Below, in pieces: positions 1 to 64,000 of a stretch of DNA of 64,000 nt. Made by a program: the position numbers and the translations under genes. The notes beneath the pieces were generated by a model. That model ran no database searches. It was not told where the DNA came from and worked only from the letters and a program-made list of their open reading frames with translations. The DNA comes from Bacteroidota bacterium (GTDB lineage: Bacteria; Bacteroidota; Rhodothermia; Rhodothermales; JANQRZ01), in contig JBCDKT010000004.1 in assembly GCA_038746285.1 (NCBI GenBank), positions 62,001 through 126,000 on the forward strand. Reading direction: 5' to 3'. Numbering within the stretch: the first letter of the stretch is position 1; each line of letters opens with the position of its first letter.

Positions 1-108
1 CCGGCTCTCCGCGTAGGACCCGTCTTCTCCCCCGCGAGGCTCAGCCTCAGCCAAGTCCCCTGCGCCGGCCCACAGGACGGCGACCACCAACAGATACCGC
101 ACACGCAT
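1..108 (-). CDS. Secreted protein, N-terminal fragment (cut by window edge)
   Basis: Reading leftwards from an ATG at 108, 36 codons stay open to the window edge. The N-terminus is a typical signal peptide: MRVR, then a hydrophobic stretch (YLLVVAVLWAG), then a more polar Glu- and Gly-rich sequence. A purine-rich AGAGGGGGA lies just upstream of the ATG and can serve as a ribosome binding site. The mature part is outside the window, so only export to the envelope or beyond can be inferred. No family is recognisable. Confidence 0.55.
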   Translation of the reverse strand, partial: MRVRYLLVVAVLWAGAGDLAEAEPRGGEDGSYAESR

Positions 109-240
109 ACGTCCCCCTCTAGCTCTTTGATCACTCGAACGAGACCGGTTTTCCGCGAGCCCCCGGTCTCGACTAGAGCCGGGAATATATCCCAAACATG
201 CCAACTCTGCCAGCGGCCGGTCCGGGTGGGCGTGGAAGGG

Positions 241-316
241 TGGAAGGAAGAGCGGGAGAGCGCTCTCCTCCGGTCGGCCCTGCCCGTCTTCCCTGCCTCC
301 GCTCTTCCGAACCTCC
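241..316. repeat. Inverted octamer array (element S)
   Basis: Left arm 241-264 is three 8-mers (TGGAAGGA, AGAGCGGG, AGAGCGCT). Right arm 285-316 is four 8-mers (CGTCTTCC, CTGCCTCC, GCTCTTCC, GAACCTCC), roughly the reverse complement. It sits right after the stop of the DUF427 gene. The GCTCTTCC consensus recurs at 11654, 49751 and 51845. Confidence 0.6.
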
Positions 317-320
317 GCGC

Positions 321-602
321 CTACCCCGTCACCTCGACGCCGCGCCAGAAGGCGACGTGGTCTTTGATCTCGGCGGCGGCGTCCTTCGGGTCGGGGTAGA
401 ACCACGCGGCGTTCTCGTTGGTCTCGCCGCCGGCCTCGACGGTGTAGTAGCTCGCGGTGCCCTTCCAGGGGCAGGTGGTGTGGTGGCTGGTCTCGCGGAA
501 ATGCTCGCGCTTCAGCGCGCTGGGCGGGAAGTAGTGGTTGCCTTCGATGACGACCGTGGCGTCGCTCTCGGCGAGGATGGTGCCGTTCCAGGTGGCTTTC
601 AT
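321..602 (-). CDS. DUF427 domain-containing protein
   Basis: A 93-residue protein covering essentially one DUF427 domain: MKATWNGTILAES at the start, then YFPPSALKREHF, a TTCPWKGTASYYTV core and AAWFYPDPKDAA near the end. These are typical family positions. An ATG 60 bases further upstream is in frame, but the extra residues match nothing in the family, so the MKATW start is preferred. The molecular function of DUF427 is not established; members are small single-domain cytoplasmic proteins. It lies 66 bases downstream of the small encapsulin-like gene on the same strand and may be co-transcribed with it. Confidence 0.85.
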   Translation of the reverse strand: MKATWNGTILAESDATVVIEGNHYFPPSALKREHFRETSHHTTCPWKGTASYYTVEAGGETNENAAWFYPDPKDAAAEIKDHVAFWRGVEVTG

Positions 603-668
603 GGGTACACGGTTGGGAGTGAGAGGGTGAGTGTAGGGGGTACGCATGGTTTGCGCTCTCATCCTCGA

Positions 669-956
669 TTAGACCCGCACGCCGCGGACGCCGTCGGCGA
701 GGTCGCCGGGAGCGGGGAGCACGCAGACGGTGTCGGCGCGGAACGGGTCGAGGACGATCGTGAGGTACTGGTACGTCTCGAAGCGGCCCGGCGTTCGGTT
801 GAACTGCCGGGCGATGGCGTCGCAGAGCATCCCGTACGCGGCCGGCCCGACGAGGACCGTGCGCGGCTCCAGGCCCTCGTGCTGCAGGGCGCGGAGGCCC
901 TCGTCGATGGAGGCGAGCACGGTGTCCGGCGTGGCGGTGGTTTCGGTGACGGTCAT
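669..956 (-). CDS. Small protein resembling Family 4 (A-domain-only) encapsulin shell protein
   Basis: A 95-residue protein without signal peptide. An N-terminal helix (about residues 13-28, SIDEGLRALQHEGLEP) leads into a strand and loop (RTVLVGPAAYGMLCDAI, 32-48). A second alpha/beta part follows (TYQYLTIVLDP, 61-71), then VCVLPAPGDLADG (78-90). The order 'helix, G(L/F)xP, ILxGxxAYxxL, later strands and a GxxxG-type end' is what I recall for the truncated HK97-fold A-domain proteins called Family 4 encapsulins. This is recognition by pattern from memory, not a search. If right, many copies would form a shell or pore-like assembly around a partner enzyme; DUF427 downstream and the divergent hydrolase are the only neighbours. 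Alternative: an unrelated small hypothetical protein. Confidence 0.5.
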   Translation of the reverse strand: MTVTETTATPDTVLASIDEGLRALQHEGLEPRTVLVGPAAYGMLCDAIARQFNRTPGRFETYQYLTIVLDPFRADTVCVLPAPGDLADGVRGVRV

Positions 957-961
957 GGGAA

Positions 962-1064
962 TGTCGAGCGGCGAGTGATGAATGTCGAGTGGTGGGTGGC
1001 GAAGAGCGAGTGGGCAGCGGGATATTAACCACTCGACCCTCGCCCTTCGACCCTCGCCAATCGC
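962..1064. repeat. Inverted heptamer array between divergent genes (element A)
   Basis: Left arm 962-1017 is eight 7-mers in register (TGTCGAG, CGGCGAG, TGATGAA, TGTCGAG, TGGTGGG, TGGCGAA, GAGCGAG, TGGGCAG). Right arm 1030-1064 is five (CACTCGA, CCCTCGC, CCTTCGA, CCCTCGC, CAATCGC), complementary in consensus. The right arm ends 3 bases before the hydrolase ATG. The left arm begins 5 bases before the ATG of the gene on the other strand, so the pair fills the whole divergent promoter region. Confidence 0.75.
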
Positions 1065-1067
1065 AAG

Positions 1068-1919
1068 ATGCAGCACGACGCTGGCACGTTCCGCACGGAC
1101 GACGGCCTCACCCTCGCCACGCGCCGCTGGGTGCCCCACGACCACCCGAAGGCGGCCGTCGTGATCGTCCACGGCATCGCCGACCACAGCGGGCGCTTCG
1201 CCCACGTCGCGGCGCACCTGATGCTGAGCGACTACGAGGTCTACGCCTTCGACCTGCGCGGGCACGGGCGCTCCGAGGGCGAGCCGCGCGCCTACGTCGA
1301 GTCGTTCGACGCCTACGTCGCCGACCTCGGGCTCTTTCTGGAGCACGTCCACGAGGCGGCCGCGAAGCCGGTCTTCCTGCTCGGCCACTCGCTCGGGGGC
1401 CTGATCGCGGCGCGCTACGTCGCCCTGTACGGCACCGGCGGCCTGGCTGGCCTCCTCCTGTCGTCGGCCGCGCTGCGCATCCCGGCCGACCTCTCCCCGG
1501 TCCTCCAGAAGCTGGCCGGCACCGTCAGCCGCTTCACGCCGACGCTGGCCACCACCAAGCTCAACACGGAGCACCTCTCGCGGGACCCTGGCGTCGTGCG
1601 CGGCTACGAGCAGGACCCGCTGACCTACACCGGCGGCGTGCGCGCCCGCACCGGGGCCGAGACCCTGCGCGTCACGAAGGAGATGCCGAGCCACATCGGG
1701 GCCTTCACGCTGCCGCTCTACCTCTTCCACGGGGCCGCCGACCGCATCACCGACCCCGCCGGCAGCCAGTGGCTCTACGAGCACGCCCCGTCCGAGGACA
1801 AGACCTTCAACCTCTACGACGACCTCTACCACGAGACGATGAACGAGCCCGAGCGACACGTCGTGCTCGGCGACCTCGTGGCCTGGCTCGACGCCCACAC
1901 CGGGGACGCCGGCCCCTGA
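1068..1919 (+). CDS. Alpha/beta hydrolase, monoacylglycerol lipase / lysophospholipase type
   Basis: A 283-residue cytoplasmic hydrolase of the serine aminopeptidase S33 / monoglyceride lipase group. The HG oxyanion motif is at 35-36 (VIVHGIADH) and the FDLRGHGRSEG motif at 61-71. The nucleophile elbow GHSLGG has Ser108, the acid is probably Asp225 (FHGAADRIT) and the base His255 (DLYHETMNE). These match the lipase pattern in order and spacing, and the length is usual for the family. The substrate is most likely a monoacylglycerol or another small ester, but this cannot be fixed from sequence. It is transcribed divergently from the encapsulin-like gene and followed by a tandem repeat and a hairpin. 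Confidence 0.9.
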   Translation: MQHDAGTFRTDDGLTLATRRWVPHDHPKAAVVIVHGIADHSGRFAHVAAHLMLSDYEVYAFDLRGHGRSEGEPRAYVESFDAYVADLGLFLEHVHEAAAKPVFLLGHSLGGLIAARYVALYGTGGLAGLLLSSAALRIPADLSPVLQKLAGTVSRFTPTLATTKLNTEHLSRDPGVVRGYEQDPLTYTGGVRARTGAETLRVTKEMPSHIGAFTLPLYLFHGAADRITDPAGSQWLYEHAPSEDKTFNLYDDLYHETMNEPERHVVLGDLVAWLDAHTGDAGP

Positions 1920-1920
1920 C

Positions 1921-1993
1921 CGCACGGTTCGCCGGATCGCACGGTTCGCCGGATCGCACGGTTCGCCGGATCGCACGGTTCGCCGGATCGCAC
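1921..1993. repeat. 17-bp tandem repeat, 4.3 copies
   Basis: CGCACGGTTCGCCGGAT is repeated exactly four times (1921-1988), followed by a partial CGCAC that runs into the next hairpin. It starts one base after the hydrolase stop codon. The copies are identical, which suggests recent expansion by slippage or unequal recombination. It is not a CRISPR: there are no spacers. Confidence 0.95.
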
Positions 1994-2032
1994 GAGCGCC
2001 CCGGTAGCCCATCGGCCGCCGGGGCGCTCGTG
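1991..2032. terminator. Hairpin between convergent genes
   Basis: A perfect 14-bp inverted repeat: CACGAGCGCCCCGG at 1991-2004 and its complement at 2019-2032, with a 14-base loop. It lies between the convergent hydrolase and protease genes. There is no T-tract on either side, so it may be a bidirectional terminator or RNA-stabilising hairpin rather than a classical intrinsic terminator. Confidence 0.6.
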
Positions 2033-2055
2033 TGTCGAGCGGCCTGCGAGGCTGC

Positions 2056-4626
2056 TTACTTCACCACCACCACCTTGCGGCTGGCGGTGAACGACTCGCC
2101 GGTGAGGCGGACGACGTACGTCCCGCCCGCGAGCGCGGTGCCGTCCAGGCGAAGCGTGTGCGTGACGCCTGCCGGCACGGGCGCGTCGAGGAGCGTCTGG
2201 ACGCGCCGCCCGAGGAGGTCGAGGACCTCGGCGCGGACGGTCTGCGCCTCGCGCACGGCGAAGCGGACCTCCGCCGAGCCGGAGAACGGGTTCGGATAGG
2301 CCGCGTCGAGGCGGTACGCGCCTGCCAGCGTTGCCTCGTCTTCGAGGTCCGTCGGGTTGTCGGTGAAGAAGAAGAGCGCCCACTGGTCGAGCGCGCCGGT
2401 GTCCTGCCCGGCCCCGTCGCAGACGCTGAGCGTCCACGTCCCCTGCGGGTCCTCGCCCGCGAAGTCCGAGAGGGGGTCCACGCCGTTCGTGCCGGGCTCG
2501 CCCTGCTCGGTCTGGCCTTCGATTTCGAAGAACGGAGCGCCAGGATCGTGAGAGCCACCCGACCCGAAGATGCCCGCCGCGCCCGTGTCGCTGAAGAGCG
2601 CGTCAAGGTTCGGTGCGTCCGACCCGAAACTGCCTGTCCCGGCCCGGTCGAGGAGGCTGACGACGGTCCCCTCGGGGCTTTCGAGCAGCAGCCGGAGGTC
2701 GCCCCGGTACGTGTGCTCGATCACCGCCCCGACTTTCAGCGAGCCCAGGGCGAAGCTGTCCGCCACGTCGATGCTGCTGGTCTGGAAGTTGGGGCAGCCG
2801 TCGTCGCTGATGGCGAGGCCCGTGTCGTTGGTGTAGAAGAAGTCCGGCGCGATGAAGATGTTGAGGGTCACGCTGGGGCGGAGCGTGAACGCCAGGCTCG
2901 GGTGCTCCACCTGAGCCTCGTTCTCGAGCGCACCGCCCGGAGCGTTTTCGTCCACCGTCACGTCGAACGAGAGCGTCTCCGAGCCGCCGTCGGCCACGTC
3001 GACCGTCCAGGTGACGGTGCCGCCTTCTTCGCCGGCCTCGCCGAGCGAGGCGCTCAGGTTGCCGGCGTAGGCCAGGCCCTCGGGAAGTACGTTCTCGAAC
3101 ATCACCGTTTCGCCGGTCTCGGTGCCGGCGTTGCGAAGCTGCACCGTGATGGTCGTCGTCTCGCCGGGCGCGACGGAGACGGGGTCGGCCGTCATCGAGG
3201 CGGCGAGTTGGATCGGCCCGGGCGGGTTGCCGGCCTCCATGCCGTCGATGAACAGGGCGCCGGTGTTGCCGGGATCGAGGAAGGCCTCGGCCCCGGTCGT
3301 CATGTTGCGCGCCATGCGGCCGTACCAGTCGGCGGTCTGGCTCGTGCACGACGCGAAGCCGCCCGAGAGCTGGCCGACGACGCGCTTCTCGGGGCTGAAC
3401 AGCGGCGAGCCCGAGGAGCCACCCTCGGTCGTGCCGAGGTCCCAGTCGTCGACCTTGAGGTGGGTGCCGGCGGGGTTGCCCGAGCTGCCCAGGTAGGAGT
3501 CAATGGAGGTGGGCTGGTTCTCGAACGAGATGCGCTTCTCCTCGACGCCGGGGTGGTGGATGGCGATCGCGCTGGCCGTGGCCTGGTCGCGGCGGTCCCA
3601 GCCGTTGAGGTAGACGCTGTACTCCGGCGGGATCGGGTCATCGGTCTCGACAATCGTCCAGTCGGGGCCGCCGGAGGTGCCGCCGCCGGAGGTGTCCATG
3701 AACATCACGCCGGAGGAGAACTGGTCGCGCGGGCCGTCGCCGGGGCCGCCGCTGGCCGGGGAGCCGGGTGTGCGGCACGTCGAGTTCTCGTAGTTCCAGT
3801 AGATCACCGTGCTGGCGGCGTTCGAGGCGCGGACGCCGCAGTGGTCGGCGGTGAGGAAGAGCGGGCGGCCGTCCATGGCGGTGTTGTTCATCGCCGAGCC
3901 GCTGCAGAAGTCGATGCCGCCCACCGAGTAGGCCCCGACCGAGCGGATGATGTCGCGGAAGCCGTCGCCCTCGGGGCAGACCACGTCGACGTTGCACGAG
4001 CCGGAGCGGGCGAAGTCGGTCTCGTCCCACGTCGCCCGGCTGATGCCGACCGGCCGGTAGGCGTGGTTGACGCGGGCGATCTCAAGCTCGAAGTCGTCGG
4101 CAGCGTACGATTTGGTCCGAGGGAGGTTCAGCTCGACCACGATCTCGTCGCCCCGGATGATGGGCGACCACAGCTCGCCGTGCGCCTCGTTGTCGGCGGC
4201 GGTGAAGGCGCGGATGTGCGGGGCCTCGCCCGCCGGGTAGAGCCAGAGCGCGGCCCCGCCGGGCAGGCGGAACCGGCTGAAGCCGAGGTTGAGCGAGTAG
4301 GCCCCAGCCGAGGCGATGCGGAGCCGCCACAGGCGCGTGCCGTCGGCGAGCGTCTCCCACGTCCCGGTGCCGCGCGTCGAGGCCTCGACCTCGAACGGCT
4401 CGGCGAAACGGAGCGGGGCCGCCTTGCCGTCGGCGCGGGCCGCGTCGCGGGCGACGAGCGCGTCGTTGTTGACGGCAGGCATGGTGAGGACAGGGACGCT
4501 GCCGAGGGCCTGCGCCTCGGCGGCCTCGAACGAAGCGGGGCGGTCAGCGGCGTGCTGGGCCTGGACAGGGAGGGCGAGCGCGAACGTGCACGCTAGAGCG
4601 AACAAGAAGCGGTAACGGGGGGACAT
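2056..4626 (-). CDS. Secreted trypsin-fold serine protease, lysyl-endopeptidase-like, with P-domain and T9SS sorting domain
   Basis: Starts at MSPRYRFLF, which gives a clean signal peptide (ALALPVQAQ cleavage region); 856 residues. The protease core carries His262 (LFLTADHCG), Asp322 (GGPDWTIVE) and Ser405 in TTEGGSSGSPLF. These are the hallmarks of Achromobacter lysyl endopeptidase-type proteases, with several Cys for disulfides. After it come a DUF11/CARDB-like beta domain (about 475-580), a proprotein-convertase P-domain-like region (about 590-740; TYRGDLRLLLESPEGT, QGTWTLSVCDGAG) and a C-terminal T9SS sorting domain (YPNPFSGSAEVRF ... LLGRRV ... GGTYVVRL). It likely cleaves extracellular protein, probably after Lys, and is exported through the outer membrane. 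An upstream in-frame ATG would spoil the signal peptide. Confidence 0.9.
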   Translation of the reverse strand: MSPRYRFLFALACTFALALPVQAQHAADRPASFEAAEAQALGSVPVLTMPAVNNDALVARDAARADGKAAPLRFAEPFEVEASTRGTGTWETLADGTRLWRLRIASAGAYSLNLGFSRFRLPGGAALWLYPAGEAPHIRAFTAADNEAHGELWSPIIRGDEIVVELNLPRTKSYAADDFELEIARVNHAYRPVGISRATWDETDFARSGSCNVDVVCPEGDGFRDIIRSVGAYSVGGIDFCSGSAMNNTAMDGRPLFLTADHCGVRASNAASTVIYWNYENSTCRTPGSPASGGPGDGPRDQFSSGVMFMDTSGGGTSGGPDWTIVETDDPIPPEYSVYLNGWDRRDQATASAIAIHHPGVEEKRISFENQPTSIDSYLGSSGNPAGTHLKVDDWDLGTTEGGSSGSPLFSPEKRVVGQLSGGFASCTSQTADWYGRMARNMTTGAEAFLDPGNTGALFIDGMEAGNPPGPIQLAASMTADPVSVAPGETTTITVQLRNAGTETGETVMFENVLPEGLAYAGNLSASLGEAGEEGGTVTWTVDVADGGSETLSFDVTVDENAPGGALENEAQVEHPSLAFTLRPSVTLNIFIAPDFFYTNDTGLAISDDGCPNFQTSSIDVADSFALGSLKVGAVIEHTYRGDLRLLLESPEGTVVSLLDRAGTGSFGSDAPNLDALFSDTGAAGIFGSGGSHDPGAPFFEIEGQTEQGEPGTNGVDPLSDFAGEDPQGTWTLSVCDGAGQDTGALDQWALFFFTDNPTDLEDEATLAGAYRLDAAYPNPFSGSAEVRFAVREAQTVRAEVLDLLGRRVQTLLDAPVPAGVTHTLRLDGTALAGGTYVVRLTGESFTASRKVVVVK

Positions 4627-4708
4627 GCCGGTGCAGGGTTGGGTGAAGGAAAACGCCGGAATATCACGCATTTCCCCCCGATCTCCAAACCTGCCCTCTG
4701 CCGTCGCC

Positions 4709-5376
<668 letters not shown>

Positions 5377-5377
<1 letters not shown>

Positions 5378-5856
5378 CAGTATAGTTTGTCCTGGCTGAC
5401 GGTGGCGAAGAGGTCGAACGCCGCCTGCGCTTCGTCGCGGAGCACGCCGCCCTCGACGGCGAGGGTAGCTCCGCCGAGCGACTTCATCTGCTCGTTCGAG
5501 ATGCCGAGTTCGCGGAACCCCGCCCGGTCGGCGTCGCCGATGAAAGTGCCGAAGACGATGCGGTCGCAGTTCGCCCAGTGGATGGCCGAGAAGCACATCG
5601 GGCAGGGCTCGGTGGACGAGTAGATCGTGCAGCCCGAGAGGTCGATCGTAGCCAGCGCCTCGCAGGCGACGCGGAGGGCGTGGACCTCGGCGTGGGCCGT
5701 GATGTCGGTCGTCTCCCAGACGACGTTGTGAACGGCGCAGACGACGCGGCCGTCCTTGACGATGACCGCGCCGAACGGGCTCTGGCCCTTTCCGACGGCG
5801 AGTTTCGCCTGCTCGATGGCGAGGCGCATGAAGTCGAGGTCGGCGGTGTCAGGCAT
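5377..5856 (-). CDS. Nucleoside/guanine deaminase, CDA fold
   Basis: A 159-residue zinc-dependent deaminase. The zinc and catalytic motif HAE is at 55-57 (TAHAEVHAL) and PCPMC at 84-88. SPFGAVIVKDG (26-36) is the usual substrate-pocket strand, and the FGTFIGDADRAGF segment resembles bacterial guanine deaminases (GuaD type) more than TadA. Length fits GuaD-like proteins. The likely reaction is hydrolytic deamination of guanine or a related base in purine salvage. The start at MPDTADLD is chosen because the upstream in-frame extension is encoded by a repeat element (5857-5942). The TGA overlaps the ATG of the downstream nitroreductase. Confidence 0.85.
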
Positions 5857-5942
5857 GGGAGTGTGATGCGTAAGACGTGATGCGCGAGGTTGGCTTCTTC
5901 GGTGGCGCGCGACCTCACGTACCACGCGTCACGAAGTCACTC
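5857..5942. repeat. Inverted heptamer array (element B)
   Basis: Left arm 5857-5891: GGGAGTG, TGATGCG, TAAGACG, TGATGCG, CGAGGTT. Right arm 5908-5942: CGCGACC, TCACGTA, CCACGCG, TCACGAA, GTCACTC. It fills the gap between the deaminase start and the stop of the SIMPL gene. On the minus strand the array leads directly into the deaminase ATG. Confidence 0.7.
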
Positions 5943-6677
5943 TAGCTCGAAGGTAACGGTGACGGTGGCGCGAACGGTGATCTCGCCGGCCGCGAAGGCT
6001 CCAGGGTTGCCCTCGTCGGCGGTGTCCATCGCCATCTCGGCGCGGGCGAAGACGCCGGGGCGCGGCGTGGGCACGCTGACGTTGCCTTCGGCGATGCGAA
6101 CGACGCGCCCGAGCCGGGCGCCGAGCACCTCGGCCATGTTTTGCGCCTTCTGGCGGGCGCGGGCGACCGCGTCGCGGAGCGCTTGGTCTTCTACGCTCTC
6201 CCGGTCCTGCAAGCCGTACTGAATCCCGTTCAGCTCGTTGGCCCCCCGCTGCACGACCTCGGCGACGACGCGCGGGACGAGGTCGAGGGCCTGCCCCGGA
6301 CTCGATCCGGGGTCTCCGATCGTCACCTTCACGTCGCGGCGGGCGATAAAGCCTTTGCGGAAGCGCTGCCCGTTTCGGAACTCCACGTCCTCATCGAGCC
6401 GGAGGCTGAGGAGCTGCATGTTGCGGTCGGCGACGCCCATGCTGCGGACGGCGTCCATCGCGGCCTCGGCGGCCTCGGCGTTCTCGCGCCGGGCGTCCTC
6501 CGCCGTCTCGGCCCGCGTTACGACCGCGAACTGCACCGTCGCCTCGTCCGGCTCCACATCGATAGTCCCGACGCCGCTGACCGTGACGGTGCGCGGGTCG
6601 GGGGTGTCGGCAGACTGGGCGGTCACGGTGGAGATGGAGAGGAGAACGAGAAGAAGAGAGAGGAGAGAGCGATTCAT
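5937..6677 (-). CDS. SIMPL (DUF541) domain periplasmic protein
   Basis: A 246-residue protein. It starts with a signal peptide (MNRSLLSLLLVLLSISTVTAQ), then a single SIMPL domain with the characteristic TVSGVGTIDVEPDEATVQF opening, an internal 'RRDVKVTIGD' strand, NELNGIQYGLQDRE, and the ALRDAVARARQKAQNMAEVLG helix. The C-terminal strand EITVRATVTVTFELE is typical. SIMPL proteins are periplasmic or outer-membrane associated and have been linked to stress tolerance and signalling, but no enzymatic role is established. The stop overlaps the neighbouring repeat element. Confidence 0.9.
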   Translation of the reverse strand: MNRSLLSLLLVLLSISTVTAQSADTPDPRTVTVSGVGTIDVEPDEATVQFAVVTRAETAEDARRENAEAAEAAMDAVRSMGVADRNMQLLSLRLDEDVEFRNGQRFRKGFIARRDVKVTIGDPGSSPGQALDLVPRVVAEVVQRGANELNGIQYGLQDRESVEDQALRDAVARARQKAQNMAEVLGARLGRVVRIAEGNVSVPTPRPGVFARAEMAMDTADEGNPGAFAAGEITVRATVTVTFELE

Positions 6678-6758
6678 GGCTTCGGCCTCGATGAGAAACG
6701 TGGGGGCGTAGCGGTGCTACGCCCTTCAACGGTCCGGCACCTCAGAAAATACGCCCCT

Positions 6759-7352
6759 TCAACCGCACGGCTCGTAGCGAATCGTCGCGCTGGATTCCTG
6801 GTCGATCCGAAACCGCCCGATGCCCCGACTGCGCATGCGCGTCCTCGTCTTCACAGGCAGCGGCACCCCGTTCACGTAGCCGAACAGCACCTCGTTCGAG
6901 ATGTGCTCGACCATGAACCCGACGATGCCGGAGAAGGCCGGAGGATGCAGGATGGCCTGGACGAGCTGGGCTGGCTCGCGGGTGAACATCAGGTCAGCCC
7001 CCTCAATCTCTCCCCCGTCGTCCGGCACGCTCGCCCAGCTCGTAACCCGGATGCTCAGTTCGTTGGCGTGCGAGGCGGGGAGCTCCTCACGCTCGTACGA
7101 CGAGCCGGCGATGAGAGGCAGCATGTCGTTCTGTATCTGCGCCTCGGGCGTGTCGATCCGCTCCTCGATTTGCTCTGGCCCCTCGTCAGGGAGCGTCCTG
7201 AACGTGCCGTGGTTGGTGTGTCGCACGGTGCTCGTGGCGCAGAGCCCCCGCACGGCCTCGTCGTAGCACGCTAGCTGTGCGGTCACCTCGCCGAGGACGC
7301 GGCGGGCTTCGCTGCTGAGCGAGGCGTCGGCACCGGGTTGCGTCATACTCAT
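6759..7352 (-). CDS. Hypothetical protein
   Basis: A 197-residue protein starting at MSMTQPGADASL. Two further in-frame ATGs are possible (7391 and 7346); this one avoids an Arg/Pro-rich N-terminal extension without family likeness. No signal peptide or transmembrane segment is obvious. The sequence is acidic in the middle (PDEGPEQIEERIDTPEAQ) and ends with a basic beta-rich part (TRTRMRSRGIGRFRIDQE). I do not recognise the family. It stands alone between the SIMPL gene and the beta-propeller gene on the same strand. It has normal codon use for the region, which supports its being real. Confidence 0.6.
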   Translation of the reverse strand: MSMTQPGADASLSSEARRVLGEVTAQLACYDEAVRGLCATSTVRHTNHGTFRTLPDEGPEQIEERIDTPEAQIQNDMLPLIAGSSYEREELPASHANELSIRVTSWASVPDDGGEIEGADLMFTREPAQLVQAILHPPAFSGIVGFMVEHISNEVLFGYVNGVPLPVKTRTRMRSRGIGRFRIDQESSATIRYEPCG

Positions 7353-7479
7353 GTTCGCAGGCAGGTCCGCCCGCCGAGGCGCAGGCTGCAACGCGTAGGG
7401 CGGACGGGCGGCAACCGAGAGGGGACCCGTGCACCGAGGCGCTGGCTTCTCCTCCCGGCCGCTGCTTCCGCTGTCCTCA

Positions 7480-9213
7480 TCAGCGCACGACGCTCAGGCG
7501 CTGCACTACCGCACCTGCTGCTGTTTCGGCCCGGACGATGTAGAGACCGGACGGCAACGTACGCGACGCAAAGGCGAAGCTGTGCTCACCGACCGCGAGC
7601 GGTCCGTCGTGGAGCACGGCCACGCGGCGGCCGAGGGCGTCGTGGACCGACACGGTCGCCTCGCCCGCCTCAGGCACCGAGACGAGGACGCGGGCCTCCG
7701 ACGCCGTCGGGTTCGGGTAGAGCGCGAGCCCGGCCGCCCCCGCCGTCGGCGACGGGGCTACCGAGACCGGGTTGTCGCCGTAGCGCGCGACGAAGGCGTC
7801 CTCGAACCCGAGCGCCGACACGTCCGGCGTGCCGTCCTCGGTGAAGTCGGCGTCGGCGACGAAGCGGCCGGTGACGAAGGCGTTGCCCGCGGCGTCGACG
7901 GCGACGCTGTAGGCCCGGTCGTCCTCGGGGCCGCCGGCCTGGCTGACCTTCACGAGCGTGCCTGCGGCGTCGTACTCGGCCACGAAGATGTCGTTGACCC
8001 CGAGGCTCGTCACGTCGGCCGTGCCGTCCTCGTCGAAGTCGGCTCCGGCCTGGAAGCGGCCGACGAGGAAGATGTTGCCCGCGACATTGGCGTCGATGCC
8101 CTCGCCCCGGTCGCTGGCGGCGCTACCGGCGCGGCGGAGCCAAACGAGCTCGCCCGCGGCGTCGTAGTAGGCGAGGAAGATGTCGCGGTCGCCGGCGCTC
8201 GACACGTCGGGCGCGCCGTCGCCGTCGAAGTCGGCGTTGATCTGGAAGTAGCCGGTGACGTAGGCCCCGCCGGCACCGTCTGAGGCCACATCGTAGCCGT
8301 AGTCGGTGCTGATGCCGCCCGCGCTGCGGACCCACACGAGGTTGCCCTCGCCGTCGTAGCGGGCGGCGAAGATGTCCTGCTCGCCGGCACTCACCACGTC
8401 AGCCGCACCGTCGCCGTCGAAGTCGACGCTCTCGCGGATCTGGCCGGCGACGACCACGCCGCCGAGGCCGTCCACGGCGATGTCGTTGCTCACGTCGTCG
8501 CGGCTGCTGCCGGCGCTGCGGACCCAGAGGAGCTCGCCGTCACCGTCGTACCGGGCCACGAAGACGTCGAAGCTGCCGGCCCCGGAGACGTCTGCGACGC
8601 CGTCGCCGTCGAAGTCGGCGTCGTCGATGAAGGTGCCGGTGACGAAGGCCCCGCCCTCGCCGTCGGGGACGACGCCGTAGGCGCGGTCGAAGATCTCTCC
8701 GCCGGCGTCGCGGACCCAGAGGAGCTCGCCCTCGCTGTCGTAGCGGGCCAGGAAGATGTCGTTCGCGCCGGCGCTGAATACGTCGGGCGTGCCGTCGCCG
8801 TCGAAGTCGGCCCCCTCGCGGAACTGGCCGGCGAGGTAGGCCCCGCCCTCCCCGTCCGAGGAGACGGCGTAGGCAATGTCGAAGCCGGCGCCGCCGGCGC
8901 GGCGGCCCCAGAGGAAGTTGCCGTCGCCGTCGTAGCGGGCGATGAGGATGTCGCCGCTGCCGGCGCTCGTCAGCTCGCCCGTGCCGTCGCCGTCGAAGTC
9001 CATGCTGGCGAAGAAGTAGCCCGCGATGAAGGACCCGCCGGCCCCGTCGGTGGCGATGCCGTAGGCTATCTCCTGGCTGGTGCCGCCTGCCCGCTCGACC
9101 CACTCTGCCTGCGCGAGCGCCTCGGCCGAGACGAGCAGCAGGGCGAGGGTGAGCAGCCACACCGGTGCCGGGCGGCGCGAGGAGCGGGCGGAAGGTGTGT
9201 ATCGGTCGATCAT
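7480..9213 (-). CDS. Secreted SBBP-type beta-propeller protein with T9SS sorting domain
   Basis: A 577-residue protein. It has a signal peptide (PVWLLTLALLLVSAEALAQA) preceded by an Arg-rich n-region. Seven consecutive 64-residue repeats follow (from Trp38 to about 480). Each has the form W(V/L)RxAGG...D..AY.....DG.GG.(Y/F)(V/L)(T/A)G.F....DFDGDG..DV.SAG..DIF.ARYD..G.L. The DxDxDG cores look able to bind calcium. Seven repeats fit a seven-bladed beta-propeller. The C-terminus (LYPNPTASEARVLVSV ... DALGRRV ... LPSGLYIVRAE) is a T9SS sorting domain. It probably acts outside the cell in adhesion or binding; no catalytic motif is seen. Confidence 0.88.
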   Translation of the reverse strand: MIDRYTPSARSSRRPAPVWLLTLALLLVSAEALAQAEWVERAGGTSQEIAYGIATDGAGGSFIAGYFFASMDFDGDGTGELTSAGSGDILIARYDGDGNFLWGRRAGGAGFDIAYAVSSDGEGGAYLAGQFREGADFDGDGTPDVFSAGANDIFLARYDSEGELLWVRDAGGEIFDRAYGVVPDGEGGAFVTGTFIDDADFDGDGVADVSGAGSFDVFVARYDGDGELLWVRSAGSSRDDVSNDIAVDGLGGVVVAGQIRESVDFDGDGAADVVSAGEQDIFAARYDGEGNLVWVRSAGGISTDYGYDVASDGAGGAYVTGYFQINADFDGDGAPDVSSAGDRDIFLAYYDAAGELVWLRRAGSAASDRGEGIDANVAGNIFLVGRFQAGADFDEDGTADVTSLGVNDIFVAEYDAAGTLVKVSQAGGPEDDRAYSVAVDAAGNAFVTGRFVADADFTEDGTPDVSALGFEDAFVARYGDNPVSVAPSPTAGAAGLALYPNPTASEARVLVSVPEAGEATVSVHDALGRRVAVLHDGPLAVGEHSFAFASRTLPSGLYIVRAETAAGAVVQRLSVVR

Positions 9214-9388
9214 GGACTCAGGAGGATTTGGTGAAGGAGGTCAAGGGATCGCAACATAAGCGATTACCGCACCTGCTGCCAATACCGAACCGAGCGTTGC
9301 AGCCCGCTGTCTACGAACGGCAGGGCCGGAGAGACCGCCTGGGCAGGGGGTCGATCCTCGAAGCCGAGGCCGAGGTAGGCGGCACGCC

Positions 9389-10897
9389 TCACGGGTTCAG
9401 CCGCCCGAGGAGGCGCGGGAACGGAATCGTCTCGCGGACATGCGGGAGCCCGCACACCCACGCGACGGTCCGCTCCAGGCCGAGCCCGAAGCCCGCGTGC
9501 GGGACCGACCCGTAGCGCCGCAGGTCGAGGTACCACGCGAAGACCTCCTGGGGCAGCCCGTGCGCGTCGATCTGGCTTTTCAGGAAGTCGAGGTCCGTCG
9601 CCCGCTCACCGCCGCCGACGATCTCGCCGTAGCCCTCGGGCGCGAGCACGTCCATCCCGAGCGCGAGCCGGTCGTCCTCGGGGTCGCGCTTCATGTAGAA
9701 CGCCTTGACGGCCGCTGGGAAGCGGTGGACGATGATGGGCCGGTCGAAGTGCTTGGTGAGGACGGTCTCGTCGGAGCCGCCGAAGTCGCCGCCCCACTCG
9801 AAGCTCGCCGCCGACGCCTTCCACTTCGGGAGGTTGCGGAGCGCCTCCTCGATCTCGCCCAGCCGCCCGCCGATGGCGATCTCGCGGGCGTCGATCCGGC
9901 GCTTCTCGCCCTTCTTAGCCTGCCCGTAGCGTGCGCGGTTGCCGTCGCGCTCGGAGGTCAGCGCCGCTTGCTCTGCCTCGAGGTCGGCGATCTCGGCATC
10001 GAGGAGGGCCTGCGTCTTGTCGCTTCTGAGGAGGTCGACGGCCTCGGAGTAGTGGACGCGCGGGAAGCCGCCCTCGGCAGCGGTTTCGAGTGCCGACGTG
10101 TCGCGCTCTAGCAGGGCGAGTTCGTCGGCGCAGTGAGCCAGCACGTCCGAGGCGATCCGGCGGAGGAGGCCTTCGGCGAGGGCCATGTCCATCTCCAGAT
10201 CGAAGAACGCCATCTCGGGCTCGATCATCCAGAACTCGGTCAGGTGCCGCCGGGTCTTCGACTTCTCGGCGCGGAAGGTCGGGCCGAAGGTGTAGATCTT
10301 GCCGTGGGCGAGCGCCATCGCCTCGCCGTAGAGCTGCCCGCTCTGGGTGAGGTAGGCGGGCTCGTCGAAGTAGTCGAGCTCGAAGAGCGTGCTCGTCCCT
10401 TCGACCGCGTTGCCAGTCAGCACTGGCGGGTCCATCTGGATGAAGCCGTCCTCCTGGAAGAAGGCGTGGATCGACTGGATGATGCGGTTGCGGACGCGCA
10501 TGATCGCCCACTGCCGCTGGCTGCGCAGCCACAGGTGGCGGTGGTTCATCAGGAACTCGACCCCGTGCGCCTTCGGGCTGATTGGGTACTCCTCGGCGAG
10601 ATGCAGCAGGTCGACCGCCGTCGCCTGGACCTCGTAGCCCCCGACCTGGCGCTCGTCGGCGACGACGCGGCCGGTGACGCGGAGAGCGCTCTCCTGGGTC
10701 GCCGCGGCGGCAGCCTCGAAGCCGGCAGCGTCCACCTGCTCCTCGTTCACGACGCACTGCGCCAGCCCGGTGCCGTCGCGGAGGATGAGGAAGTAGAGGC
10801 TCTTGGAGCCGCGCTTGTTGTAGAGCCAGCCCTGGAGCGTGACGGTCTCGCCCTCGTGCTGGGCGAGGTCGCGGACGGCGGTGGAGGAGTCAATCAT
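9389..10897 (-). CDS. asnS: Asparaginyl-tRNA synthetase
   Basis: A 502-residue class II synthetase. The N-terminal OB-fold anticodon-binding domain contains [19 protein letters not shown]. Class II motif 1 and 2 regions follow ([42 protein letters not shown]), and motif 3 [15 protein letters not shown] is near the C-terminus. The VEGTSTLF and [13 protein letters not shown] signatures point to AsnRS, not AspRS. It charges tRNA-Asn in the cytoplasm. It is longer than the usual 430-470 residues because a highly charged, coiled-coil-like segment (about residues 300-365, rich in E, A, R and K) sits between the EAVDLL and SFEWGGDF parts of the catalytic domain. Confidence 0.95.
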
Positions 10898-10945
10898 GGA
10901 ACAGCGGGAAGGGGGTGAACAGAGGCGCGAAGATACCGAGCCGGG

Positions 10946-10973
10946 GGACAGAGGACGGTGGACAAAGGACAGT
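10946..10973. repeat. Heptamer array, GGACAGA family (element C)
   Basis: Four 7-mers in register: GGACAGA, GGACGGT, GGACAAA, GGACAGT. It lies in the 163-base gap between asnS and the tsaC-like gene. The same unit forms the 7.7-copy array at 13214. Confidence 0.75.
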
Positions 10974-11060
10974 CAGACGACCACCGGTAGGGGCGGACCT
11001 CTGCGCCTGCCCTCGCCCTGACCTGGCACCGTTCCTCAACAGGGCGAACGCCGTTCGCTC

Positions 11061-11648
11061 CTACGGGTCGATGATCGCCCGCAGCGTCGCCGCGTCCACC
11101 GCGCCCTCGCGCAGCACGGCGAGCCGCCCGCCCTCGACCCGTACGACCGTCGAAGGTGTCCCGCCGAGTGCCTGCCCGGCGTCCACGGCGAGATCGGCGG
11201 CGGCGGTGACGGCCGGGTCGAGGTCGGCGAAGCGGCGGGCGGGGGGCTCCCCGGCGCGGTTGGCGCTCGTCGAGAGCACCGGCCCGGCAGCCGCGACGAG
11301 GGCGAGGCAGAAGGGGTCGGTCGTCCGGCGGATGCCGATGCCGCCGGCTGTGCTCACGAGGCCGGGGGGCGCATCGGGTGCCGCGTCGAAGACGACCGTC
11401 ACGGGCAGCGGCGGGTCGTGCTCCATCAGGCGGCGGTGCACGTCGGTCAGCCCGACCAGCCAGCCCTCGACCCGAGACCAGGCGTCCGTGAGGGCGAGCA
11501 TCGGGCGGGCGGCGTCGCGGCCCTTAACCCGGCGGATGCGGGCGACGGCCTCGGCGTCGGCCGGGTCGCAGCCCAGTCCGTAGACCGTCTCCGTCGGGTA
11601 GACGATCACCCCGCCCGAGCGGACGGCAGCGGCGGCCTGGTCGGCCAA
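11061..11648 (-). CDS. tsaC: L-threonylcarbamoyladenylate synthase, YrdC/Sua5 family
   Basis: The enzyme makes threonylcarbamoyl-AMP from Thr, bicarbonate and ATP for the t6A37 modification of ANN-decoding tRNAs. Visible motifs are GGVIVYPTETVYGLGCDP (substrate loop), RIRRVKGRDAARPML (the KxR nucleotide site) and LSTSANRAGEPPA, all in the family order. A TTG at 11648 is chosen as start: GGAGG lies just upstream, and the 195-residue product matches single-domain TsaC. A GTG at 11702 gives 213 residues and a GTGA overlap with the upstream gene. However, its extra N-terminus (SGRESGEERRSERAEEG) is encoded by an octamer repeat array and is probably not native. Confidence 0.88.
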   Translation of the reverse strand: MADQAAAAVRSGGVIVYPTETVYGLGCDPADAEAVARIRRVKGRDAARPMLALTDAWSRVEGWLVGLTDVHRRLMEHDPPLPVTVVFDAAPDAPPGLVSTAGGIGIRRTTDPFCLALVAAAGPVLSTSANRAGEPPARRFADLDPAVTAAADLAVDAGQALGGTPSTVVRVEGGRLAVLREGAVDAATLRAIIDP

Positions 11649-11653
11649 GCCTT

Positions 11654-11701
11654 CCTCCGCTCTTTCGCTCCTCCGCTCTTCCCCGCTTTCCCGCCCGCTC
11701 A
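11654..11701. repeat. Octamer array, GCTCTTCC family (element D)
   Basis: Six 8-mers in register: CCTCCGCT, CTTTCGCT, CCTCCGCT, CTTCCCCG, CTTTCCCG, CCCGCTCA. It fills the gap between the GWxTD gene stop and the likely tsaC TTG start. No facing arm is evident. Confidence 0.7.
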
Positions 11702-13135
11702 CCGCCGGAGCTGCTGCTGCCAGTCCGGCATGCTGACCTCGCCGTTGACGGTCGAGTGGATCAGCTCGAAGTCGCCGAAGCCGAGGCGGTCGACGAAGAC
11801 GAAGAGCGAGCGGCCCGCGCCGGGGATGTTATCGTACTCCCACGTCTCGTGCGGGACCGTCTCGCTGTCGTAGAGGTTCGGGTCCACCTGCGAGGGCTGC
11901 CCGTACTTCAGGACGACGTTGCCCCGGTCGGTATTCCAGCCCTCGGTGAAGGAGGTCGAGTAGCGCCCGTTGGTGTACTGGACCAGTTCGTAGAACCGGC
12001 GGCGCGTCTCGTTGATCGGCGTGAGCGGGTTCTCGTCCCGGCCCGCCCAGAAGCGGGCGAGGAAGTCGCGCTTGGCGTCGAGCGTGGCGAGGCGGCGCAT
12101 CTGGCCCTGCTCGCGGTCGTTGGCCAGCACGCCCGCGTGGGCCAGGTTCTGCTCGACCTCCTCCTCCGGCATCACCGCGTAGAGGTTGGCCTCGTAGGAC
12201 GAGCCGTCGGCCTCGGCGACGGGCTGGGCCACGCCGGGGTTGAAGATGAAGAACTTCCGCCCCTGCTCGGCGAGGGCCTCGTTGTTCTCGTCGAGGAGCG
12301 CGAGGCGGAGGTAGTACGACCCGCTCGGGACTTCGCTCAGGTCGAACTGCCCGACGAGCACGTCGGTCGGGCGAGCGGCGCGCTCGGTGCGCTGCTGGAA
12401 GCCGGCCATCGGCTGAGCGAGGTCGGACGAGGCGAGGTAAGCAAAGAGCGTGTAGGTCCCGCCCCCGGCAGCCGCGTCGAGGCCGTAGGCTTCGGCGTAG
12501 TAGTAGAGCGTCGGGAGGCCCTGCCCGAAGAGCTTGTTGGGGTTCGGCAAGACGGCGAGGCCGTTCTTGTAGAACGGAATCTCGCGGTCCTCGGAGCGGC
12601 GGATGCTCGAGGCGAGGGTGAGGTCGGAGACCATCACCCGGTCGCCCGCACCCTCGAAGTCCGGCACCGAGACGTCGCTCCGGGCGGCGAAGGCCGCGCG
12701 CCCGAGGTCCTCGTTGCCCAGCACGTCGACCTCGAGCACGTACTCGCCCGACGGCACGGCGGCGCGGACCTGCTGCACGAAGTACTGCCCCTGGACGAGC
12801 CCGCTCGTGTCCGGCACCGCGAAGCGGTAGGCGAGCGTGTCGGCGAACGCGAGGGTCTCCGACGCCTGGGCGAGCCCGCCCGTCGACGAGCGCCGCAGCC
12901 CCACAATCACCGGTAGCACGACCTCGAACTGCTCGTCGGCCCGGACGTAGGGCAGCGACGACGCCTCGAAGGCGAGGTAGGCCTCGACGAGTGAGGTCTC
13001 GGCGTCGTACCGGAACGCGGCGTGGTCCACGTCGAGCTGGAGGGGCAGGATGGCGGCCGGCTGCTGGGCAAAGGCGGGGGCGGCCGCAGCGAAGGCGAAG
13101 CAGAAGGTTAAGGCGCGGAGTCGGAGCGAGGGCAT
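11699..13135 (-). CDS. GWxTD domain-containing secreted protein
   Basis: A 478-residue protein starting at MPSLRLRALTFCF with a signal peptide ending near PAFAQQ. The middle region is beta-rich, with several YYLRLALLDE or TYTLFAYLASSD-type strands. The GWxTD module is at the C-terminus: GWNTDRGNVVLKYGQP begins at about residue 399 and is followed by HETWEYD and FELIHSTVNGEVSMPDW. GWxTD proteins are found in Bacteroidota, Rhodothermota and Acidobacteria; their role is unknown and probably periplasmic or outer-membrane. An ATG 66 bases upstream would precede the signal peptide with an implausible n-region. A second GWxTD protein lies at 55739-57193. Confidence 0.88.
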   Translation of the reverse strand: MPSLRLRALTFCFAFAAAAPAFAQQPAAILPLQLDVDHAAFRYDAETSLVEAYLAFEASSLPYVRADEQFEVVLPVIVGLRRSSTGGLAQASETLAFADTLAYRFAVPDTSGLVQGQYFVQQVRAAVPSGEYVLEVDVLGNEDLGRAAFAARSDVSVPDFEGAGDRVMVSDLTLASSIRRSEDREIPFYKNGLAVLPNPNKLFGQGLPTLYYYAEAYGLDAAAGGGTYTLFAYLASSDLAQPMAGFQQRTERAARPTDVLVGQFDLSEVPSGSYYLRLALLDENNEALAEQGRKFFIFNPGVAQPVAEADGSSYEANLYAVMPEEEVEQNLAHAGVLANDREQGQMRRLATLDAKRDFLARFWAGRDENPLTPINETRRRFYELVQYTNGRYSTSFTEGWNTDRGNVVLKYGQPSQVDPNLYDSETVPHETWEYDNIPGAGRSLFVFVDRLGFGDFELIHSTVNGEVSMPDWQQQLRR

Positions 13136-13549
13136 GGGGCGGCGAGCGCGGTGAAACGAGGAGGTGGAATATAAAGTGAGAACGCGGCCGGGTCGGGGCA
13201 CTCGCAGGTCCCTGGACAGAGGACAGAGGACAGAGGACAGAGGACAGAGGACAGAGGACAGAGGACAATTTTATGTCGTTAGCCCTAGAAGGCAAGGGCC
13301 TTCGTAGTTTTCGTGGCTTTTCTTGACTCGCCCACTCTCCCCACGCCTCGGGTGCTGCGGAAACTTTGACGCGTTCTTGGAACCGCTTCCATTGCGCATC
13401 CTGCCTGCGGTTCGTTTCTTGCGAGCTTTGCCCGGCATGCAACAGGACCCCGCGCTTTTTTACTGCGACGGCGGCGCGTGCCTGACGCCGGGCAGGGTCG
13501 CGCTCATCCCCCTTCATCGAGTACGGCAGCACCCATCCCCGAGGAGTCC
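13136..13549. other. 414-base intergenic region upstream of pckA
   Basis: It holds the GGACAGA array (13214-13267), a small GAAGG..CCTTC hairpin (13288-13302) and a comparatively AT-rich stretch (13263-13330) that probably contains the pckA promoter. Short ORFs here have no family features. A GAGGAG ribosome binding site (13541-13546) precedes the pckA ATG. Confidence 0.5.
13214..13267. repeat. GGACAGA heptamer tandem array, 7.7 copies (element E)
   Basis: Seven exact GGACAGA units (13214-13262) plus GGACA. It lies between the divergent GWxTD and pckA genes. The degenerate relative at 10946 shares the unit. Perfect copies suggest that this array is young or prone to slippage. Confidence 0.95.
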
Positions 13550-15148
<1,599 letters not shown>

Positions 15149-15178
15149 CCTCCTGTCCTTCTGTCCGTACGACCCTGT

Positions 15179-15202
15179 GGGGGCGGCCACCCGGTCGCCC
15201 CC
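15179..15202. terminator. Hairpin between convergent pckA and DUF3667 genes
   Basis: GGGGGCG (15179-15185) and CGCCCCC (15196-15202) form a strong stem with a 10-base loop. It lies 30 bases after the pckA stop. No T-tract follows, so it is called on stem strength and position only. Confidence 0.5.
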
Positions 15203-15224
15203 GCGCTGCGTCACAGCGCCTGCA

Positions 15225-16511
15225 CTACAGTGCCGCCGCGAGCACGAGGGACCCGATGAATCCCCAGAAGAGCAGGATCGTGTAGACCACCCCGAGGCCG
15301 AGTGCCTTCGCGCCAGTCTTGAGCCAGCCCTGCCCGTAGACCCGCTTCTGCGCAATAAAGAAATACCCCAACACTGCGACGCCGAGCGCCTGGCTGACCC
15401 GAAGCGCCCACGCCGCTGCCCCGCTCGCGGTCAGGAGCACCGCAACGACGGTGAAAACGAGGAACGCGAACGCGTGCCCGTGGAGCGCGAAGACGAGGTG
15501 CTCCGAGTAGTACCATCCGCGCCGGATGTAGACGAGCTTGAGCAGCAGCGCAAACAGAGGCAACAGCAAGAACATCACCGTCGGCACCCGGGCAATCATG
15601 CCCCGCGCCAGATCGGTCGCTGCCTCCGTGCGGCCGTCACTGGTGCGGGCGGCGTTGAGGCGTTCGATGGCTCGGCTGCGCGGCATCCAGTCGGGTAGGT
15701 TGACCGCCGACTCCCTCATGCTAGGAATCACGATTTCCGCTGCCGTTTGCCAGTCCGCCGGGCGGATGCTGCTGTCGGGGTCAGCGTCGGCCAGCGCGGC
15801 GCGCTGCCACTCCAGGCGCCGCACGGCGCGCTGCCGCCCCGTCGACCCGAGCCGCACCAACTCGCGCATCTGCGGTCGATGCTCTTCGGGGATCTCGTGG
15901 AGGTTGAGATCCGCCCTGAGCGTGTCGCCGGTCTCCGAATCGATCTCGGGCTCGACGAGGCCGGCCTGCAAGAGCGAGTCGGCGACCTGCCGGAGCTGGT
16001 CCACCCGTGCGTCAAAGGTCACCTGCCCCGAATCTATCGTGTCGATCCACGCGGCGGCGGTCATCGTCGAGTCGGCGGCGATTCGGTCCTCGTCTCCGCC
16101 TACGATGAGGCCCTCGATGTTCGCTACCGGATCGAGCACGGCGAGCAAGAAGAAGAATGTCAGCGTCGCCGTGAGGTAGAGCCGGAGCGGGCGGAGGTAG
16201 CGCGCGCGTCGCCCGTCGAGGTAGGCGCGGGTGAGGGTACCGGGCTGCGTGAGGAGGAGGCCCAGCGTGCGCCACAGCCGCCCGTCGAGGCCGAAGTACT
16301 CGCCGGCGGCGCTGGCGACGAAGCGGTGAACCGGCTGCCGGAGCGGGGCGCTCTTCTGCCCGCACGCCGCGCAGAAGTCGCCGACGACCTCGTGCCCGCA
16401 GTTGGCGCACGCGGGGCTCGCCGCCACGGGCAGATCAGCGGTTACCGTGTTAACGGTCGGCGCGTTGACGGGTGCGTCGGCAGGAGTCGTCTGGGTGTCG
16501 GCAGGCTGCAC
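15225..16511 (-). CDS. DUF3667 membrane protein with N-terminal zinc ribbon
   Basis: A 428-residue protein. A Pro/Thr-rich N-terminus is followed by a zinc ribbon (Cys35, Cys38, Cys47, Cys50; CANCGH...CAACGQK). The DUF3667-type segment LDGRLWRTLGLLLTQPGTL and a first membrane helix (LTATLTFFFLLAVL) come next. A long soluble, charged region follows, then three to four C-terminal membrane helices (MFLLLPLFALLLKLVYI; FAFLVFTVVAVLLTASGAA; LGVVYTILLFWGFIGSLVL). Function is unknown for the family. The first codon is GTG. It closes the minus-strand run that begins with pdhA, 25 bases after the phosphoesterase gene. Confidence 0.85.
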   Translation of the reverse strand: MQPADTQTTPADAPVNAPTVNTVTADLPVAASPACANCGHEVVGDFCAACGQKSAPLRQPVHRFVASAAGEYFGLDGRLWRTLGLLLTQPGTLTRAYLDGRRARYLRPLRLYLTATLTFFFLLAVLDPVANIEGLIVGGDEDRIAADSTMTAAAWIDTIDSGQVTFDARVDQLRQVADSLLQAGLVEPEIDSETGDTLRADLNLHEIPEEHRPQMRELVRLGSTGRQRAVRRLEWQRAALADADPDSSIRPADWQTAAEIVIPSMRESAVNLPDWMPRSRAIERLNAARTSDGRTEAATDLARGMIARVPTVMFLLLPLFALLLKLVYIRRGWYYSEHLVFALHGHAFAFLVFTVVAVLLTASGAAAWALRVSQALGVAVLGYFFIAQKRVYGQGWLKTGAKALGLGVVYTILLFWGFIGSLVLAAAL

Positions 16512-16536
16512 GGGATCGGGTGTGGCTTGGCCTAGC

Positions 16537-17388
16537 CTACGAACGAACAGCCGGTTCGGTTTGCACAGCCCGCCCGAAGCGCGTCGTCCGCTCGGGGTGG
16601 AACGCGCCTGCCTCGGGGTCGAAGCGCCGCTCCTGGACGGTGAAGCAGCCAGGCCACACCTCGACGTGGTTGTAGAAGTTGACGTTGCGGTTGCTGCCCC
16701 GGCCCCGGCTGCTCGTCGCGGTCCCGGCGCTTGCGACCACGAGCCGGTGCCCGCGCTCCAGGTCGATCTCGACGTGCTCGACGTGGCTGACGTGGAGGTG
16801 CCCGCACAGGACGAGGGCCACCTTTGCCTCGCCCGCCGCCTGCAGCGCCGTCTTCGCGCCGAGCGCTACGTCGTGCGACCCGAGCGCTCGCAGCCGGAGC
16901 AGGTGGTGGTGGAGGACGAACACCCGAAACGCCTCGGCCGGCTGTGCGGCGAAGAAGCGCTGCATCTCGCCCAGGTGGTGCGGCCGGATCTTGCCGCCCT
17001 TGATCGTCAGCCCGTGCGCCGAGTTCAGCCCGAAGACGGCGAGGCCGGGGCGCTCGAACGTCGGCGTGAGGTCGTCGCCGAGGAAACGGCTGAAGCGCGC
17101 GGCCGGGCGCACGACGCGCTCGACCGGGTTGTGCCACCACGCACGGACATCGTGGTTGCCGGGGACGACGAGCGTCGGCGCGCGGAACGCCTCGATCATC
17201 CGCCTTGCGTCTTCGTACTCGCTCGTCCGCGCCCGCTGCGTGAGGTCGCCCGAGAGCACGACGAGGTCGAACCGGTCGGCGTTGACCTCATCCACGAGCG
17301 CCGACACCACACGCTCGTCCGAGATCTTGCCGAAGTGAATGTCCGAGAGGTGCGCGAGGCGCAGCGGCGTAGCGGTAGCAGAGTCCAC
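16537..17388 (-). CDS. Calcineurin-like metallophosphoesterase
   Basis: A 283-residue predicted dimetal phosphoesterase. Motifs in order are Asp16-Ile-His18 (HLSDIHFG), GD at 47-48 (VVLSGDLTQRA), GNHD at 77-80, His-rich VFVLHHHLLR and CGHLHVSH. This is the complete set of metal ligands of the family, seen in cyclic-nucleotide phosphodiesterase and DNA-repair-like members. Substrate unknown. The start is the GTG at 17388, 8 bases after the mgsA stop; a longer reading frame into mgsA is not supported. Close spacing suggests one transcript with mgsA and the pyruvate dehydrogenase genes. Confidence 0.88.
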   Translation of the reverse strand: MDSATATPLRLAHLSDIHFGKISDERVVSALVDEVNADRFDLVVLSGDLTQRARTSEYEDARRMIEAFRAPTLVVPGNHDVRAWWHNPVERVVRPAARFSRFLGDDLTPTFERPGLAVFGLNSAHGLTIKGGKIRPHHLGEMQRFFAAQPAEAFRVFVLHHHLLRLRALGSHDVALGAKTALQAAGEAKVALVLCGHLHVSHVEHVEIDLERGHRLVVASAGTATSSRGRGSNRNVNFYNHVEVWPGCFTVQERRFDPEAGAFHPERTTRFGRAVQTEPAVRS

Positions 17389-17396
17389 GGCAGCAG

Positions 17397-17882
17397 TCAG
17401 ACCTCGCGGTTGGCGTAGGCCTCGTAGTCCGGGAGCCGACGCTCGTACGGGGCGGCCAGCAGCGGCGAGGCAACGATAAAGTCTGCCGAGGCGCGGTTGC
17501 AGGCAATCGGGATGTTCCACACGACGGCGATGCGGAGCAGCGCCTTCACGTCGGGGTCGTGCGGCTGCGGCTCTAGCGGGTCCCAGAAGAAAATGAGGAC
17601 ATCCACCGCCCCCTCGGCGATCCGGGCACCGAGCTGCTGATCCCCGCCGAGCGGCCCGCTCTGAAGCCGGCTCACCTCGACCCCGAGCACCTCTCCGACA
17701 AGCCGACCGGTCGTACCCGTCGCGATCAGTTCGTGCTGGACGAGCGTCTCGCGGTGGTAGCCTACCCAGTCGAGCAGGTCGTCTTTCTTGTGGTCGTGCG
17801 CGACGATGGCGACGCGCTTGCGGACGCCCATCGGCGGGCCCATGCGATGCGCCTCGGCCGACCGAGCGCTAGGAGTAGCCAT
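17397..17882 (-). CDS. mgsA: Methylglyoxal synthase
   Basis: A 161-residue enzyme (E. coli enzyme 152). It converts dihydroxyacetone phosphate to methylglyoxal and phosphate, the bypass of lower glycolysis used when phosphate is short. Family motifs visible: IVAHDHKKDDLL near the N-terminus, ATGTTGRL (phosphate loop, 54-61), SGPLGGDQQ with catalytic Asp81, FFWDPLEPQPHDPD with His108, and IPIACNRASADF. It begins 12 bases after pdhC and is followed 8 bases later by a phosphoesterase, so it is probably co-transcribed with the pyruvate dehydrogenase operon. That is a metabolically sensible link around triose phosphate and pyruvate. Confidence 0.96.
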   Translation of the reverse strand: MATPSARSAEAHRMGPPMGVRKRVAIVAHDHKKDDLLDWVGYHRETLVQHELIATGTTGRLVGEVLGVEVSRLQSGPLGGDQQLGARIAEGAVDVLIFFWDPLEPQPHDPDVKALLRIAVVWNIPIACNRASADFIVASPLLAAPYERRLPDYEAYANREV

Positions 17883-17894
17883 GGGTGCCTCGGC

Positions 17895-19274
17895 TCAGAG
17901 CAGCAGGTTCATCGGCTCTTCGAGGACGCGCACCACGTCGTCCAGGAACTGTGCGCCGGTGGCCCCGTCGACGACGCGGTGGTCGCACGAGAGCGTCACC
18001 TTCATCCGCTTGCCGGGCACGACCGCGCCGTCCTCCACGACCGGCACGTCGCGGATCGTGCCAATGGCGAGGATACAGGCGTTGGGCGGGTTGATGATCG
18101 CCGTGAACGCCTCGATCCCGAACATGCCGAGGTTGGAGGTGGTGAAGGTCGAGCCTTCCCAGTCGGCGGGCTGGATCGTCTTGTCGCGGGCCTTGCCGGC
18201 GAGCGCCTTCGTCTCCTCGGCGATCTGGGCGAGGCCCTTGCGGTCGGCGTCGCGGATGACCGGCGTGAGGAGCCCCTCGTCGACCGCGACCGCGACGGCG
18301 ACGTTGACGACGTGGTGCCGCCGGATCTCGCCCTCGGCTTCGAGGTAGCTCGCGTTGACGCCCGGGTGGCGGCGGAGCGCGACGGCGCACGCCTTCGTGA
18401 CGAGGTCGTTGAACGAGACCTTGCCCAGCCCCTGCGCCTCGGCCGTCGCGTTGAGCTGGGTGCGCACCTCGACGGCGCGGGCCATGTCGATCTCGCGCGT
18501 GAGGTAGAAGTGCGGCGCGGTGAACTTGCTCTCGGCGAGGCGGCGCGCGATCGTCTTGCGCATCTGCGTGATCGGGACGGCCTCGTAGGTCCCCTCCTCC
18601 ATCGGCGGGGCCGGCGCGGGAGCCGGGCGCGGCGCGCGGTCGGGCGCAAGGGCCGGAGCCGGCGCGGCGACGGGCGCGTTGCCTTCGAGCGCCGCCGCCA
18701 CGTCGCGCTTGATGATGCGGCCTTCTGGGCCGGAGCCGCGCAGCGTGGCGATGTCGAGGCCGCCTTCCTGCGCCATCCGGCGGGCGAGCGGCGACGCTTT
18801 GATCCGGCCGCCGTCGCCTGCCGCCGGGGCCGTGCCGCCGTCCCCGGCGGGCGTCGGGATCGGCTCGGGCTGCTGCCCTTCATGCCCGTAGCCCTCGGGA
18901 ATACTCTCGGTAGCCCCATCGCCCGAAGGCACCGCCGGCTGCTCAGAGTCTTCCGCCTTCTGTCCTGCGTCCTCCGACACAGCCGCTCCGTCGCCCCCGC
19001 CGCCGTACTGCGCGAGGATGTCCGTCACGTCCTCGCCCTCTTTCCCGAGGACCGCGATCAGCCCGCCGATGGGCACGCTCGCGCCGTCGGCGACGATCTT
19101 CTTGAGGAGCACGCCGTCGTCGTAGACCTCGAGGTCCATCGTCGCCTTGTCGGTCTCGACCTGGGCGATCACGTCGCCGGCGGCGACGGCGTCGCCCTCG
19201 TCGGCGAGCCACGCGACGAGGACGCCTTCCTCCATCGTGTCGCTCATCTTGGGCATTTCTACAGCAATCGCCAT
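17895..19274 (-). CDS. pdhC: Pyruvate dehydrogenase complex E2, dihydrolipoamide acetyltransferase
   Basis: A 459-residue protein with the standard E2 layout. One N-terminal lipoyl domain has Lys43 in VETDKATMDLEV. An Ala/Pro/Glu-rich linker follows, then a peripheral-subunit-binding domain (KASPLARRMAQEGGLDI ... GSGPEGRIIKRDV), a second Ala/Pro linker, and the catalytic domain ending in SCDHRVVDGATGAQFL, which holds the active His and Asp. It transfers acetyl groups from E1 to CoA. It follows pdhB in the same direction; a hairpin and a heptamer array separate the two. A single lipoyl domain is the usual minimum. Confidence 0.96.
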   Translation of the reverse strand: MAIAVEMPKMSDTMEEGVLVAWLADEGDAVAAGDVIAQVETDKATMDLEVYDDGVLLKKIVADGASVPIGGLIAVLGKEGEDVTDILAQYGGGGDGAAVSEDAGQKAEDSEQPAVPSGDGATESIPEGYGHEGQQPEPIPTPAGDGGTAPAAGDGGRIKASPLARRMAQEGGLDIATLRGSGPEGRIIKRDVAAALEGNAPVAAPAPALAPDRAPRPAPAPAPPMEEGTYEAVPITQMRKTIARRLAESKFTAPHFYLTREIDMARAVEVRTQLNATAEAQGLGKVSFNDLVTKACAVALRRHPGVNASYLEAEGEIRRHHVVNVAVAVAVDEGLLTPVIRDADRKGLAQIAEETKALAGKARDKTIQPADWEGSTFTTSNLGMFGIEAFTAIINPPNACILAIGTIRDVPVVEDGAVVPGKRMKVTLSCDHRVVDGATGAQFLDDVVRVLEEPMNLLL

Positions 19275-19315
19275 GTCGGGAATGTCGAGTTACAGGTGTC
19301 GAATTGCGGGTAGCG
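19275..19315. repeat. Heptamer array upstream of pdhC (element F)
   Basis: Six 7-mers in register: TGTCGGG (its T is the last base of the pdhC ATG complement), AATGTCG, AGTTACA, GGTGTCG, AATTGCG, GGTAGCG. On the minus strand the array ends exactly at the pdhC start codon. The consensus is close to that of element A. Confidence 0.65.
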
Positions 19316-19355
19316 CGAACGCCGCCGTGCCGCTTCGTTCGGCACTCGGCGTTCG
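19316..19355 (-). terminator. Hairpin between pdhB and pdhC
   Basis: CGAACGCCG-CC-GTGCCG (19316-19332) pairs with CGGCAC-T-CGGCGTTCG (19340-19355), leaving a 7-base loop. It begins 2 bases after the pdhB stop. With no T-tract and pdhC directly downstream, it may be a partial attenuator or an mRNA-processing/stability hairpin inside the operon rather than a full terminator. Confidence 0.5.
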
Positions 19356-19356
19356 T

Positions 19357-20340
19357 CTATTCTACGTACAGCGCGCCCTTCGCTGCCGCGATGACCTCGT
19401 CGACCGTCGGCATCCAGGCTTCGATGAGGTTCTTGGCGTAGGGGGCCGGGGTGTCTTTGGCGGTCACGCGGGCGACCGGCGCGTCGAGGTAGTCGAAGCA
19501 CTGGCTCTGGATGCGGAAGGCGACCTCGGAGGCGATCCCGCCGTAGGGGCTGCACTCGTCCACGATCACGAGCCGGTTGGTCTGCTTGACCGAGTCGACG
19601 ACCGCGCCGGTGTCGAACGGGCGGAGCGTGCGGGGGTCGATGACGGTCGCCTCGTAGCCCTGCTTTGCCAGTTCCTCGGCCGCTTCCATCGCGAGCCAGT
19701 AGCTCTTCGAGTGGGCCACGAGCGTCACGTCGTCGCCCTCACGGGCGATGCGGGCTTTGCCGATGGGGAGGGTGTAGTCCTCTTCGTCGGAGACCTCACC
19801 TTTGAGGCCGAACATCAGCTCCGACTCCATGAAGAGCACGGGGTCGTCGTCGCGGATGGCGGACTTGAGAAGGCCCTTCGCATCGTCGGGGTTCGAGGGG
19901 GCGATGACCTTGAGGCCGGGGACGTTCGTGTAGAACGCCTCGGTCGAGTTGTTGTGCGTCGCCGCGAGCTGGCCGGCGGCGCCGTTGCCGCCGCGGAAGA
20001 CGATCGGCACCTTGAGCTGGCCGCCCGACATGTAGCGGATCTTGGCCGCGTTCGAGACGATCTGGTCGAAGGCGACGAAGGTGAAGTTCCACGTCATGAA
20101 CTCGACGACCGGCCGGAGCCCCATCATCGCCGCGCCGATGCCGAGGCCGGAGAAGCCGTTCTCGGCGATCGGCGTGTCGATCACGCGCTTCGGCCCGAAC
20201 TGGTCGAGCATGCCCTGGGAGACCTTGTAGGCCCCGTCGTACTCGGCGACTTCCTCGCCCATGAGGAAGACGTTCTCGTCGCGGACCATCTCCTCCGTCA
20301 TCGCGTCGCGGAGGGCTTCGCGGAATTGCAACTCTGCCAT
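19357..20340 (-). CDS. pdhB: Pyruvate dehydrogenase E1 component, beta subunit
   Basis: A 327-residue beta subunit of the heterotetrameric E1. Starts at MAELQFREALRDAM; the typical E1-beta features follow: EVAEYDGAYKVSQGM, the IDTPIAENGFSGLGIGAAMMGLRPVVEF block, IRYMSGGQLKVPIVFRG, and the C-terminal transketolase domain (VIDPRTLRPFD, LVIVDECSPYGGIASEVAF). With E1-alpha it decarboxylates pyruvate and reductively acetylates E2. It is 81 bases downstream of pdhA; the gap is filled by an inverted octamer array. A longer upstream frame is repeat-encoded and rejected. Confidence 0.97.
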   Translation of the reverse strand: MAELQFREALRDAMTEEMVRDENVFLMGEEVAEYDGAYKVSQGMLDQFGPKRVIDTPIAENGFSGLGIGAAMMGLRPVVEFMTWNFTFVAFDQIVSNAAKIRYMSGGQLKVPIVFRGGNGAAGQLAATHNNSTEAFYTNVPGLKVIAPSNPDDAKGLLKSAIRDDDPVLFMESELMFGLKGEVSDEEDYTLPIGKARIAREGDDVTLVAHSKSYWLAMEAAEELAKQGYEATVIDPRTLRPFDTGAVVDSVKQTNRLVIVDECSPYGGIASEVAFRIQSQCFDYLDAPVARVTAKDTPAPYAKNLIEAWMPTVDEVIAAAKGALYVE

Positions 20341-20344
20341 TGGG

Positions 20345-20430
20345 TGATTCGCTGATTCACTGATTGAGTGATTGACGGGACCGACCGGGAGACACAATCA
20401 CCCAATCGCCCATTCACCCAATCACACAAT
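20345..20430. repeat. Inverted octamer array between pdhA and pdhB (element G)
   Basis: Left arm 20345-20376: TGATTCGC, TGATTCAC, TGATTGAG, TGATTGAC. Right arm 20395-20426: CAATCACC, CAATCGCC, CATTCACC, CAATCACA, then CAAT. Both arms keep an exact 8-base register and are complementary in consensus across an 18-base GC-rich loop. The right arm runs over the pdhA stop codon. Confidence 0.9.
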
Positions 20431-21582
20431 GAAAGGGTAGTCGTCCTGCACGTACACGTCCTCGTACATCGTCTCGACGGGCGGGAACGGGCTGTTCTCG
20501 GCGAACTCGACGGAGGCGTGGACCTCGGCCTTGACCTCGTCGTCGAGCGCGTCGAGCTGCTCGTTCGTCGCGAGGTCGTGGTCGATCAGGTAGGACTTGA
20601 GGCGGATGATGGGGTCCTCGTTCTTCTTCGACTCCATCTCCTCCTTCGTGCGGTACTTCTGCGGGTCCGACATCGAGTGGCCCCGGTAGCGGTAGGTGCG
20701 GATCTCGACGAGGGCGGGCTTGCTCTGCTCGCGGGCCTGCTTGGCGAGCTCGCCCATCGCGTAGTAGACCTCGAAGACGTCCATCCCATTGACGAGCGCG
20801 CCCGTCATGTCGTAGGCGTAGGCCTGCTTGTAGAGGTCGGGCTCGGAGACGGCGCGGTCCACGGCGGTGCCCATCGCGTAGCCGTTGTTCTCGCAGACGA
20901 GGAGCACGGGGATCTCGTAGAGCGCCGCGAGGTTGGCCGCCTCGTGGAACGAGCCCTGGCTGATGGCCCCGTCGCCGAAGAAGCCGACCGCGACGGCCCC
21001 GGTCTCTTTGTACTTCGCGGCGAAGCCCATCCCGACCGCGAGCGGGATCTGCCCGCCGACGATCCCGTGCCCGCCGTAGAAGTGGTTCTCGACGTCGAAG
21101 AAGTGCATCGAGCCGCCCTTGCCGCGTGAGGAGCCGTCGATCTTACCGAAGAGTTCGGCCATGCATTCGTTGGCCGTCATGCCACGGGCGAGGCCGAGGC
21201 CGTGGTCGCGGTAGGCGGTGATGATGGGGTCGGTGTCCTGGAGCGCGTGGACGGTCCCCGCCGAGACGGCCTCCTGGCCGATGTAGAGGTGGAGGAAGCC
21301 GGAGATCTTCTGGCGGCCGTACATCTGCGCGGCGCGCTCCTCGAACCGGCGCTGGAGCATCATGCTCCGGTACATCGCCAGGAGTTCGTCCGGCTCCAGC
21401 CCGAGCGACTCGTGGGTGTGGCCGCCCCCGGTGTACATCCGGAAGTCGGCCCCGTCGGGGAGGTCCTGCGGGCCGGTGGCTGCGCCGCTAGCGGCTTTGC
21501 CGTTGGTCGTCTGCTTCTTCGGCGCGCGCTCGGCCTTGGCCGTGCGCTTCTTGGCCGGAGCCTTTTTGGTTTCGTTCGCCAT
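20422..21582 (-). CDS. pdhA: Pyruvate dehydrogenase E1 component, alpha subunit
   Basis: A 386-residue E1-alpha. A Lys/Ala-rich N-terminal tail (residues 2-35) precedes the TPP-binding fold: FLHLYIGQEAVSAG, AYRDHGLGLARGMT, GGHGIVGGQIPLAVGMGFA. The TPP motif is GFFGDGAISQGSFHEAANLA...CENN. The regulatory or phosphorylation loop position is YRYRGHSMSDP. The basic tail is longer than usual and could interact with E2. Start at MANETKKAPAKK; the longer frame upstream has no homology. First gene of the pdhABC-mgsA run and divergent from the glycosyltransferase. Confidence 0.97.
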   Translation of the reverse strand: MANETKKAPAKKRTAKAERAPKKQTTNGKAASGAATGPQDLPDGADFRMYTGGGHTHESLGLEPDELLAMYRSMMLQRRFEERAAQMYGRQKISGFLHLYIGQEAVSAGTVHALQDTDPIITAYRDHGLGLARGMTANECMAELFGKIDGSSRGKGGSMHFFDVENHFYGGHGIVGGQIPLAVGMGFAAKYKETGAVAVGFFGDGAISQGSFHEAANLAALYEIPVLLVCENNGYAMGTAVDRAVSEPDLYKQAYAYDMTGALVNGMDVFEVYYAMGELAKQAREQSKPALVEIRTYRYRGHSMSDPQKYRTKEEMESKKNEDPIIRLKSYLIDHDLATNEQLDALDDEVKAEVHASVEFAENSPFPPVETMYEDVYVQDDYPFIV

Positions 21583-21775
21583 CGTGGGGCCTGCTGGGAA
21601 AAGAGAGAAAGCGGCGGACCTTGAAGATACGCCCGTGCTGCGAGCTACGGCATCGTGCCGCACGGGCCGTGGTCGGCCTCTGGTAAGGGTACACGCCGCC
21701 TCGCGTTCCCTCGCCGCGCTTTCCATCCCGGAAGCGCCCGGCGTAGTTTCCAGGGCTCGCCCCAGCCCGCTCCTC

Positions 21776-22534
21776 GTGCCCGATCCCGCCGCCGTACCGC
21801 CCGCTCCCGACGCGCCCCGCGTGCTCGTCGTCGTGCCGACCTACGAGGAGGCGGTCAACATCCGGCCGATGCTGAAGGAGATCCTCGGGCTGGCCGGGCG
21901 CTACGACGCGCTCGTGGTCGACGACGGCTCGCCCGACGGCACGGCCGACGTGGTCCGCGCCGTGCAGGCCGAGCACCCCGGCCGGGTCCACCTCATCGAG
22001 CGCGCCGGCAAGCAGGGCCTCGGGACGGCCTACCTCACCGGCTTCCGCTTCGCCCGCGACGAGGACTACGCCTACGTCTGCGAGATGGACGCCGACTTCT
22101 CGCACAACCCCCAAGACCTCCCCCTCCTCGTCGAGGCTGTCCGCGCCGGGGCCGACATTGCGATGGGCAGCCGGTACGTCGGCGGGATCCGCGTGCTCAA
22201 CTGGCCGCTCCGGCGGCTGGTGCTCTCCTACGGCGCGGGCGTCTACACACGCGCCATCACCGGGATGCCCGTGATGGACGTCACCGCCGGGTTCAAGTGC
22301 TTCCACCCCCGCGTCTTCGAAGCCCTCGACTTCAGCCGCATCAAGTCGAACGGCTACATGTTCCAGATCGAGATGACCTACCGCGCCTGGCGCAAGGGCT
22401 TCACGATCGTCGAGGTCCCGATCACGTTCACCGAGCGGACCGAGGGCCAGAGCAAGATGAGCAAAGCCATCGTCCGCGAGGCCGCCCTCAAGGTCTGGGA
22501 ACTCCGCTTCCGCGACCTGTTTGGGAAACTGTAG
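21776..22534 (+). CDS. GT2 glycosyltransferase, polyprenol-phosphate mannose synthase-like (Dpm1 type)
   Basis: A 252-residue cytoplasmic or membrane-peripheral GT-A enzyme. Motifs are [12 protein letters not shown] (19-29), Asp49/Asp50 in [23 protein letters not shown] (DAD 105-107, metal and sugar nucleotide), [19 protein letters not shown] and [12 protein letters not shown]. This matches polyprenol monophosphomannose synthases. It should transfer mannose (or another hexose) from a sugar nucleotide to a lipid phosphate for envelope glycosylation. No ATG is available at the right place. The GTG at 21776 gives the family's usual length; a longer frame overlapping pdhA's upstream region is unsupported. 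Confidence 0.9.
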
Positions 22535-22535
22535 C

Positions 22536-22629
22536 GATTGGGGATTTCGGAGTGACGATCTTGGATTTGCCGCTTCGTTCCCCACCCTCTTCCCAATCCG
22601 AACTCCAAAATCCCCAATCCAAAATGCAA
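22536..22629. repeat. Inverted heptamer array containing the icd start codon (element H)
   Basis: Left arm 22536-22570: GATTGGG, GATTTCG, GAGTGAC, GATCTTG, GATTTGC. Right arm 22595-22629: AATCCGA, ACTCCAA, AATCCCC, AATCCAA, AATGCAA. The first 18 bases of the left arm pair with 22602-22619 with one mismatch. The last unit contains the icd ATG (22624), so in mRNA the ribosome landing site would be near the hairpin base. Confidence 0.9.
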
Positions 22630-23871
22630 ACCCTCACCCCCCCAACCGACGGTACCGCCATCACGATGCAAGACGGTCGCCTCCACGTCCCCGACCGGCC
22701 CATCGTCCCGTTCATCGAAGGCGACGGCATCGGCCCCGACATCTGGGCGGCGGCCTCGCGCGTGCTCGACGCCGCTGTCGAGAAAGCCTACGGTGGCCAG
22801 AAGGAGATCGTCTGGTTCGAGGTCTATGCCGGCGAGAAGGCCCACGACGCCTTCGGCGAGTGGCTGCCCGAGGACACCCTCACGGCCATCGAGCAGTACC
22901 TCGTCGCCATCAAAGGCCCGCTCACGACGCCCGTAGGCGGCGGCTTCCGGAGCCTCAACGTCGCCCTCCGACAGAAGCTCGACCTCTACGCCTGCGTCCG
23001 CCCGGTGCAGTACTTCGACGGCGTACCCTCGCCGGTCAAGAGCCCCGAGGACGTGGACATGGTGATCTTCCGCGAGAACACCGAGGACATCTACGCCGGG
23101 ATCGAGTTCGAGGCCGGGAGCGAGGGCATGCGGAAGCTGCGCGACTTTTTGCAGGACGAGATGGGCGTCACCTCGATCCGCTTCCCCGAGACGAGCGGCC
23201 TCGGCGTCAAGCCGGTCTCCGAGGAGGGCACCAAGCGCCTCGTCCGCGCCGCGATCCGCTACGCCATCGACAACCATCAGGACACCGTCACGCTCGTCCA
23301 CAAGGGCAACATCATGAAGTTCACCGAGGGGGCCTTCCGCACCTGGGGCTACGAGGTGGCAAAAGAGGAGTTCGGCGCCACCGACCTCGACGGCGGCCCG
23401 TGGCAGACGATCACCACCGGCGACGGCCGCGAGGTCACGGTCAACGACGTGATCGCCGACGCGATGCTCCAGCAGATCCTCACGCGCCCGAAGAACTACA
23501 GCGTGATCGCGACCATGAACCTCAACGGCGACTACATCTCCGACGCCCTCGCCGCCCAGGTCGGGGGGATCGGGATCGCGCCCGGGGCCAACATCAACTA
23601 CGACACCGGGCAGGCCATCTTCGAGGCCACGCACGGGACCGCGCCGAAGTACGCCGGGCAGGACAAGGTCAACCCGTCGAGCGTGATCCTCTCGGGCGAG
23701 ATGATGTTCCGCTACCTCGGCTGGACCGAGGCCGCCGACCTGCTCGTCGCCGCGATGGGCAAGACGATCTCGCAAAAGCGCGTCACCTACGACTTCGAGC
23801 GCCTGATGGACGGCGCGACCCTCCTCCAGACCAGCACCTTCGGCGATGCTCTGATCGAGAACATGGGGTAA
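22624..23871 (+). CDS. icd: Isocitrate dehydrogenase (NADP+)
   Basis: A 415-residue TCA-cycle enzyme of the E. coli Icd type (416 residues there). It oxidatively decarboxylates isocitrate to 2-oxoglutarate. Visible are [12 protein letters not shown], the substrate loop [17 protein letters not shown] with Ser110 (equivalent to the phosphorylatable Ser113 of E. coli), [29 protein letters not shown], and [15 protein letters not shown]. The Lys-Tyr pair in the last motif indicates NADP specificity. The ATG at 22624 lies inside the last unit of a heptamer array, and no Shine-Dalgarno sequence is seen. A long in-frame extension into the glycosyltransferase region is fortuitous. Confidence 0.97.
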
Positions 23872-23894
23872 GTTGCCGGAGCTAGTGTAAGCGC

Positions 23895-24791
23895 ATGCTG
23901 AACATCGAACTTGAGAAGCGAATTCAGAAGGAGATAGATCAGAGCGGATTTCCGCTAGAACTTGATGTCGTCGCTGATCTACGAGAGGCCAACTACATAG
24001 TCTCCCCAAACCTCTCTTTCAGCAATGGAGAGCGGCTTGCCCGTGAGATCGACGCCGTCGCATTCTCGAACGAAGAAACCCCGGATGGCTGGCCATTCGG
24101 AGTCATAGGGAACGTGCTCGCAGTAGAGTGCAAGCGGCAAAGAAAAAAACCATGGGTGTTCTTCGAAGAGGGTCTTGATCCTTTGGCTGTGCTCGGGCTC
24201 GGTACTGAGATCGATATACTAACAGAGCTCGAATACACGCTACCCTACAACGTGTTGGCAGCATGTATGAACTCCCCACTGCGTGGTCATCATTTCAACG
24301 GCTTTCTCCCTAGAGCACGCACCTACTTCGAGGCATTCTCCAAACCGAATCAAGAGAACTCTATTTACAAGGCCGTTCAAAGCGTTTGGCACGCGCTTAC
24401 TTTTATCCGCTCATGGTTTGGAGAGCAGGGCTTTGATCGGACCCCTAAAGCAAGCGCTGTCAAGCGAAGAACGTTTTTGCTCCAAGGTGTTATCGTTCTG
24501 GACGGGCAACTCTTGTTGGCCAGTAAGGAAGGTGACGAATTCACCTTAGCCGAGTCAGATCACATAATTCTGAGAACGATTGATCGGTTGACACGAGAGG
24601 GAAAATCTGCATTCGGTATCGGTGAGGAAATCGTGATCGACGTAGTATCGTACAGGGGTCTTGCGAAATATCTCGATCAGAGCGTCAAGAATGTTGAACT
24701 GCTGAGCCAGCACCTATCAGCTCAGCTCAAGGCAGGTTGGATATTGGATTCTTCCAACTCATCGTCAGAGGGGCAAGGTGCTGGGGAGTAA
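23895..24791 (+). CDS. Hypothetical protein with PD-(D/E)XK nuclease-like N-terminus; low GC, probably acquired
   Basis: A 298-residue protein encoded by DNA of about 50% G+C, clearly lower than all neighbours, with AT-rich codons otherwise rare here. The N-terminal 90 residues follow the restriction-endonuclease-like pattern. A first helix (LEKRIQKEIDQSG) leads to a strand with Asp53 (LAREIDAVAF), then Glu78 and Lys80 (VLAVECKRQRKKPWVFF), the D...ExK active site. The rest (about 100-298) has no recognised domain but ends in a helical part (YLDQSVKNVELLSQHL) that could be a winged-helix-like region. A nuclease or defence role is inferred only from the motif. It is inserted between icd and an inverted-repeat element. 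Confidence 0.7.
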   Translation: MLNIELEKRIQKEIDQSGFPLELDVVADLREANYIVSPNLSFSNGERLAREIDAVAFSNEETPDGWPFGVIGNVLAVECKRQRKKPWVFFEEGLDPLAVLGLGTEIDILTELEYTLPYNVLAACMNSPLRGHHFNGFLPRARTYFEAFSKPNQENSIYKAVQSVWHALTFIRSWFGEQGFDRTPKASAVKRRTFLLQGVIVLDGQLLLASKEGDEFTLAESDHIILRTIDRLTREGKSAFGIGEEIVIDVVSYRGLAKYLDQSVKNVELLSQHLSAQLKAGWILDSSNSSSEGQGAGE

Positions 24792-24794
24792 AAT

Positions 24795-24880
24795 TGTCAT
24801 TGCGAGGAGCATAGCGACGAAGCAATCTCCTGACCTCGACTTCGTCCTTTGGAGATTGCTTCGCTTCGCTCGCAATGACA
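24795..24880. repeat. TGTCATTGCGAG inverted-repeat element, copy 1
   Basis: Left arm 24795-24830 (starts TGTCATTGCGAGGAGC, ends GCAATCTCC) pairs with right arm 24851-24880 (GGAGATTGCTTCGC ... GCAATGACA). It lies between the low-GC gene and the convergent SGNH hydrolase. The second copy is at 42118-42205. I recall similar CATTGCGAG...AAGCAATCTC dispersed repeats from many unrelated bacterial genomes. Confidence 0.9.
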
Positions 24881-24899
24881 GCCTTGGGTTCTTCTACCT

Positions 24900-25640
24900 C
24901 TACTGCCGCGTCTGCTGGAGCGCCCGAATCTGCTCCGCGGCACGGCGGGCCCACTCGTCGTAGACGCGGGGGCCAGGGTGGAAGCCGTCGGCGGCCATGA
25001 CTTCGGCGACGGTCACCTCGCCCTCGCGGAGCGCGCCGTCGGCGGCGAAGCCGAGGCCGATGTACGTCACGCCGCGTTCGCCCTCGGCCCAGGCTTCGAG
25101 GGCGGCGTCGTAGCGGCGGGCCTGGCGGCCGAGAACCCAGCGCATTGGCTGCGGCACCGCCGGGAATTGGCCGATGAGTGGCATCCCGGAGACGACGACA
25201 TGCCCGACCCCGAACCGCTCCCGAAGCTCCGCCACAAGCTCGCGGTACGACGCGAGCCACGCCGGGAGCGGCTGCCCCGCAATCACGTCGTTCATCCCGA
25301 TGGCGAGCAGCGCCACGTCGAACGGCTCGGGCTCCTGCTTGCGGAGGAACGCGAGCGTCCGCGGGACCGTCGAGCCGAACCGGGCGAAGAGGGTCCAGGT
25401 GACCCGGTGGGTCTCCGCGAGACGGCTCACGACGTGCCCGAGGAGCGCGTCGTCCTGCGTCTCGGCCCCGTAGCCCTCAGCCGAGGAGTCGCCGACGAGC
25501 AGGAAGCGGAGCGGATCGCCGGTGCCGCGCGTGCCTTCGCGTGCACCCGACGGCGCGGTCAGCTTGGGCATCGTTTTGAACATCCGCTTGCCCTGCACGA
25601 GCAGGACCGGGGCGAGGAGCGTGCGGGCGAGGTTGGGCAT
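24900..25640 (-). CDS. SGNH/GDSL hydrolase family protein
   Basis: A 246-residue esterase-like protein. Block I is FLLVGDSSAEGYGAE with catalytic Ser52. The GMND motif (LAIGMNDVIAG) is block III, and ADGFHPGP near the C-terminus supplies the Asp and His of block V. The N-terminus (MPNLARTLLAPVLLVQGKRM) is a moderately hydrophobic segment, perhaps an uncleaved membrane anchor. Members act as esterases, thioesterases or carbohydrate deacetylases; the substrate cannot be chosen here. The start is at MPNLART; the longer frame overlaps the promoter of the divergent dehydrogenase gene. Confidence 0.88.
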   Translation of the reverse strand: MPNLARTLLAPVLLVQGKRMFKTMPKLTAPSGAREGTRGTGDPLRFLLVGDSSAEGYGAETQDDALLGHVVSRLAETHRVTWTLFARFGSTVPRTLAFLRKQEPEPFDVALLAIGMNDVIAGQPLPAWLASYRELVAELRERFGVGHVVVSGMPLIGQFPAVPQPMRWVLGRQARRYDAALEAWAEGERGVTYIGLGFAADGALREGEVTVAEVMAADGFHPGPRVYDEWARRAAEQIRALQQTRQ

Positions 25641-25782
25641 GGCGGCGGGTGCGGTGGGGCCGTGTGTAGCACACAGCCAGCGGTAGGTTTCGGCGGCGGC
25701 TGAAACTTTGTGTATGTTCGGCCTACGCCGCCCCACCCGGCGTGCCCTTCCCGTCTACCTCCACCACACACCTTCCTTCCTC

Positions 25783-27627
25783 ATGCGCTACGTCCTCGCT
25801 TTCCTCTGCCTCGCGCTCGCCGGCCCCGCCTCGGCGCAGCCGCTGACGAACGCCTTCCCGAACCTCACCTTTGACGCGCCGGTCGACATCCAGTCGGCGG
25901 ACGACGGCTCGAACCGACTCTTCGTCGTCGAGCAGCAGGGCACGATCCGCGTCTTCACGAACGACGCTGCGGTCGGGTCTGCCTCGGTCTTCCTCAACAT
26001 CACGGGGCGCGTACTCTCCGGCGGCGAGCAGGGCCTCCTCGGCCTCGTCTTCGACCCGGACTACGCGCAGAACGGGTACTTCTACGTCAACTACACCGCG
26101 AGCGGCCCGCGCCGCACGGTGATCTCGCGCTTCGAGGTCACCAGCAACCCGAACGTCGCCGACGCAGGCAGCGAGGAGGTGCTCATCACGGTGGACCAGC
26201 CGTTCAGCAACCACAACGCCGGGCAGGTCCAGTTCGGGCCGGACGGCTACCTCTACGTCGCGCTCGGCGACGGCGGCTCGGGCGGCGACCCGCTCGACAG
26301 CGGGCAGAGCCTCGACACGCTCCTCGGGAGTCTGCTCCGCCTCGACGTGGACGGAGGCGGCAACCCGCTCGACTGCGGGGCCGGCACCGGCTCGGCGACG
26401 ATCCCTGCCGACAACCCGTTCATCGACGGGCCGGGCGGCGACTGCGACGAGGCCTGGGCCTACGGCCTTCGCAACCCGTTCCGCTACAGCTTCGGGCCGG
26501 AGGGCCGGCTCTGGCTAGCCGACGTCGGGCAGAATCGCCGCGAGGAGGTCAACATCATGGAGGCGGGCGGGAACTACGGCTGGAACGACCTCGAAGGCAC
26601 GCTCTGCTACCCGTCGGGCCAGGCCAACTGCCCGCTGGGCGGGACGATTCCGCCGATCTTTGAGCACCCGCACAACTTCTTCGGCAACCAGGGCGCGTTC
26701 TCGATCATCGGCGGCTACGTCTACACCGGCCCTTCGTGCGAGGCGCTGCGCGGCAAGTACGTCTACGGCGACTTCATCACGCGCAACCTCTGGACGCTCA
26801 CCTTCGACGGCGTGACCGCCGACAACGACGAGCTCTCGGCCTCGGCCGGCCCGACGACGTTCGGGCTCGACGAGCAGGGCGACCTCTTCCTGACCGACGG
26901 AAACCTCATCGAGCGTTTCGACTGCGCGACCGACGTGGCTGTCGAGGCGTCGCTCGTCGGCGGCCCGGTCACGATCCCCTCGGGGGGCGGCTCGTTCTCC
27001 TTCGACGTGACGCTGGACAACACCACCGGCGCGGCGCAGACAGTCGACGTGTGGGTCTCGGCGGACCTCTCAAACGGGACGGAGCGCAACCGGGTCTTCG
27101 GTCCCCAGACGGTTACGCTCCCGGGCGGCGCGAGCGGTACCGGCCGAGTGACGCTAAGCGTGCCGGGGCAAGCCCCAGCGGGCGTCAGCACCGGCGTCGT
27201 CACCGTCGGCGACTTCCCGAACGGCCCGACTGACGCGGCGCGCTTCACGATCACCAAGCTCGGCGGAGCGCTCGGCGACCGCGTGGCGGCCGACGCCGCG
27301 TGGCAGGTCGAGGGTGCCAACTTTGGGGTCGACGAGGCCCGTGTCGCTACGGCCAGTGCCACCGCCGACGGCTTCGCGCTGGCGGCCTTCCCGACACCCT
27401 TCGCCGAGCAGACGACCGTGCAGTACACCCTCGACGCCTCCGGCCCCGTCCGCCTCGCCGTCTACGACGTGCTCGGGCGCGAGGTCGCGGTGCTGGCCGA
27501 CGGGCAGGCCGAGGCGGGGACGCACGAGGCGGTGTTCGAGGCGGCGGGGCTGCCGAGCGGGGTGTACCTCTTGCAGCTCGACGCCGGCCGCCGCGCAGCC
27601 GTGCAGACCGTGACCCTCACGCGCTGA
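25783..27627 (+). CDS. Secreted PQQ-dependent sugar dehydrogenase-like protein, paralogue 1, T9SS cargo
   Basis: A 614-residue protein. Signal peptide MRYVLAFLCLALAGPASAQ; glucose/sorbosone dehydrogenase beta-propeller from about 20 to 385 (VDIQSADDGSNRLFVVEQ, GLLGLVFDPDYAQNGYFYV, HNAGQVQFGPDGYLYVALGDG, YGLRNPFRYSFGPEGRLW, EVNIMEAGGNYGWND). An Ig-like module (TIPSGGGSFSFDVTLDNTTG ... KLGG) follows, then a T9SS sorting domain (AAFPTPFAEQTTVQY ... DVLGREV ... LPSGVYLLQL). Members oxidise aldose sugars with PQQ in the periplasm or outside; whether this one binds PQQ is not shown. It is the first of three tandem copies. Confidence 0.9.
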   Translation: MRYVLAFLCLALAGPASAQPLTNAFPNLTFDAPVDIQSADDGSNRLFVVEQQGTIRVFTNDAAVGSASVFLNITGRVLSGGEQGLLGLVFDPDYAQNGYFYVNYTASGPRRTVISRFEVTSNPNVADAGSEEVLITVDQPFSNHNAGQVQFGPDGYLYVALGDGGSGGDPLDSGQSLDTLLGSLLRLDVDGGGNPLDCGAGTGSATIPADNPFIDGPGGDCDEAWAYGLRNPFRYSFGPEGRLWLADVGQNRREEVNIMEAGGNYGWNDLEGTLCYPSGQANCPLGGTIPPIFEHPHNFFGNQGAFSIIGGYVYTGPSCEALRGKYVYGDFITRNLWTLTFDGVTADNDELSASAGPTTFGLDEQGDLFLTDGNLIERFDCATDVAVEASLVGGPVTIPSGGGSFSFDVTLDNTTGAAQTVDVWVSADLSNGTERNRVFGPQTVTLPGGASGTGRVTLSVPGQAPAGVSTGVVTVGDFPNGPTDAARFTITKLGGALGDRVAADAAWQVEGANFGVDEARVATASATADGFALAAFPTPFAEQTTVQYTLDASGPVRLAVYDVLGREVAVLADGQAEAGTHEAVFEAAGLPSGVYLLQLDAGRRAAVQTVTLTR

Positions 27628-27651
27628 TCGTCTAGACCTCCCGCGTCTTCT

Positions 27652-27683
27652 GCGCCCCGGTCGTCTCGCAGCGACCGGGGCGC
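27652..27683 (+). terminator. Hairpin after sugar dehydrogenase copy 1
   Basis: GCGCCCCGGTCG (27652-27663) pairs perfectly with CGACCGGGGCGC (27672-27683), loop TCTCGCAG. No long T-tract. The same hairpin, diverged, follows copies 2 and 3, so it was duplicated with the genes. Confidence 0.7.
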
Positions 27684-27706
27684 AGCGCGTATGCGCCGGA
27701 GCGCTC

Positions 27707-27735
27707 TTGACAGGAGGGGGAACGGTGCGTATCTC
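27707..27735 (+). promoter_or_regulatory. Sigma-70-like promoter of sugar dehydrogenase copy 2
   Basis: TTGACA (27707-27712), 17 bases, TATCTC (27730-27735), 42 bases before the ATG. An equivalent arrangement precedes copy 3. Confidence 0.55.
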
Positions 27736-27776
27736 GGCCTCCCACTGCTGCCTTCCCTCCAGCCCGCTTCCGACCC

Positions 27777-29639
27777 ATGCGCTATCTCTACCTCGCCGCC
27801 TGCCTCCTCCTCGTCGCCCCCGCGTCGGCCCAGGAGTTCGAGAACGCGTTCCCGAGCCTCACCTTCGACGGCCCCATCGTGGACATCCAGGCCCCGGACG
27901 ACGGTTCGAACCGGCTCTTCGTCGCCGAGCAGGTGGGCACCGTCCGCGTCTTCCAGAACGACGAGGCCAGCACCCAGACCGCGCTCTTCCTCGACATCAC
28001 CGACCGCGTCTCGACGGCGCGGAGCAACGAGAAGGGCGTCTCGGGCCTCGCGTTCGACCCGGCCTACGCGCAGAACGGGTACTTCTACATCAGCTACACG
28101 GCCGAGGACCCGCTCCGCCTCGTCGTCGAGCGCTACACCGTGTCGGCTACGAACCCGAACCGGGCCGATCCGTCGAGTGCCGTGGCTATGGTCAGGGTGC
28201 CGCTGCCCGACGACGAGCACCACGCCGGGCAGCTTCAGTTCGGGCCGGACGGCTACCTCTACCTCTCGCTCGGCGACGGCACCTTCAACTTCTTCAACGG
28301 GGACCCCTTCGAGAACGGGCAGAACCCGGCGACGCTTCTCGGCTCGCTCCTCCGGCTCGACGTGCGCGGCGCCGGACAGCCGCTCGACTGCGCGGCCGGC
28401 ACCGGCCTCGCCACCCTCCCGGCGGGCAACCCCCTCGCCGACGGGCCGGGCGGCGTCTGCGACGAGATCTACGCCTTCGGCTTCCGCAACCCGTGGCGCT
28501 TCAGCTTCGCCCCCGACGGCCGCCTCTGGCTCGGCGACGTCGGCCAGAGCGACCGCGAGGAGATTAACGTTGTCGAGCCGGGCGACAATTACGGCTGGAA
28601 CACCTACGAGGGCACGCGCTGCTTCGACGCGCCCTGCGACCCGGCGGGCCTCACGTTTCCGATCTACGAGCACCCGCACAACTTCTTCTCTGGCCAGGGG
28701 GCGTTCTCCGTCATCGGCGGCTACGTCTACCGCGGCAACACCTGCGCCCCGCTCCTCGGGAAGTACGTCTACGGCGACTTTGTGACGACGAACACCTGGA
28801 CGCTCGGCTTCGACGGGGTCGACGCTACCAACGAGGTGCTCGTGCGCTCGTCCGGGTTCGCCGTGACGACGTTCGGCGAGAGCGAGCAGGGCGAGCTCTA
28901 CCTCGGCGACAGCGACGGCGACACGCTGCAACGGCTCGACTGCGCGCAGCCGGTGACGGTGGCGGTCGCACCCGTCGGCCCCGCGACGGTGCCTGCCTCG
29001 GGCGGCGCGCTCACCCTCGACGTGACCCTCACCAACACGACCGCCTCGGCGCAGACCACGCAGGCCTGGGCCACGGCCGACCTCTCGGACGGAAGCGAGC
29101 GCGTCGTGGCGGCACCGGTCGCGGTGCGGCTTCCGGCGGGGGCGAGCGTGACGCGGCGCGTGACGCTCGGCGTGCCGGGCCTCGCCCCGGCGGGCGTCAG
29201 CACGCTCGTGGTGAAAACCGGCAGCTTCCCCGATGCGGCGTCGAGCGCAGACCTCGTCGCCGTCACAAAGCTAGGCGGGTCGATTGGCGACCACGCGGCG
29301 AGCGGCGACGCGTGGCAGGCCGAGGGCTTCCGCTTCGACGGAGCGGAGGCGGGCGACCCCGCGGCGCAGGCTGTGGCCGAGCCCGCCGCCCTCTCGGCGT
29401 TTCCGACGCCGTTCGCCGGGCGCACGACGGTGCGCTACGTGCTCGGCGAGGCCGGCCCGGTGCGGGTGTCGGTCTTCGACGTGCTCGGGCGCGAGGTCGC
29501 GGTGCTGGCCGACGGGCAGGCCGAGGCGGGGACGCACGAGGCGGTGTTCGAGGCGGCGGGGCTGCCGAGCGGGGTGTACCTCGTGCAGCTCGACGCCGGC
29601 CGCCGCGTAGCCGTGCAGACCGTGACGCTCGCGCGCTGA
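27777..29639 (+). CDS. Secreted PQQ-dependent sugar dehydrogenase-like protein, paralogue 2, T9SS cargo
   Basis: A 620-residue protein with the same layout as the preceding gene. A signal peptide (MRYLYLAACLLLVAPASAQ) is followed by the propeller (VDIQAPDDGSNRLFVAEQ, GVSGLAFDPAYAQNGYFYI, HHAGQLQFGPDGYLYLSLGDG, FGFRNPWRFSFAPDGRLW, EINVVEPGDNYGWNT). Next come an Ig-like module and a T9SS domain. The module (28983-29233) is almost identical at DNA level to that of copy 3, and the last 170 bases plus part of the 3' untranslated region are nearly identical to copy 1. This copy is therefore a mosaic. It likely has its own promoter and hairpin terminator. Confidence 0.9.
   Translation: MRYLYLAACLLLVAPASAQEFENAFPSLTFDGPIVDIQAPDDGSNRLFVAEQVGTVRVFQNDEASTQTALFLDITDRVSTARSNEKGVSGLAFDPAYAQNGYFYISYTAEDPLRLVVERYTVSATNPNRADPSSAVAMVRVPLPDDEHHAGQLQFGPDGYLYLSLGDGTFNFFNGDPFENGQNPATLLGSLLRLDVRGAGQPLDCAAGTGLATLPAGNPLADGPGGVCDEIYAFGFRNPWRFSFAPDGRLWLGDVGQSDREEINVVEPGDNYGWNTYEGTRCFDAPCDPAGLTFPIYEHPHNFFSGQGAFSVIGGYVYRGNTCAPLLGKYVYGDFVTTNTWTLGFDGVDATNEVLVRSSGFAVTTFGESEQGELYLGDSDGDTLQRLDCAQPVTVAVAPVGPATVPASGGALTLDVTLTNTTASAQTTQAWATADLSDGSERVVAAPVAVRLPAGASVTRRVTLGVPGLAPAGVSTLVVKTGSFPDAASSADLVAVTKLGGSIGDHAASGDAWQAEGFRFDGAEAGDPAAQAVAEPAALSAFPTPFAGRTTVRYVLGEAGPVRVSVFDVLGREVAVLADGQAEAGTHEAVFEAAGLPSGVYLVQLDAGRRVAVQTVTLAR
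28983..29233 (+). repeat. 251-bp block shared with 30980-31230
   Basis: The Ig-like module region of copy 2 and that of copy 3 (30980-31230) differ at one position by eye (GCGGTG versus GCAGTG) over 251 bases. The flanking catalytic domains are much more diverged. This points to gene conversion or domain-sized duplication. Confidence 0.9.
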
Positions 29640-29663
29640 TCGTCCAGACCTCCCATGGCTTCT

Positions 29664-29696
29664 GCGCCCCGGCTGCCTCTCTGGCGGCCGGGGCGC
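29664..29696 (+). terminator. Hairpin after sugar dehydrogenase copy 2
   Basis: GCGCCCCGGC (29664-29673) pairs with GCCGGGGCGC (29687-29696). It is homologous in position and sequence to the hairpin after copy 1. Confidence 0.65.
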
Positions 29697-29719
29697 TGTG
29701 CATAGGTGCCGGAGCCTCC

Positions 29720-29749
29720 TTGACATGGACCGATGCCGTGCGCTATCTA
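29720..29749 (+). promoter_or_regulatory. Sigma-70-like promoter of sugar dehydrogenase copy 3
   Basis: TTGACA (29720-29725), 18 bases, TATCTA (29744-29749), 34 bases before the ATG. It parallels the copy 2 promoter. Confidence 0.55.
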
Positions 29750-29782
29750 CCTGCATTCCCCAACCATCCTCCCCGCACTGCC

Positions 29783-31630
29783 ATGCGCTGTCTCACCCTG
29801 GCCGCCTGCCTCCTCCTCGCTGTTCCCGCTTCGGCCCAGGAGTTCCAGGCTGCATTCCCGGACCTCGCCTTCGACGTTCCCATCACGGACATCCAGGCCC
29901 CGGACGACGGCTCGAACCGGCTCTTCGTCGCCGAGCAGTCGGGACGGATCAAGGTCTTCACGAACGACCCGGCTACGCCGTCGGCGAGCGTCTTCCTCGA
30001 CCTCCGCGACCGGATCAACCCCCGCGTCGGGATCATCGGCCTCGCCTTCGATCCGGCCTTCGCGCAGAACGGGCTCGTCTACGTCCACTACAACCGCGAC
30101 ATCAGCGGTCCGGCCGCCTCTCAGAACGTCATCGCCCGCTTCGAGACCACGGCGACGGGCGTAGCCGACCCCGACAGCGAGGAGATCCTGATCACCGTGG
30201 ACCAACAGCGCGAGCAGCACTTCGGCGGCCAGCTTCAGTTCGGGCCGGACGGCGCACTCTACGCCTCGTTCGGCGATGCGGGTGGGCAGGGCGATCCCTT
30301 CGGGAACGGGCAGGACCTGACGACGCTCCCGGCTACCGTCCTCCGCCTCGACGTGCGCGGCACGGGCCTCCCGCTCGACTGCGCCGCCGGCACCGGCTCG
30401 GCGACGATCCCCGCCGACAACCCGCTGATCGACGGGCCGGGCGGTGGCTGCGACGAGACGTTCGCCTACGGCTTCCGCAACCCCTTCCGCTTCAGCTTCG
30501 CGCCCGACGGCCGGCTCTGGCTCGGCGATGTCGGACAGGACGAGCGGGAGGAGGTCAACATCGTCGAGCCCGGCGGCAACTACGGCTGGAACACGCTCGA
30601 AGGCACGCTTTGCTTCAACTCACCCAACGGCTGCGACGCGGCCGGTACGGTTCTGCCCATCCGCGAGTATCCCCACAACCTCTTCTCCCAGGATGGCGGC
30701 TTCTCCGTGACGGGAGGCTACGTCTACCGCGGCAATACCTGCTCGCCCCTCCTCGGCCGCTACGTCTACGGCGACTTTGTGACGACGAACCTCTGGTCGC
30801 TCACCTTCGACGGGCAGACCGCCGACAACCAGGTCCTCGATAGCTTCTCGGGGCTCGCCGTGACCACGTTCGGCGAGGACGAGCAGGGCGAGTTGTACCT
30901 CGGCGACCTCGTCACCGGTACCCTGCTCCGCCTGACGTGTACGCAGCCAGTGACGGTCAGCGCCGTACCCGTCGGCCCTGCGACGGTGCCTGCCTCGGGC
31001 GGCGCGCTCACCCTCGACGTGACCCTCACCAACACGACCGCCTCGGCGCAGACCACGCAGGCCTGGGCCACGGCCGACCTCTCGGACGGAAGCGAGCGCG
31101 TCGTGGCGGCACCGGTCGCAGTGCGGCTTCCGGCGGGGGCGAGCGTGACGCGGCGCGTGACGCTCGGCGTGCCGGGCCTCGCCCCGGCGGGCGTCAGCAC
31201 GCTCGTGGTGAAAACCGGCAGCTTCCCCGACGCAGCGTCGAGCGCGGACCTGGTCACCGTCACGAAGCTGAGCGGGCCGAGCAGTGGCCGTACGGCCTCC
31301 TGGCAGGCCGAAGGCTTCGGCTTCGAGGTCGCTGGGGCGGCGCGCCTCACTGCGGCAGGAGCCGCCGCCGACGGTGCCGTGCTAGCCGCCTTCCCGACGC
31401 CCTTCGCCGAGCAGACGACGGTTCGGTACGCCCTCGACGCCCCCGGCCCCGTGCGCCTCGCCGTCTACGACGTGCTCGGGCGCGAGGTCGCCGTACTGGC
31501 CGAGGGGCGGGCCGGGGCCGGCAGGCACGAGGCGGTGTTCGAGGCGGCGCGGCTGCCGAGCGGGGTGTACCTCGTCCGGCTCGACGCGGCCGGCACGGTA
31601 CGCACGGCGTCGGTGACGCTGCTTCGCTGA
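29783..31630 (+). CDS. Secreted PQQ-dependent sugar dehydrogenase-like protein, paralogue 3, T9SS cargo
   Basis: A 615-residue protein. It has a signal peptide (MRCLTLAACLLLAVPASAQ) and a propeller with the same landmarks (TDIQAPDDGSNRLFVAEQ, HFGGQLQFGPDGALYASFGDA, YGFRNPFRFSFAPDGRLW, EVNIVEPGGNYGWNT). The Ig-like module is shared with copy 2, and a T9SS domain ends it (AAFPTPFAEQTTVRYALDA ... DVLGREV ... LPSGVYLVRLD). The His before GQ in the first propeller landmark is conserved in all three (HNAGQ, HHAGQ, HFGGQ), which fits retention of the active-site base. The start at MRCLTL is chosen for its signal peptide; the longer frame runs back into copy 2. Confidence 0.9.
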   Translation: MRCLTLAACLLLAVPASAQEFQAAFPDLAFDVPITDIQAPDDGSNRLFVAEQSGRIKVFTNDPATPSASVFLDLRDRINPRVGIIGLAFDPAFAQNGLVYVHYNRDISGPAASQNVIARFETTATGVADPDSEEILITVDQQREQHFGGQLQFGPDGALYASFGDAGGQGDPFGNGQDLTTLPATVLRLDVRGTGLPLDCAAGTGSATIPADNPLIDGPGGGCDETFAYGFRNPFRFSFAPDGRLWLGDVGQDEREEVNIVEPGGNYGWNTLEGTLCFNSPNGCDAAGTVLPIREYPHNLFSQDGGFSVTGGYVYRGNTCSPLLGRYVYGDFVTTNLWSLTFDGQTADNQVLDSFSGLAVTTFGEDEQGELYLGDLVTGTLLRLTCTQPVTVSAVPVGPATVPASGGALTLDVTLTNTTASAQTTQAWATADLSDGSERVVAAPVAVRLPAGASVTRRVTLGVPGLAPAGVSTLVVKTGSFPDAASSADLVTVTKLSGPSSGRTASWQAEGFGFEVAGAARLTAAGAAADGAVLAAFPTPFAEQTTVRYALDAPGPVRLAVYDVLGREVAVLAEGRAGAGRHEAVFEAARLPSGVYLVRLDAAGTVRTASVTLLR

Positions 31631-31667
31631 CCCTTCGAGGGCTCAGGATTCAAGACTCGGTAGCGGT

Positions 31668-31696
31668 GCCCCGGTCGCTAGTGGAGCGGCCAGGGC
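31668..31696 (+). terminator. Degenerate hairpin after sugar dehydrogenase copy 3
   Basis: GCCCCGGTCGCT (31668-31679) faces AGCGGCCAGGGC (31685-31696) with two mismatches. It occupies the place of the perfect hairpins after copies 1 and 2. The rest of the gap to 31890 holds only a CTCAGGATT direct repeat and a short palindrome (31728-31744). Confidence 0.5.
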
Positions 31697-31890
31697 GCCG
31701 TTGCATCGAGGGCGTGTATCGTGTCGCATCCTGAGACTCAGGATTGGGACGTAGCAGGCGCTAGAAGGCAGAAGCGGAGGGTCGGAACGGTTCTATTCCG
31801 GCCGCTCGGGCCATAGCCGGTGCTCGGCGTCGCGCATGGGCCTTGCGGTGGCGTTGGGCACTCAGCCGTGCCCACCACGCTCCCCCTGCG

Positions 31891-34800
31891 ATGCGCCTCG
31901 CCCTCCTCCTCACCGGCCTCGTCCTCGCGGCCCCGGCCGCTCTGTCGCAGCCGGCGCGGACGGCCGACGCGCTCCGCTACCTCCAGCAGGAGGCCCCCGC
32001 GCTCGGGCTCGACGCCTCGGACCTCGATGGGCTCGCCGTGACCGACGCCTACGTCAGCCGACGCAGCGGGGCCTCGCACGTCTACCTCCGCCAGCAGCTC
32101 GACGGCCTCGACGTGATCGGCTCCGAGGTGACGGTGAACGTGGACGCGCAGGGCACCGTGTTTCACCGCGCCGGAGCGCCGATGTCCAGCCTCGCCAAGC
32201 GGGCCACGCTGCGGCAGGCCCGGTTGAGCGCTGCCGAGGCCGTCCTCCGAGTCGCCGACCCCGACCAAGTGGCGGCGCGCGACGGCATGCTCGTCGCAGG
32301 GCGGGAGCCCGGCCCGTCGCGGGCCACGACGTTCGCCGCGCCCGGCCTCGCCGCCGAGCCGGTCGAGGCCCGCCTCGTCTACCATCCCGACGCGCGCGGC
32401 GATCTCCGCCAGGCGTGGGAGGTAGGCCTCTACACCCCGGACCAGAAGCACTTCTGGCTGGTCTACCTGGACGCCGAGACCGGCGCTGAACTCGCCCGGC
32501 ACGACCTCGTGATCCACGACCACTTCGGCGACGGGCACAGCCATCACGACGGGCACAGCCACCACGATGGGCACGCGGCTGAGCACCTCACCGAGCACCG
32601 CCCGGCCGCTTCGCAGGCACACGGGGCCGGTGGCGCGTACCGCGTCTTCCCTTCCCCCGTCGAGTCGCCGAACCACGGGGCGCGTGCGCTGATGCTGGAC
32701 CCGTCGGACCCGCTCGCCTCGCCCGCCGGCTGGCACGACGACGGCACCGCGACCTACACCGTCACGCGCGGCAACAACGTCCACGCCTACCTCGACGCCG
32801 ACGCCGACAGCCACCCCGACCCCGGCGAGGCGCCGGACGGCGGGCCGGGCCTCGTCTTCGACTTCGCGGCCGACCTCTCGCAGGCCCCGTCGTCCTACGC
32901 GGAAGCGGCCGTGACGAACCTCTTCTACTGGAATAACCTTCTCCACGACGTCCTCTACCAGTACGGGTTCGACGAGGCGGCGGGCAACTTCCAGATGGAC
33001 AACTTCGGCCGTGGCGGCCTTGGCGGCGACTACGTCCGCGCCGAGGCGCAGGACGGCGGCGACACCAACAACGCCCGGTTCTTCACCCCGCCCGACGGCA
33101 GCCGCCCCCGCATGCAGATGCACCTCTGGGACCGCACGGCCCCCAGCCGCAGCAGCGACTTCGACAACGGCATCATCGCCCACGAGTACGTGCACGGCCT
33201 CTCGACGCGCCTGACCGGCGGGCCGAGCAGCGTCGCCTGCCTCGTCAACCGGGAGCAGATGGGCGAGGGCTGGAGCGACTACTACGCCCTCATGTTCACG
33301 ATGGACGCCGGCGACGCGGGCGCGGACCGGCGCGGCATCGGGACCTACGCGCAGGGGCAGCCCACCAGCGGCAGCGGCCTCCGCCCCACGCCCTACTCCA
33401 CCAGCTTCGCCGTCAACGGCGTGACCTACGGGGACCTCGGCGAGCAGGCCGTGCCGCACGGGGTCGGCTACGTGTGGGCGACGGCGCTCTGGGAGGCAAC
33501 GTGGGAGCTGATCGGCCGCTACGGCTTCAGCCCCGACCTCCACGACGCCGAAGGCACCGCCGGCAACCAGGTCATGCTGAACCTCGTCACCGAGGCGATG
33601 AAGCTGCAGCCCTGCACGCCCGGCTTCGTCGACGCCCGCGACGCGATCCTCGCCGCCGACCAGGCGCTCTACGGTGGCGCGTACAGCGCCGACCTGTGGC
33701 GCGCTTTCGCCCGGCGTGGCCTCGGCCTCGAGGCGGACCAGGGGGCGTCGTCCGCGGTGGGCGACGAGACCGAGGACTTCACCGAGCCTGGCCCGCCGCC
33801 CGTCGCAGCCGTCAGCACCGCGCCGGTCTCGGTAGCGGTCCCGACAGGCGGACAGGCGACCGCGACGCTGGACCTCTCGAACGCCGCTGCGGCGGGGTCG
33901 CGCGCGCTCCGCTTCAGCGCTGCCGCGCTCGCTCCGGCTCCGGCCCGAGGGGTGGCCCTCAGCACCGCCGAGGCCAAAGCGCCGCCCCCTTTCAGCGGTC
34001 TGGACAGCTTCGGCTACGTCTGGACGGCGTCGGCCGACGGTGGGGTGCCCGTCGATTTCCAGGACATCGCAGGCACCGGGACCGCGCTGCGCTTCACCCC
34101 GGTCGCCAACCTCCCGGCCGGGGACGAAGGCTACGCCGACCTAGCACTTCCCTTCGCCTTCCCCTTCTACGGCACGGAGCGCACGAGCGTCCGCGTCCTC
34201 CCGAACGGCCTCCTCACCTTCTCCTCATTCGCCGAGAAGTCGTTCTCTAACCAAGATTTGCCGTCGAGTGAGGGGCCGAACGCGCTCATCGCACCGCTGT
34301 GGGACGACCTGGACCAGAGCAGCGGCGGCACCATCTACGCCGGGCCGCTCGCCGACGGGCGCTTCGTGGTCCAGTGGACCGAGGTGCCGCGCTACAACCG
34401 GATCAACAGCAGCCTCACGTTCCAGGTGATCCTCTCGCCCGACGGCACGGTCGAGTACCAGTACGCCGACCTCGTCGGCAGCCTCAGCGCCGACGCCGGC
34501 ATCGAGGACGACGCGGGGCGCGTCGGGCTGAGCACGGCGCGCGCCGTCGAGAGCTACAGCGCCGTGCGGATCAGCCCGCCGCTGCCGTGGGTGACGGTGT
34601 CGCCCAACGCGGGCAGCGTCGCGGCCGCAACCGCCGCCGCACTCACGCTCTCGTTCGACGGCAGCGACATCCCCGGGGGTGTCTACACGGCCAACCTGCA
34701 CATCGAGACGAACGACCCGCAGCGCCCGTCGCTGACGGTGCCGCTCTCGCTCACCGTCGGTGGCGGCACGACCACGGTGGCGGCGGTGCGCACGAGCGGC

Positions 34801-35472
34801 CCGACCGTTCCTGCGCGCGGCGGCACGGTCCGCTACGACCTCACCTTCGCCAACACGTCGGGGGAGGATTTCGCGGGCGTGTACTGGGTCGTCGCCACGC
34901 TGCCGAGCGGCGAGGCGTTCGGGCCAGTCTTCGGGCCGGCTCCGCTCGCGCTGGCAGCCGGCCAGGCGGTGACGGAGTCGCTCACGGGCCGCGTGCCGCG
35001 CCGGGCTCCGGCCGGCAGCTACGCGGTGACGGCCTACGTCGGCCCCACGTTCGAAGGCGAGCCAGGGGACGGCAGCAGCTTCGCCTTCGAGAAGCTCGGC
35101 GGGGGCCGGTCGGTGGCGGCAGCGTCCCGGTCCGGGCAGACGTGGACGACGGAGAACCTGACGCGCGGCACGGCCACCGATGTCGCCTTCGCGTCCTCCG
35201 CCGCGCCCGAGGGTACAGTCCTCGACGGGGCCTACCCGAGCCCGTTCAGCGGCCGCACGGCCCTGCGCTTCACGCTTGCCCAGCCCGCCGAAGTGCGGGT
35301 CGCTGTCTACGACGTGACTGGCCGCCGCGTGGCCCTGCTCGCCGACGGGCCGAGGGCGGCCGGCGAGCACGTGGTGGCCTGGGAGGCCGGAGGGCTCCCG
35401 AGCGGTGTCTACTTCGTCCGGCTCACCACGGCGGACACGGCGCAGACGGAACGGGTCACGCTCGTTCGCTAG
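31891..35472 (+). CDS. Secreted M36 (fungalysin-type) metalloprotease with T9SS sorting domain
   Basis: A 1193-residue protein. Signal peptide MRLALLLTGLVLAAPAALS, then an FTP/PepSY-like propeptide (to about 205). A His-rich linker (GDGHSHHDGHSHHDGHAAEH) and the M36 catalytic domain follow. The zinc site HEYVH is His431-Glu432-His435, with Glu459 in EGWSDYYAL as third ligand; both are in the family's order (AHEYVHGLSTRL ... GEGWSDYY). Beta domains come next: a YGTERTSVRVLPNGLLTF-type domain and an Ig-like module starting VPARGGTVRYDLTF. The T9SS sorting domain is YPSPFSGRTALRF ... DVTGRRV ... LPSGVYFVRL. It degrades extracellular proteins. Confidence 0.92.
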   Translation: MRLALLLTGLVLAAPAALSQPARTADALRYLQQEAPALGLDASDLDGLAVTDAYVSRRSGASHVYLRQQLDGLDVIGSEVTVNVDAQGTVFHRAGAPMSSLAKRATLRQARLSAAEAVLRVADPDQVAARDGMLVAGREPGPSRATTFAAPGLAAEPVEARLVYHPDARGDLRQAWEVGLYTPDQKHFWLVYLDAETGAELARHDLVIHDHFGDGHSHHDGHSHHDGHAAEHLTEHRPAASQAHGAGGAYRVFPSPVESPNHGARALMLDPSDPLASPAGWHDDGTATYTVTRGNNVHAYLDADADSHPDPGEAPDGGPGLVFDFAADLSQAPSSYAEAAVTNLFYWNNLLHDVLYQYGFDEAAGNFQMDNFGRGGLGGDYVRAEAQDGGDTNNARFFTPPDGSRPRMQMHLWDRTAPSRSSDFDNGIIAHEYVHGLSTRLTGGPSSVACLVNREQMGEGWSDYYALMFTMDAGDAGADRRGIGTYAQGQPTSGSGLRPTPYSTSFAVNGVTYGDLGEQAVPHGVGYVWATALWEATWELIGRYGFSPDLHDAEGTAGNQVMLNLVTEAMKLQPCTPGFVDARDAILAADQALYGGAYSADLWRAFARRGLGLEADQGASSAVGDETEDFTEPGPPPVAAVSTAPVSVAVPTGGQATATLDLSNAAAAGSRALRFSAAALAPAPARGVALSTAEAKAPPPFSGLDSFGYVWTASADGGVPVDFQDIAGTGTALRFTPVANLPAGDEGYADLALPFAFPFYGTERTSVRVLPNGLLTFSSFAEKSFSNQDLPSSEGPNALIAPLWDDLDQSSGGTIYAGPLADGRFVVQWTEVPRYNRINSSLTFQVILSPDGTVEYQYADLVGSLSADAGIEDDAGRVGLSTARAVESYSAVRISPPLPWVTVSPNAGSVAAATAAALTLSFDGSDIPGGVYTANLHIETNDPQRPSLTVPLSLTVGGGTTTVAAVRTSGPTVPARGGTVRYDLTFANTSGEDFAGVYWVVATLPSGEAFGPVFGPAPLALAAGQAVTESLTGRVPRRAPAGSYAVTAYVGPTFEGEPGDGSSFAFEKLGGGRSVAAASRSGQTWTTENLTRGTATDVAFASSAAPEGTVLDGAYPSPFSGRTALRFTLAQPAEVRVAVYDVTGRRVALLADGPRAAGEHVVAWEAGGLPSGVYFVRLTTADTAQTERVTLVR

Positions 35473-35788
35473 TCTTTATGCCAAGCTGTTCTCGATGGGC
35501 TCTCCATTTTGTCATCTCGGCCCCTGATCCGGGATGGCAGCTTTCTTGAGTTTCCAAGCACGCTCTGGGCACACCCAGCACCGGAGCGGTCTCCAGACTC
35601 AGGGCTTCGGTAGCCGCTTCGCACCCAACATCCTGATGCCCAAGGTGATCCTCTCGCATGGTGACTCTGGGACGTGTGCATTTTGAGCGCGCGCCCTTTT
35701 GCGTTATCATCCTCACCGTTTGTTCAAACAGGCAAGGGTGCCCCCACGCCCCTTGCTCTGCCTCTCCCTTCTCCAAACCTCTGACTTC
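35473..35788. other. 316-base intergenic region between two metalloprotease genes
   Basis: Noticeably lower G+C than its flanks. No ORF with family features and no heptamer array was found. The AT-richer stretch around 35695-35725 (TTTTGCGTTATCATCC) is the likeliest promoter region for the M43 protease, but no clear -35/-10 pair can be assigned. Confidence 0.4.
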
Positions 35789-37435
35789 ATGACGGTTGCA
35801 ACCCTGCCCGGTTTCCAGCGCTTCGCTCTCCTGCTCGTGCCCTTCCTGCTCGCGGCAGGGGCGCAGGCGCAGGCCCCCTCGTTCCTCGCCTCCCCCATCA
35901 AGGCCCTCTCGCTGGACACATACTACTTCAACGCGGACGGCTCCGAGCAGGACGCCGGCCGCTGCGGCGTAGATGACCTGAGCGCAGCACAAGTCGAGGC
36001 CATCGAGGCCCAGATCGAAGCGGTGCGCGCCGTCCAGGGCGACGACTTCGGGGTGCGCAGCGTGACCACGATCCCCGTCGCCTTCCACGTCGTGCGCAGC
36101 GGCACCAGCATCAGCCAGGGCAACGTGCCGCAGTCGCGGATCGACAGCCAGATGAACGTGCTCAACGCGGCCTTCGCCAGCACCAACTTCCAGTTCGAGC
36201 TCGACGTGGTGACGCGGACCACCAACAGCGCGTGGTTCAACAACTGCCTCAGCAACGAGAACGCGATGAAGTCGGCGCTCAACGTGGACCCGGCCACCAC
36301 GCTGAACTTCTACACCTGCACGCCCGGCGGCTTCCTGGGCTACGCCACGCTCCCCTTCTCCTACCCCGAGGGGGACTTTCGCCACGGCGCGGTGGTTCTC
36401 CACTCATCGGTCCCCGGCGGCAGCGCCTTCCCGTACAACCTCGGCGACACCGGCACGCACGAGGTAGGCCACTACCTCGGCCTGTTCCACACCTTCCAGG
36501 GTGGCTGCTTCGGCAGCGGCGATTCCGTCTCCGACACACCCGCCGAGGCCAGCCCGGCCTTCGGCTGCCCCGTTGGGCGCGACACCTGCTCCGGCGGCGG
36601 CCCCGACCCGATCCGCAACTTCATGGACTACGTCGACGACGCGTGCATGAACGAGTTCACGCCCGGCCAGGCGGCGCGGATGGACGCCCAGGTGGCGACC
36701 TTCAAGCCGACGCTGCTCCAGGGCGGCGGTGCCAACGGCGAGGGTAGCATCTCGGTCCAGATCACGAGCAGCCAGACCGTTCCTCCTTCCGGCGGCGTCA
36801 TAAGCGCGGACTTCACGCTCTCCAACTCGTCCGGCAGTGACTTCGAGGGCGAGTGGTGGATCCAGGTCACGTTCCCGAACGGGAACAACGGCCCCCGCCT
36901 CGGCCCCTTCGACGTCAGCCTCAGCGACGGTCAGAGCATGGTCGAGTCCGTTGCGAAAAACGTTCCCAGGTCCGCTCCCAGCGGCGTCTACATCGTGACG
37001 GCCAACATCGGCCCGGACTTCCCGGGGGAGATCGACGACTCGGCCACGTTCACCTTCCTCAAGGAAGGCCAGCTGCGCCCGGTGGCAGGGGAGACGCTGG
37101 ACCAGACGTGGACGCTGGAGAACGTGACGCGCGGCGAAGTGTCGGAGTTCGCGGTGAGCCCCGCCGCCTCGCGCGCCACCGCAACGCTCGGCGCCTACCC
37201 GACGCCGTTCTCCAGCCGCACGACAGTGGGCTACACCCTCGACGCAGCGGCTGACGTTCAGATCGACGTCTACGACGTGCTCGGACGCCGCGTGGCGGTC
37301 CTCGCCGAGGGCCTGGCCGAGGCGGGCGCGCACGAGGCCGTGTTCGAGGCGGGCGACCTGCCGAGCGGCACGTACCTCGTCCGGCTCGAACTGGGCGAGC
37401 AGGTCCAGACTCAGCAAATCACGCTGATGAAGTAG
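35789..37435 (+). CDS. Secreted M43 (pappalysin/cytophagalysin) zinc metalloprotease with T9SS sorting domain
   Basis: A 548-residue protein. Signal peptide within MTVATLPGFQRFALLLVPFLLAAGAQAQ (the ATG at 35789 is chosen for this). Catalytic domain about 85-310: the extended metzincin motif HEVGHYLGLFH has His224, Glu225, His228 and His234, followed by paired Cys and the Met-turn NFMDYVDDACMNEFTP. Then comes the Ig-like module (VPPSGGVISADFTLSNSSG ... VPRSAPSGVYIVTANIGPDF) and a T9SS domain (YPTPFSSRTTVGYTL ... DVLGRRV ... LPSGTYLVRL). The Ig-like module is shared with the adjacent M36 protease and the sugar dehydrogenases, although the enzymes are unrelated. Confidence 0.92.
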   Translation: MTVATLPGFQRFALLLVPFLLAAGAQAQAPSFLASPIKALSLDTYYFNADGSEQDAGRCGVDDLSAAQVEAIEAQIEAVRAVQGDDFGVRSVTTIPVAFHVVRSGTSISQGNVPQSRIDSQMNVLNAAFASTNFQFELDVVTRTTNSAWFNNCLSNENAMKSALNVDPATTLNFYTCTPGGFLGYATLPFSYPEGDFRHGAVVLHSSVPGGSAFPYNLGDTGTHEVGHYLGLFHTFQGGCFGSGDSVSDTPAEASPAFGCPVGRDTCSGGGPDPIRNFMDYVDDACMNEFTPGQAARMDAQVATFKPTLLQGGGANGEGSISVQITSSQTVPPSGGVISADFTLSNSSGSDFEGEWWIQVTFPNGNNGPRLGPFDVSLSDGQSMVESVAKNVPRSAPSGVYIVTANIGPDFPGEIDDSATFTFLKEGQLRPVAGETLDQTWTLENVTRGEVSEFAVSPAASRATATLGAYPTPFSSRTTVGYTLDAAADVQIDVYDVLGRRVAVLAEGLAEAGAHEAVFEAGDLPSGTYLVRLELGEQVQTQQITLMK

Positions 37436-37438
37436 CGA

Positions 37439-37520
37439 GCGAACCGGCTCGGGCGAGCCGAGCCGGTTCGCCCTCTTTCCGGGCGGTCTGCTGCCAATTG
37501 CGCAGCGGACCGCCCTTTTT
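37439..37520 (+). terminator. Double hairpin with T-tract after the M43 protease
   Basis: The first stem is GCGAACCGGCTCG (37439-37451) with CGAGCCGGTTCGC (37459-37471). The second is GGGCGGTCTGCTGC (37481-37494) with GCAGCGGACCGCCC (37502-37515), one mismatch, followed directly by TTTTT (37516-37520). The second is a textbook intrinsic terminator. Confidence 0.85.
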
Positions 37521-37574
37521 CGTTTCTTTCGGACGCCCCGGTCCAGGGCCACCTAATCACCAACCCTCCGCCTT

Positions 37575-39275
37575 ATGCGCCGCTTCGCCCTCCCGCTTGC
37601 CCTGCTTGCTCTGCTGCCCCTCACCGCCTGCGACGATACGACCTCGCCGCCCGCCGCCGCCGACCCCGCCGCGGAGGCGGGCCCGGTGCCCGGCACGGCC
37701 CTCGCCACCATCGACACCACGGCGCTGCGCGAGCACATCGTCGTCCTCGCCTCGGACGCGTTCGAGGGGCGTGGGACCGGAACGCCCGGCGAGGAGAAGA
37801 CGATCGGGTACGTCCGCGAGCAGATGGAGGCCGTCGGCCTCGTCGGGGCTGCGCCGGACGGCGGCTTCTTCCAGCCCGTCCCGCTCCTCGGCTCGACCCC
37901 GACCGACGTGGGCACGCTCACCCTGACCCCGGACGAGGGCGAGCCGGTCGCGCTCGACTTCGTCCGGGACTACATCGCCTCGACCGACCTCGACGGCACC
38001 GAGGCGTCCGTCGACGGGCGGCTCGTCTTCGTCGGCTACGGCATCTCGAACCCGGGCTACGACTGGGACGACTACAAGGACCTCGACGTGACCGGCAAGG
38101 TGCTCCTCTCGTTCGTCAACGACCCGCCCGCGACCGACGACGAGCCGAACCTCTTCCAGGCCGACACGCTCACCTACAACGGGCGCTGGACCTACAAGTA
38201 CGAGGAGGCGCGGCGGCGCGGCGCGGCCGGCATCTTCCTCATCCACACCGGCCCGATGGCGGGCTACCCGTTCACCGTCCTCTCGGCCGGCGCGCGCGGC
38301 GAGCAGATCCAGCTCGCCACTCCGCCCGAGAACCCGCTCCAGCTCAAAGGCTGGGTCGCGCAGCCCGTCGCCGAGCAGCTCGCTGCGATGAGCGGGACGA
38401 CGCTGGGCGCGTGGATGGAGGCCGCCGCGACCCGCGACTTCCAGCCGCAGGAACTCCCCGTCCGCGCCGATCTCGCGATGGGCTTCGAGACGCGGACGTT
38501 CGAGGGCACGAACGTCCTCGGCAAGATCGAGGGCGCGTCGCAGCCCGACGAGATCGTCCTCTACACCGCCCACCACGACCACCTCGGGATCAACGAGCGG
38601 CGCCAGGAGGCGGGCCAGGACGGTATCTACAACGGGGCCGTCGACAACGCGAGCGGCGTGGGGATGATGCTCGAACTCGCCGAGGCGTTCCGCGCCGCGG
38701 ACCCCCCGGCGCGGACGGTGATGTTTGCGACGCTCTCGGCCGAGGAGAGCGGCCTGCTCGGCGCGGGCCACCTCGCCGCCAACTTCCCGGCTCCGCTCGC
38801 CGATGTGGTCGCCAACGTCAACGTCGACTCGGGCAACCTCTACGGCCCGACGGACGACATCGTCGGCATCGGGGCCGAGCGGAGCGAGATGCTCCGGCTG
38901 CTCCGCGCCGCCGCCGCCGGCGAAGGCATGACGGTGACGCCGGACAACCAGCCCAACCAGGGCCTCTTCTTCCGCTCGGACCAGCTCGCGTTCGCGCGCG
39001 GCGGCATTCCGGCCGTCTTCCTCAACACCGGTACGCAGTTTCGAGGCCAGCCCGACGACTACGCCGCCCAGGTCAAGGCCGCCTACCGCACCCAGCGCTA
39101 CCACCAGCCCTCGGACGAGTTGACCGACGACATGCGCTTCGGCGGGATTCTCCAGCAGACCCGTGTCGCCTTCCGCCTCGGCTACGCGATTGCCAACTCG
39201 GCCGTCCGCCCGCAGTGGAAGCCGAGCGAGGCCTTCGCCGAGACGCGCCGGCAGTCGGAGGCGGCGGAGGGCTAG
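37575..39275 (+). CDS. M28 family aminopeptidase, lipoprotein, with PA domain
   Basis: A 566-residue protein. The N-terminus ends in a lipobox (LLPLTAC), so it is probably anchored to a membrane after export. A protease-associated region (about 130-260) is inserted before the catalytic core, as is common in M28. Catalytic features are HHDH at 333-336 (YTAHHDHLGIN), NGAVDNASG, LSAEESGLLGAGH, NVNVDSGNLYGP and YHQPSDEL, which together give the two-zinc site. It likely trims amino acids from peptides made by the secreted proteases encoded upstream. It starts after a strong terminator and is transcribed alone. Confidence 0.92.
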   Translation: MRRFALPLALLALLPLTACDDTTSPPAAADPAAEAGPVPGTALATIDTTALREHIVVLASDAFEGRGTGTPGEEKTIGYVREQMEAVGLVGAAPDGGFFQPVPLLGSTPTDVGTLTLTPDEGEPVALDFVRDYIASTDLDGTEASVDGRLVFVGYGISNPGYDWDDYKDLDVTGKVLLSFVNDPPATDDEPNLFQADTLTYNGRWTYKYEEARRRGAAGIFLIHTGPMAGYPFTVLSAGARGEQIQLATPPENPLQLKGWVAQPVAEQLAAMSGTTLGAWMEAAATRDFQPQELPVRADLAMGFETRTFEGTNVLGKIEGASQPDEIVLYTAHHDHLGINERRQEAGQDGIYNGAVDNASGVGMMLELAEAFRAADPPARTVMFATLSAEESGLLGAGHLAANFPAPLADVVANVNVDSGNLYGPTDDIVGIGAERSEMLRLLRAAAAGEGMTVTPDNQPNQGLFFRSDQLAFARGGIPAVFLNTGTQFRGQPDDYAAQVKAAYRTQRYHQPSDELTDDMRFGGILQQTRVAFRLGYAIANSAVRPQWKPSEAFAETRRQSEAAEG

Positions 39276-39290
39276 CAGGGGCCTTTCGGC

Positions 39291-39402
39291 GTGGAGGGCA
39301 GGGAGAGCGAGGAGGGAGCAGACGTTAGCGCAGAGTACGACGGCCTCGCTAACCCTCTCGGCTTTTGTCTCCATTCCCTCCATTCCCTCGCTGCTCTCCA
39401 CG
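39291..39402. repeat. Inverted octamer array (element I)
   Basis: Left arm 39291-39322: GTGGAGGG, CAGGGAGA, GCGAGGAG, GGAGCAGA. Right arm about 39371-39402: TCCATTCC, CTCCATTC, CCTCGCTG, CTCTCCAC. It lies between the M28 peptidase and the YpfJ-like gene. Confidence 0.6.
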
Positions 39403-39450
39403 CCTATGGTATACTCTTCTCTCCTCTCTCCCTTCTAGTCTCCTCCTCTC

Positions 39451-40287
39451 ATGGTCCAGTGGCGCGGCCGGCGCGGAAGCTCGAACGTCATCGACATCCG
39501 CGGCAACAAAGGCAAAGCCGCCCTCGGGTGCGGCCCCATCCTGATCGTCATCCTCGGCCTCATCTTCGGGGTCGACCTGACGCAGATCGCGGCGCTCCTC
39601 GGCGGCGGGCAGACGGCGCAGGTGGAGCAGGCGCCGGGCGCAGGCGTGCAGGACGAAGCCGGCGAGTTCGTCTCGGTCATCCTCGCGGACCTGGAGACGA
39701 CGTGGGGCACGCTCTTCGCCGAGCGCGGCGAGCGCTACCCGGAGCCGGAGCTCGTGCTCTTCACCGACCGCGTGCAGTCGGCGTGCGGGATCGCGGGGGC
39801 GGCGGTCGGGCCATTCTACTGTCCGAGCGATCAGCGGGTCTACCTCGACCTGTCGTTCTTCCGGCAGCTCCAGCAGCTCGGCGCGACGGGCGATTTCGCG
39901 GTGGCGTACGTGATCGCGCACGAGGTCGGGCACCACGTCCAGAACGTGACCGGCGTCCTCGGGGCCGTCCGCCAGCAGCAGCGGCGCCTCGACCAGGCCA
40001 GCGCGAACGCGCTCTCGGTCCGCACCGAGCTCCAGGCCGACTGCTACGCGGGCATCTGGGCGCACTATGCCGAGACCGAGCGTGACCTCCTCGAAGCGGG
40101 CGACATCCAGGAGGGCATCGACGCCGCGGCGGCCGTCGGGGACGACTACCTCCAGCGGCGCTCCGGCGGGGCGGCCGTGCCCGAGTCGTTCACGCACGGC
40201 ACCTCGGCGCAGCGCGCCGAGGCCTTCCAGACCGGCCTCCGCAGCGGCGACCTCGCCGCGTGCGACACCTTCGCCGACCTCCGCTGA
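39451..40287 (+). CDS. ypfJ: Neutral zinc metallopeptidase, YpfJ/KPN_02809 family
   Basis: A 278-residue membrane-anchored protein. A basic N-terminus (MVQWRGRRGSSNVIDIRG) precedes one transmembrane helix (ILIVILGLIFGVDL). The peptidase domain has HEVGHHVQ (His157, Glu158, His161), preceded by FYCPSDQRVYLDLSFF and followed by ELQADCYAGIW, where the Glu is the likely third zinc ligand. Sequence order and length match the family. The physiological substrate is unknown. The gene is separated from its neighbours and has an element upstream. It is certain as a family call, less so for peptidase activity. Confidence 0.93.
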   Translation: MVQWRGRRGSSNVIDIRGNKGKAALGCGPILIVILGLIFGVDLTQIAALLGGGQTAQVEQAPGAGVQDEAGEFVSVILADLETTWGTLFAERGERYPEPELVLFTDRVQSACGIAGAAVGPFYCPSDQRVYLDLSFFRQLQQLGATGDFAVAYVIAHEVGHHVQNVTGVLGAVRQQQRRLDQASANALSVRTELQADCYAGIWAHYAETERDLLEAGDIQEGIDAAAAVGDDYLQRRSGGAAVPESFTHGTSAQRAEAFQTGLRSGDLAACDTFADLR

Positions 40288-40388
40288 CGACCTGGCCCGG
40301 GCGGCACGGCGAAACCCCAAAGTGAAACCCGGCGGACCCGTTTCCCGAAAGTGGGGCGTTCGCCCTCTTTCGCCTAGCCCACGCCGCC

Positions 40389-42098
40389 ATGCGCCGCCTC
40401 GCCCTCGCTGTCCTCCTCGTCGCCCTTGCGCCCCTCGCCTCTGCCCAGTCTGACTTCGAGCAACTCGACGATCTGCTGGGCCGCTACGCCGAAGCCGGGC
40501 AGCTTCACGGGACCGTCCTCGCCGCGCAGGGCGACGACGTGCTCTACGAGGCCGCCTTCGGCGAGGCCAACCGGGAGTGGGACATCCCGAACACGCCGGA
40601 GACGCGCTTCCGCATCGCCTCGGTCACGAAGCAGTTCACCGCCGCGCTCGTCCTTCAACTCGCCGAGGACGGCCTGCTCGACCTCGACGCGCCGATCTCG
40701 ACCTACCTCCCGGACTACCCCGAGGCGCAGGCGGGCGTGACGACCCATCAACTGCTCAACCACACCTCCGGCATCCCGAGCTACACGTCGCTCCCCGGCT
40801 TCATGCAGAACGACACGCGCGACCCGTACACGCCGACCGAGTTCCTGTCGTTCTTCTCCGACCTCCCGCTGGAGTTTGAGCCGGGGACCGAGTTCAGCTA
40901 CAACAACTCGGGCTATTTCCTCCTCGGCCTGCTCGTCGAGACGGTGATGGGGGTGCCGTACGACGAGGCGCTCCAGGCGCGCCTCTTCGATCCGCTCGGC
41001 CTCGGCGACTCGGGCTACGACCATACGACGGCGATCATCGAACGCCGGGCGCAGGGCTACGAGCGCACCGGGCGGAGCTACCGGCATGCGCCCTACCTCG
41101 ACTCGTCGATTCCGTACGCGGCGGGGATGATGTACTCGACCGTAGGCGACCTCCACGCGTGGACGCAGGCGCTCCACGGCGGCGAGGTCTTCGAGAGCGC
41201 TGAGACCCTCGATGCGATGACGACGCCGGGCATGGGGAGCTACGGCTATGGCCTTTTCGTTTCCGACCGAGAGATGGGCGACGCCGAGGTGCGGATGATC
41301 GCTCACAGCGGCGGCATCCCCGGCTTCAACACGCAGCTCTGGTACCTCCCCGAAACCGACCACACAATCGCCGTGCTCGACAACGGCGGGGGCAACTCCG
41401 GCACCGTCGCCGAAGTCGTCGCTCGGGCACTCATCGGACAGCCCACGCCGGAGCCTGTCATCTCGATTGCCGAGCCCGTCGCCGAGGCCATTGACGCCGA
41501 AGGCATCGACGCGGGCATCGCTCTCTACCGGGAGCTGAAAGCCAGCCAGCCCGACGCCTACGACTTCGGCGAGAACGAACTGAACGGCCTCGGCTACCAG
41601 TACCTCGGCGACGGCGACCTCGACACCGCGATCCGCATCTTCCAACTCAACGTCGAGATGTTTCCCGAGGCGTCGAACCCGTACGACAGCCTGGGCGAAG
41701 CCTACCTCGAAGCAGGCAACCGCGACCTCGCCATCGTCAACTACCAGAAAGCGCTGGAGTTGAACCCCAACACGCAGACGGCTATCGACGCGCTCCGCGA
41801 GATGGGCGTCGAGGTCGAGGAGCCGGAGATCACGCTCAGTCCCGACGTGCTCGCCGGCTACGTCGGGACCTACGAAATCCAGCCGAGCTTCGTGATCGAC
41901 GTGACGACCGAGGGCGGCCAGCTCTTCGCGCAAGCGACGGGCCAGCAGCGCTTCGAGGTCTTCCCCGCGTCCGAGGACCGGTTCTACCTGAAGGTCGTCG
42001 ACGCCCAGATTACCTTCAACCGCGACGAGGCCGGGGCAGTCGAAAGCCTGACGCTCCACCAGGGCGGCCAGAACGTCCCCGCTCCGAAGGTGGAGTAG
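40389..42098 (+). CDS. Class C beta-lactamase-fold serine hydrolase with TPR region
   Basis: A 569-residue exported protein with signal peptide MRRLALAVLLVALAPLASAQ. Catalytic motifs are Ser78-x-x-Lys81 (RIASVTKQF), Tyr171-x-Asn173 (FSYNNSGYF) and HSGGIPGFN in place of KTG. This is the pattern of the broad serine hydrolase / penicillin-binding-protein-like family rather than true AmpC lactamases. After the core, residues about 390-475 form TPR-like helices (YQYLGDGDLDTAIRIF, YLEAGNRDLAIVNYQKALEL), and the last 90 residues make a beta-rich domain seen in related hydrolases. It probably acts as a periplasmic esterase or D-aminopeptidase; the substrate is unknown. Confidence 0.9.
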   Translation: MRRLALAVLLVALAPLASAQSDFEQLDDLLGRYAEAGQLHGTVLAAQGDDVLYEAAFGEANREWDIPNTPETRFRIASVTKQFTAALVLQLAEDGLLDLDAPISTYLPDYPEAQAGVTTHQLLNHTSGIPSYTSLPGFMQNDTRDPYTPTEFLSFFSDLPLEFEPGTEFSYNNSGYFLLGLLVETVMGVPYDEALQARLFDPLGLGDSGYDHTTAIIERRAQGYERTGRSYRHAPYLDSSIPYAAGMMYSTVGDLHAWTQALHGGEVFESAETLDAMTTPGMGSYGYGLFVSDREMGDAEVRMIAHSGGIPGFNTQLWYLPETDHTIAVLDNGGGNSGTVAEVVARALIGQPTPEPVISIAEPVAEAIDAEGIDAGIALYRELKASQPDAYDFGENELNGLGYQYLGDGDLDTAIRIFQLNVEMFPEASNPYDSLGEAYLEAGNRDLAIVNYQKALELNPNTQTAIDALREMGVEVEEPEITLSPDVLAGYVGTYEIQPSFVIDVTTEGGQLFAQATGQQRFEVFPASEDRFYLKVVDAQITFNRDEAGAVESLTLHQGGQNVPAPKVE

Positions 42099-42117
42099 AC
42101 TAGTTTCTAAAACTACC

Positions 42118-42205
42118 TGTCATTGCGAGGAGCCGAAGGCGACGCGGCAATCTCCTGACGCAGCCTCATCTTTCGGGAGATTGCTTCGCTGCGCTCGCAA
42201 TGACA
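42118..42205. repeat. TGTCATTGCGAG inverted-repeat element, copy 2
   Basis: Left arm 42118-42155 (TGTCATTGCGAGGAGC ... GCAATCTCC), right arm 42176-42205 (GGAGATTGCTTCGC ... GCAATGACA). The outer bases match copy 1 at 24795; the inner bases and the loop differ. It lies immediately downstream of the hicA remnant. Confidence 0.9.
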
Positions 42206-42206
42206 A

Positions 42207-42302
42207 CTACTTTTGCGTCTGTCCCCGTTGCCCACTCAGCTTCGTGCAACTCCCGCTTGAACCGCTCGCCGACTTGTGGGGCACCCCGGGCAGCTTCGGC
42301 AT
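42207..42302 (-). pseudogene. hicA: Truncated/frameshifted hicA toxin remnant
   Basis: One base after the hicB stop an ATG opens a 31-codon frame beginning MPKLPGV, the usual opening of HicA mRNA-interferase toxins. After about nine codons the sequence is no longer HicA-like and soon stops. The double-stranded-RNA-binding-like core, including the GSH loop with the active His, is absent. The sequence after the break (42250-42268) is a 19-base copy of the 3' end of glmM. The toxin is therefore inactive, if the family assignment from seven residues and context is right. Confidence 0.6.
42250..42268. repeat. Copy of glmM 3' end (direct repeat with 42585-42603)
   Basis: CTCCCGCTTGAACCGCTCG occurs here and at 42585-42603, where it encodes the glmM end ERFKREL. 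With flanks, the match extends to about 26 bases with two mismatches. The two copies bracket hicB, as a target duplication or recombination scar would. Confidence 0.85.
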
Positions 42303-42303
42303 C

Positions 42304-42507
42304 TCAGGCGGCGACCTCTACCTCGCGCAGTTCCGCCTCGTCGTGCTCGGCTAGCTCCTGGGCTACGGCGAGGTACTCGCTGATCGCCTCGCGGATGTTG
42401 GCGAGGGCCTCGTCTTCCGTCTGTCCCTCCGACCAGCAACCGGGGAGGCCGGGGCAGGAAACGGCGTAGCCTTCGTCGGTTTTGCGGAGCGCGACGCGGT
42501 AGGTCAT
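42304..42507 (-). CDS. hicB: HicB family antitoxin
   Basis: A 67-residue protein made of the HicB N-terminal partial RNase H-like fold. MTYRVALRKTDEGYAVSCPGLPGC is followed by WSEGQTEDEALANIREAISEYL; the PGLPGC and the DEAL.NIREAI helix are the family signature. HicB normally neutralises HicA and represses its own operon. No C-terminal DNA-binding domain is present, which is a common short form. The partner gene directly downstream is a remnant, so this is probably an orphan antitoxin. It lies just downstream of glmM on the same strand. The start at MTYRV is preferred over an ATG 60 bases upstream. Confidence 0.88.
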   Translation of the reverse strand: MTYRVALRKTDEGYAVSCPGLPGCWSEGQTEDEALANIREAISEYLAVAQELAEHDEAELREVEVAA

Positions 42508-42563
42508 GGCTTTCAGGTTCAGTCCGGCGATGAAAACGGCGCGCAGCGTCGCCGGTTTCCAGA

Positions 42564-43943
42564 TCACACTCCGGCCTCCAGCAGCTCCCGCTTGAACCGC
42601 TCGGCGAGGGCTTCGGCTTCGTCGCGGGTGCGGGCCTCGGTGTAGATGCGGAGGATCGGCTCGGTGTTGGACGTGCGGAGGTGGACCCAGCCCTCGTCGA
42701 GGTCGATCTTGACGCCGTCGACGGTCGAGATGCGCCCGCCGGCATAGCGCTTGGCGAGGCCGGCGAGAAGCGCCTTCGCGTCGAGCGTGCCGCGCTCGGT
42801 TTCGAGGGGAAGCTTGTTTTTGGAGATGTGGTAGCTCGGGTACGTTGCGCCGAGTTCGGAGAGCGGCTGGCCGGTCTCAGCGAGGAACTGCAATACCATC
42901 GCAGCCCCGGCGAGGGCGTCGCGGCCGTAGTGGAGCGCGGGCAGGATCACCCCGCCGTTGCCCTCGCCGCCGAGCACCGCCCCGTGCGCCCGCATCGCCT
43001 CGACGACGTTGACCTCGCCGACGGCCGAGCGGTGGACGGGTTGATCGTAGCGCGCCATCACGTCCTCGATCAACCGGCTCGAAGACAGGTTGGTCGCGAA
43101 CGGGCCGGGCTGCCGCCGCATCAGAAAATCGGCCGTGACGACCTGGGTGCGCTCCTCGCCGAAGAACGTCCCGCCGTCGGCGATGAGCGCGAGGCGGTCG
43201 GCGTCGGGGTCAACGACGAGGCCGAGGTCGGCTCCGCGTTCGGCGACGAGGCGCGTGGTCTCGGTGAGATGCTCGGGGAGCGGCTCGGCCGGGTGCGCGA
43301 AGTGGCCTGTCGGCTCGCCGTTGACGACGTGGACGTCCTCCACCCCGAGCGCGCTGAGCAAGGCCGGGAGCGCGATCCCGCCGACCGAGTTGATCCCGTC
43401 CACGACCACGCTGAAGCCCCGGGCGGCAATCACCTCGGGGTCGATGTACGGGAGGGCGAGAATTTGCTCGATGTGGTAGTCCAGAAAGTCGGCCGTCCGG
43501 TACGTCCCGATCCGGTCGTAGGCGACGGTGAAGTCGTCCCCGCTCTCGGCGCGGTCGATCACGGCCTGCCCGGCCTCGGCGGAGAGGAACTCGCCGCGCG
43601 CGTTGAGGAGCTTGAGCGCGTTCCACTCGGCCGGGTTGTGGCTCGCCGAGAGGATGATCCCCCCGTCGGCCTCGGCCTGGAGGACGCCCATCTCGACCGT
43701 CGGCGTCGTGGCGAGGCCCGCGTCGACGACGTGGCACCCGGCGGCCTGGAGCGTGGCGGTCACGAGCCGGCTGCAGATCTCGCCCGTCACCCGCCCGTCG
43801 CGCCCGACGACGACCGTCGGCGGATGGTCGGTCCGGCTGCGGAGCCACGCGCCGTAGGCCGAGGCGTAGGTGACGAGCGTGTCGGGACTGAGGCCGTCGC
43901 CGAAGACGCCGCGAATACCGGAGATGGAGACGATGAGAGGCAT
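42564..43943 (-). CDS. glmM: Phosphoglucosamine mutase (alpha-D-phosphohexomutase family)
   Basis: A 459-residue enzyme with all four phosphohexomutase motifs. These are the active Ser101 in ILSASHNPAEWNALK, the metal loop DPDADR (245-250), the substrate loop GEGNGGVI and the phosphate loop RTSNTEPILRIYTEA near the C-terminus. The start SISGIRGVFGDG matches GlmM-like enzymes of Bacteroidota, which make glucosamine-1-phosphate for peptidoglycan and LPS. Phosphomannomutase activity is a possible alternative, since the loop does not settle specificity. The last codons were partially duplicated downstream around the hicB insertion. Confidence 0.9.
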   Translation of the reverse strand: MPLIVSISGIRGVFGDGLSPDTLVTYASAYGAWLRSRTDHPPTVVVGRDGRVTGEICSRLVTATLQAAGCHVVDAGLATTPTVEMGVLQAEADGGIILSASHNPAEWNALKLLNARGEFLSAEAGQAVIDRAESGDDFTVAYDRIGTYRTADFLDYHIEQILALPYIDPEVIAARGFSVVVDGINSVGGIALPALLSALGVEDVHVVNGEPTGHFAHPAEPLPEHLTETTRLVAERGADLGLVVDPDADRLALIADGGTFFGEERTQVVTADFLMRRQPGPFATNLSSSRLIEDVMARYDQPVHRSAVGEVNVVEAMRAHGAVLGGEGNGGVILPALHYGRDALAGAAMVLQFLAETGQPLSELGATYPSYHISKNKLPLETERGTLDAKALLAGLAKRYAGGRISTVDGVKIDLDEGWVHLRTSNTEPILRIYTEARTRDEAEALAERFKRELLEAGV

Positions 43944-44020
43944 AGGAGCGGTTGAGTTGCGCGAGGTGTAGGTCGATTAAGAAACCCAAGTTGTGCCGTG
44001 CCTGCGACCTTGTGCCTGTT

Positions 44021-44118
44021 GACCGCAGACAGAGCCTGCCCCGGACACCGATCCGGGGGACGGCAGACCGCCGTGGGTGCTGGACTCTACGGTCCGCCGT
44101 CTGCGGTCGGCCGTCTCG
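44021..44118. repeat. Inverted heptamer array (element U) in the glmM-ctaB divergent gap
   Basis: Left: GACCGCA, GACAGAG (44021-44034), then GACGGCA, GACCGCC (44059-44072). Right 44091-44118: GGTCCGC, CGTCTGC, GGTCGGC, CGTCTCG. GACCGCAGAC (44021-44030) pairs exactly with GTCTGCGGTC (44099-44108). A separate hairpin CCCCGGA..TCCGGGG (44039-44058) sits between. The remaining 43944-44300 region must hold the promoters of both genes; TTTTTTATAT near 44250 is a possible -10 area for ctaB. Confidence 0.7.
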
Positions 44119-44300
44119 GTCCTGCAGCGCTTCTCACACAACGTGAGTTGAGAAGCAAACTACGGGCGCGTACGTCGCCGTCCCGTCTTCACCGCGCATC
44201 CCCCCGACATCCCCCAACAATTAACGGAACGGACCGGTACAGCCGCTGTTTTTTATATCCTCGGTTGCCTGCCCTCCCGCCGCCTCTGCCCTCCTGCCGG

Positions 44301-45203
44301 ATGCCTCCTCCCCCCGCTGCCGCTGCCACGCTCGACGCGCCCCCATCGCGGGCGGCAGACTTGGGAGAGTTGCTCAAGCCAGGGATCAGCCTGTTCGTCA
44401 CCGTGACGGCCGCCGCCGGCTACCTGTTCGGCACCGCCGGGTCCATCGACCTCGCACGCCTGGTGGCGCTGCTGCTGGGGACCGCACTGACCGCGGGCGG
44501 CAGCGGCGCACTCAACCACTGGATGGAGCGCGCCCACGACGCGCGGATGAGGCGCACCGAGCAGCGCCCCCTTCCCGGCGGCCGGATCAGCCCTGGGGCC
44601 GTCGTGGCCTACGGTGTGGCGACAACGGCGCTCGGCCTAGCTCTCCTGCTCACCTTCGTCAACCCGCTGACGACCACGCTGGCAGCGCTGACGGTCGTGG
44701 CCTACCTCCTCGTCTACACCCCGATGAAGCGGTGGTCGAGCCTCAACACACTCGTCGGGGCGGTGCCGGGTGCGCTCCCTGCGCTCGGTGGGTACGCGGC
44801 GGCGACAGGCACGCTCGGCGCAGCGGGCTGGGCGATCTTCGCCATCCTCTTTCTCTGGCAGCTTCCGCACTTCATGGCGCTGGCGTGGATGCACCGCGAC
44901 GACTACGCGCGCGGCGGGTTCGTGATGCTACCGTCGCAGGACCCGGACGGCCGCTCGACGGCGCTCGTGTCGCTCGCGGCGACGCTGCTGCTGCTGATCG
45001 CGGGCGTGGTCCCGGCGGCGCTCGGCGTGGCGGGCTGGCTCTACCTCGCCGGCATCGCGGGCCTGGGCACCTGGTTTACGCTCCCCGCTTTCTCGTTCTA
45101 CAACGAGCCGACCGACGCCCGCGCCCGGCGCCTCCTGCTGGCCTCGATCGTCTACGTCCCGGCCTTCTTCGGCCTCGTCGTCCTCGACCACTTTCTGCTG
45201 TGA
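44301..45203 (+). CDS. ctaB: Protoheme IX farnesyltransferase (heme O synthase)
   Basis: A 300-residue UbiA-superfamily prenyltransferase with about eight or nine membrane helices. It attaches a farnesyl group to heme b to make heme O for cytochrome oxidases. The prenyl-diphosphate motif is NHWMERAHDARMRRTEQRPL, with the characteristic R..RPLPGGRISP continuation. The second loop ALAWMHRDDYARGGFVMLP also matches CtaB/CyoE. The ATG at 44301 follows a Pro/Leu-rich leader; the first residues (MPPPPAAAATLDAPP) are disordered-looking, as in many homologues. An ABC transporter pair follows in the same direction. Confidence 0.96.
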   Translation: MPPPPAAAATLDAPPSRAADLGELLKPGISLFVTVTAAAGYLFGTAGSIDLARLVALLLGTALTAGGSGALNHWMERAHDARMRRTEQRPLPGGRISPGAVVAYGVATTALGLALLLTFVNPLTTTLAALTVVAYLLVYTPMKRWSSLNTLVGAVPGALPALGGYAAATGTLGAAGWAIFAILFLWQLPHFMALAWMHRDDYARGGFVMLPSQDPDGRSTALVSLAATLLLLIAGVVPAALGVAGWLYLAGIAGLGTWFTLPAFSFYNEPTDARARRLLLASIVYVPAFFGLVVLDHFLL

Positions 45204-45204
45204 G

Positions 45205-45291
45205 GGCTGCCGGCTTTCGGCTGTCAGCCCCTACTGTTTCACCAAGCAAGCCAGGAGCCGAAAGCGGACAGCCAACAGCCGGTAGCCCATG
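45205..45291. repeat. Inverted heptamer array ending in the ABC ATPase start codon (element J)
   Basis: Left arm: GGCTGCC, GGCTTTC, GGCTGTC (45205-45225). Right arm: AGCCGAA, AGCGGAC, AGCCAAC, AGCCGGT, AGCCCAT (45256-45290). The region 45204-45228 pairs with 45264-45288 at 21 of 25 positions. The ATG of the next gene starts at 45289, inside the last unit. Confidence 0.85.
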
Positions 45292-46275
45292 TCCCCCGCC
45301 CTCGCCATCTGCGACCTCGCCCACGCCTACGGCGAGCACCGCGCCCTCGACGGACTCTCGTTCGAGGTGCAGCCGGGCGAGCTTTTTGGCCTCCTCGGCC
45401 CGAACGGCAGCGGCAAGACGACGCTCTTCCGCATCGTCACGACGCTTATGCCGCCCTCCGGCGGGTCGGCGACCGTGGACGGGTACGGAACGACCGAGGA
45501 CCCGACGGCCGTCCGCCGCCGCCTCGGCGTGGTCTTCCAGCAGCCGGCCCTCGATGCCGAACTGACGGTCCGGGAGAACCTCCGCTTCCACGGCGTCCTC
45601 GTCGGCCTCGGCGGGGCGGCGCTGGACGACAGGATCGCCGCGCTTCTCGGCCACTTCGGGCTGAGCGACCGGACGGACGACCGGGTGAAGACGCTCTCCG
45701 GCGGCCTCGCCCGGCGCGCCGACCTCGCCCGGGGCCTCCTCCACCGGCCTCCACTGCTGCTGCTCGACGAGCCGACGACCGGCCTCGACCCGACCGCCCG
45801 GCGCGAGCTGTGGGCCGCCCTCGGCCGGCTGCGGCGCGACGAGGGCACGACCGTTGTCGTGGCGACGCACCTGATGGACGAGGCCGAGCGCTGCGACCGC
45901 GTGGCGATCCTCGACCGGGGCCGCCTCGTCGCCCTCGGCGCGCCGGGCGCGCTCGCGGCCGACCTCGGGGACGAGACGCTGTGGCTGGAGTCGGACCGGC
46001 CCGAGGCGCTCGCCGACGCCCTCGACACCCGGTTTGGCCTCGCCTCACGGCGCATCGGCGACGCCGTCCTGGTCGAGGCCGAGGACGCGCCCGAAGCCCT
46101 CGCCCGCGTCTACGCCGCGCTGCCCGACCTCGTCGAGTCCGCGACTGTCCGGCGGCCGACGCTCGACGACGTGTTCGCCGCCCGGACGGGGCGGGAGTTT
46201 CTGGTTTCTAGTTCCTCGTTCCTGGTTGAGGAGCCGGAACTAGAAACCGAGAACCAGAGACCAGAAACCCTATGA
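45289..46275 (+). CDS. ABC transporter ATP-binding protein (DrrA/NodI-like exporter)
   Basis: A 328-residue nucleotide-binding subunit. The Walker A motif GPNGSGKTT is at 37-45, followed by the Q-loop (VVFQQPALDAELTV), signature LSGGLARRADLARGL, Walker B LLLLDEPTTGLDP and the H-loop VVVATHLMDEAERC. The C-terminal extension (ESDRPEALADAL...) is typical of ABC-2 exporter ATPases. The last 25 or so residues (FLVSSSSFLVEEPELETE...) are encoded by an inverted heptamer array and match no family sequence, so the tail is probably non-functional. The TGA overlaps the permease ATG (ATGA), which couples the two. The exported substrate is unknown. Confidence 0.93.
   Translation: MSPALAICDLAHAYGEHRALDGLSFEVQPGELFGLLGPNGSGKTTLFRIVTTLMPPSGGSATVDGYGTTEDPTAVRRRLGVVFQQPALDAELTVRENLRFHGVLVGLGGAALDDRIAALLGHFGLSDRTDDRVKTLSGGLARRADLARGLLHRPPLLLLDEPTTGLDPTARRELWAALGRLRRDEGTTVVVATHLMDEAERCDRVAILDRGRLVALGAPGALAADLGDETLWLESDRPEALADALDTRFGLASRRIGDAVLVEAEDAPEALARVYAALPDLVESATVRRPTLDDVFAARTGREFLVSSSSFLVEEPELETENQRPETL
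46196..46271. repeat. Inverted heptamer array inside the 3' end of the ABC ATPase gene (element K)
   Basis: Left arm 46196-46230: AGTTTCT, GGTTTCT, AGTTCCT, CGTTCCT, GGTTGAG. Right arm 46235-46269: CGGAACT, AGAAACC, GAGAACC, AGAGACC, AGAAACC. GGTTTCTAGTTCC (46203-46215) pairs exactly with 46236-46248. The array ends 2 bases before the permease ATG. The AGAAACC unit recurs at 62591-62671. Confidence 0.9.
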
Positions 46276-47045
46276 CCGCCGTTCTCCGCGCGCTGTGGTG
46301 GCGCGAGATCACCAAGTTCCTCCGCGACCGGAGTCGGCTGGCCGGCGCGCTCGTGCAGCCGCTCGCGTTCTGGGTCCTGCTCGGGCTCGGGTTCTACGGG
46401 ACGTTCGAGATGCCCGGCGGCGAGGGCGTCGGCTACCTCGAGTACCTCTACCCCGGCATCATCGCGCTCATCCTCCTCTTCACGGCGATCTTCTCGACGA
46501 TCTCGATCGTGACCGAGCGGCAGGAGGGGTTCTTGCAGGCGGCGCTCGTCGCACCGGTGCCGCGCACGGTGGTCGTCTTCGGCCTCGTCTCCGGCGGCGC
46601 GACGCTCGCCGTAGTCGAGGCCGTGCTGTTCCTCTTCCTGGCTCCGCTCGTCGGGCTGGGGCCGGGCCTACTCGGCCTGGGCGTCGTCTTGACGGCGACG
46701 GTGGCGATGGCGCTCGCGTTCACGGCGCTCGGCTTCATCCTCGCGTGGCGGCTGGAGACGACGCGCGGCTTCCACGCCGTGATGAACCTCTTCCTGCTGC
46801 CGATGTGGTTCCTCTCGGGCGCGTTCTTCCCGGCGACGGGCGTCCCGGCCGCGCTGCAGTGGGTGATGTACCTGAACCCGGCGTTCTACGGCGTCGCCGC
46901 GATCCGGCAGGGGCTGTACCTGCCGGGTGTGGCTCCGGGCGTCGAGCTACCGCTGGCGCTCACGCTCGGCGTCAGCGTGGCCTTCGCCGCTGGCGTGCTC
47001 GCACTCGCCGTGTGGACCGTCCGCCGCCCGCTCTTCGCGTCCTGA
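46272..47045 (+). CDS. ABC-2 type transporter permease
   Basis: A 257-residue integral membrane protein of the DrrB/ABC-2 type with six predicted helices, e.g. LVQPLAFWVLLGLGFYG, YPGIIALILLFTAIFSTISI, LAVVEAVLFLFLAPLVGL and FLLPMWFLSGAFFP. The conserved VTERQEGFLQAALVAPVPR and the NLFLLPMWFLSGAFFPATG regions are typical of the family. It pairs with the preceding ATP-binding protein, whose stop codon its ATG overlaps. It is preceded by ctaB; a link to cytochrome oxidase maturation is conceivable but only from position. Confidence 0.92.
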   Translation: MTAVLRALWWREITKFLRDRSRLAGALVQPLAFWVLLGLGFYGTFEMPGGEGVGYLEYLYPGIIALILLFTAIFSTISIVTERQEGFLQAALVAPVPRTVVVFGLVSGGATLAVVEAVLFLFLAPLVGLGPGLLGLGVVLTATVAMALAFTALGFILAWRLETTRGFHAVMNLFLLPMWFLSGAFFPATGVPAALQWVMYLNPAFYGVAAIRQGLYLPGVAPGVELPLALTLGVSVAFAAGVLALAVWTVRRPLFAS

Positions 47046-47113
47046 GTACGTCTCGGTCTACTTGCTCCCTTTCGGGGCAAGGTGTACTTTCTGCCGGAGT
47101 CGGACACCCTCTC

Positions 47114-47671
47114 ATGCTGCGCCTTTTACCTCTCGCTCTCCTCCTCGTCCTCGCAGGCTGCGACAGCGACGACGACACGTCTATCCTCCGCGCCCCCGGC
47201 GGCCAGACGCCCGTCGCCGGGGCTATCGATTTCCGCGGCGAGAACAACGAGGACCTCGGCTTACTCGGGTCGGGGCCAGTAGGGGGCTACATAGGCGATG
47301 AGCCCTCTTCCGGGAGAACGCGCATCTTCAGTCTGTTTCCCAACCCGACAGCAAGGCGCACTGCGCTCGGCTTCGCGTTTGAGCAGCAGACAGAAGCCGC
47401 AGTCTTCGTCGTCGCAGCGCTCCCGCCGGGCAGCATGTCCCCGCCACAGGCCTCTGACACGCAGGGCGCATGGGTCTACCGGCCCGGTGGCCTTCCCCTC
47501 GCCGTGCTGGCACGGCGGACGTTCGAGGCCGGAGCCCATTCGGTGGATTTCGAATTCACGGAGGTCGAAGGTCGGCCGCTTCCCGAGGGCTACTACCGGA
47601 TCTACCTCCAGACACCCGACTTCATCGCGTGGCAGGACATGCTCTACGACCCCACCCTTCCTCTCTTCTAG
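47114..47671 (+). CDS. Small lipoprotein with sorting-domain-like beta region
   Basis: A 185-residue protein. Signal peptide with lipobox (MLRLLPLALLLVLAGC, Cys16) followed by an acidic DSDDD stretch. The body contains FSLFPNPTARRTALGFAF, which resembles the first strand pair of T9SS sorting domains (FPNP + hydrophobic strand). It continues with an EAAVFVVAA strand and ends LPEGYYRIYLQTPDF, akin to the LPSGxYxxRL end of such domains. It may be a stand-alone version of that fold tethered to the membrane. No enzyme motif is seen. Start chosen at the ATG giving the lipoprotein signal. Confidence 0.75.
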   Translation: MLRLLPLALLLVLAGCDSDDDTSILRAPGGQTPVAGAIDFRGENNEDLGLLGSGPVGGYIGDEPSSGRTRIFSLFPNPTARRTALGFAFEQQTEAAVFVVAALPPGSMSPPQASDTQGAWVYRPGGLPLAVLARRTFEAGAHSVDFEFTEVEGRPLPEGYYRIYLQTPDFIAWQDMLYDPTLPLF

Positions 47672-47687
47672 TCTCCAACACCCACCC

Positions 47688-48191
47688 ATGCGCGCGCTCG
47701 TTCTCGCTCTACTCCTCACCCCCCTCGCGTCTCTCGCCCAGACCACCCCAGACCCGGGCACCGGCCTCAGCGCCTCCGTCCAGGGCGGCCAGTTCGACAT
47801 CCTCGTCCCGGTATGGTCCGGGGAGCGGCTCGCCATCGTCCCGAGCATCGGCCTCAACTTCGGGCAGGATGTGGGCACCGACGTGCGCGGCGGGCTGGCG
47901 GCGCGGTTCTACCAGCGGCGAAGCCAGATAGCCCCTTACTTCGGGCTGCGCACGGCCGTTCTGTTTTTCATTCCGGCCGACAGCGAGTTCGGTCCCGACC
48001 GAGATACGGCCGTAGACTTCCTCGTCGGAGCGGCCTACGGAGCCGAAGCGTTTCTGCTGCCCAAGCTCAGCCTCGGCGTTGAGGCCCAGCTCAACCTGAC
48101 GGTGTCGGGTGAGGAGTCGGCGCGGTTCGGGAATCCGGGCAACCTGAACGTCAACACCGCCGCCGCCGTCTTCGCCACGGTGTATTTCTAG
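47688..48191 (+). CDS. Probable outer-membrane beta-barrel protein
   Basis: A 167-residue protein with signal peptide MRALVLALLLTPLASLAQ. The rest consists of alternating strands with aromatic and glycine residues (IVPSIGLNFGQDVG, GGLAARFYQRRSQIAPYFGLRTAVLFF, TAVDFLVGAAYGAEAF, LSLGVEAQLNLTV) and ends in a C-terminal FATVYF. The terminal Phe is the usual signal for insertion by the Bam machinery. An eight-stranded barrel is likely. No specific family was recognised. It begins 16 bases after the lipoprotein gene, so the two may form a unit. Confidence 0.75.
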   Translation: MRALVLALLLTPLASLAQTTPDPGTGLSASVQGGQFDILVPVWSGERLAIVPSIGLNFGQDVGTDVRGGLAARFYQRRSQIAPYFGLRTAVLFFIPADSEFGPDRDTAVDFLVGAAYGAEAFLLPKLSLGVEAQLNLTVSGEESARFGNPGNLNVNTAAAVFATVYF

Positions 48192-48192
48192 C

Positions 48193-48629
48193 GTGACCGA
48201 AGCGCTCGCGGAGTGGGCTCTGGCGGCTGGGCCACTCGGGCTGTTTCTGGTCTCGTTTCTCGCGGCGACGCTGCTGCGTTCTCGTCCGAGGTCGCGCTCG
48301 TCGCGGCGCTTGCGGCAGGTGTGCCGGTGGTCCCGGCGCTCGTCGCGGCCTCGCTCGGCAACAGCCTCGCGTGTGTCGTGAACTGGGGCCTCGGGTGGTT
48401 CCTCCGCGAGAAGACGCAATCTCGGATCGACGCCTCGCGCTCGGGCCGCGCCGCGCTCCGGGCGATGGAGCGGTGGGGGCCGTGGAGTCTAGGGCTCTCG
48501 TGGGCCCCGGTCGTCGGCGACCCGCTGACGGTCGTGGCGGGACTGGCACGGGTGTCGTTCGGGGCGTTCGTCGCCGTCGTGATTCCTCTCCGAATTGGGC
48601 GCTACCTCCTCATCGCTGGCCTCCTCTGA
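48193..48629 (+). pseudogene. YqaA-family (DedA-like) membrane protein, frameshifted
   Basis: From the GTG at 48193 one frame encodes WALAAGPLGLFLVSFLAATLL, the first part of the YqaA/DedA-like family. The rest (SSEVALVAALAAGVPVVPAL, ASLGNSLACVVNWGLG, GLSWAPVVGDPLTVVAGL) is in the next frame up to the stop at 48629. Restoring one base around 48275-48277 (CTGCTGCGTTC to CTGCTGCCGTTC, giving LLPFSSE) rejoins the two into a normal-looking protein of about 145 residues. So this is either a young frameshift or a one-base sequence error. The family is thought to act in lipid or small-molecule transport. Confidence 0.8.
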
Positions 48630-48664
48630 GCGAACCTATCGCCCGTGTTGCCGGTTCTGACGGG

Positions 48665-49738
48665 ATGATCGCCGCGCCCGATATCGCCCTGACCGACCTC
48701 AAAGCCCTCGACCGGGCTGGGCTGGAAGCGTTCGCCGTGTCGCTCGGGCAGCCGGCGTTCCGGGGGCGGCAGCTCTTCGGGTGGCTCTACGGCAAGGGCG
48801 TGACCGACTTCGCGGCGATGACGAACCTGCCGAAGGCGTTCCGCGAACGGCTGGCCGAGGTCGCCACGGTCTCGGCGCTCGACGAGGTGCAGCGGCAGAC
48901 GGCGACGGACCGGACGGTGAAGTCGCTCTTCCGGCTCGCCTCGGGCCGCGACATCGAGAGCGTGCTGATCCCGGACTTCGACGACGCCGGCAACGCGAAG
49001 CGCCTGACGGTGTGCGTGTCGAGCCAGGTCGGGTGCGCGATGGGGTGCCACTTCTGCGCGACCGGCCTGATGGGGTTTAGCCAGAACCTGACGGCGGGCG
49101 AGATCTACGAGCAGGTCTGGCGCATGAACGCGCTCGCCGAGGAGCACTTCGGGCGCGGCGTGACGAACGTGGTCTACATGGGCATGGGCGAGCCGCTCCA
49201 GAACTACGCCGCCGTCCTCCAGAGCGCGGAGCTCCTCACCGACCGCGACGCGCTCGGCCTCGCCCCGAAGCGGATCACCGTCTCGACCGTCGGCCTCGCC
49301 CGCCGCATCCGCCGCCTCGCCGACGACGGGGCCCCGTTCAACCTCGCCATCAGCCTCCACGCGCCGACGGACCCGCAGCGCAGCGCCATCATGCCGGTCA
49401 ACCGCTCGGAGAAGACCGACCTCGGCGCGCTGAAGGACGCCGTGCAGCACTACCACCGGCAGACCGACAAGCGCGTCACCTACGAGTACTGCATGTTCGC
49501 CGGGGTCAACGACTCGGCCGAGGACGCGTGCAACCTCGCAACGGTCGCCCGGTGGGCTCCGAGCAAGGTCAACCTCATCATGTACAACCCCGTCGAGGGC
49601 ACGGACTTCGCCTCCTCCAGCGAAGCGCGCCTCGACGCGTTTATCCGCACGCTCGTCGAGAAGGAGGTGCGCGTCACCGTCCGCCGCAGCCGAGGGCAGG
49701 ACATCGACGCCGCCTGCGGCCAACTCGCGGCGAAGTAG
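48665..49738 (+). CDS. rlmN: 23S rRNA (adenine(2503)-C2)-methyltransferase, radical SAM
   Basis: A 357-residue radical SAM enzyme that methylates C2 of A2503 in 23S rRNA and A37 in some tRNAs. The cluster motif is Cys124-x3-Cys128-x2-Cys131 (GCAMGCHFCATG). Other matches are QLFGWLYGKGV, VYMGMGEPLQNYAAVL, ISLHAPTDPQRSAIMPVNR, YEYCMFAGVNDS, and the C-terminal RRSRGQDIDAACGQL, whose Cys forms the methyl-carrier adduct. The start at MIAAPDI is chosen because the longer frame overlaps the YqaA-like gene and has no homology. Confidence 0.97.
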   Translation: MIAAPDIALTDLKALDRAGLEAFAVSLGQPAFRGRQLFGWLYGKGVTDFAAMTNLPKAFRERLAEVATVSALDEVQRQTATDRTVKSLFRLASGRDIESVLIPDFDDAGNAKRLTVCVSSQVGCAMGCHFCATGLMGFSQNLTAGEIYEQVWRMNALAEEHFGRGVTNVVYMGMGEPLQNYAAVLQSAELLTDRDALGLAPKRITVSTVGLARRIRRLADDGAPFNLAISLHAPTDPQRSAIMPVNRSEKTDLGALKDAVQHYHRQTDKRVTYEYCMFAGVNDSAEDACNLATVARWAPSKVNLIMYNPVEGTDFASSSEARLDAFIRTLVEKEVRVTVRRSRGQDIDAACGQLAAK

Positions 49739-49750
49739 GCGGGGCAGCAA

Positions 49751-49790
49751 TCTTCCGCTCTTTCGTTCTTCCGCTCTTCCGATCTTAAAA
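49751..49790. repeat. Octamer array, GCTCTTCC family (element L)
   Basis: TCTTCCGC, TCTTTCGT, TCTTCCGC, TCTTCCGA, TCTTAAAA in exact 8-base register, 12 bases after the rlmN stop. No facing arm was found. A related GA-rich array of the opposite sense lies at 51845. Confidence 0.75.
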
Positions 49791-49854
49791 GTGGAACCGC
49801 TCGCCCAACCTCGTCGGTATACCCCATCCCTTCTCACTAATTGCTCTTCTGCTC

Positions 49855-50121
49855 ATGGCCGCCTCCAAGCCCGGCGTCGGTGTCTTCACCGTCGAAACTG
49901 TGTTCGCCTTCCTGGGCGCGCTCCTCGTCTTCCCGCTCCTGATCAAGATGCTGATCGGCGTCGTTAAAGGCGTCTTTCGTATCAGCCTTGTGCGGAAGCT
50001 CCTCCTCGAAGGGCTGATCGTCGGGGCGACGACGTTTCTGACGAAGCAGGGCGTGCTCGACAAGCTCTTCGGGCAGCCGGGCCGGCGCGGCGACGGCCTC
50101 CTCAAGCCCGACGTGAAGTAG
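49855..50121 (+). CDS. Small membrane-associated hypothetical protein
   Basis: An 88-residue protein with one strong hydrophobic helix (VFAFLGALLVFPLLIKMLIGVV). A second amphipathic or hydrophobic stretch (LLLEGLIVGATTFL) follows, then a basic Gly-rich tail (GQPGRRGDGLLKPDVK). No family recognised. It ends 7 bases before the HerA-like ATPase gene on the same strand, so co-expression is likely. It could be a small membrane partner of that ATPase, but this rests only on position. Confidence 0.6.
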   Translation: MAASKPGVGVFTVETVFAFLGALLVFPLLIKMLIGVVKGVFRISLVRKLLLEGLIVGATTFLTKQGVLDKLFGQPGRRGDGLLKPDVK

Positions 50122-50128
50122 CCCGCCG

Positions 50129-51835
50129 GTGCGGCTCCGTCGTAGCTTCGCGGCCCGACCAACCGCCGCGCCGCCCGTGGACTCTTCCTCTCGCTCCGAC
50201 ACCCGCCGCCGTCTCGGCGTCCTCACGCACGGCTCGCTGAGTGCGGGCGTCGAGATGAAGCACGCCCCCGGCGAGTCCGTCGAAGCCGTCCGCACGGGGC
50301 GCTTCTGCGTGGTCGAGGGTGCGCACTACGACTTCTTCGCCCTCGTCACGGACGTCAAGATCGAGGCCGCGAACGAGGGCATTCTGCTCCACCCGCCGGG
50401 CGAGGAGGACGAGCTGCTCCGCCAGGTGATGCAGGGCTCCGGTACCTACGCCACCGTCAGCCTCAAGCCGATGCTGATGCTGGAGCAGGGCCTCTCGGAC
50501 GCCGACCCGCTCCCGGTCAAGACCGTGCCGGCGCACTTCTCGGTCGTCGGCGAGGCCAACGAAGACGACGTGGCGCGCGTCTTCGGGCACGAGTCGCGCG
50601 ACGGTGGTGACCGCTTTTTCCACGTCGGGACCCCGCTCGAAATGGACACGCCGGTCTGCCTCGACCTCGCCCGCCTCGTCGAGCGCTCGAACGCGGTCTT
50701 CGGCAAGACCGGCACGGGCAAGAGCTTCCTCACCCGGCTCCTGCTCTGCGGGACCGTCAAGACAGGCCGCGCGGTCAACCTCGTCTTCGACATGCACAAC
50801 GAGTACGGTTTCCAGGCGCGCAAGGAGAACGCCGACGGGCGCAGCACGACGGTCCCCGGCCTGCGCGACCTCTTCCCCGGCAAAGTCCAGGTCTACTCGC
50901 TCGACCCGGCCTCGGCCCGGCGGCGCGGCAAGAGCCCCGACGTGGAGGTCCACCTCTGGGCCGACCAGGTCGAGCCCGAGGACATTCTTCCGCTCCGCGA
51001 AACGCTCAACCTCAACCCGACCGCTGCCGAGAGCACCTACGGACTCAAGAAGGTCTACGGCGACGACTGGCTCGCCCGGCTCCTCCGCGCCGACGGCCCC
51101 GAGGTCGAGGAGATGGCCGAGCGCACCGGCACGCATCCGGGCTCGCTGAGCGCCCTCAAGCGCAAGCTCGACCGGCTCGACGGCCTTCCGTTCTTTCACC
51201 TCGACCGGACCGCCGAGCACCGCGACGTGGTCGAGTCGCTCCTGGAGAGCATCGCGGCGGGCAAGTCAGTCGTTCTCGAGTTCGGGCAGCACAACTCGCT
51301 GCTCGTCTACCTCCTCGTCGCCAACGTCATCACGCGGCGGCTGCGGCGGCGCTACGAGAAGCTCTACGAGGAGCACGAGGCCGACCCCGACCACGTCGCC
51401 CCCCCGCGCCAGCTCATGATTACGATCGAGGAGGCGCACAAATTCCTCGGCCCGGCCACGGCGAAGGAGACGCCGTTCGGCAAGATCGCCCGCGAGATGC
51501 GGAAGTTCTCGGTCAGCCTGCTCATCGTGGACCAGCGCCCGAGCGGGATCGACGAGGAGGTGCTGAGCCAGATCGGGACCAAGATCGTCGCCCAACTTAG
51601 CGACGAGAAGGACATCGCCGCTGCGCTCGTCGGGACGAGCGGTGCGTCGGCGCTCCGCCAGGTCCTCGCCTCGCTCGACTCGAAGCAGCAGGCGCTCGTC
51701 CTCGGTCACGCTGTCCCGATGCCCGTCGTCATCCAGAGCCGCCTTTACGACGACGCCTTCTTCGCCGATCTCAAAGGGGATGCCCCCTCCGGCACCGCGA
51801 GCGAGATGCAGGAGCAGATGAGCGGCCTGTTTTAG
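50129..51835 (+). CDS. HerA-like / DUF87 ATPase
   Basis: A 568-residue protein, GTG start at 50129 (a GTG at 50177 is an alternative). The N-terminal beta domain (about 30-140) is of the HerA HAS-barrel type. Then Walker A GKTGTGKS (192-199), followed by FDMHNEYG, which in HerA/FtsK-type ATPases lies in the second strand, an inserted helical region, and Walker B LMITIEEAHKFLG with the sensor-like VDQRPSGIDEEVLSQIGTKI. These define a HerA/VirB4-FtsK ring ATPase that moves DNA or protein. The usual nuclease partner NurA is not nearby; the only close neighbour is the small membrane protein upstream. DNA-end processing or another translocation role is inferred. Confidence 0.88.
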   Translation: MRLRRSFAARPTAAPPVDSSSRSDTRRRLGVLTHGSLSAGVEMKHAPGESVEAVRTGRFCVVEGAHYDFFALVTDVKIEAANEGILLHPPGEEDELLRQVMQGSGTYATVSLKPMLMLEQGLSDADPLPVKTVPAHFSVVGEANEDDVARVFGHESRDGGDRFFHVGTPLEMDTPVCLDLARLVERSNAVFGKTGTGKSFLTRLLLCGTVKTGRAVNLVFDMHNEYGFQARKENADGRSTTVPGLRDLFPGKVQVYSLDPASARRRGKSPDVEVHLWADQVEPEDILPLRETLNLNPTAAESTYGLKKVYGDDWLARLLRADGPEVEEMAERTGTHPGSLSALKRKLDRLDGLPFFHLDRTAEHRDVVESLLESIAAGKSVVLEFGQHNSLLVYLLVANVITRRLRRRYEKLYEEHEADPDHVAPPRQLMITIEEAHKFLGPATAKETPFGKIAREMRKFSVSLLIVDQRPSGIDEEVLSQIGTKIVAQLSDEKDIAAALVGTSGASALRQVLASLDSKQQALVLGHAVPMPVVIQSRLYDDAFFADLKGDAPSGTASEMQEQMSGLF

Positions 51836-51844
51836 GACCCGTCC

Positions 51845-51884
51845 AGGAGCAGAAGGGAGGAAGAGCGAAAGACTCGGAGGAGGG
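51845..51884. repeat. Octamer array, GA-rich (element M)
   Basis: AGGAGCAG, AAGGGAGG, AAGAGCGA, AAGACTCG, GAGGAGGG in 8-base register, 9 bases after the HerA-like gene. It is the reverse-complement sense of the GCTCTTCC family. Confidence 0.55.
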
Positions 51885-52000
51885 TAGGTCTATCGCCGAG
51901 CCGCGCTTCCGTCGGCTCTCATGTCCACCTCCGTTTGCTTTATTGCACCGGTTCCGCTATCCTGTCCGCACCACGTCCTCACATCCGCGAAGGTTCTGTC

Positions 52001-52411
52001 ATGCTCGTACGCTACCTCCCCCTGCTTCTGCTCGCCCTCATGCTCTGCGTCACCGGTTGCCGCGAGAGCCTCGTCGACGTGCCCCCCGACAGCGCCGAGG
52101 AGACACCGCCGACCGATCCCGAGGAGCAGGAAGCGAACGTGCGCGGCATCTACGTCAAGGGGGAATACAGCCTCAGCGTCGGCGACACGAGGTCCTACCG
52201 GGCCGAATCCTTGCCAGAGGCCGTGCGCTACGAGTGGACCCTACGAGGCGAGAGCACCGGCACTATCGTAGGGACTCCGACGGACGTGCTTGAACGCCTC
52301 TATGACCTCACAGGAGCCGACCCCGGCACAGCCTACCTCCGCGTCGCCGCCCTCGACGCGCAGAACCGAGAGATCGGCCTCGGTCAGATCGTGATCCAGA
52401 TCGTTCCCTGA
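52001..52411 (+). CDS. Small lipoprotein, hypothetical
   Basis: A 136-residue protein. The signal peptide ends in the lipobox VTGC (Cys20; MLVRYLPLLLLALMLCVTGC). An acidic Pro-rich linker (DVPPDSAEETPPTDPEEQE) follows, then a beta-sandwich-like part: YVKGEYSLSVGDTRSYRAES, RYEWTLRGESTGTI, TAYLRVAALDAQNREIG. This looks like an Ig/PKD-type fold. No known family. An earlier in-frame ATG (51935) is rejected because it would bury the signal peptide. It is followed by an intrinsic terminator. Confidence 0.75.
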   Translation: MLVRYLPLLLLALMLCVTGCRESLVDVPPDSAEETPPTDPEEQEANVRGIYVKGEYSLSVGDTRSYRAESLPEAVRYEWTLRGESTGTIVGTPTDVLERLYDLTGADPGTAYLRVAALDAQNREIGLGQIVIQIVP

Positions 52412-52431
52412 CGGGCTCGGATCCTTTGCAC

Positions 52432-52466
52432 CGGGCCGCTGCCGTCGAACGGTGGCGGCCCGTTTT
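52432..52466 (+). terminator. Intrinsic terminator after the small lipoprotein
   Basis: CGGGCCGCTGCCGT (52432-52445) pairs with ACGGTGGCGGCCCG (52449-52462), two mismatches, with a CGA loop. TTTT follows at 52463-52466. Confidence 0.8.
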
Positions 52467-52504
52467 GTCAGGCGGCGCACCCACCGGTATGGGTAGCTTC
52501 CGCC

Positions 52505-55354
<2,850 letters not shown>

Positions 55355-55385
55355 GTTGCATGGCCTCGGCTCGCCTTCTCCCTCG

Positions 55386-55419
55386 TCATTCGACACTCGA
55401 ACCCGTCGCTCCCCTCATG
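55386..55419. repeat. Heptamer array before the FmdB-like gene (element T)
   Basis: TCATTCG, ACACTCG, AACCCGT, CGCTCCC, CTCATG: four full units in register, with the ATG (55417) in the fifth. Consensus close to elements A and F. Confidence 0.5.
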
Positions 55420-55719
55420 CCTACCTACGTCTACCGCCGCGAAGACGGCACCACGTTCGAAGTCTTCCAGCGCATCACCGACGACGCGCTCGAAACCGAC
55501 CCCGAGACGGGGCAGGCCGTCGAGCGCGTGATCGGCGGCGGGGCCGGGCTGATCTTCAAAGGCTCCGGCTTCTACGAGACTGACTACGTCCGCAAGTCCG
55601 GCACCCCGGAGTCGAAGGGAGAGAAGAAGTCCGAATCGGCGTCTGAATCGAAGGCGGAGGGGTCGTCGGAGGCGAAGAGCGACACGAAGCCCGCGAGCAA
55701 GCCCGCGTCCGGTGACTGA
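55417..55719 (+). CDS. FmdB-like protein lacking zinc-ribbon cysteines
   Basis: A 100-residue protein. Residues 1-57 align with the FmdB zinc-ribbon family: MPTYVYRREDGTTFEVFQ, DPETGQAVERVIGGGAGLIF and FKGSGFYETDY. The four Cys that hold zinc in FmdB proteins are all replaced (for example by Glu/Asp and Gly), so no zinc can be bound that way. The tail (60-100) is a Lys/Glu/Ser-rich disordered region. The family's function is unclear; it was first noted near formamidase genes and is often described as regulatory. Start at MPTYVY; the frame extends upstream through a repeat array. Confidence 0.85.
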   Translation: MPTYVYRREDGTTFEVFQRITDDALETDPETGQAVERVIGGGAGLIFKGSGFYETDYVRKSGTPESKGEKKSESASESKAEGSSEAKSDTKPASKPASGD

Positions 55720-55738
55720 GTAGTAGTCGCTTACCCTC

Positions 55739-57193
55739 TCACAGCGCGGTCCCCTCGCGCCACCGCTGGACGGCGCGGACCCACGGCCGCTCGTAGGCCG
55801 CCTGCCGCACGAGGACGTGGTGCCCGAACGGGTCGGCGCTCCCGCTGTAGTAGTCGGCGCGCTCGAAGGCGAAGGTGCTCGCGGGGTCCTCCGCGCCGTA
55901 GGCGTAGTACCACACCTCGCCTTCGAACGTCCGCTCTACGTACTCCGGCGCGCCGAAGACGACGTAGACCATCCCCCGGTCCGTCTTCCACCCCGGCTTG
56001 ACCGACGTGAACAGCCGGTTGGCCTCCTCGACGCGCTCGTAGTAGGTCCGCAGCAGGTTCGCCGCCACGCGCCGGTCCGGGACGAGGGTACCCCAGAAGG
56101 CGTCGAAGCGGCGGCGGCGCTCCCGGGCATTCGTGCCCTCGCGTATGAACTCGGTCTCGCGGGGGTAGCCGATGTAGGCGAGCGCGTCGACGAGTTCGGC
56201 GAGCGTGGCGAGTTGGGGAAACCCCGGGCCTTTGACTGAGAGGATCCGCTGCTGCCTGGCGAGCGGGATCCCGCCGGTGCTCAGCCGAAGGTCGAGGCGG
56301 TAGACGCCGGGCCGCAGGTCCGGGAGATCGAGCGAGACGGTTTGCTCGGCGGCTTCGTCGAGGCGCTGCTGCGCGACGCGGACGGTGTCGGCGTCGCCGG
56401 CGTCGAGGCCGCGGAAGGCGAGGGACCCGCGCGAGGGCGAGAGCCAGAACGGCGGGACGGCCACCGACGTGTCGGCGCGGAGCCGGAGGATGTGGAGCGA
56501 GAGCGTGGCACCGGGCGGTGCATCGTAGGCCGCGACCTCGACCGAGAGCGAGTCCCGCCGCGCCGGCAGGTGCAGCGCGACGACCGGCTCCACCGGTCCA
56601 CCGGGCCTGAGCCGCGCCCGAACGAGGGGCCGCCCCAGCATCGCCGCGCCGGTCGGCGTAGGAACCTCGACGCGCTGCTGCCGGACGGCCCGTTCGCCGC
56701 TCTCCAGGTCTTCCAGCGCCGCCTCGATCACGTAGACGCCCGGCGCGAGCGGCACCCACTCCTGCCGCCCGATCCGGTCCGGCGCGCGCGTCGCCTCGGG
56801 CGCGTCGACCGCCACCGTGTCGGTGCGAGTGGAGAAAGACTCGGTCGCCCGGCCCTGCTCGTCCTTGACGCGCAGCGAGACGTCGTACCGCGCCGCGTAG
56901 CCCTCGTCGGTTCGGGTGAAGACGAGCGTAGCCTGCGGGATGCTGGTGTAGGCCGTGATCCCCGGCTCCCCGTCGCGGACGGCGGGGATCGCCTCCAGGT
57001 CGAGGCTCGGCAGGCCGGGTTCGTAGGTCGACGTACGCCCCGCGTCGGGCGCGTCGAGCGGCGAGGGGCCAGAGCAGGCGGCGAGGGCGAGCACGACGAG
57101 CAGGAACAGACTGAGCCCTTGCAGCCTCCGGGTGAGGGAGGATAGAGGGTAGAGGATGGAGGATAGGTGTGATGGGGTTCGAAACTCTGCCAT
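55739..57193 (-). CDS. GWxTD domain-containing lipoprotein
   Basis: A 484-residue protein. The hydrophobic signal segment (GLSLFLLVVLALAAC) ends in a lipobox. The body is beta-rich (about 60-340), and the C-terminal GWxTD module starts at about residue 401 (GWKTDRGMVYVVFGAPEYVE), followed by EVWYYAYG and FAFERADYYSGSADPFG. The n-region before the signal helix is unusually long: about 12 residues (HLSSILYPLSSL) are encoded by one arm of an inverted heptamer array. No other ATG is available nearer to the signal helix, so the start at 57193 is kept with caution. Its role is unknown, as for the paralogue at 11699-13135. Confidence 0.85.
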   Translation of the reverse strand: MAEFRTPSHLSSILYPLSSLTRRLQGLSLFLLVVLALAACSGPSPLDAPDAGRTSTYEPGLPSLDLEAIPAVRDGEPGITAYTSIPQATLVFTRTDEGYAARYDVSLRVKDEQGRATESFSTRTDTVAVDAPEATRAPDRIGRQEWVPLAPGVYVIEAALEDLESGERAVRQQRVEVPTPTGAAMLGRPLVRARLRPGGPVEPVVALHLPARRDSLSVEVAAYDAPPGATLSLHILRLRADTSVAVPPFWLSPSRGSLAFRGLDAGDADTVRVAQQRLDEAAEQTVSLDLPDLRPGVYRLDLRLSTGGIPLARQQRILSVKGPGFPQLATLAELVDALAYIGYPRETEFIREGTNARERRRRFDAFWGTLVPDRRVAANLLRTYYERVEEANRLFTSVKPGWKTDRGMVYVVFGAPEYVERTFEGEVWYYAYGAEDPASTFAFERADYYSGSADPFGHHVLVRQAAYERPWVRAVQRWREGTAL

Positions 57194-57225
57194 CTTCTAT
57201 CCTCTCTTCTCCATCTTCCGTTTCC
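57134..57225. repeat. Inverted heptamer array around a start codon (element N)
   Basis: Left arm 57134-57168: GAGGGAG, GATAGAG, GGTAGAG, GATGGAG, GATAGGT. Right arm 57191-57225: CATCTTC, TATCCTC, TCTTCTC, CATCTTC, CGTTTCC. The ATG of the GWxTD lipoprotein (57193-57191) is the last three bases of the right arm on the minus strand; the left arm is translated. Confidence 0.9.
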
Positions 57226-57230
57226 TAGCT

Positions 57231-57977
57231 CTAGACCTTACTCGCTGCTTCAACGATTTGAGCAAAGCTCTCGGCGTCGAGGCTGGCACCACCGATGAGG
57301 CCGCCGTCGATGTCGGGCTGCGCGAAGAGGTCGGCGGCGTTGCCGGGCTTGACGCTGCCGCCGTAGAGGATCTCCACCTCGCGGGGCGCACCGAGGCCGT
57401 CGAGGCGGTCGCGGATGAAGCGGTGCATCGCCTGCGCCTGCTCGGGCGAGGCCGTCTCGCCGGTGCCAATCGCCCAGACCGGCTCGTAGGCCACGACAAG
57501 CTGCGCGGCATCGCTCAGCTCTACCCCGTCCAGCGCCGCATCGACCTGCCGCCCGACGACGGCTTCCTCGTCGCCTGCCTTGCGCTCGCCGAGCGTCTCG
57601 CCGACGCACACAATCGGGACGACGCCGTGGGCAAGCGCGGCTTTCGTCTTGCGGTTGACGCCCGCGTCGGTCTCGCCGAAGAGCTGCCGCCGCTCAGAGT
57701 GGCCGAGGATCACGTAGTGGCAGCCGACGGCGTTCAGCATCGGGGCTGAGACCTCGCCGGTGTACGCCCCGCTGTCGGCCTCGTGCATCGTCTGCGCCCC
57801 GAGCCGAACGGGCGTACCCCGGACCACGTCACCGACGGCAGCCAGCGAAACCGGCGGCGGGCACACGGCGACCGCTACACGGTCGGCATGGCTGCGGACG
57901 CGGCGGGCCACGTCGCGCGCGAGGTCGACGCCGCCCTCGGGCGTGGTGTTCATCTTCCAGTTTCCGGCGACGAGCAT
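57231..57977 (-). CDS. tpiA: Triosephosphate isomerase
   Basis: A 248-residue TIM-barrel enzyme that interconverts dihydroxyacetone phosphate and glyceraldehyde-3-phosphate. Catalytic residues: Lys8 (AGNWKMN), His93 (VILGHSERRQLFGE) and Glu165 (VVAYEPVWAIGTG). The phosphate loop is ILYGGSVKPGN. All are in standard positions and the length is normal. The start MLVAGNW is chosen; a 32-codon extension upstream runs into an inverted heptamer array and has no homology. It follows bcp on the same strand. Confidence 0.97.
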   Translation of the reverse strand: MLVAGNWKMNTTPEGGVDLARDVARRVRSHADRVAVAVCPPPVSLAAVGDVVRGTPVRLGAQTMHEADSGAYTGEVSAPMLNAVGCHYVILGHSERRQLFGETDAGVNRKTKAALAHGVVPIVCVGETLGERKAGDEEAVVGRQVDAALDGVELSDAAQLVVAYEPVWAIGTGETASPEQAQAMHRFIRDRLDGLGAPREVEILYGGSVKPGNAADLFAQPDIDGGLIGGASLDAESFAQIVEAASKV

Positions 57978-58035
57978 GGGGGGGTGGAGTTGGTCGAGCG
58001 GGAACGACGGAGAGAAAAGGAGCAGGCGCGCCGCC

Positions 58036-58125
58036 AGAGGATGGAGGATAGAAGATAGAGGATGGCGGGCCACTACGGCACGCGGTCTCTATCCTCCATC
58101 TTCTCTCTTCGATCCTCTCGTTCTG
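58036..58125. repeat. Inverted heptamer array between bcp and tpiA (element O)
   Basis: Left arm 58036-58070: AGAGGAT, GGAGGAT, AGAAGAT, AGAGGAT, GGCGGGC. Right arm 58091-58125: ATCCTCC, ATCTTCT, CTCTTCG, ATCCTCT, CGTTCTG. It shares its unit consensus (GGATAGA / ATCCTCT) with element N, one gene away. Confidence 0.9.
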
Positions 58126-58134
58126 CGTGCCGTC

Positions 58135-58614
58135 TCAGGACGCGAGCGCGTCCCTCTTCTCCAGCACTTCTTCGGCGTGCTGGCCCGTCTTGGGACGCTT
58201 GAAGACGTGCCGGACCGTGCCCTCGGGGTCGATCAGAAAGCTCGTGCGCTTCGTGCCGACCAGCTTCTTGCCGTAGAAATTCTTCTCGCCCCACGCGCCG
58301 TACGCGCTCAGGATCGCGTGCTCGGGGTCGGCGATGAGCGGAAAGGGCAGCTCGTACTTCGCGGCGAAGCGCTCGTGCGAAGCTGCATCGTCGGCCGAGA
58401 CGCCGACGACGGCGACGCCCTCGTCTTCGAGCATGCCGAAGTGGTCGCGGAGGTTGCAGGCCTGCTTGGTGCAGCCGGGCGTGCCGTCCTTGGGGTAGAA
58501 ATAGAGCAGCAGCCACCGGCCGCTGAAGTCGCCGAGCGAGAGCGTGTCGCCAGTCGCGGTCGGGCCGGAGAAGGCGGGGGCCGGGTCGCCGGCCGAGGGC
58601 ATCGTATTCGTCAT
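58135..58614 (-). CDS. bcp: Peroxiredoxin, thioredoxin-dependent thiol peroxidase (BCP/PrxQ)
   Basis: A 159-residue peroxidase that reduces hydrogen peroxide and organic peroxides at the expense of thioredoxin. The active site is YPKDGTPGCTKQAC with peroxidatic Cys48 and resolving Cys53, the spacing of the alpha-helix-type BCP/PrxQ group. Other family positions are VVGVSADDAASHERFAAKYELPFPLIAD and RTSFLIDPEGTVRHVF. The ATG overlaps the stop codon of the upstream DUF547 gene by four bases (ATGA), so translation is probably coupled. Confidence 0.96.
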   Translation of the reverse strand: MTNTMPSAGDPAPAFSGPTATGDTLSLGDFSGRWLLLYFYPKDGTPGCTKQACNLRDHFGMLEDEGVAVVGVSADDAASHERFAAKYELPFPLIADPEHAILSAYGAWGEKNFYGKKLVGTKRTSFLIDPEGTVRHVFKRPKTGQHAEEVLEKRDALAS

Positions 58615-59432
58615 GAGGGATCGGGGGTAGCGGTGTCGTTGAGGGACCAGTCGTAGGGGAGGTAGTTCACGTCGTAGCCGCCTGCTTCCAGCGTCTCGCG
58701 GACGGCCCCGTCGAAGTACGGCGCGAGGAAGGCTTGCAGCCCGGTGGGGCCCTCGCCGAAGTCGCCGCTGAACCAGTCGAAGATTTTGGAGAGCGCGATG
58801 GTCTCGTCGCCGGCCGGCACGCGGTTCTTGTCGGGGTTAGCGAGGAAGCGCCGGGCCTGGTCGTCGAGTTGGGCGTCGAGGAGGTCGCCGGCGTAGGCTT
58901 CGGCGCGGAGCGGGGGGCAGCTCACGGCGGCGCAGACGAGCGCGAAGTGGATGCGGGGCTCGCCGAACTCGGGGCGGATGATCCCGTGCTCCACCTTGTC
59001 GAGCGTCCTCGTCTCCCCGCCGACCACAACGAACTCGACCTTGAACGGCGTGTTGACGAGCGGGACGAACGCCCCCTCCACCACGTCCCGGATGCTGCCG
59101 ACGGGGTAGTTGTCGGCGATGAGCTTGAGGGTGCAGGCGTTGTAGACGTTGAGCCAAAACGCGAGCCGGTCGGCGTCGGCGAGGTTCGACGGGTCGGTGG
59201 CGGCCAGGTCCGCCAGGTAGGCGTCGAGCGGTGCCGGGTCGGCGGTGAGGGCGGCGTAGTCGACGAGCCCGCGCTCGTCTACGACCTCGGCGAGCACCGC
59301 AGTAAACGCGCTGTGGTCGAACGTCTCTGGGGCCGTGACCGGCTCCCCAGGCTCGACCCTCTGGACCGGAGACTCGGAGAGACACCCGGCGAGGACTGGG
59401 ACGCACAGCAGGGCGGGGACGAAGCGCAGCAT
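58611..59432 (-). CDS. DUF547 domain-containing lipoprotein
   Basis: A 273-residue protein. The signal peptide ends in the lipobox VLAGC (Cys17). The DUF547 domain covers most of the rest: LVDYAALTADPAPLDAYL, ADRLAFWLNVYNACTLKLI, NTPFKVEFVVVGGETRTLDKVEHGIIRP, ALVCAAVSCPPLRAEAY and SKIFDWFSGDFG. The conserved Cys (VSCPP) and His (VEHGIIR), together with the fold, have led to suggestions of a cysteine-peptidase-like or transglutaminase-like activity, unproven. The stop overlaps the bcp start. Confidence 0.9.
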   Translation of the reverse strand: MLRFVPALLCVPVLAGCLSESPVQRVEPGEPVTAPETFDHSAFTAVLAEVVDERGLVDYAALTADPAPLDAYLADLAATDPSNLADADRLAFWLNVYNACTLKLIADNYPVGSIRDVVEGAFVPLVNTPFKVEFVVVGGETRTLDKVEHGIIRPEFGEPRIHFALVCAAVSCPPLRAEAYAGDLLDAQLDDQARRFLANPDKNRVPAGDETIALSKIFDWFSGDFGEGPTGLQAFLAPYFDGAVRETLEAGGYDVNYLPYDWSLNDTATPDPS

Positions 59433-59470
59433 GAGGGGCTCGGTGGCGGACGGCGGCTCCAACGCCGCAC

Positions 59471-59500
59471 TGTTGGGCAGGGTCCTGTTGGGCAGGGTCC
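59471..59500. repeat. 15-bp tandem duplication
   Basis: TGTTGGGCAGGGTCC occurs twice in direct tandem (59471-59485 and 59486-59500) in the gap between surE and the DUF547 gene. Nothing else is seen in this gap. Confidence 0.9.
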
Positions 59501-59511
59501 GCTTGCGCCGG

Positions 59512-60333
59512 CTACACTTCGGCTGCGCGGTCTGCCCACGCGCCGAGGCGCTCGATCTCGTCGTAGGCCGTGAGGTCGTAGTGCAGCGGCGTGACGGAGA
59601 CGTACCCGGCATCGACGGCGGCGAGGTCGGTGTCGCGGCCGTCGTCGAGGTTGACGAACTGGCCGCCGAGCCAGTAGTAGGGCCGGTCGAAGGGGTCGCG
59701 GCGCTCGTGGAACTCCTCCTCCCACCGCGCCCGCGCCTGGCGCGTGATCTCCATCCCCCGGACTACGCCGACGTCGCCTGCCGGGACGTTGACGTTGAGG
59801 AGGGTGCCCGGCTTCAGCCCGTCGCTGAGCACGCGCTCGGCGAGGAGACGGGCGTAGCGGCCCGCCGCCTCGAAGTCGGCCTCGGGGTCCCACGAGCAGA
59901 GCGACATGGCGACCGCCGGGACGCCGAGGATAGCCGCTTCGGTGGCGGCGCTGACGGTGCCGGAGTAGAGCACGTTGACGGCCGTGTTCGGGCCATGGTT
60001 GATCCCGCTCACGACGAGGTCGGGGAAGCGGGGCAGGAGCTTCTGGCAGGCGAGCTTGACGCAGTCGGCGGGCGTGCCGGTGACGGCGCGCGCCCACACC
60101 TCGCGCGCGCCGAGCGCGAACGGCCACGGGTGCGCCCGCACCGGGTCGCGCACGGTGATCGCGTGCCCGACCGCGCTCTGCTCCGTCGCCGGCGCGGCGA
60201 CGGCGAGCGTGCCGAGCCCGTCGAGCGCCGCGGCGAGCGCCGCGAGGCCGTTGGCGTCGACCCCGTCGTCGTTCGAGAGGAGGATGAGCGGCCGGTCCGG
60301 CGACGCGTCGAGCGGAACGTTGGGACGAGGCAT
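59512..60333 (-). CDS. surE: 5'/3'-nucleotidase SurE
   Basis: A 273-residue metal-dependent nucleotidase. The N-terminal motif [14 protein letters not shown] holds the metal ligands Asp22 and Asp23. [27 protein letters not shown] contains the further ligand Asn and the active-site loop. TLLNVNVP and [13 protein letters not shown] mark the C-terminal part. It removes phosphate from nucleoside monophosphates and possibly short polyphosphates, and is linked to stationary-phase survival. The ATG at 60333 is chosen; the longer frame is encoded by the octamer array at 60346-60433. Confidence 0.95.
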
Positions 60334-60345
60334 TGTTGCGTATAG

Positions 60346-60433
60346 GAGTGTGGGGGGATGAGAGTATGGGAGGACGTCGGATCGAAGCGCGGCGCTCCCC
60401 CACACGCCCGCACTCCCAAACACCCATACCCAA
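60346..60433. repeat. Inverted octamer array between panB and surE (element P)
   Basis: Left arm about 60346-60377: GAGTGTGG, GGGGATGA, GAGTATGG, GAGGACGT. Right arm 60394-60433: GCTCCCCC, ACACGCCC, GCACTCCC, AAACACCC, ATACCCAA. It fills the whole gap from the panB stop to 13 bases before the surE ATG. Confidence 0.8.
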
Positions 60434-61273
60434 TCAGTAGCTTTCGTCGAGGTCGGGGAAGACGCCGGCGCGGACGTCCTCGATGTAGTGCTCGACCGCG
60501 CCGTGCATGGTGTCGGCGAGGTCGGCGTAGCGGCGGACGAAGCGGGGGCTGAAGTCCTTCGTCAGCCCGAGGAGGTCGTGGGTGACGAGGACCTGGCCGC
60601 TCGTCGCCGGCCCGGCCCCGATGCCGATCGTCGGGATCGAGACGGACTCGGTGACCTCGGCGGCGAGGGCAGCGGGGATCTTTTCGAGCACGATGCCGAA
60701 GCAGCCAGCCCGCTCCAGGAGGACGGCGTCGCGGCGGATTTGGTCGGCTTCTTCCTCCTCGCGGGCGCGGACGCGGTAGGTGCCAAACTTGTAGATGCTC
60801 TGCGGGGTCAGCCCGAGGTGGCCCATCACGGGGATGCCAGCCGAGAGGATGCGCTCGATGGCCCCGATGGCGACCGCCCCGCCCTCGAGCTTGACGGCGT
60901 GCGCGCCGGTCTCCTTCATCACCCGAACGGCCGAGGCGAGCGCCCGCTTCGTGTTGCCCTGGTACGTCCCGAACGGCAGGTCCACGACGATGAGCGCTCG
61001 CTGCACGCCGGGGACGACGCACTGCGCGTGGTAGATCATGTGCTCCAGCGTGATCGGCAGCGTGGTCTCGTTGCCCGCCATCACGTTCGAGGCCGAGTCG
61101 CCGACGAGGAGGACGTCCACGCCCGCCCCGTCGAGGATGCGGGCCGAGGTGTAGTCGTAGGCCGTCAGCATGGCGATCTTCGTCCCGGCGCGGCGCATCT
61201 CCTGGAGCGTCTGCGTGGTGACGCGCTTCGTGCGGTCTTCGAGCGTGGTGACGGAGGCGAGTTGCGTACTCAT
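60434..61273 (-). CDS. panB: 3-methyl-2-oxobutanoate hydroxymethyltransferase
   Basis: A 279-residue TIM-barrel enzyme, the first committed step of pantothenate (CoA) synthesis: ketoisovalerate + methylene-THF to ketopantoate. Matches include [34 protein letters not shown] (in parts), [67 protein letters not shown] and RRYADL near the end. The length is usual for PanB. The ATG follows a heptamer array (61274-61308). It is downstream of the skp genes but separated from them by an intrinsic terminator. Confidence 0.97.
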
Positions 61274-61308
61274 AGGGTGGGAGTTAGAGGTCGAGGGTCA
61301 GGAGTGCT
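61274..61308. repeat. Heptamer array directly upstream of panB (element Q)
   Basis: AGGGTGG, GAGTTAG, AGGTCGA, GGGTCAG, GAGTGCT in register. On the minus strand the last base before the panB ATG is the array's end. No facing arm. Confidence 0.6.
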
Positions 61309-61369
61309 CCGGCAGCAGGCAGGCAAGGTAACCAAGATCCGCGTTATCGCTATCCATCACCGTCCACCG

Positions 61370-61404
61370 AAAAAGCCCCCGCCGCCCGGAGGCAGCAGGG
61401 GCTT
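61370..61404 (-). terminator. Intrinsic terminator of the bamA-skp-skp transcript
   Basis: On the minus strand AAGCCCC-TGCTGCC (from 61404 down) pairs with GGCGGCG-GGGGCTT and is followed by a T-run (61374-61370). It lies just after the second skp stop codon and before panB, both on the minus strand. Confidence 0.8.
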
Positions 61405-61426
61405 CGGCGAAACGTAGCCGGTCCGG

Positions 61427-61999
61427 TCAGCCGCCGGCACCGGTCGGGCTCTGGGTGATGCTGATGCCGAGCTTGCTCATCACCTCGGTCGTGATGTCGA
61501 CGGTGTTGTCCTCATCGGCGAAGAGGATCACGGGCTCGGTCGAGACGCGCGTCGAGAGCACGAGCGTGAGGCCCCGGGCCGCCGCGACCTCGTCGATGGC
61601 CCCCTGGAGTTCGTTGAAGAGGGGCTGGAGGAGTTCGTTCTGGCGCCGGTCGAGCGCCTGGAGGCGGTTCTGCTGCTCGGTCTGGAGGTCCGTCTGGAGC
61701 TGGACGATCTCCTCCTCGCGCGTCTGGCGCGCCTCGGCCGAGAGCACCCCGCTCTGGTTCTGGTAGTCGGCGAACTTCTCCTGGATGGTCTGCTCCATCG
61801 TGGCGAGCTCCTGCTGGTCCTGCTGGGCCTGGGTCTGGAGCTGGGTCTGGACCTCGCGGTACTGCGGCATCTGCACGATGATCAGCTCGTAGTCGGTAAA
61901 GCCGATCCGGGCGCTGGTCTGCGCCTGCGCGGGCGCGAAGCCGGCGGCGAGGAACGCAGCGCTCGCGGTGAGGAGGAGAAGACGGTTGAGGTAGGTCAT
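61427..61999 (-). CDS. skp: OmpH/Skp family periplasmic chaperone, second copy
   Basis: A 190-residue protein with signal peptide (LLLLTASAAFLAAGFAPAQAQ). The first strand is IGFTDYELIIVQMPQYREV, followed by a long Gln/Glu-rich coiled coil (about 45-125, TQLQTQAQQDQQELATMEQ) and the return part QGAIDEVAAARGLTLVLSTR and NTVDITTEVMSKLGI. This is the tentacle-like Skp fold that holds unfolded outer-membrane proteins on the way to BamA. It is 45 bases downstream of the other Skp-like gene; the pair follows bamA, as in Bacteroidota. The two differ enough that different clients are possible. Confidence 0.9.
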   Translation of the reverse strand: MTYLNRLLLLTASAAFLAAGFAPAQAQTSARIGFTDYELIIVQMPQYREVQTQLQTQAQQDQQELATMEQTIQEKFADYQNQSGVLSAEARQTREEEIVQLQTDLQTEQQNRLQALDRRQNELLQPLFNELQGAIDEVAAARGLTLVLSTRVSTEPVILFADEDNTVDITTEVMSKLGISITQSPTGAGG

Positions 62000-62044
62000 G
62001 GGTTGGGTCGCTGGTGGTCAGAGTTGGAGCGGGCGGGGCCGCGT

Positions 62045-62581
62045 CTAGCGCCCGCCCTGGGCTTGCGTAGTTTCGATGCCAAGCTCGTCCAGGACGAGAT
62101 CCGAGATGTCGAGGTCGACGTTGGCGTAGAGGAAGAGGAAGTCGCCGCTCTTGTCGAAGACGAAGTCGTACTCCTCGTCCTGGGCGACGCGGTCGATGGC
62201 TTCGAGGACGCGCTCCTGGATGGGGCGCATCTGGCGCTGCTGCTCGCGGAAGAGTTCGCCCTCCGGCCCGAAGCGCTGAATCCGCCGGGACTCCAGCTCC
62301 TGCTCTTTGGCCGCGATCTCCTGGCGCTTGCGCTCGCGCTCGTCGTCGGTGAAGAGCAGCTCCCGGGCCTCGTAGTCCCGCGCGAGCTCGTCCACCTCGC
62401 GCTGCAACTGGTCGAGCTCGCCCTGCCACTGCTGGGCGAGGCGGTCGAGGTTGGACTGCGCCGTGCGGTACTCGGTGATCTGGTCGAGCAGGAACTCGGA
62501 GTCGACGTACGCGATGCGCTGCTGGGCCACGGCCGGAACCGCCACGGCGAGCGCGAGGAGCAGGAGAGGGATGCGTCGCAT
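62045..62581 (-). CDS. skp: OmpH/Skp family periplasmic chaperone, first copy
   Basis: A 178-residue protein. The signal peptide is MRRIPLLLLALAVAVPAVAQ, followed by RIAYVDSEFLLDQITEYRTAQ, a coiled coil rich in Gln, Glu and Arg (about 40-110), and the closing segment LEAIDRVAQDEEYDFVFDKSGDFLFLY ... DLDISDLVLDELGI. This is the OmpH/Skp family layout. It accompanies bamA upstream on the same strand. The gap to bamA contains an inverted heptamer array. A long frame that joins this ORF to antisense of bamA is an artefact of the missing stop. Confidence 0.92.
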   Translation of the reverse strand: MRRIPLLLLALAVAVPAVAQQRIAYVDSEFLLDQITEYRTAQSNLDRLAQQWQGELDQLQREVDELARDYEARELLFTDDERERKRQEIAAKEQELESRRIQRFGPEGELFREQQRQMRPIQERVLEAIDRVAQDEEYDFVFDKSGDFLFLYANVDLDISDLVLDELGIETTQAQGGR

Positions 62582-62590
62582 CGGTTGCTG

Positions 62591-62671
62591 AGTTTCTGGT
62601 TTCTGGTTCCTAGTTGGCTGTCCCCGACTGTTCTCGACAAACCAGAAACTAAAAACCAGAAACCAAAGACG
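62591..62671. repeat. Inverted heptamer array between bamA and skp (element R)
   Basis: Left arm 62591-62618: AGTTTCT, GGTTTCT, GGTTCCT, AGTTGGC. Right arm 62637-62671: ACAAACC, AGAAACT, AAAAACC, AGAAACC, AAAGACG. Same AGAAACC/GGTTTCT unit as element K, 16 kb away, in an unrelated gene setting. Confidence 0.9.
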
Positions 62672-62673
62672 GC

Positions 62674-64000
62674 CTACTGCCCGCCGAGCGAGAACTGGAA
62701 GCGCCACTGCGGCCCGATCTCGAGGGGCGCGTTGCCGCGGATGTCCGTGAACGAGTCGATCTGGTAGCCGTAGTTGAGGTCGATCAGCCCGAGGAACGGG
62801 AGGAACAGCTTGGCCCCGAAGCCGGCCGAGCGGAAGAGCTTCGTCGGGTTGTAGTCGTCGAAGCTGTTCCAGGTGTTGGCGGCGTCGACGAAGAGGTACG
62901 GGGCGGCCGTGAACTGCGGCGTCTGGATCGCCACGACGCGGGCCTCCATCGAGTACTTGTTCAGGATCCGCCCGCCGACGCGGCGGCCGTTCTGCACCGG
63001 CGTGATGGCGAGCGTCGGGTAGCCGCGCATGAAGACGATGTCCTTGCCGTAGCCCTGGAACGTGCTCTGGGCCTCCAGCGGCGAGCCGCCGACGAGGAAG
63101 CGCTGGAACTCCACGTCGCCGCCGGTGAGCGAGCCGATGTAGGCGTAGTCGGCCGAGAAGTCGAGCGCGAGGCGGCCGGCGATGGGGGTCACCCAGCGCG
63201 TCGAAAACTTCTCTTTGTGGTACTGGATGAAGCCTGGGATCGGGAGGGCCACCTCGGCCGAGAGCAGCAGGCTCGACCCGGCAGTCGGGAATTGCGGCGC
63301 GTCGAAGGAGTTGCGCGTCAGGCTCTGGCGGACCGTCAGCTCCTGGCTCGTGCCCTGGGGCAGGCCGTAGCTGCGGCTGAGCGACTCGCCGGTGAGGTCG
63401 TAGAGCCGGTAGCCGAGGTTCGTCCCGCTCTGGAAGAAGTCGTCCGGCCACGTCAGCGCCTGGCGGTAGAACAGCCCCGCGTTGAAGGTCGAGAACTTCT
63501 GCGAGACCGTGCTGATCTCCGACTCGTCGAGGCCGATGAGGCGCGAGTTGTTCGAGAAGTCGCGGAAGGTGTAGGAGAGCGAGCCGCCGATGGGCGTGTT
63601 GCGCCCCCGGAACCAGGGCTCGGTGAAGGTCGCCGAGTAGCTCTGGTAGCGCAGGCCCGAGGTCTGGACCGAGAGCGCGAGCTGCTGCCCGTCGCCCGAG
63701 GGCACGGGCCGCCATGCGCTGCCGTTGAAGACGTTCTGGATGGAGAAGTTGTTGAACGCGACGCGGGCCTGGAGGATGAGTCCGAAGCCGGAGCCGCCCC
63801 AGCCGCCGGAGAGCTCGAGCTGGTCGCCGCCGGTCTCGACGAGGTTGTAGGTGAGGTCCACCTTCTTGGTCTCCTCGTCGATCGAGACGCGCGGCCCCTC
63901 GGCGAGCTTCTGCTGGTCGAAGTAGCCGAGCTGGATCAGCTCGCGGATCGAGCGTTCGAGCGCCTGGCGGCTGTAGGTCTGGCCGGGGACCGTCCGCAGC
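62674..64000 (-). CDS. bamA: Outer membrane protein assembly factor BamA, C-terminal part (cut by window edge)
   Basis: The frame is open from the window edge for 442 codons. The first residues (VPGQTYSRQALERSIREL, LGYFD) are the end of a POTRA repeat, followed by VDLTYNLVE and the 16-stranded Omp85 barrel (LELSGGWGGSGFGLILQAR, SYSATFTEPWFRGRNTPIGGSLSY, RFLVGGSPLEAQSTFQGYGKD, MRGYPTLAITPVQNGRRVGG). The conserved loop-6 motif appears as MRGYP. It ends QFSLGGQ. BamA inserts beta-barrel proteins in the outer membrane; the two Skp chaperones downstream deliver its clients. An ATG at 63861 is internal, not the start. Confidence 0.95.
   Translation of the reverse strand, partial: LRTVPGQTYSRQALERSIRELIQLGYFDQQKLAEGPRVSIDEETKKVDLTYNLVETGGDQLELSGGWGGSGFGLILQARVAFNNFSIQNVFNGSAWRPVPSGDGQQLALSVQTSGLRYQSYSATFTEPWFRGRNTPIGGSLSYTFRDFSNNSRLIGLDESEISTVSQKFSTFNAGLFYRQALTWPDDFFQSGTNLGYRLYDLTGESLSRSYGLPQGTSQELTVRQSLTRNSFDAPQFPTAGSSLLLSAEVALPIPGFIQYHKEKFSTRWVTPIAGRLALDFSADYAYIGSLTGGDVEFQRFLVGGSPLEAQSTFQGYGKDIVFMRGYPTLAITPVQNGRRVGGRILNKYSMEARVVAIQTPQFTAAPYLFVDAANTWNSFDDYNPTKLFRSAGFGAKLFLPFLGLIDLNYGYQIDSFTDIRGNAPLEIGPQWRFQFSLGGQ

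Follow-up and report, generated by a model that had tools for sequence, protein, structure and literature searches.

A predicted HK97 A-domain protein of encapsulin family 4C in the Rhodothermales: gene locus, distribution and putative role

The stretch of DNA analysed here (the window; 64,000 nucleotides of contig JBCDKT010000004.1 from a Bacteroidota bacterium of the order Rhodothermales) carries near its start a gene on the minus strand (669..956) with its ATG at 956-954, its stop codon at 671-669 and an intact reading frame of 95 codons, precisely where a preliminary description had placed a protein of 95 residues. This gene, assigned below to family 4C of the A-domain proteins, is followed 66 bp downstream on the same strand by a gene for a DUF427 protein (PF04248, 6.4e-34; 321..602), the likely start of which is at 602, with a longer frame opening at 662. 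On its other side, a 111-bp divergent intergenic region bearing short direct and inverted repeats (957..1067) separates it from a plus-strand gene for a monoacylglycerol-lipase-like α/β hydrolase of the Hydrolase_4 type (PF12146, 2e-75; 1068..1919), and both neighbours are thus those that the preliminary description had named. No sigma-70-like promoter was found in the intergenic region, a result that is uninformative because promoters of the Bacteroidota differ, and no terminator signal was found either. Just past the hydrolase gene, a perfect tandem repeat of 17 bp (CGCACGGTTCGCCGGAT; 4.4 copies) occupies positions 1921-1994, and a strong inverted repeat follows it with hairpin arms at 1991-2009 and 2014-2032.

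Several long frames overlap at 669-956, namely a plus-strand frame at 198-1028, as well as a 447-aa extension of the A-domain frame itself in the upstream direction. In the relatives, stop codons are present in the antisense frame and the homologues start at the ATG used in the window, and by this comparison the competing frames are compositional. The nearest relative, from the same genus, encodes a protein 87% identical to that of the window; 22 of the 34 nucleotide differences between the two genes fall at codon position 3, and the resulting dN/dS is approximately 0.19 (dN 0.065, dS 0.346), with values of approximately 0.03 to 0.32 over nine pairs of relatives. Codon statistics and conservation together indicate that the gene is real, under purifying selection, and selected for its protein. 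That it might instead be a spurious reading frame in GC-rich DNA, as the overlapping frames could suggest, is ruled out for practical purposes by a curated profile match, 35 aligned homologues and a dN/dS well below 1.

The window protein matches, along its entire length (residues 1-95 of 95), the NCBIfam model NF041192 (family 4C encapsulin nanocompartment shell protein) with 113.4 bits (E 3.6e-33), above the curated cut-off of 90 bits, and all of the aligned homologues (35/35) match the same model. Scores for the related models lie under their thresholds: 21.4 bits (E 2.5e-4) for the family 4A model NF041190 and 12.8 bits for the family 4B model NF041191, each with a cut-off of 90 bits, and 21.5 bits (E 2.6e-4) for Pfam ENCP4 (PF08967), with a gathering threshold of 31.4. 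The profile searches assigned the protein to no family of DNA-binding or catalytic proteins, no match to the PHROGs was obtained at E 0.01 for any of the 35 members, and no family 1 encapsulin was found in the window's genome. By profile, then, the protein belongs to the already published family 4C (Andreas and Giessen 2021; PMC8346489), with which it shares length, predicted fold, taxonomic range (Rhodothermus, Rubricoccus and their relatives) and the absence of an assigned enzyme; it differs in location, as the window copy lies between the α/β hydrolase and DUF427 genes and not at a heme locus. The term encapsulin is used here as a family name, and the formation of a shell is putative.

The fold of the protein was predicted by AlphaFold2 from the alignment of 35 homologues, and the model (pLDDT 94.8, pTM 0.85) presents a single A-domain within the range of roughly 95-105 residues typical of the family, with two main helices (13-26 and 38-51) around a β-sheet (strands 2-7, 31-36, 65-69, 76-81 and 91-94). 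The succession of a helix, a G(L/F)xP and ILxGxxAYxxL motif and later strands, from which the preliminary description had recognized the protein, can be traced in it as helix 13-26, the segment EPRTVLVGPAAY, helix 38-51 and strands 65-69 and 76-81. Residues M1, G37, D70, P71, R73, V79 and P81 are invariant across the alignment. The first Foldseek match in the PDB is the family 4A protein PF0899 from Pyrococcus furiosus (2PK8; probability 1.00, TM 0.61, E 3.6e-3), below which phage capsids of the HK97 fold and encapsulins recur with weak individual scores, interspersed with unrelated folds, and many capsid proteins likewise appear among the matches in a viral library. As 2PK8 is also found by sequence from the profile (E 3.3e-4), and as the resemblance of HK97 A subdomains to PF0899 was noted independently (PMC11476376), there is good support, most of it by way of 2PK8, for reading the protein as an HK97 A domain. 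The likeness to PF0899 is nevertheless distant, with an identity of about 20% and a score of only 21.4 of the 90 bits on the 4A model, and the archaeal PF0899 type, unlike the window protein, is encoded with a four-subunit [NiFe] hydrogenase. Classical HK97-fold encapsulins (e.g., that of T. maritima, 7KQ5) share the A-domain part, again with weak Foldseek scores, whereas the window protein has 95 rather than about 265 residues and lacks the N-terminal arm, the E-loop and the P-domain of the complete fold. Profile and prediction together make it nearly certain that this is a family 4C A-domain encapsulin that has no part of the HK97 capsid fold other than the A domain. The preliminary suggestion of a Family 4, A-domain-only encapsulin, with a profile search and a structural comparison as its checks, is therefore confirmed on both counts, the subfamily being 4C and not the archaeal 4A or 4B type.

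Family 4 is the least understood of the encapsulin families. It was defined from 95 sequences, with subfamily 4C named among them; the bacterial members came only from Rubricoccus and Rhodothermus and were described as orphans with no clear enzyme or assigned cargo, heme-biosynthesis genes were enriched near their genes, and all hosts of the family were given as thermophilic anaerobes from hydrothermal vents (PMC8346489). The present survey places this bacterial branch in the order as a whole, including aerobic marine hosts. Of the 114 genomes of the order, 42 contain a match to NF041192 above its cut-off (28 of the 77 of good quality), and these belong to 22 of 49 genera; a sample of 395 genomes from the phylum yielded none outside the order. 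Nine named relatives include Rhodothermus sp., a Rubricoccaceae bacterium, metagenome-assembled Rhodothermales and the bin GSL.Bin22, in which GSL presumably denotes Great Salt Lake. The gene tree largely tracks the host families, a pattern that mostly vertical descent would produce, with poorly resolved deep branches. As the window's own genome encodes COX1 and the oxygen-dependent HemF, and as Rubricoccus marinus is an aerobe from seawater at 50 m (PMC5609423), the description of the hosts as thermophilic vent anaerobes (PMC8346489) is not valid for the entire bacterial branch. Rhodothermus and Rubricoccus also provide the family with cultivable hosts.

To compare the location of the gene across the order, in which host families are coded f1 to f15 (f1 being that of the window), the surroundings of 39 genes, in regions of up to 16 kb, were set against reference neighbours; three further genomes were placed from match coordinates. 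The usual site lies between a gene for an RluA-type pseudouridine synthase, convergent downstream in 25 of the 27 genomes examined outside f1 and f12, and a heme-biosynthesis gene. The latter is a directly divergent hemF in 15 genomes (f3, f6, f7, f9 and f13) and a directly divergent hemH in 8 (f11 and parts of f2 and f5), such that one or the other adjoins the A-domain gene in 23 of the 42 carriers and in 8 of the 10 carrier families; in 7 further genomes of f2 and f5 a same-strand gene for an ABC-transporter ATPase precedes it. Six genomes of f13 and f14 lacking the gene present the corresponding empty site, where rluA directly adjoins hemF in an operon-like run of hemE (where seen), rluA, hemF, hemH and hemL. 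In gene-bearing genomes rluA and hemF are separated by the A-domain gene, which is on the strand opposite to the heme run, and the comparison indicates a single gene either gained or repeatedly lost there. No heme-biosynthesis genes stand beside the window copy, which is on contig C4, while hemE, hemF, hemH and hemL of the same genome are together on contig C81, with neither rluA nor an A-domain gene between hemE and hemF. Over the 114 genomes, carriage of the gene shows no association with hemF (18 genomes with both; Fisher p = 0.70), and a function through hemF as an obligate link is ruled out. Given the empty sites and this absence of association, the heme linkage reflects an old location and does not prove a function; the survey thus gives the usual place of the gene and shows that the place is dispensable.

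The setting differs in two families, that of the window (f1) and f12. The Hydrolase_4 gene is divergent from the A-domain gene in all 12 genomes (12/12) and the DUF427 gene lies downstream on the same strand in 11 of them (11/12), a setting that is conserved but limited to these lineages. The pairing, which the preliminary description had called unusual, is therefore real and maintained in two families, and looks like a lineage-specific location, most other relatives being at the heme-gene locus. The DUF427 gene is possibly an operon partner of the A-domain gene. Co-occurrence of the two across the 114 genomes (p = 0.0009) is confounded by shared ancestry and was on that account set aside as evidence. 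Two DUF427 genes are present in the window's genome (G000:C2:64119-64394 and G000:C4:62342-62602), and likewise in many others of the order, so that the one next to the A-domain gene may have a role of its own. The order-wide distribution, the heme-operon interval with its empty-site comparison, the lineage-specific hydrolase and DUF427 setting, and the prophage homologue described below are new.

The explanation proposed here is that the protein is a soluble, self-associating structural protein that would bind an enzyme and then stabilize or cluster it. Self-association, probably through the two helices that pack HK97 A domains around five-fold axes, is suggested by the five-fold contacts that A-domain helices mediate in HK97 proteins (PMC8346489). 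Binding of a partner is suggested by archaeal relatives co-encoded with enzymes and by a cited complex of GAPDH with an A-domain protein in P. furiosus (PMC8346489). The preservation of the gene over long times, at low dN/dS and with mostly vertical descent, also speaks for the explanation, as does the DUF427 gene found downstream in 11 of the 12 genomes of f1 and f12. In the window's lineage DUF427 would be the first candidate partner, as it is the only conserved same-strand gene directly adjoining the A-domain gene, and in most relatives the conserved neighbours are instead heme-biosynthesis genes; that either DUF427 or the hydrolase is the true partner is, however, improbable. As neighbours vary between lineages and carriage does not follow hemF, no partner is obligatory. 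Against a scaffold stand the small size of the protein (95 aa), from which most of the HK97 fold is missing, and the dimeric state of 2PK8, the one solved relative, in the crystal; shell formation was not demonstrated for family 4 in that study (PMC8346489), and a search of the literature found no demonstration of a lone A domain assembling or of the role of the bacterial branch. The combined explanation of 4C identity and scaffold mechanism is accordingly held at even odds, a compromise between a near-certain identity and a weak mechanism, while a role as scaffold or shell, of whatever kind and taken alone, is given roughly one chance in three.

About equal in likelihood to a scaffold or shell role, and thus equally tentative, is a protein that does not assemble at all: as a monomer or dimer with a retained A-domain fold, it would be a small adaptor or regulator that might modulate an enzyme or the divergent neighbour. 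The crystallographic dimer of 2PK8 (PMC8346489) and the loss of most of the HK97 fold are as expected of such a protein, and the gene is mostly divergent from its upstream neighbour, be it hemF, hemH or the hydrolase, an arrangement seen with local regulators. Nevertheless, the gene is kept while that neighbour changes, and neither a DNA-binding nor a catalytic family is detected in the protein.

A role specific to tetrapyrroles would overlap with the scaffold reading and differ from it in the partner: the protein would hold coproporphyrinogen oxidase or ferrochelatase, or shield porphyrin intermediates, and the window's lineage would have moved the gene. The directly divergent hemF (15/42) and hemH (8/42) across 8 of 10 carrier families, along with the heme enrichment reported near bacterial family 4 genes (PMC8346489), argue for such a role, and yet it is unlikely. 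Genome-level co-occurrence with hemF is absent (p = 0.70), the gene persists without hemF (f2, f5, f11 and f12), no heme gene is directly adjacent in the 12 genomes of f1 and f12 and 7 others, and the heme operon, which runs on the opposite strand to the A-domain gene, stays intact in genomes that lack it.

A link to phages is offered by a second, divergent A-domain-only homologue of 92 aa in one genome of f12 (G053; L100:7991-8269), which bears on a possible origin of the family by truncation of a capsid protein. It scores 23.8 bits (E 1.2e-4) with NF041192 and 20.8 bits with ENCP4, aligns with the 4C profile at an hhalign probability of 97 over 58 columns, and is very divergent from the window protein, at 28% identity. 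Its model has a confident core (mean pLDDT 79 overall) that resembles 2PK8, again the first match and shared in this respect with the window protein, although the alignment included 4C proteins and the model is partly steered by them. A terminase-like gene (phrog_2, 4e-8) is found on one side of the homologue's gene and a portal gene (phrog_156, 2e-32) on the other. The gene preceding that of the homologue matches phrog_23253 (3.5e-74), and one phage record annotates a partial relative of its product as an "abortive infection family protein". The terminase-like, phrog_23253 and portal genes belong to a prophage head-and-packaging module (L100:4369-10977, contig C170), the contig ending inside the prophage. 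A search of phage and viral collections returned no other copy of this homologue.

From these observations, the window protein could be a phage protein that was domesticated, hinders or helps the assembly of capsids, and is kept as a phage defence or a remnant. The homologue between terminase and portal genes, the short phage proteins of matching fold described below and the patchy carriage (42/114) would agree with this, and it is nonetheless highly improbable: no phage genes adjoin the window copy, a stable role in the cell is suggested by purifying selection and by the conserved locations, and no close homologue was found in the viral contigs or phage records searched. A broader version prompted by the same prophage gene, in which the A-domain-only proteins of the order descend from or exchange with those of phages and act on capsid assembly (e.g., as a capsid-interfering defence) rather than building compartments for enzymes, is marginally less probable still. 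In the viral library, short uncharacterized phage proteins of 82-176 aa (A7KUY8, A0A127AW84, A0A6J5PB30 and A0A068EMQ5) match the A-domain model with Foldseek probabilities of 0.98-1.00, which suggests, at the level of predicted structure, that small A-domain-like proteins occur in several phages. Bacillus phage Slash gp69, considered as one of these short viral matches, was rejected as unsupported by sequence (hhalign probability 0.1).

Further along the window, the minus strand at 2056-4671 encodes a probably secreted protein of 871 aa that contains a proprotein-convertase P-domain (PF01483) and matches a Por secretion tail below threshold, and at 7480-9213 (minus strand) a protein of 577 aa with repeated DGDG-type segments, the repeat having a period of 192 bp in the DNA. 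Beyond these, the heptanucleotide GGACAGA is perfectly repeated in 7.7 copies at 13214-13267.

Follow-up and report, generated by a model that had tools for sequence, protein, structure and literature searches.

What does a gene do that lies alone, and foreign in composition, between a metabolic gene and a dispersed repeat? The question is raised by a reading frame in the 64,000-nucleotide stretch of Rhodothermales DNA analysed here (the window), for which an original prediction had proposed an acquired nuclease with a PD-(D/E)XK active site and a novel C-terminal part, either a single-protein defence system or an orphan restriction enzyme. With a probability of about one half, the product would be a stand-alone, probably Mg2+-dependent PD-(D/E)XK DNA nuclease, acquired as cargo and attacking incoming phage or plasmid DNA.

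A foreign gene in a variable slot

The coordinates of the open reading frame are exact (ATG at 23895, stop at 24791; Table 1). Its GC content is 0.502, against a mean of 0.691 for the window, and 61,310 stretches of the same length without overlap with it have a minimum of 0.629 and a mean of 0.694. The GC content at third codon positions is 0.544, compared to 0.947 in the upstream gene icd and 0.889 in the downstream esterase gene. Furthermore, the codon-adaptation score of the gene is 0.204, against 0.63–0.78 for six neighbouring genes that are themselves the training set of the score. The gene is acquired and compositionally foreign, and the low-GC island with changed codon choice that had been proposed is confirmed by these values. 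Although the gene has kept its foreign appearance, its frame of 298 codons is intact and no core residue has been lost, so that a decaying remnant with no present function is scarcely credible, even if the genome searches returned no close orthologue on which selection could be tested.

Table 1. Coordinates of the features discussed, as positions in the window.
Feature	Position	Strand	Basis
icd-like gene, left border of the variable slot	22624..23871	+	comparison with relatives; name presumed
Variable slot from the icd stop codon to the dispersed repeat, occupied by different small genes in relatives	23872..24793	.	genome comparison
Predicted stand-alone PD-(D/E)XK nuclease gene, 298 aa	23895..24791	+	ORF, composition, conservation, model
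E22 codon; invariant glutamate in the first core helix	23958..23960	+	13/13 rows
Codons of R50-E51-I52-D53, in strand 2, including the predicted catalytic aspartate	24042..24053	+	E51 and D53 13/13 rows, R50 12/13; strand 49-58 modelled
Codons of E78-C79-K80, E-x-K of strand 3	24126..24134	+	K80 13/13 rows, E78 10/13; strand 71-90 modelled
Codons of K85-P86-W87, family motif ending strand 3	24147..24155	+	P86 9/13 rows, W87 10/13
Codons of residues 93-142, low-confidence insertion	24171..24320	+	pLDDT < 50
Codons of residues 156-212, completing the predicted nuclease core with its second helix and the next strand	24360..24530	+	model, VIA alignment
Dispersed imperfect inverted repeat, REP-like, about 90 bp, right border of the slot	24791..24886	.	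repeat matches, folding

The upstream gene, which we take to encode isocitrate dehydrogenase (icd), and the repeat delimit a slot with different contents in related genomes. In a genome of the same genus (G001), the DNA is about 91% identical up to near the end of icd, and similarity returns with the dispersed repeat and continues in the esterase gene, while the slot holds a different low-GC ORF of 118 aa (L037 4321-4677) with no Pfam match. In a genome of the same family (G002; L038 9144-10630), a segment of about 1.4 kb behind icd carries small ORFs, one of which encodes a PIN_3 domain protein; beyond it lies a 72-base copy of the genome's own icd 3' end that is 96% identical, which would be a typical trace of site-specific integration. 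Seven further genomes of the order had neither a copied icd end nor such an esterase gene within up to 2.6 kb, and the window itself contains no second icd end. No tyrosine integrase (PF00589) was found on the 133-kb contig. The repeat folds 5.9 sd better than its shuffles and has a second copy in the window (42118-42205), with 13 matches in its own genome, 33 in G001, 41 in G002 and none in three further genomes (G004, G009 and G012). That the nuclease gene is cargo in a site of turnover is well supported. Further downstream, at 25783-31630, the window also holds three similar genes in tandem with a shared C-terminal tail, presumably encoding secreted glucose/sorbosone-dehydrogenase-like proteins.

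Conservation of the putative active site

A bare D...E-x-K motif was rejected as proof of a nuclease, being frequent by chance: of 98 ORFs with at least 250 aa, 28 contain the loose D...(D/E)xK pattern, as do 77% of 2000 shuffles of the nuclease protein, and the figures for a stricter version are 6 of the 98 ORFs and 12% of the shuffles. The nuclease claim therefore rests on the relatives and on the fold. With regard to the relatives, an alignment was made of 13 of the 15 loci known for the family, the window protein counted and two loci left out (G600, which was found later, and L045, an annotated fragment). The aligned members are 16–30% identical to the window protein, and the PD-(D/E)XK signature with its helix glutamate is present among them, E22, E51, D53 and K80 being kept in all 13 rows, R50 in 12 and E78 in 10. 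Such conservation across distant members argues strongly that the motif stands above chance. The family appears to be marked by the succession G[FY]..E / REID / (E)CK / KPW and by a length of about 260–320 aa in most members. The residues D53 and E78-x-K80 are present as originally described, and the helix said to precede them is found in the model, where helix 19-31 comes before strand 34-43.

By analogy with the superfamily, E22, D53, E78 and K80 would form a metal-binding site and cut the phosphodiester backbone. The glutamate of the E-x-K is replaced in three members, by alanine in L014 and by serine in L024 and L044, all of which retain E22, E51, D53 and K80, and their active sites are possibly rearranged or dead. 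This loss of E78 in 3 of 13 rows, together with the toxin–antitoxin-like PIN-domain gene beside a small ORF in the G002 slot, would fit a cargo with another role, for instance that of an addiction-pair toxin or of a catalytically inactive regulator. However, the active-site residues of the window protein are intact and no small partner ORF lies beside its gene within the slot, which makes such a role decidedly improbable.

Predicted fold and the C-terminal part

AlphaFold2 models were built with six sequences for the window protein (pLDDT 61.9, pTM 0.67) and for a relative from a viral contig, L042 (pLDDT 75.7, pTM 0.78); the two models are not independent because the same six sequences were used for both. 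The order of elements is the same in both, namely a helix, three strands, a poorly modelled stretch, a helix, strands and a last helix. Foldseek searches with both models returned nothing at E <= 0.001, and neither did a comparison with viral models at the same threshold. In VIA-align, nearly all the rows obtained with either model are restriction-like nucleases, with a best Z of 7.8 for the window protein and 7.9 for L042; they include McrC (7.8), Hje (7.5) and VC1899 (7.3 and 7.9), as well as Cdn1, Can2 and FokI, with SduA, NucC and HamA lower. McrC, VC1899, Cdn1, Can2, FokI, SduA and NucC belong to one superfamily. The alpha-beta-beta-beta-alpha-beta core of the PD-(D/E)XK superfamily is thus seen in two predicted models with Z < 8, a value that would be unconvincing alone; it is the combination of two agreeing models, rows of a uniform kind and invariant residues that makes the predicted fold convincing. 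The restriction-like core that structure prediction was expected to reveal, if the original prediction was right, is present in the models.

The original prediction had also described about 200 C-terminal residues that match nothing. This holds for sequence searches and is misleading for the modelled structure: helix 156-177, strand 193-212 and the part that follows fall within the nuclease core, and because the aligned range extends as far as about residue 265, most of the C-terminal part is core. A new domain in the C-terminal half was rejected, as aligned nuclease cores extend across it, residues 93-142 excepted. What had been read as a novel separate module appears to be for the most part the second half of the nuclease core, common to the relatives. 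In the first 90 residues the core would comprise one helix and three strands; a variable insertion would come next, and then the second helix and further strands.

A sporadic family

Searches of Pfam, PADLOC, NCBIfam, PHROGs, plasmid, phage and PDB sequences with the nuclease protein gave no useful match, nor was anything useful obtained when PDB sequences were searched with profiles. As far as sequence comparison can tell, the family matches no model in Pfam, NCBIfam or PADLOC and would be new, while its kind, stand-alone restriction-like nucleases, is known. Weak Pfam matches in single relatives to NERD, UPF0102 and Mrr_cat (0.0083 to 0.048) are consistent with the fold and prove nothing, and a partial PADLOC match of L014 to PDC-M60A (E 0.0024, 13.8 bits) was rejected as chance. 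No paper on this nuclease family was noticed in a literature search, which does not exclude that one exists.

In genome searches, whose counts all include the genome at the centre of the search, the single protein found the family in 2 of 99 relatives and, its own genome included, in 3 of 395 genomes of the phylum; no copy was found in the same-genus or the same-family genome described above. A profile of the first four sequences matched 8 of the 395 genomes, one of which was dropped as another family. Searches around two other members matched 4 of 150 genomes, three of them dropped (G236), and 2 of 398 (G593). Among named genomes, those with a member were Planktosalinus lacus, a Bacteroidetes MAG and a Betaproteobacteria MAG (G593), of which the first two had already been matched; the search around the last gave one additional member genome. 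Other members lie on two viral contigs and on plasmids of Priestia, Leptospira and Enterobacter. The relatives are thus spread sporadically over four phyla (Bacteroidota, Pseudomonadota, Bacillota and Spirochaetota). The 15 loci counted are the window, nine genomic ones (G021, G424, G387, G236, G276, G227, G177, G593 with locus L041, and G600), two viral contigs (L042, L043) and three plasmids (L024, L044, L045); the Leptospira hits H4 and H5 are near copies of H3 (L045) and were left uncounted. Only 2 of 11 inner branches of the tree are well supported and the end branches are long, as would be expected of an old, mobile and fast-changing family. The weak matches G233 (L016), G567 (L050), G591 (L051) and G560 (L052) were dropped, L052 on score alone. 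We take L016, together with L063 4876-5733 and L064 5657-6514, to combine an ATP-cone-like N-terminus with an Mrr-like nuclease and to represent another family with a weak profile match.

Genomic surroundings of the relatives

Five of the 15 loci lie on plasmids or viral contigs, and seven, two of these five among them, have at least one PADLOC-matching neighbour among the neighbours tested, so that one or the other applies to 10 of the 15. Nine of 31 neighbours match at E <= 0.001 (eight, at six loci, if an unspecific helix-turn-helix gene is left aside), a rate that is biased upwards because the neighbours were partly picked after reading them, and the count was made without a matched control set. 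At the five remaining loci, one of which is that of the window, the family gene stands by itself among ordinary genes, and none of the 10 neighbours tested there match PADLOC; two of these ten are neighbours of the window copy. Homologues would be expected in defence islands; the PADLOC-matching neighbours at seven loci point that way, with the bias mentioned, and the five lone loci do not. Consistently housekeeping contexts, which would have spoken against the original prediction, are not what the family presents.

The neighbours themselves are diverse. They include a retron II-A reverse transcriptase and its NDT protein in G236, an AbiU/AIPR gene in G424, an HKD+Snf2 gene with an AIPR part nearby in G276, and a TIR-radical SAM protein in G177. 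In the Betaproteobacteria MAG (L041 5923-8762), a DUF4268/PDC-S11 gene, a CAP12-type TIR effector and the family gene are consecutive on one strand. The Leptospira plasmid (L045) carries an HNH restriction-like gene next to the relative, and the Enterobacter plasmid (L044) the helix-turn-helix gene whose PADLOC match is unspecific. AIPR was rejected as a fixed partner, being present as single copies in 3 of 8 genomes and close to the family gene in 2 of these 3. On a prophage-like contig (L043 7977-9520), the stop codon of the relative overlaps the start of an ORF of 249 aa (8771-9520) with no Pfam or PADLOC match, and the two may form a two-gene cassette. This family gene presumably lies between tail-completion and baseplate genes. 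Its position is away from the gpA-gpQ hotspot described in PMC9122126. From these surroundings, a single-protein defence system appears plausible.

Comparison with known nucleases

Shedu SduA (DUF4263) is a single-gene defence protein that likewise has a PD-(D/E)XK domain. SduA (8ps5) is the best Foldseek hit of the window protein (E 0.016, prob 0.63) and aligns to it in VIA-align with Z 5.3–5.6 over 150–154 residues (rmsd 4.8–5.0). Notwithstanding, SduA and DUF4263 profiles gave no PADLOC or Pfam match for the window protein or the relatives scanned, and residues 11-265 of the model align to 219-402 of SduA; nothing in the window protein corresponds to the approximately 220 residues that precede the nuclease domain of SduA. 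This N-terminal part is a regulatory or DNA-end clamp according to PMC12904381, and would be missing from the window protein, in which the predicted core starts near residue 11 instead of about 219.

The highest Z of the window protein, 7.8, is that of McrC (6hz4; rmsd 3.4, 133 residues). McrC acts together with the GTPase McrB in type IV restriction, while no McrB-like partner lies beside the window gene. The nuclease domains of VC1899, Can2, Cdn1 and Card1, CRISPR ancillary nucleases and their relatives, align with L042 with Z up to 7.9; these proteins carry a ligand-sensing CARF domain, and the window protein has none.

The archaeal resolvases Hjc and Hje, as well as XisH, share the same core (Z 7.5 for 1ob8), and their motif consists of a catalytic E in the first helix, a D and an E-x-K. 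Rows of these families at Z 5.5–7.5, the presence of relatives on plasmids and viral contigs, and the copied icd end in G002, which indicates integration activity at the slot, would all fit a mobile-element nuclease acting in recombination or repair, similar to Holliday-junction resolvases or to XisH, in place of a defence protein. This reading is nevertheless unlikely, given that no tyrosine integrase is found on the contig, that several relatives adjoin defence genes and that the members have about twice the length of Hjc (298 residues here, against about 115–130 in Hjc/Hje and XisH), the window protein adding a long insertion and extra strands.

Proposed function and its meaning

The composition and the predicted fold agree with the acquired, lone restriction-like nuclease of the original prediction, and neither PF01555 nor PF00589 was found on the 133-kb contig. 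An orphan type II restriction enzyme, that is, an endonuclease of defined sequence specificity that has lost its methyltransferase or has it encoded elsewhere in the genome, would share the fold class, with HindIII, EcoRI, PspGI and FokI among the VIA-align rows. Methyltransferase matches do occur on other contigs (C11, C41), the helix-turn-helix gene of the Enterobacter plasmid is a weak match to restriction-modification control proteins, and the HNH gene of the Leptospira plasmid is restriction-like. Against this, contig C4 has no N6/N4 methyltransferase (PF01555; the m5C type lay outside the search), no tested neighbour of the relatives matched a methyltransferase model, and the annotated putative RNA methyltransferases of L024 are at least 4 kb away from the family gene. 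An enzyme of this type is, on balance, improbable.

We infer instead that the gene was acquired into the turnover slot between icd and the dispersed repeat, and that the cargo nuclease would attack incoming phage or plasmid DNA. With no N6/N4 methyltransferase found on the contig, the host would most likely be spared because the nuclease recognises a DNA state specific to phages (modified bases, DNA ends or branched intermediates), and not through classical type II restriction-modification. Such recognition is favoured, with low certainty as to which state. Modified bases, DNA ends and interference with host repair are named as restraints of lone nucleases in PMC12904381. A more specific proposal, which we put forward tentatively, is a new compact family of single-gene anti-phage nucleases, smaller than Shedu and free of partners, that senses a phage-specific DNA state and in which some members without the E-x-K glutamate may cut through a rearranged site.

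The slot between icd and the repeat illustrates how small cargo is exchanged downstream of a metabolic gene where no integrase remains. If the nuclease is protective, it would represent a very small family of single-gene defence nucleases, thinly spread and undetected by the profile libraries tried, and it would offer a simple system for how a lone nuclease distinguishes phage DNA from its own.
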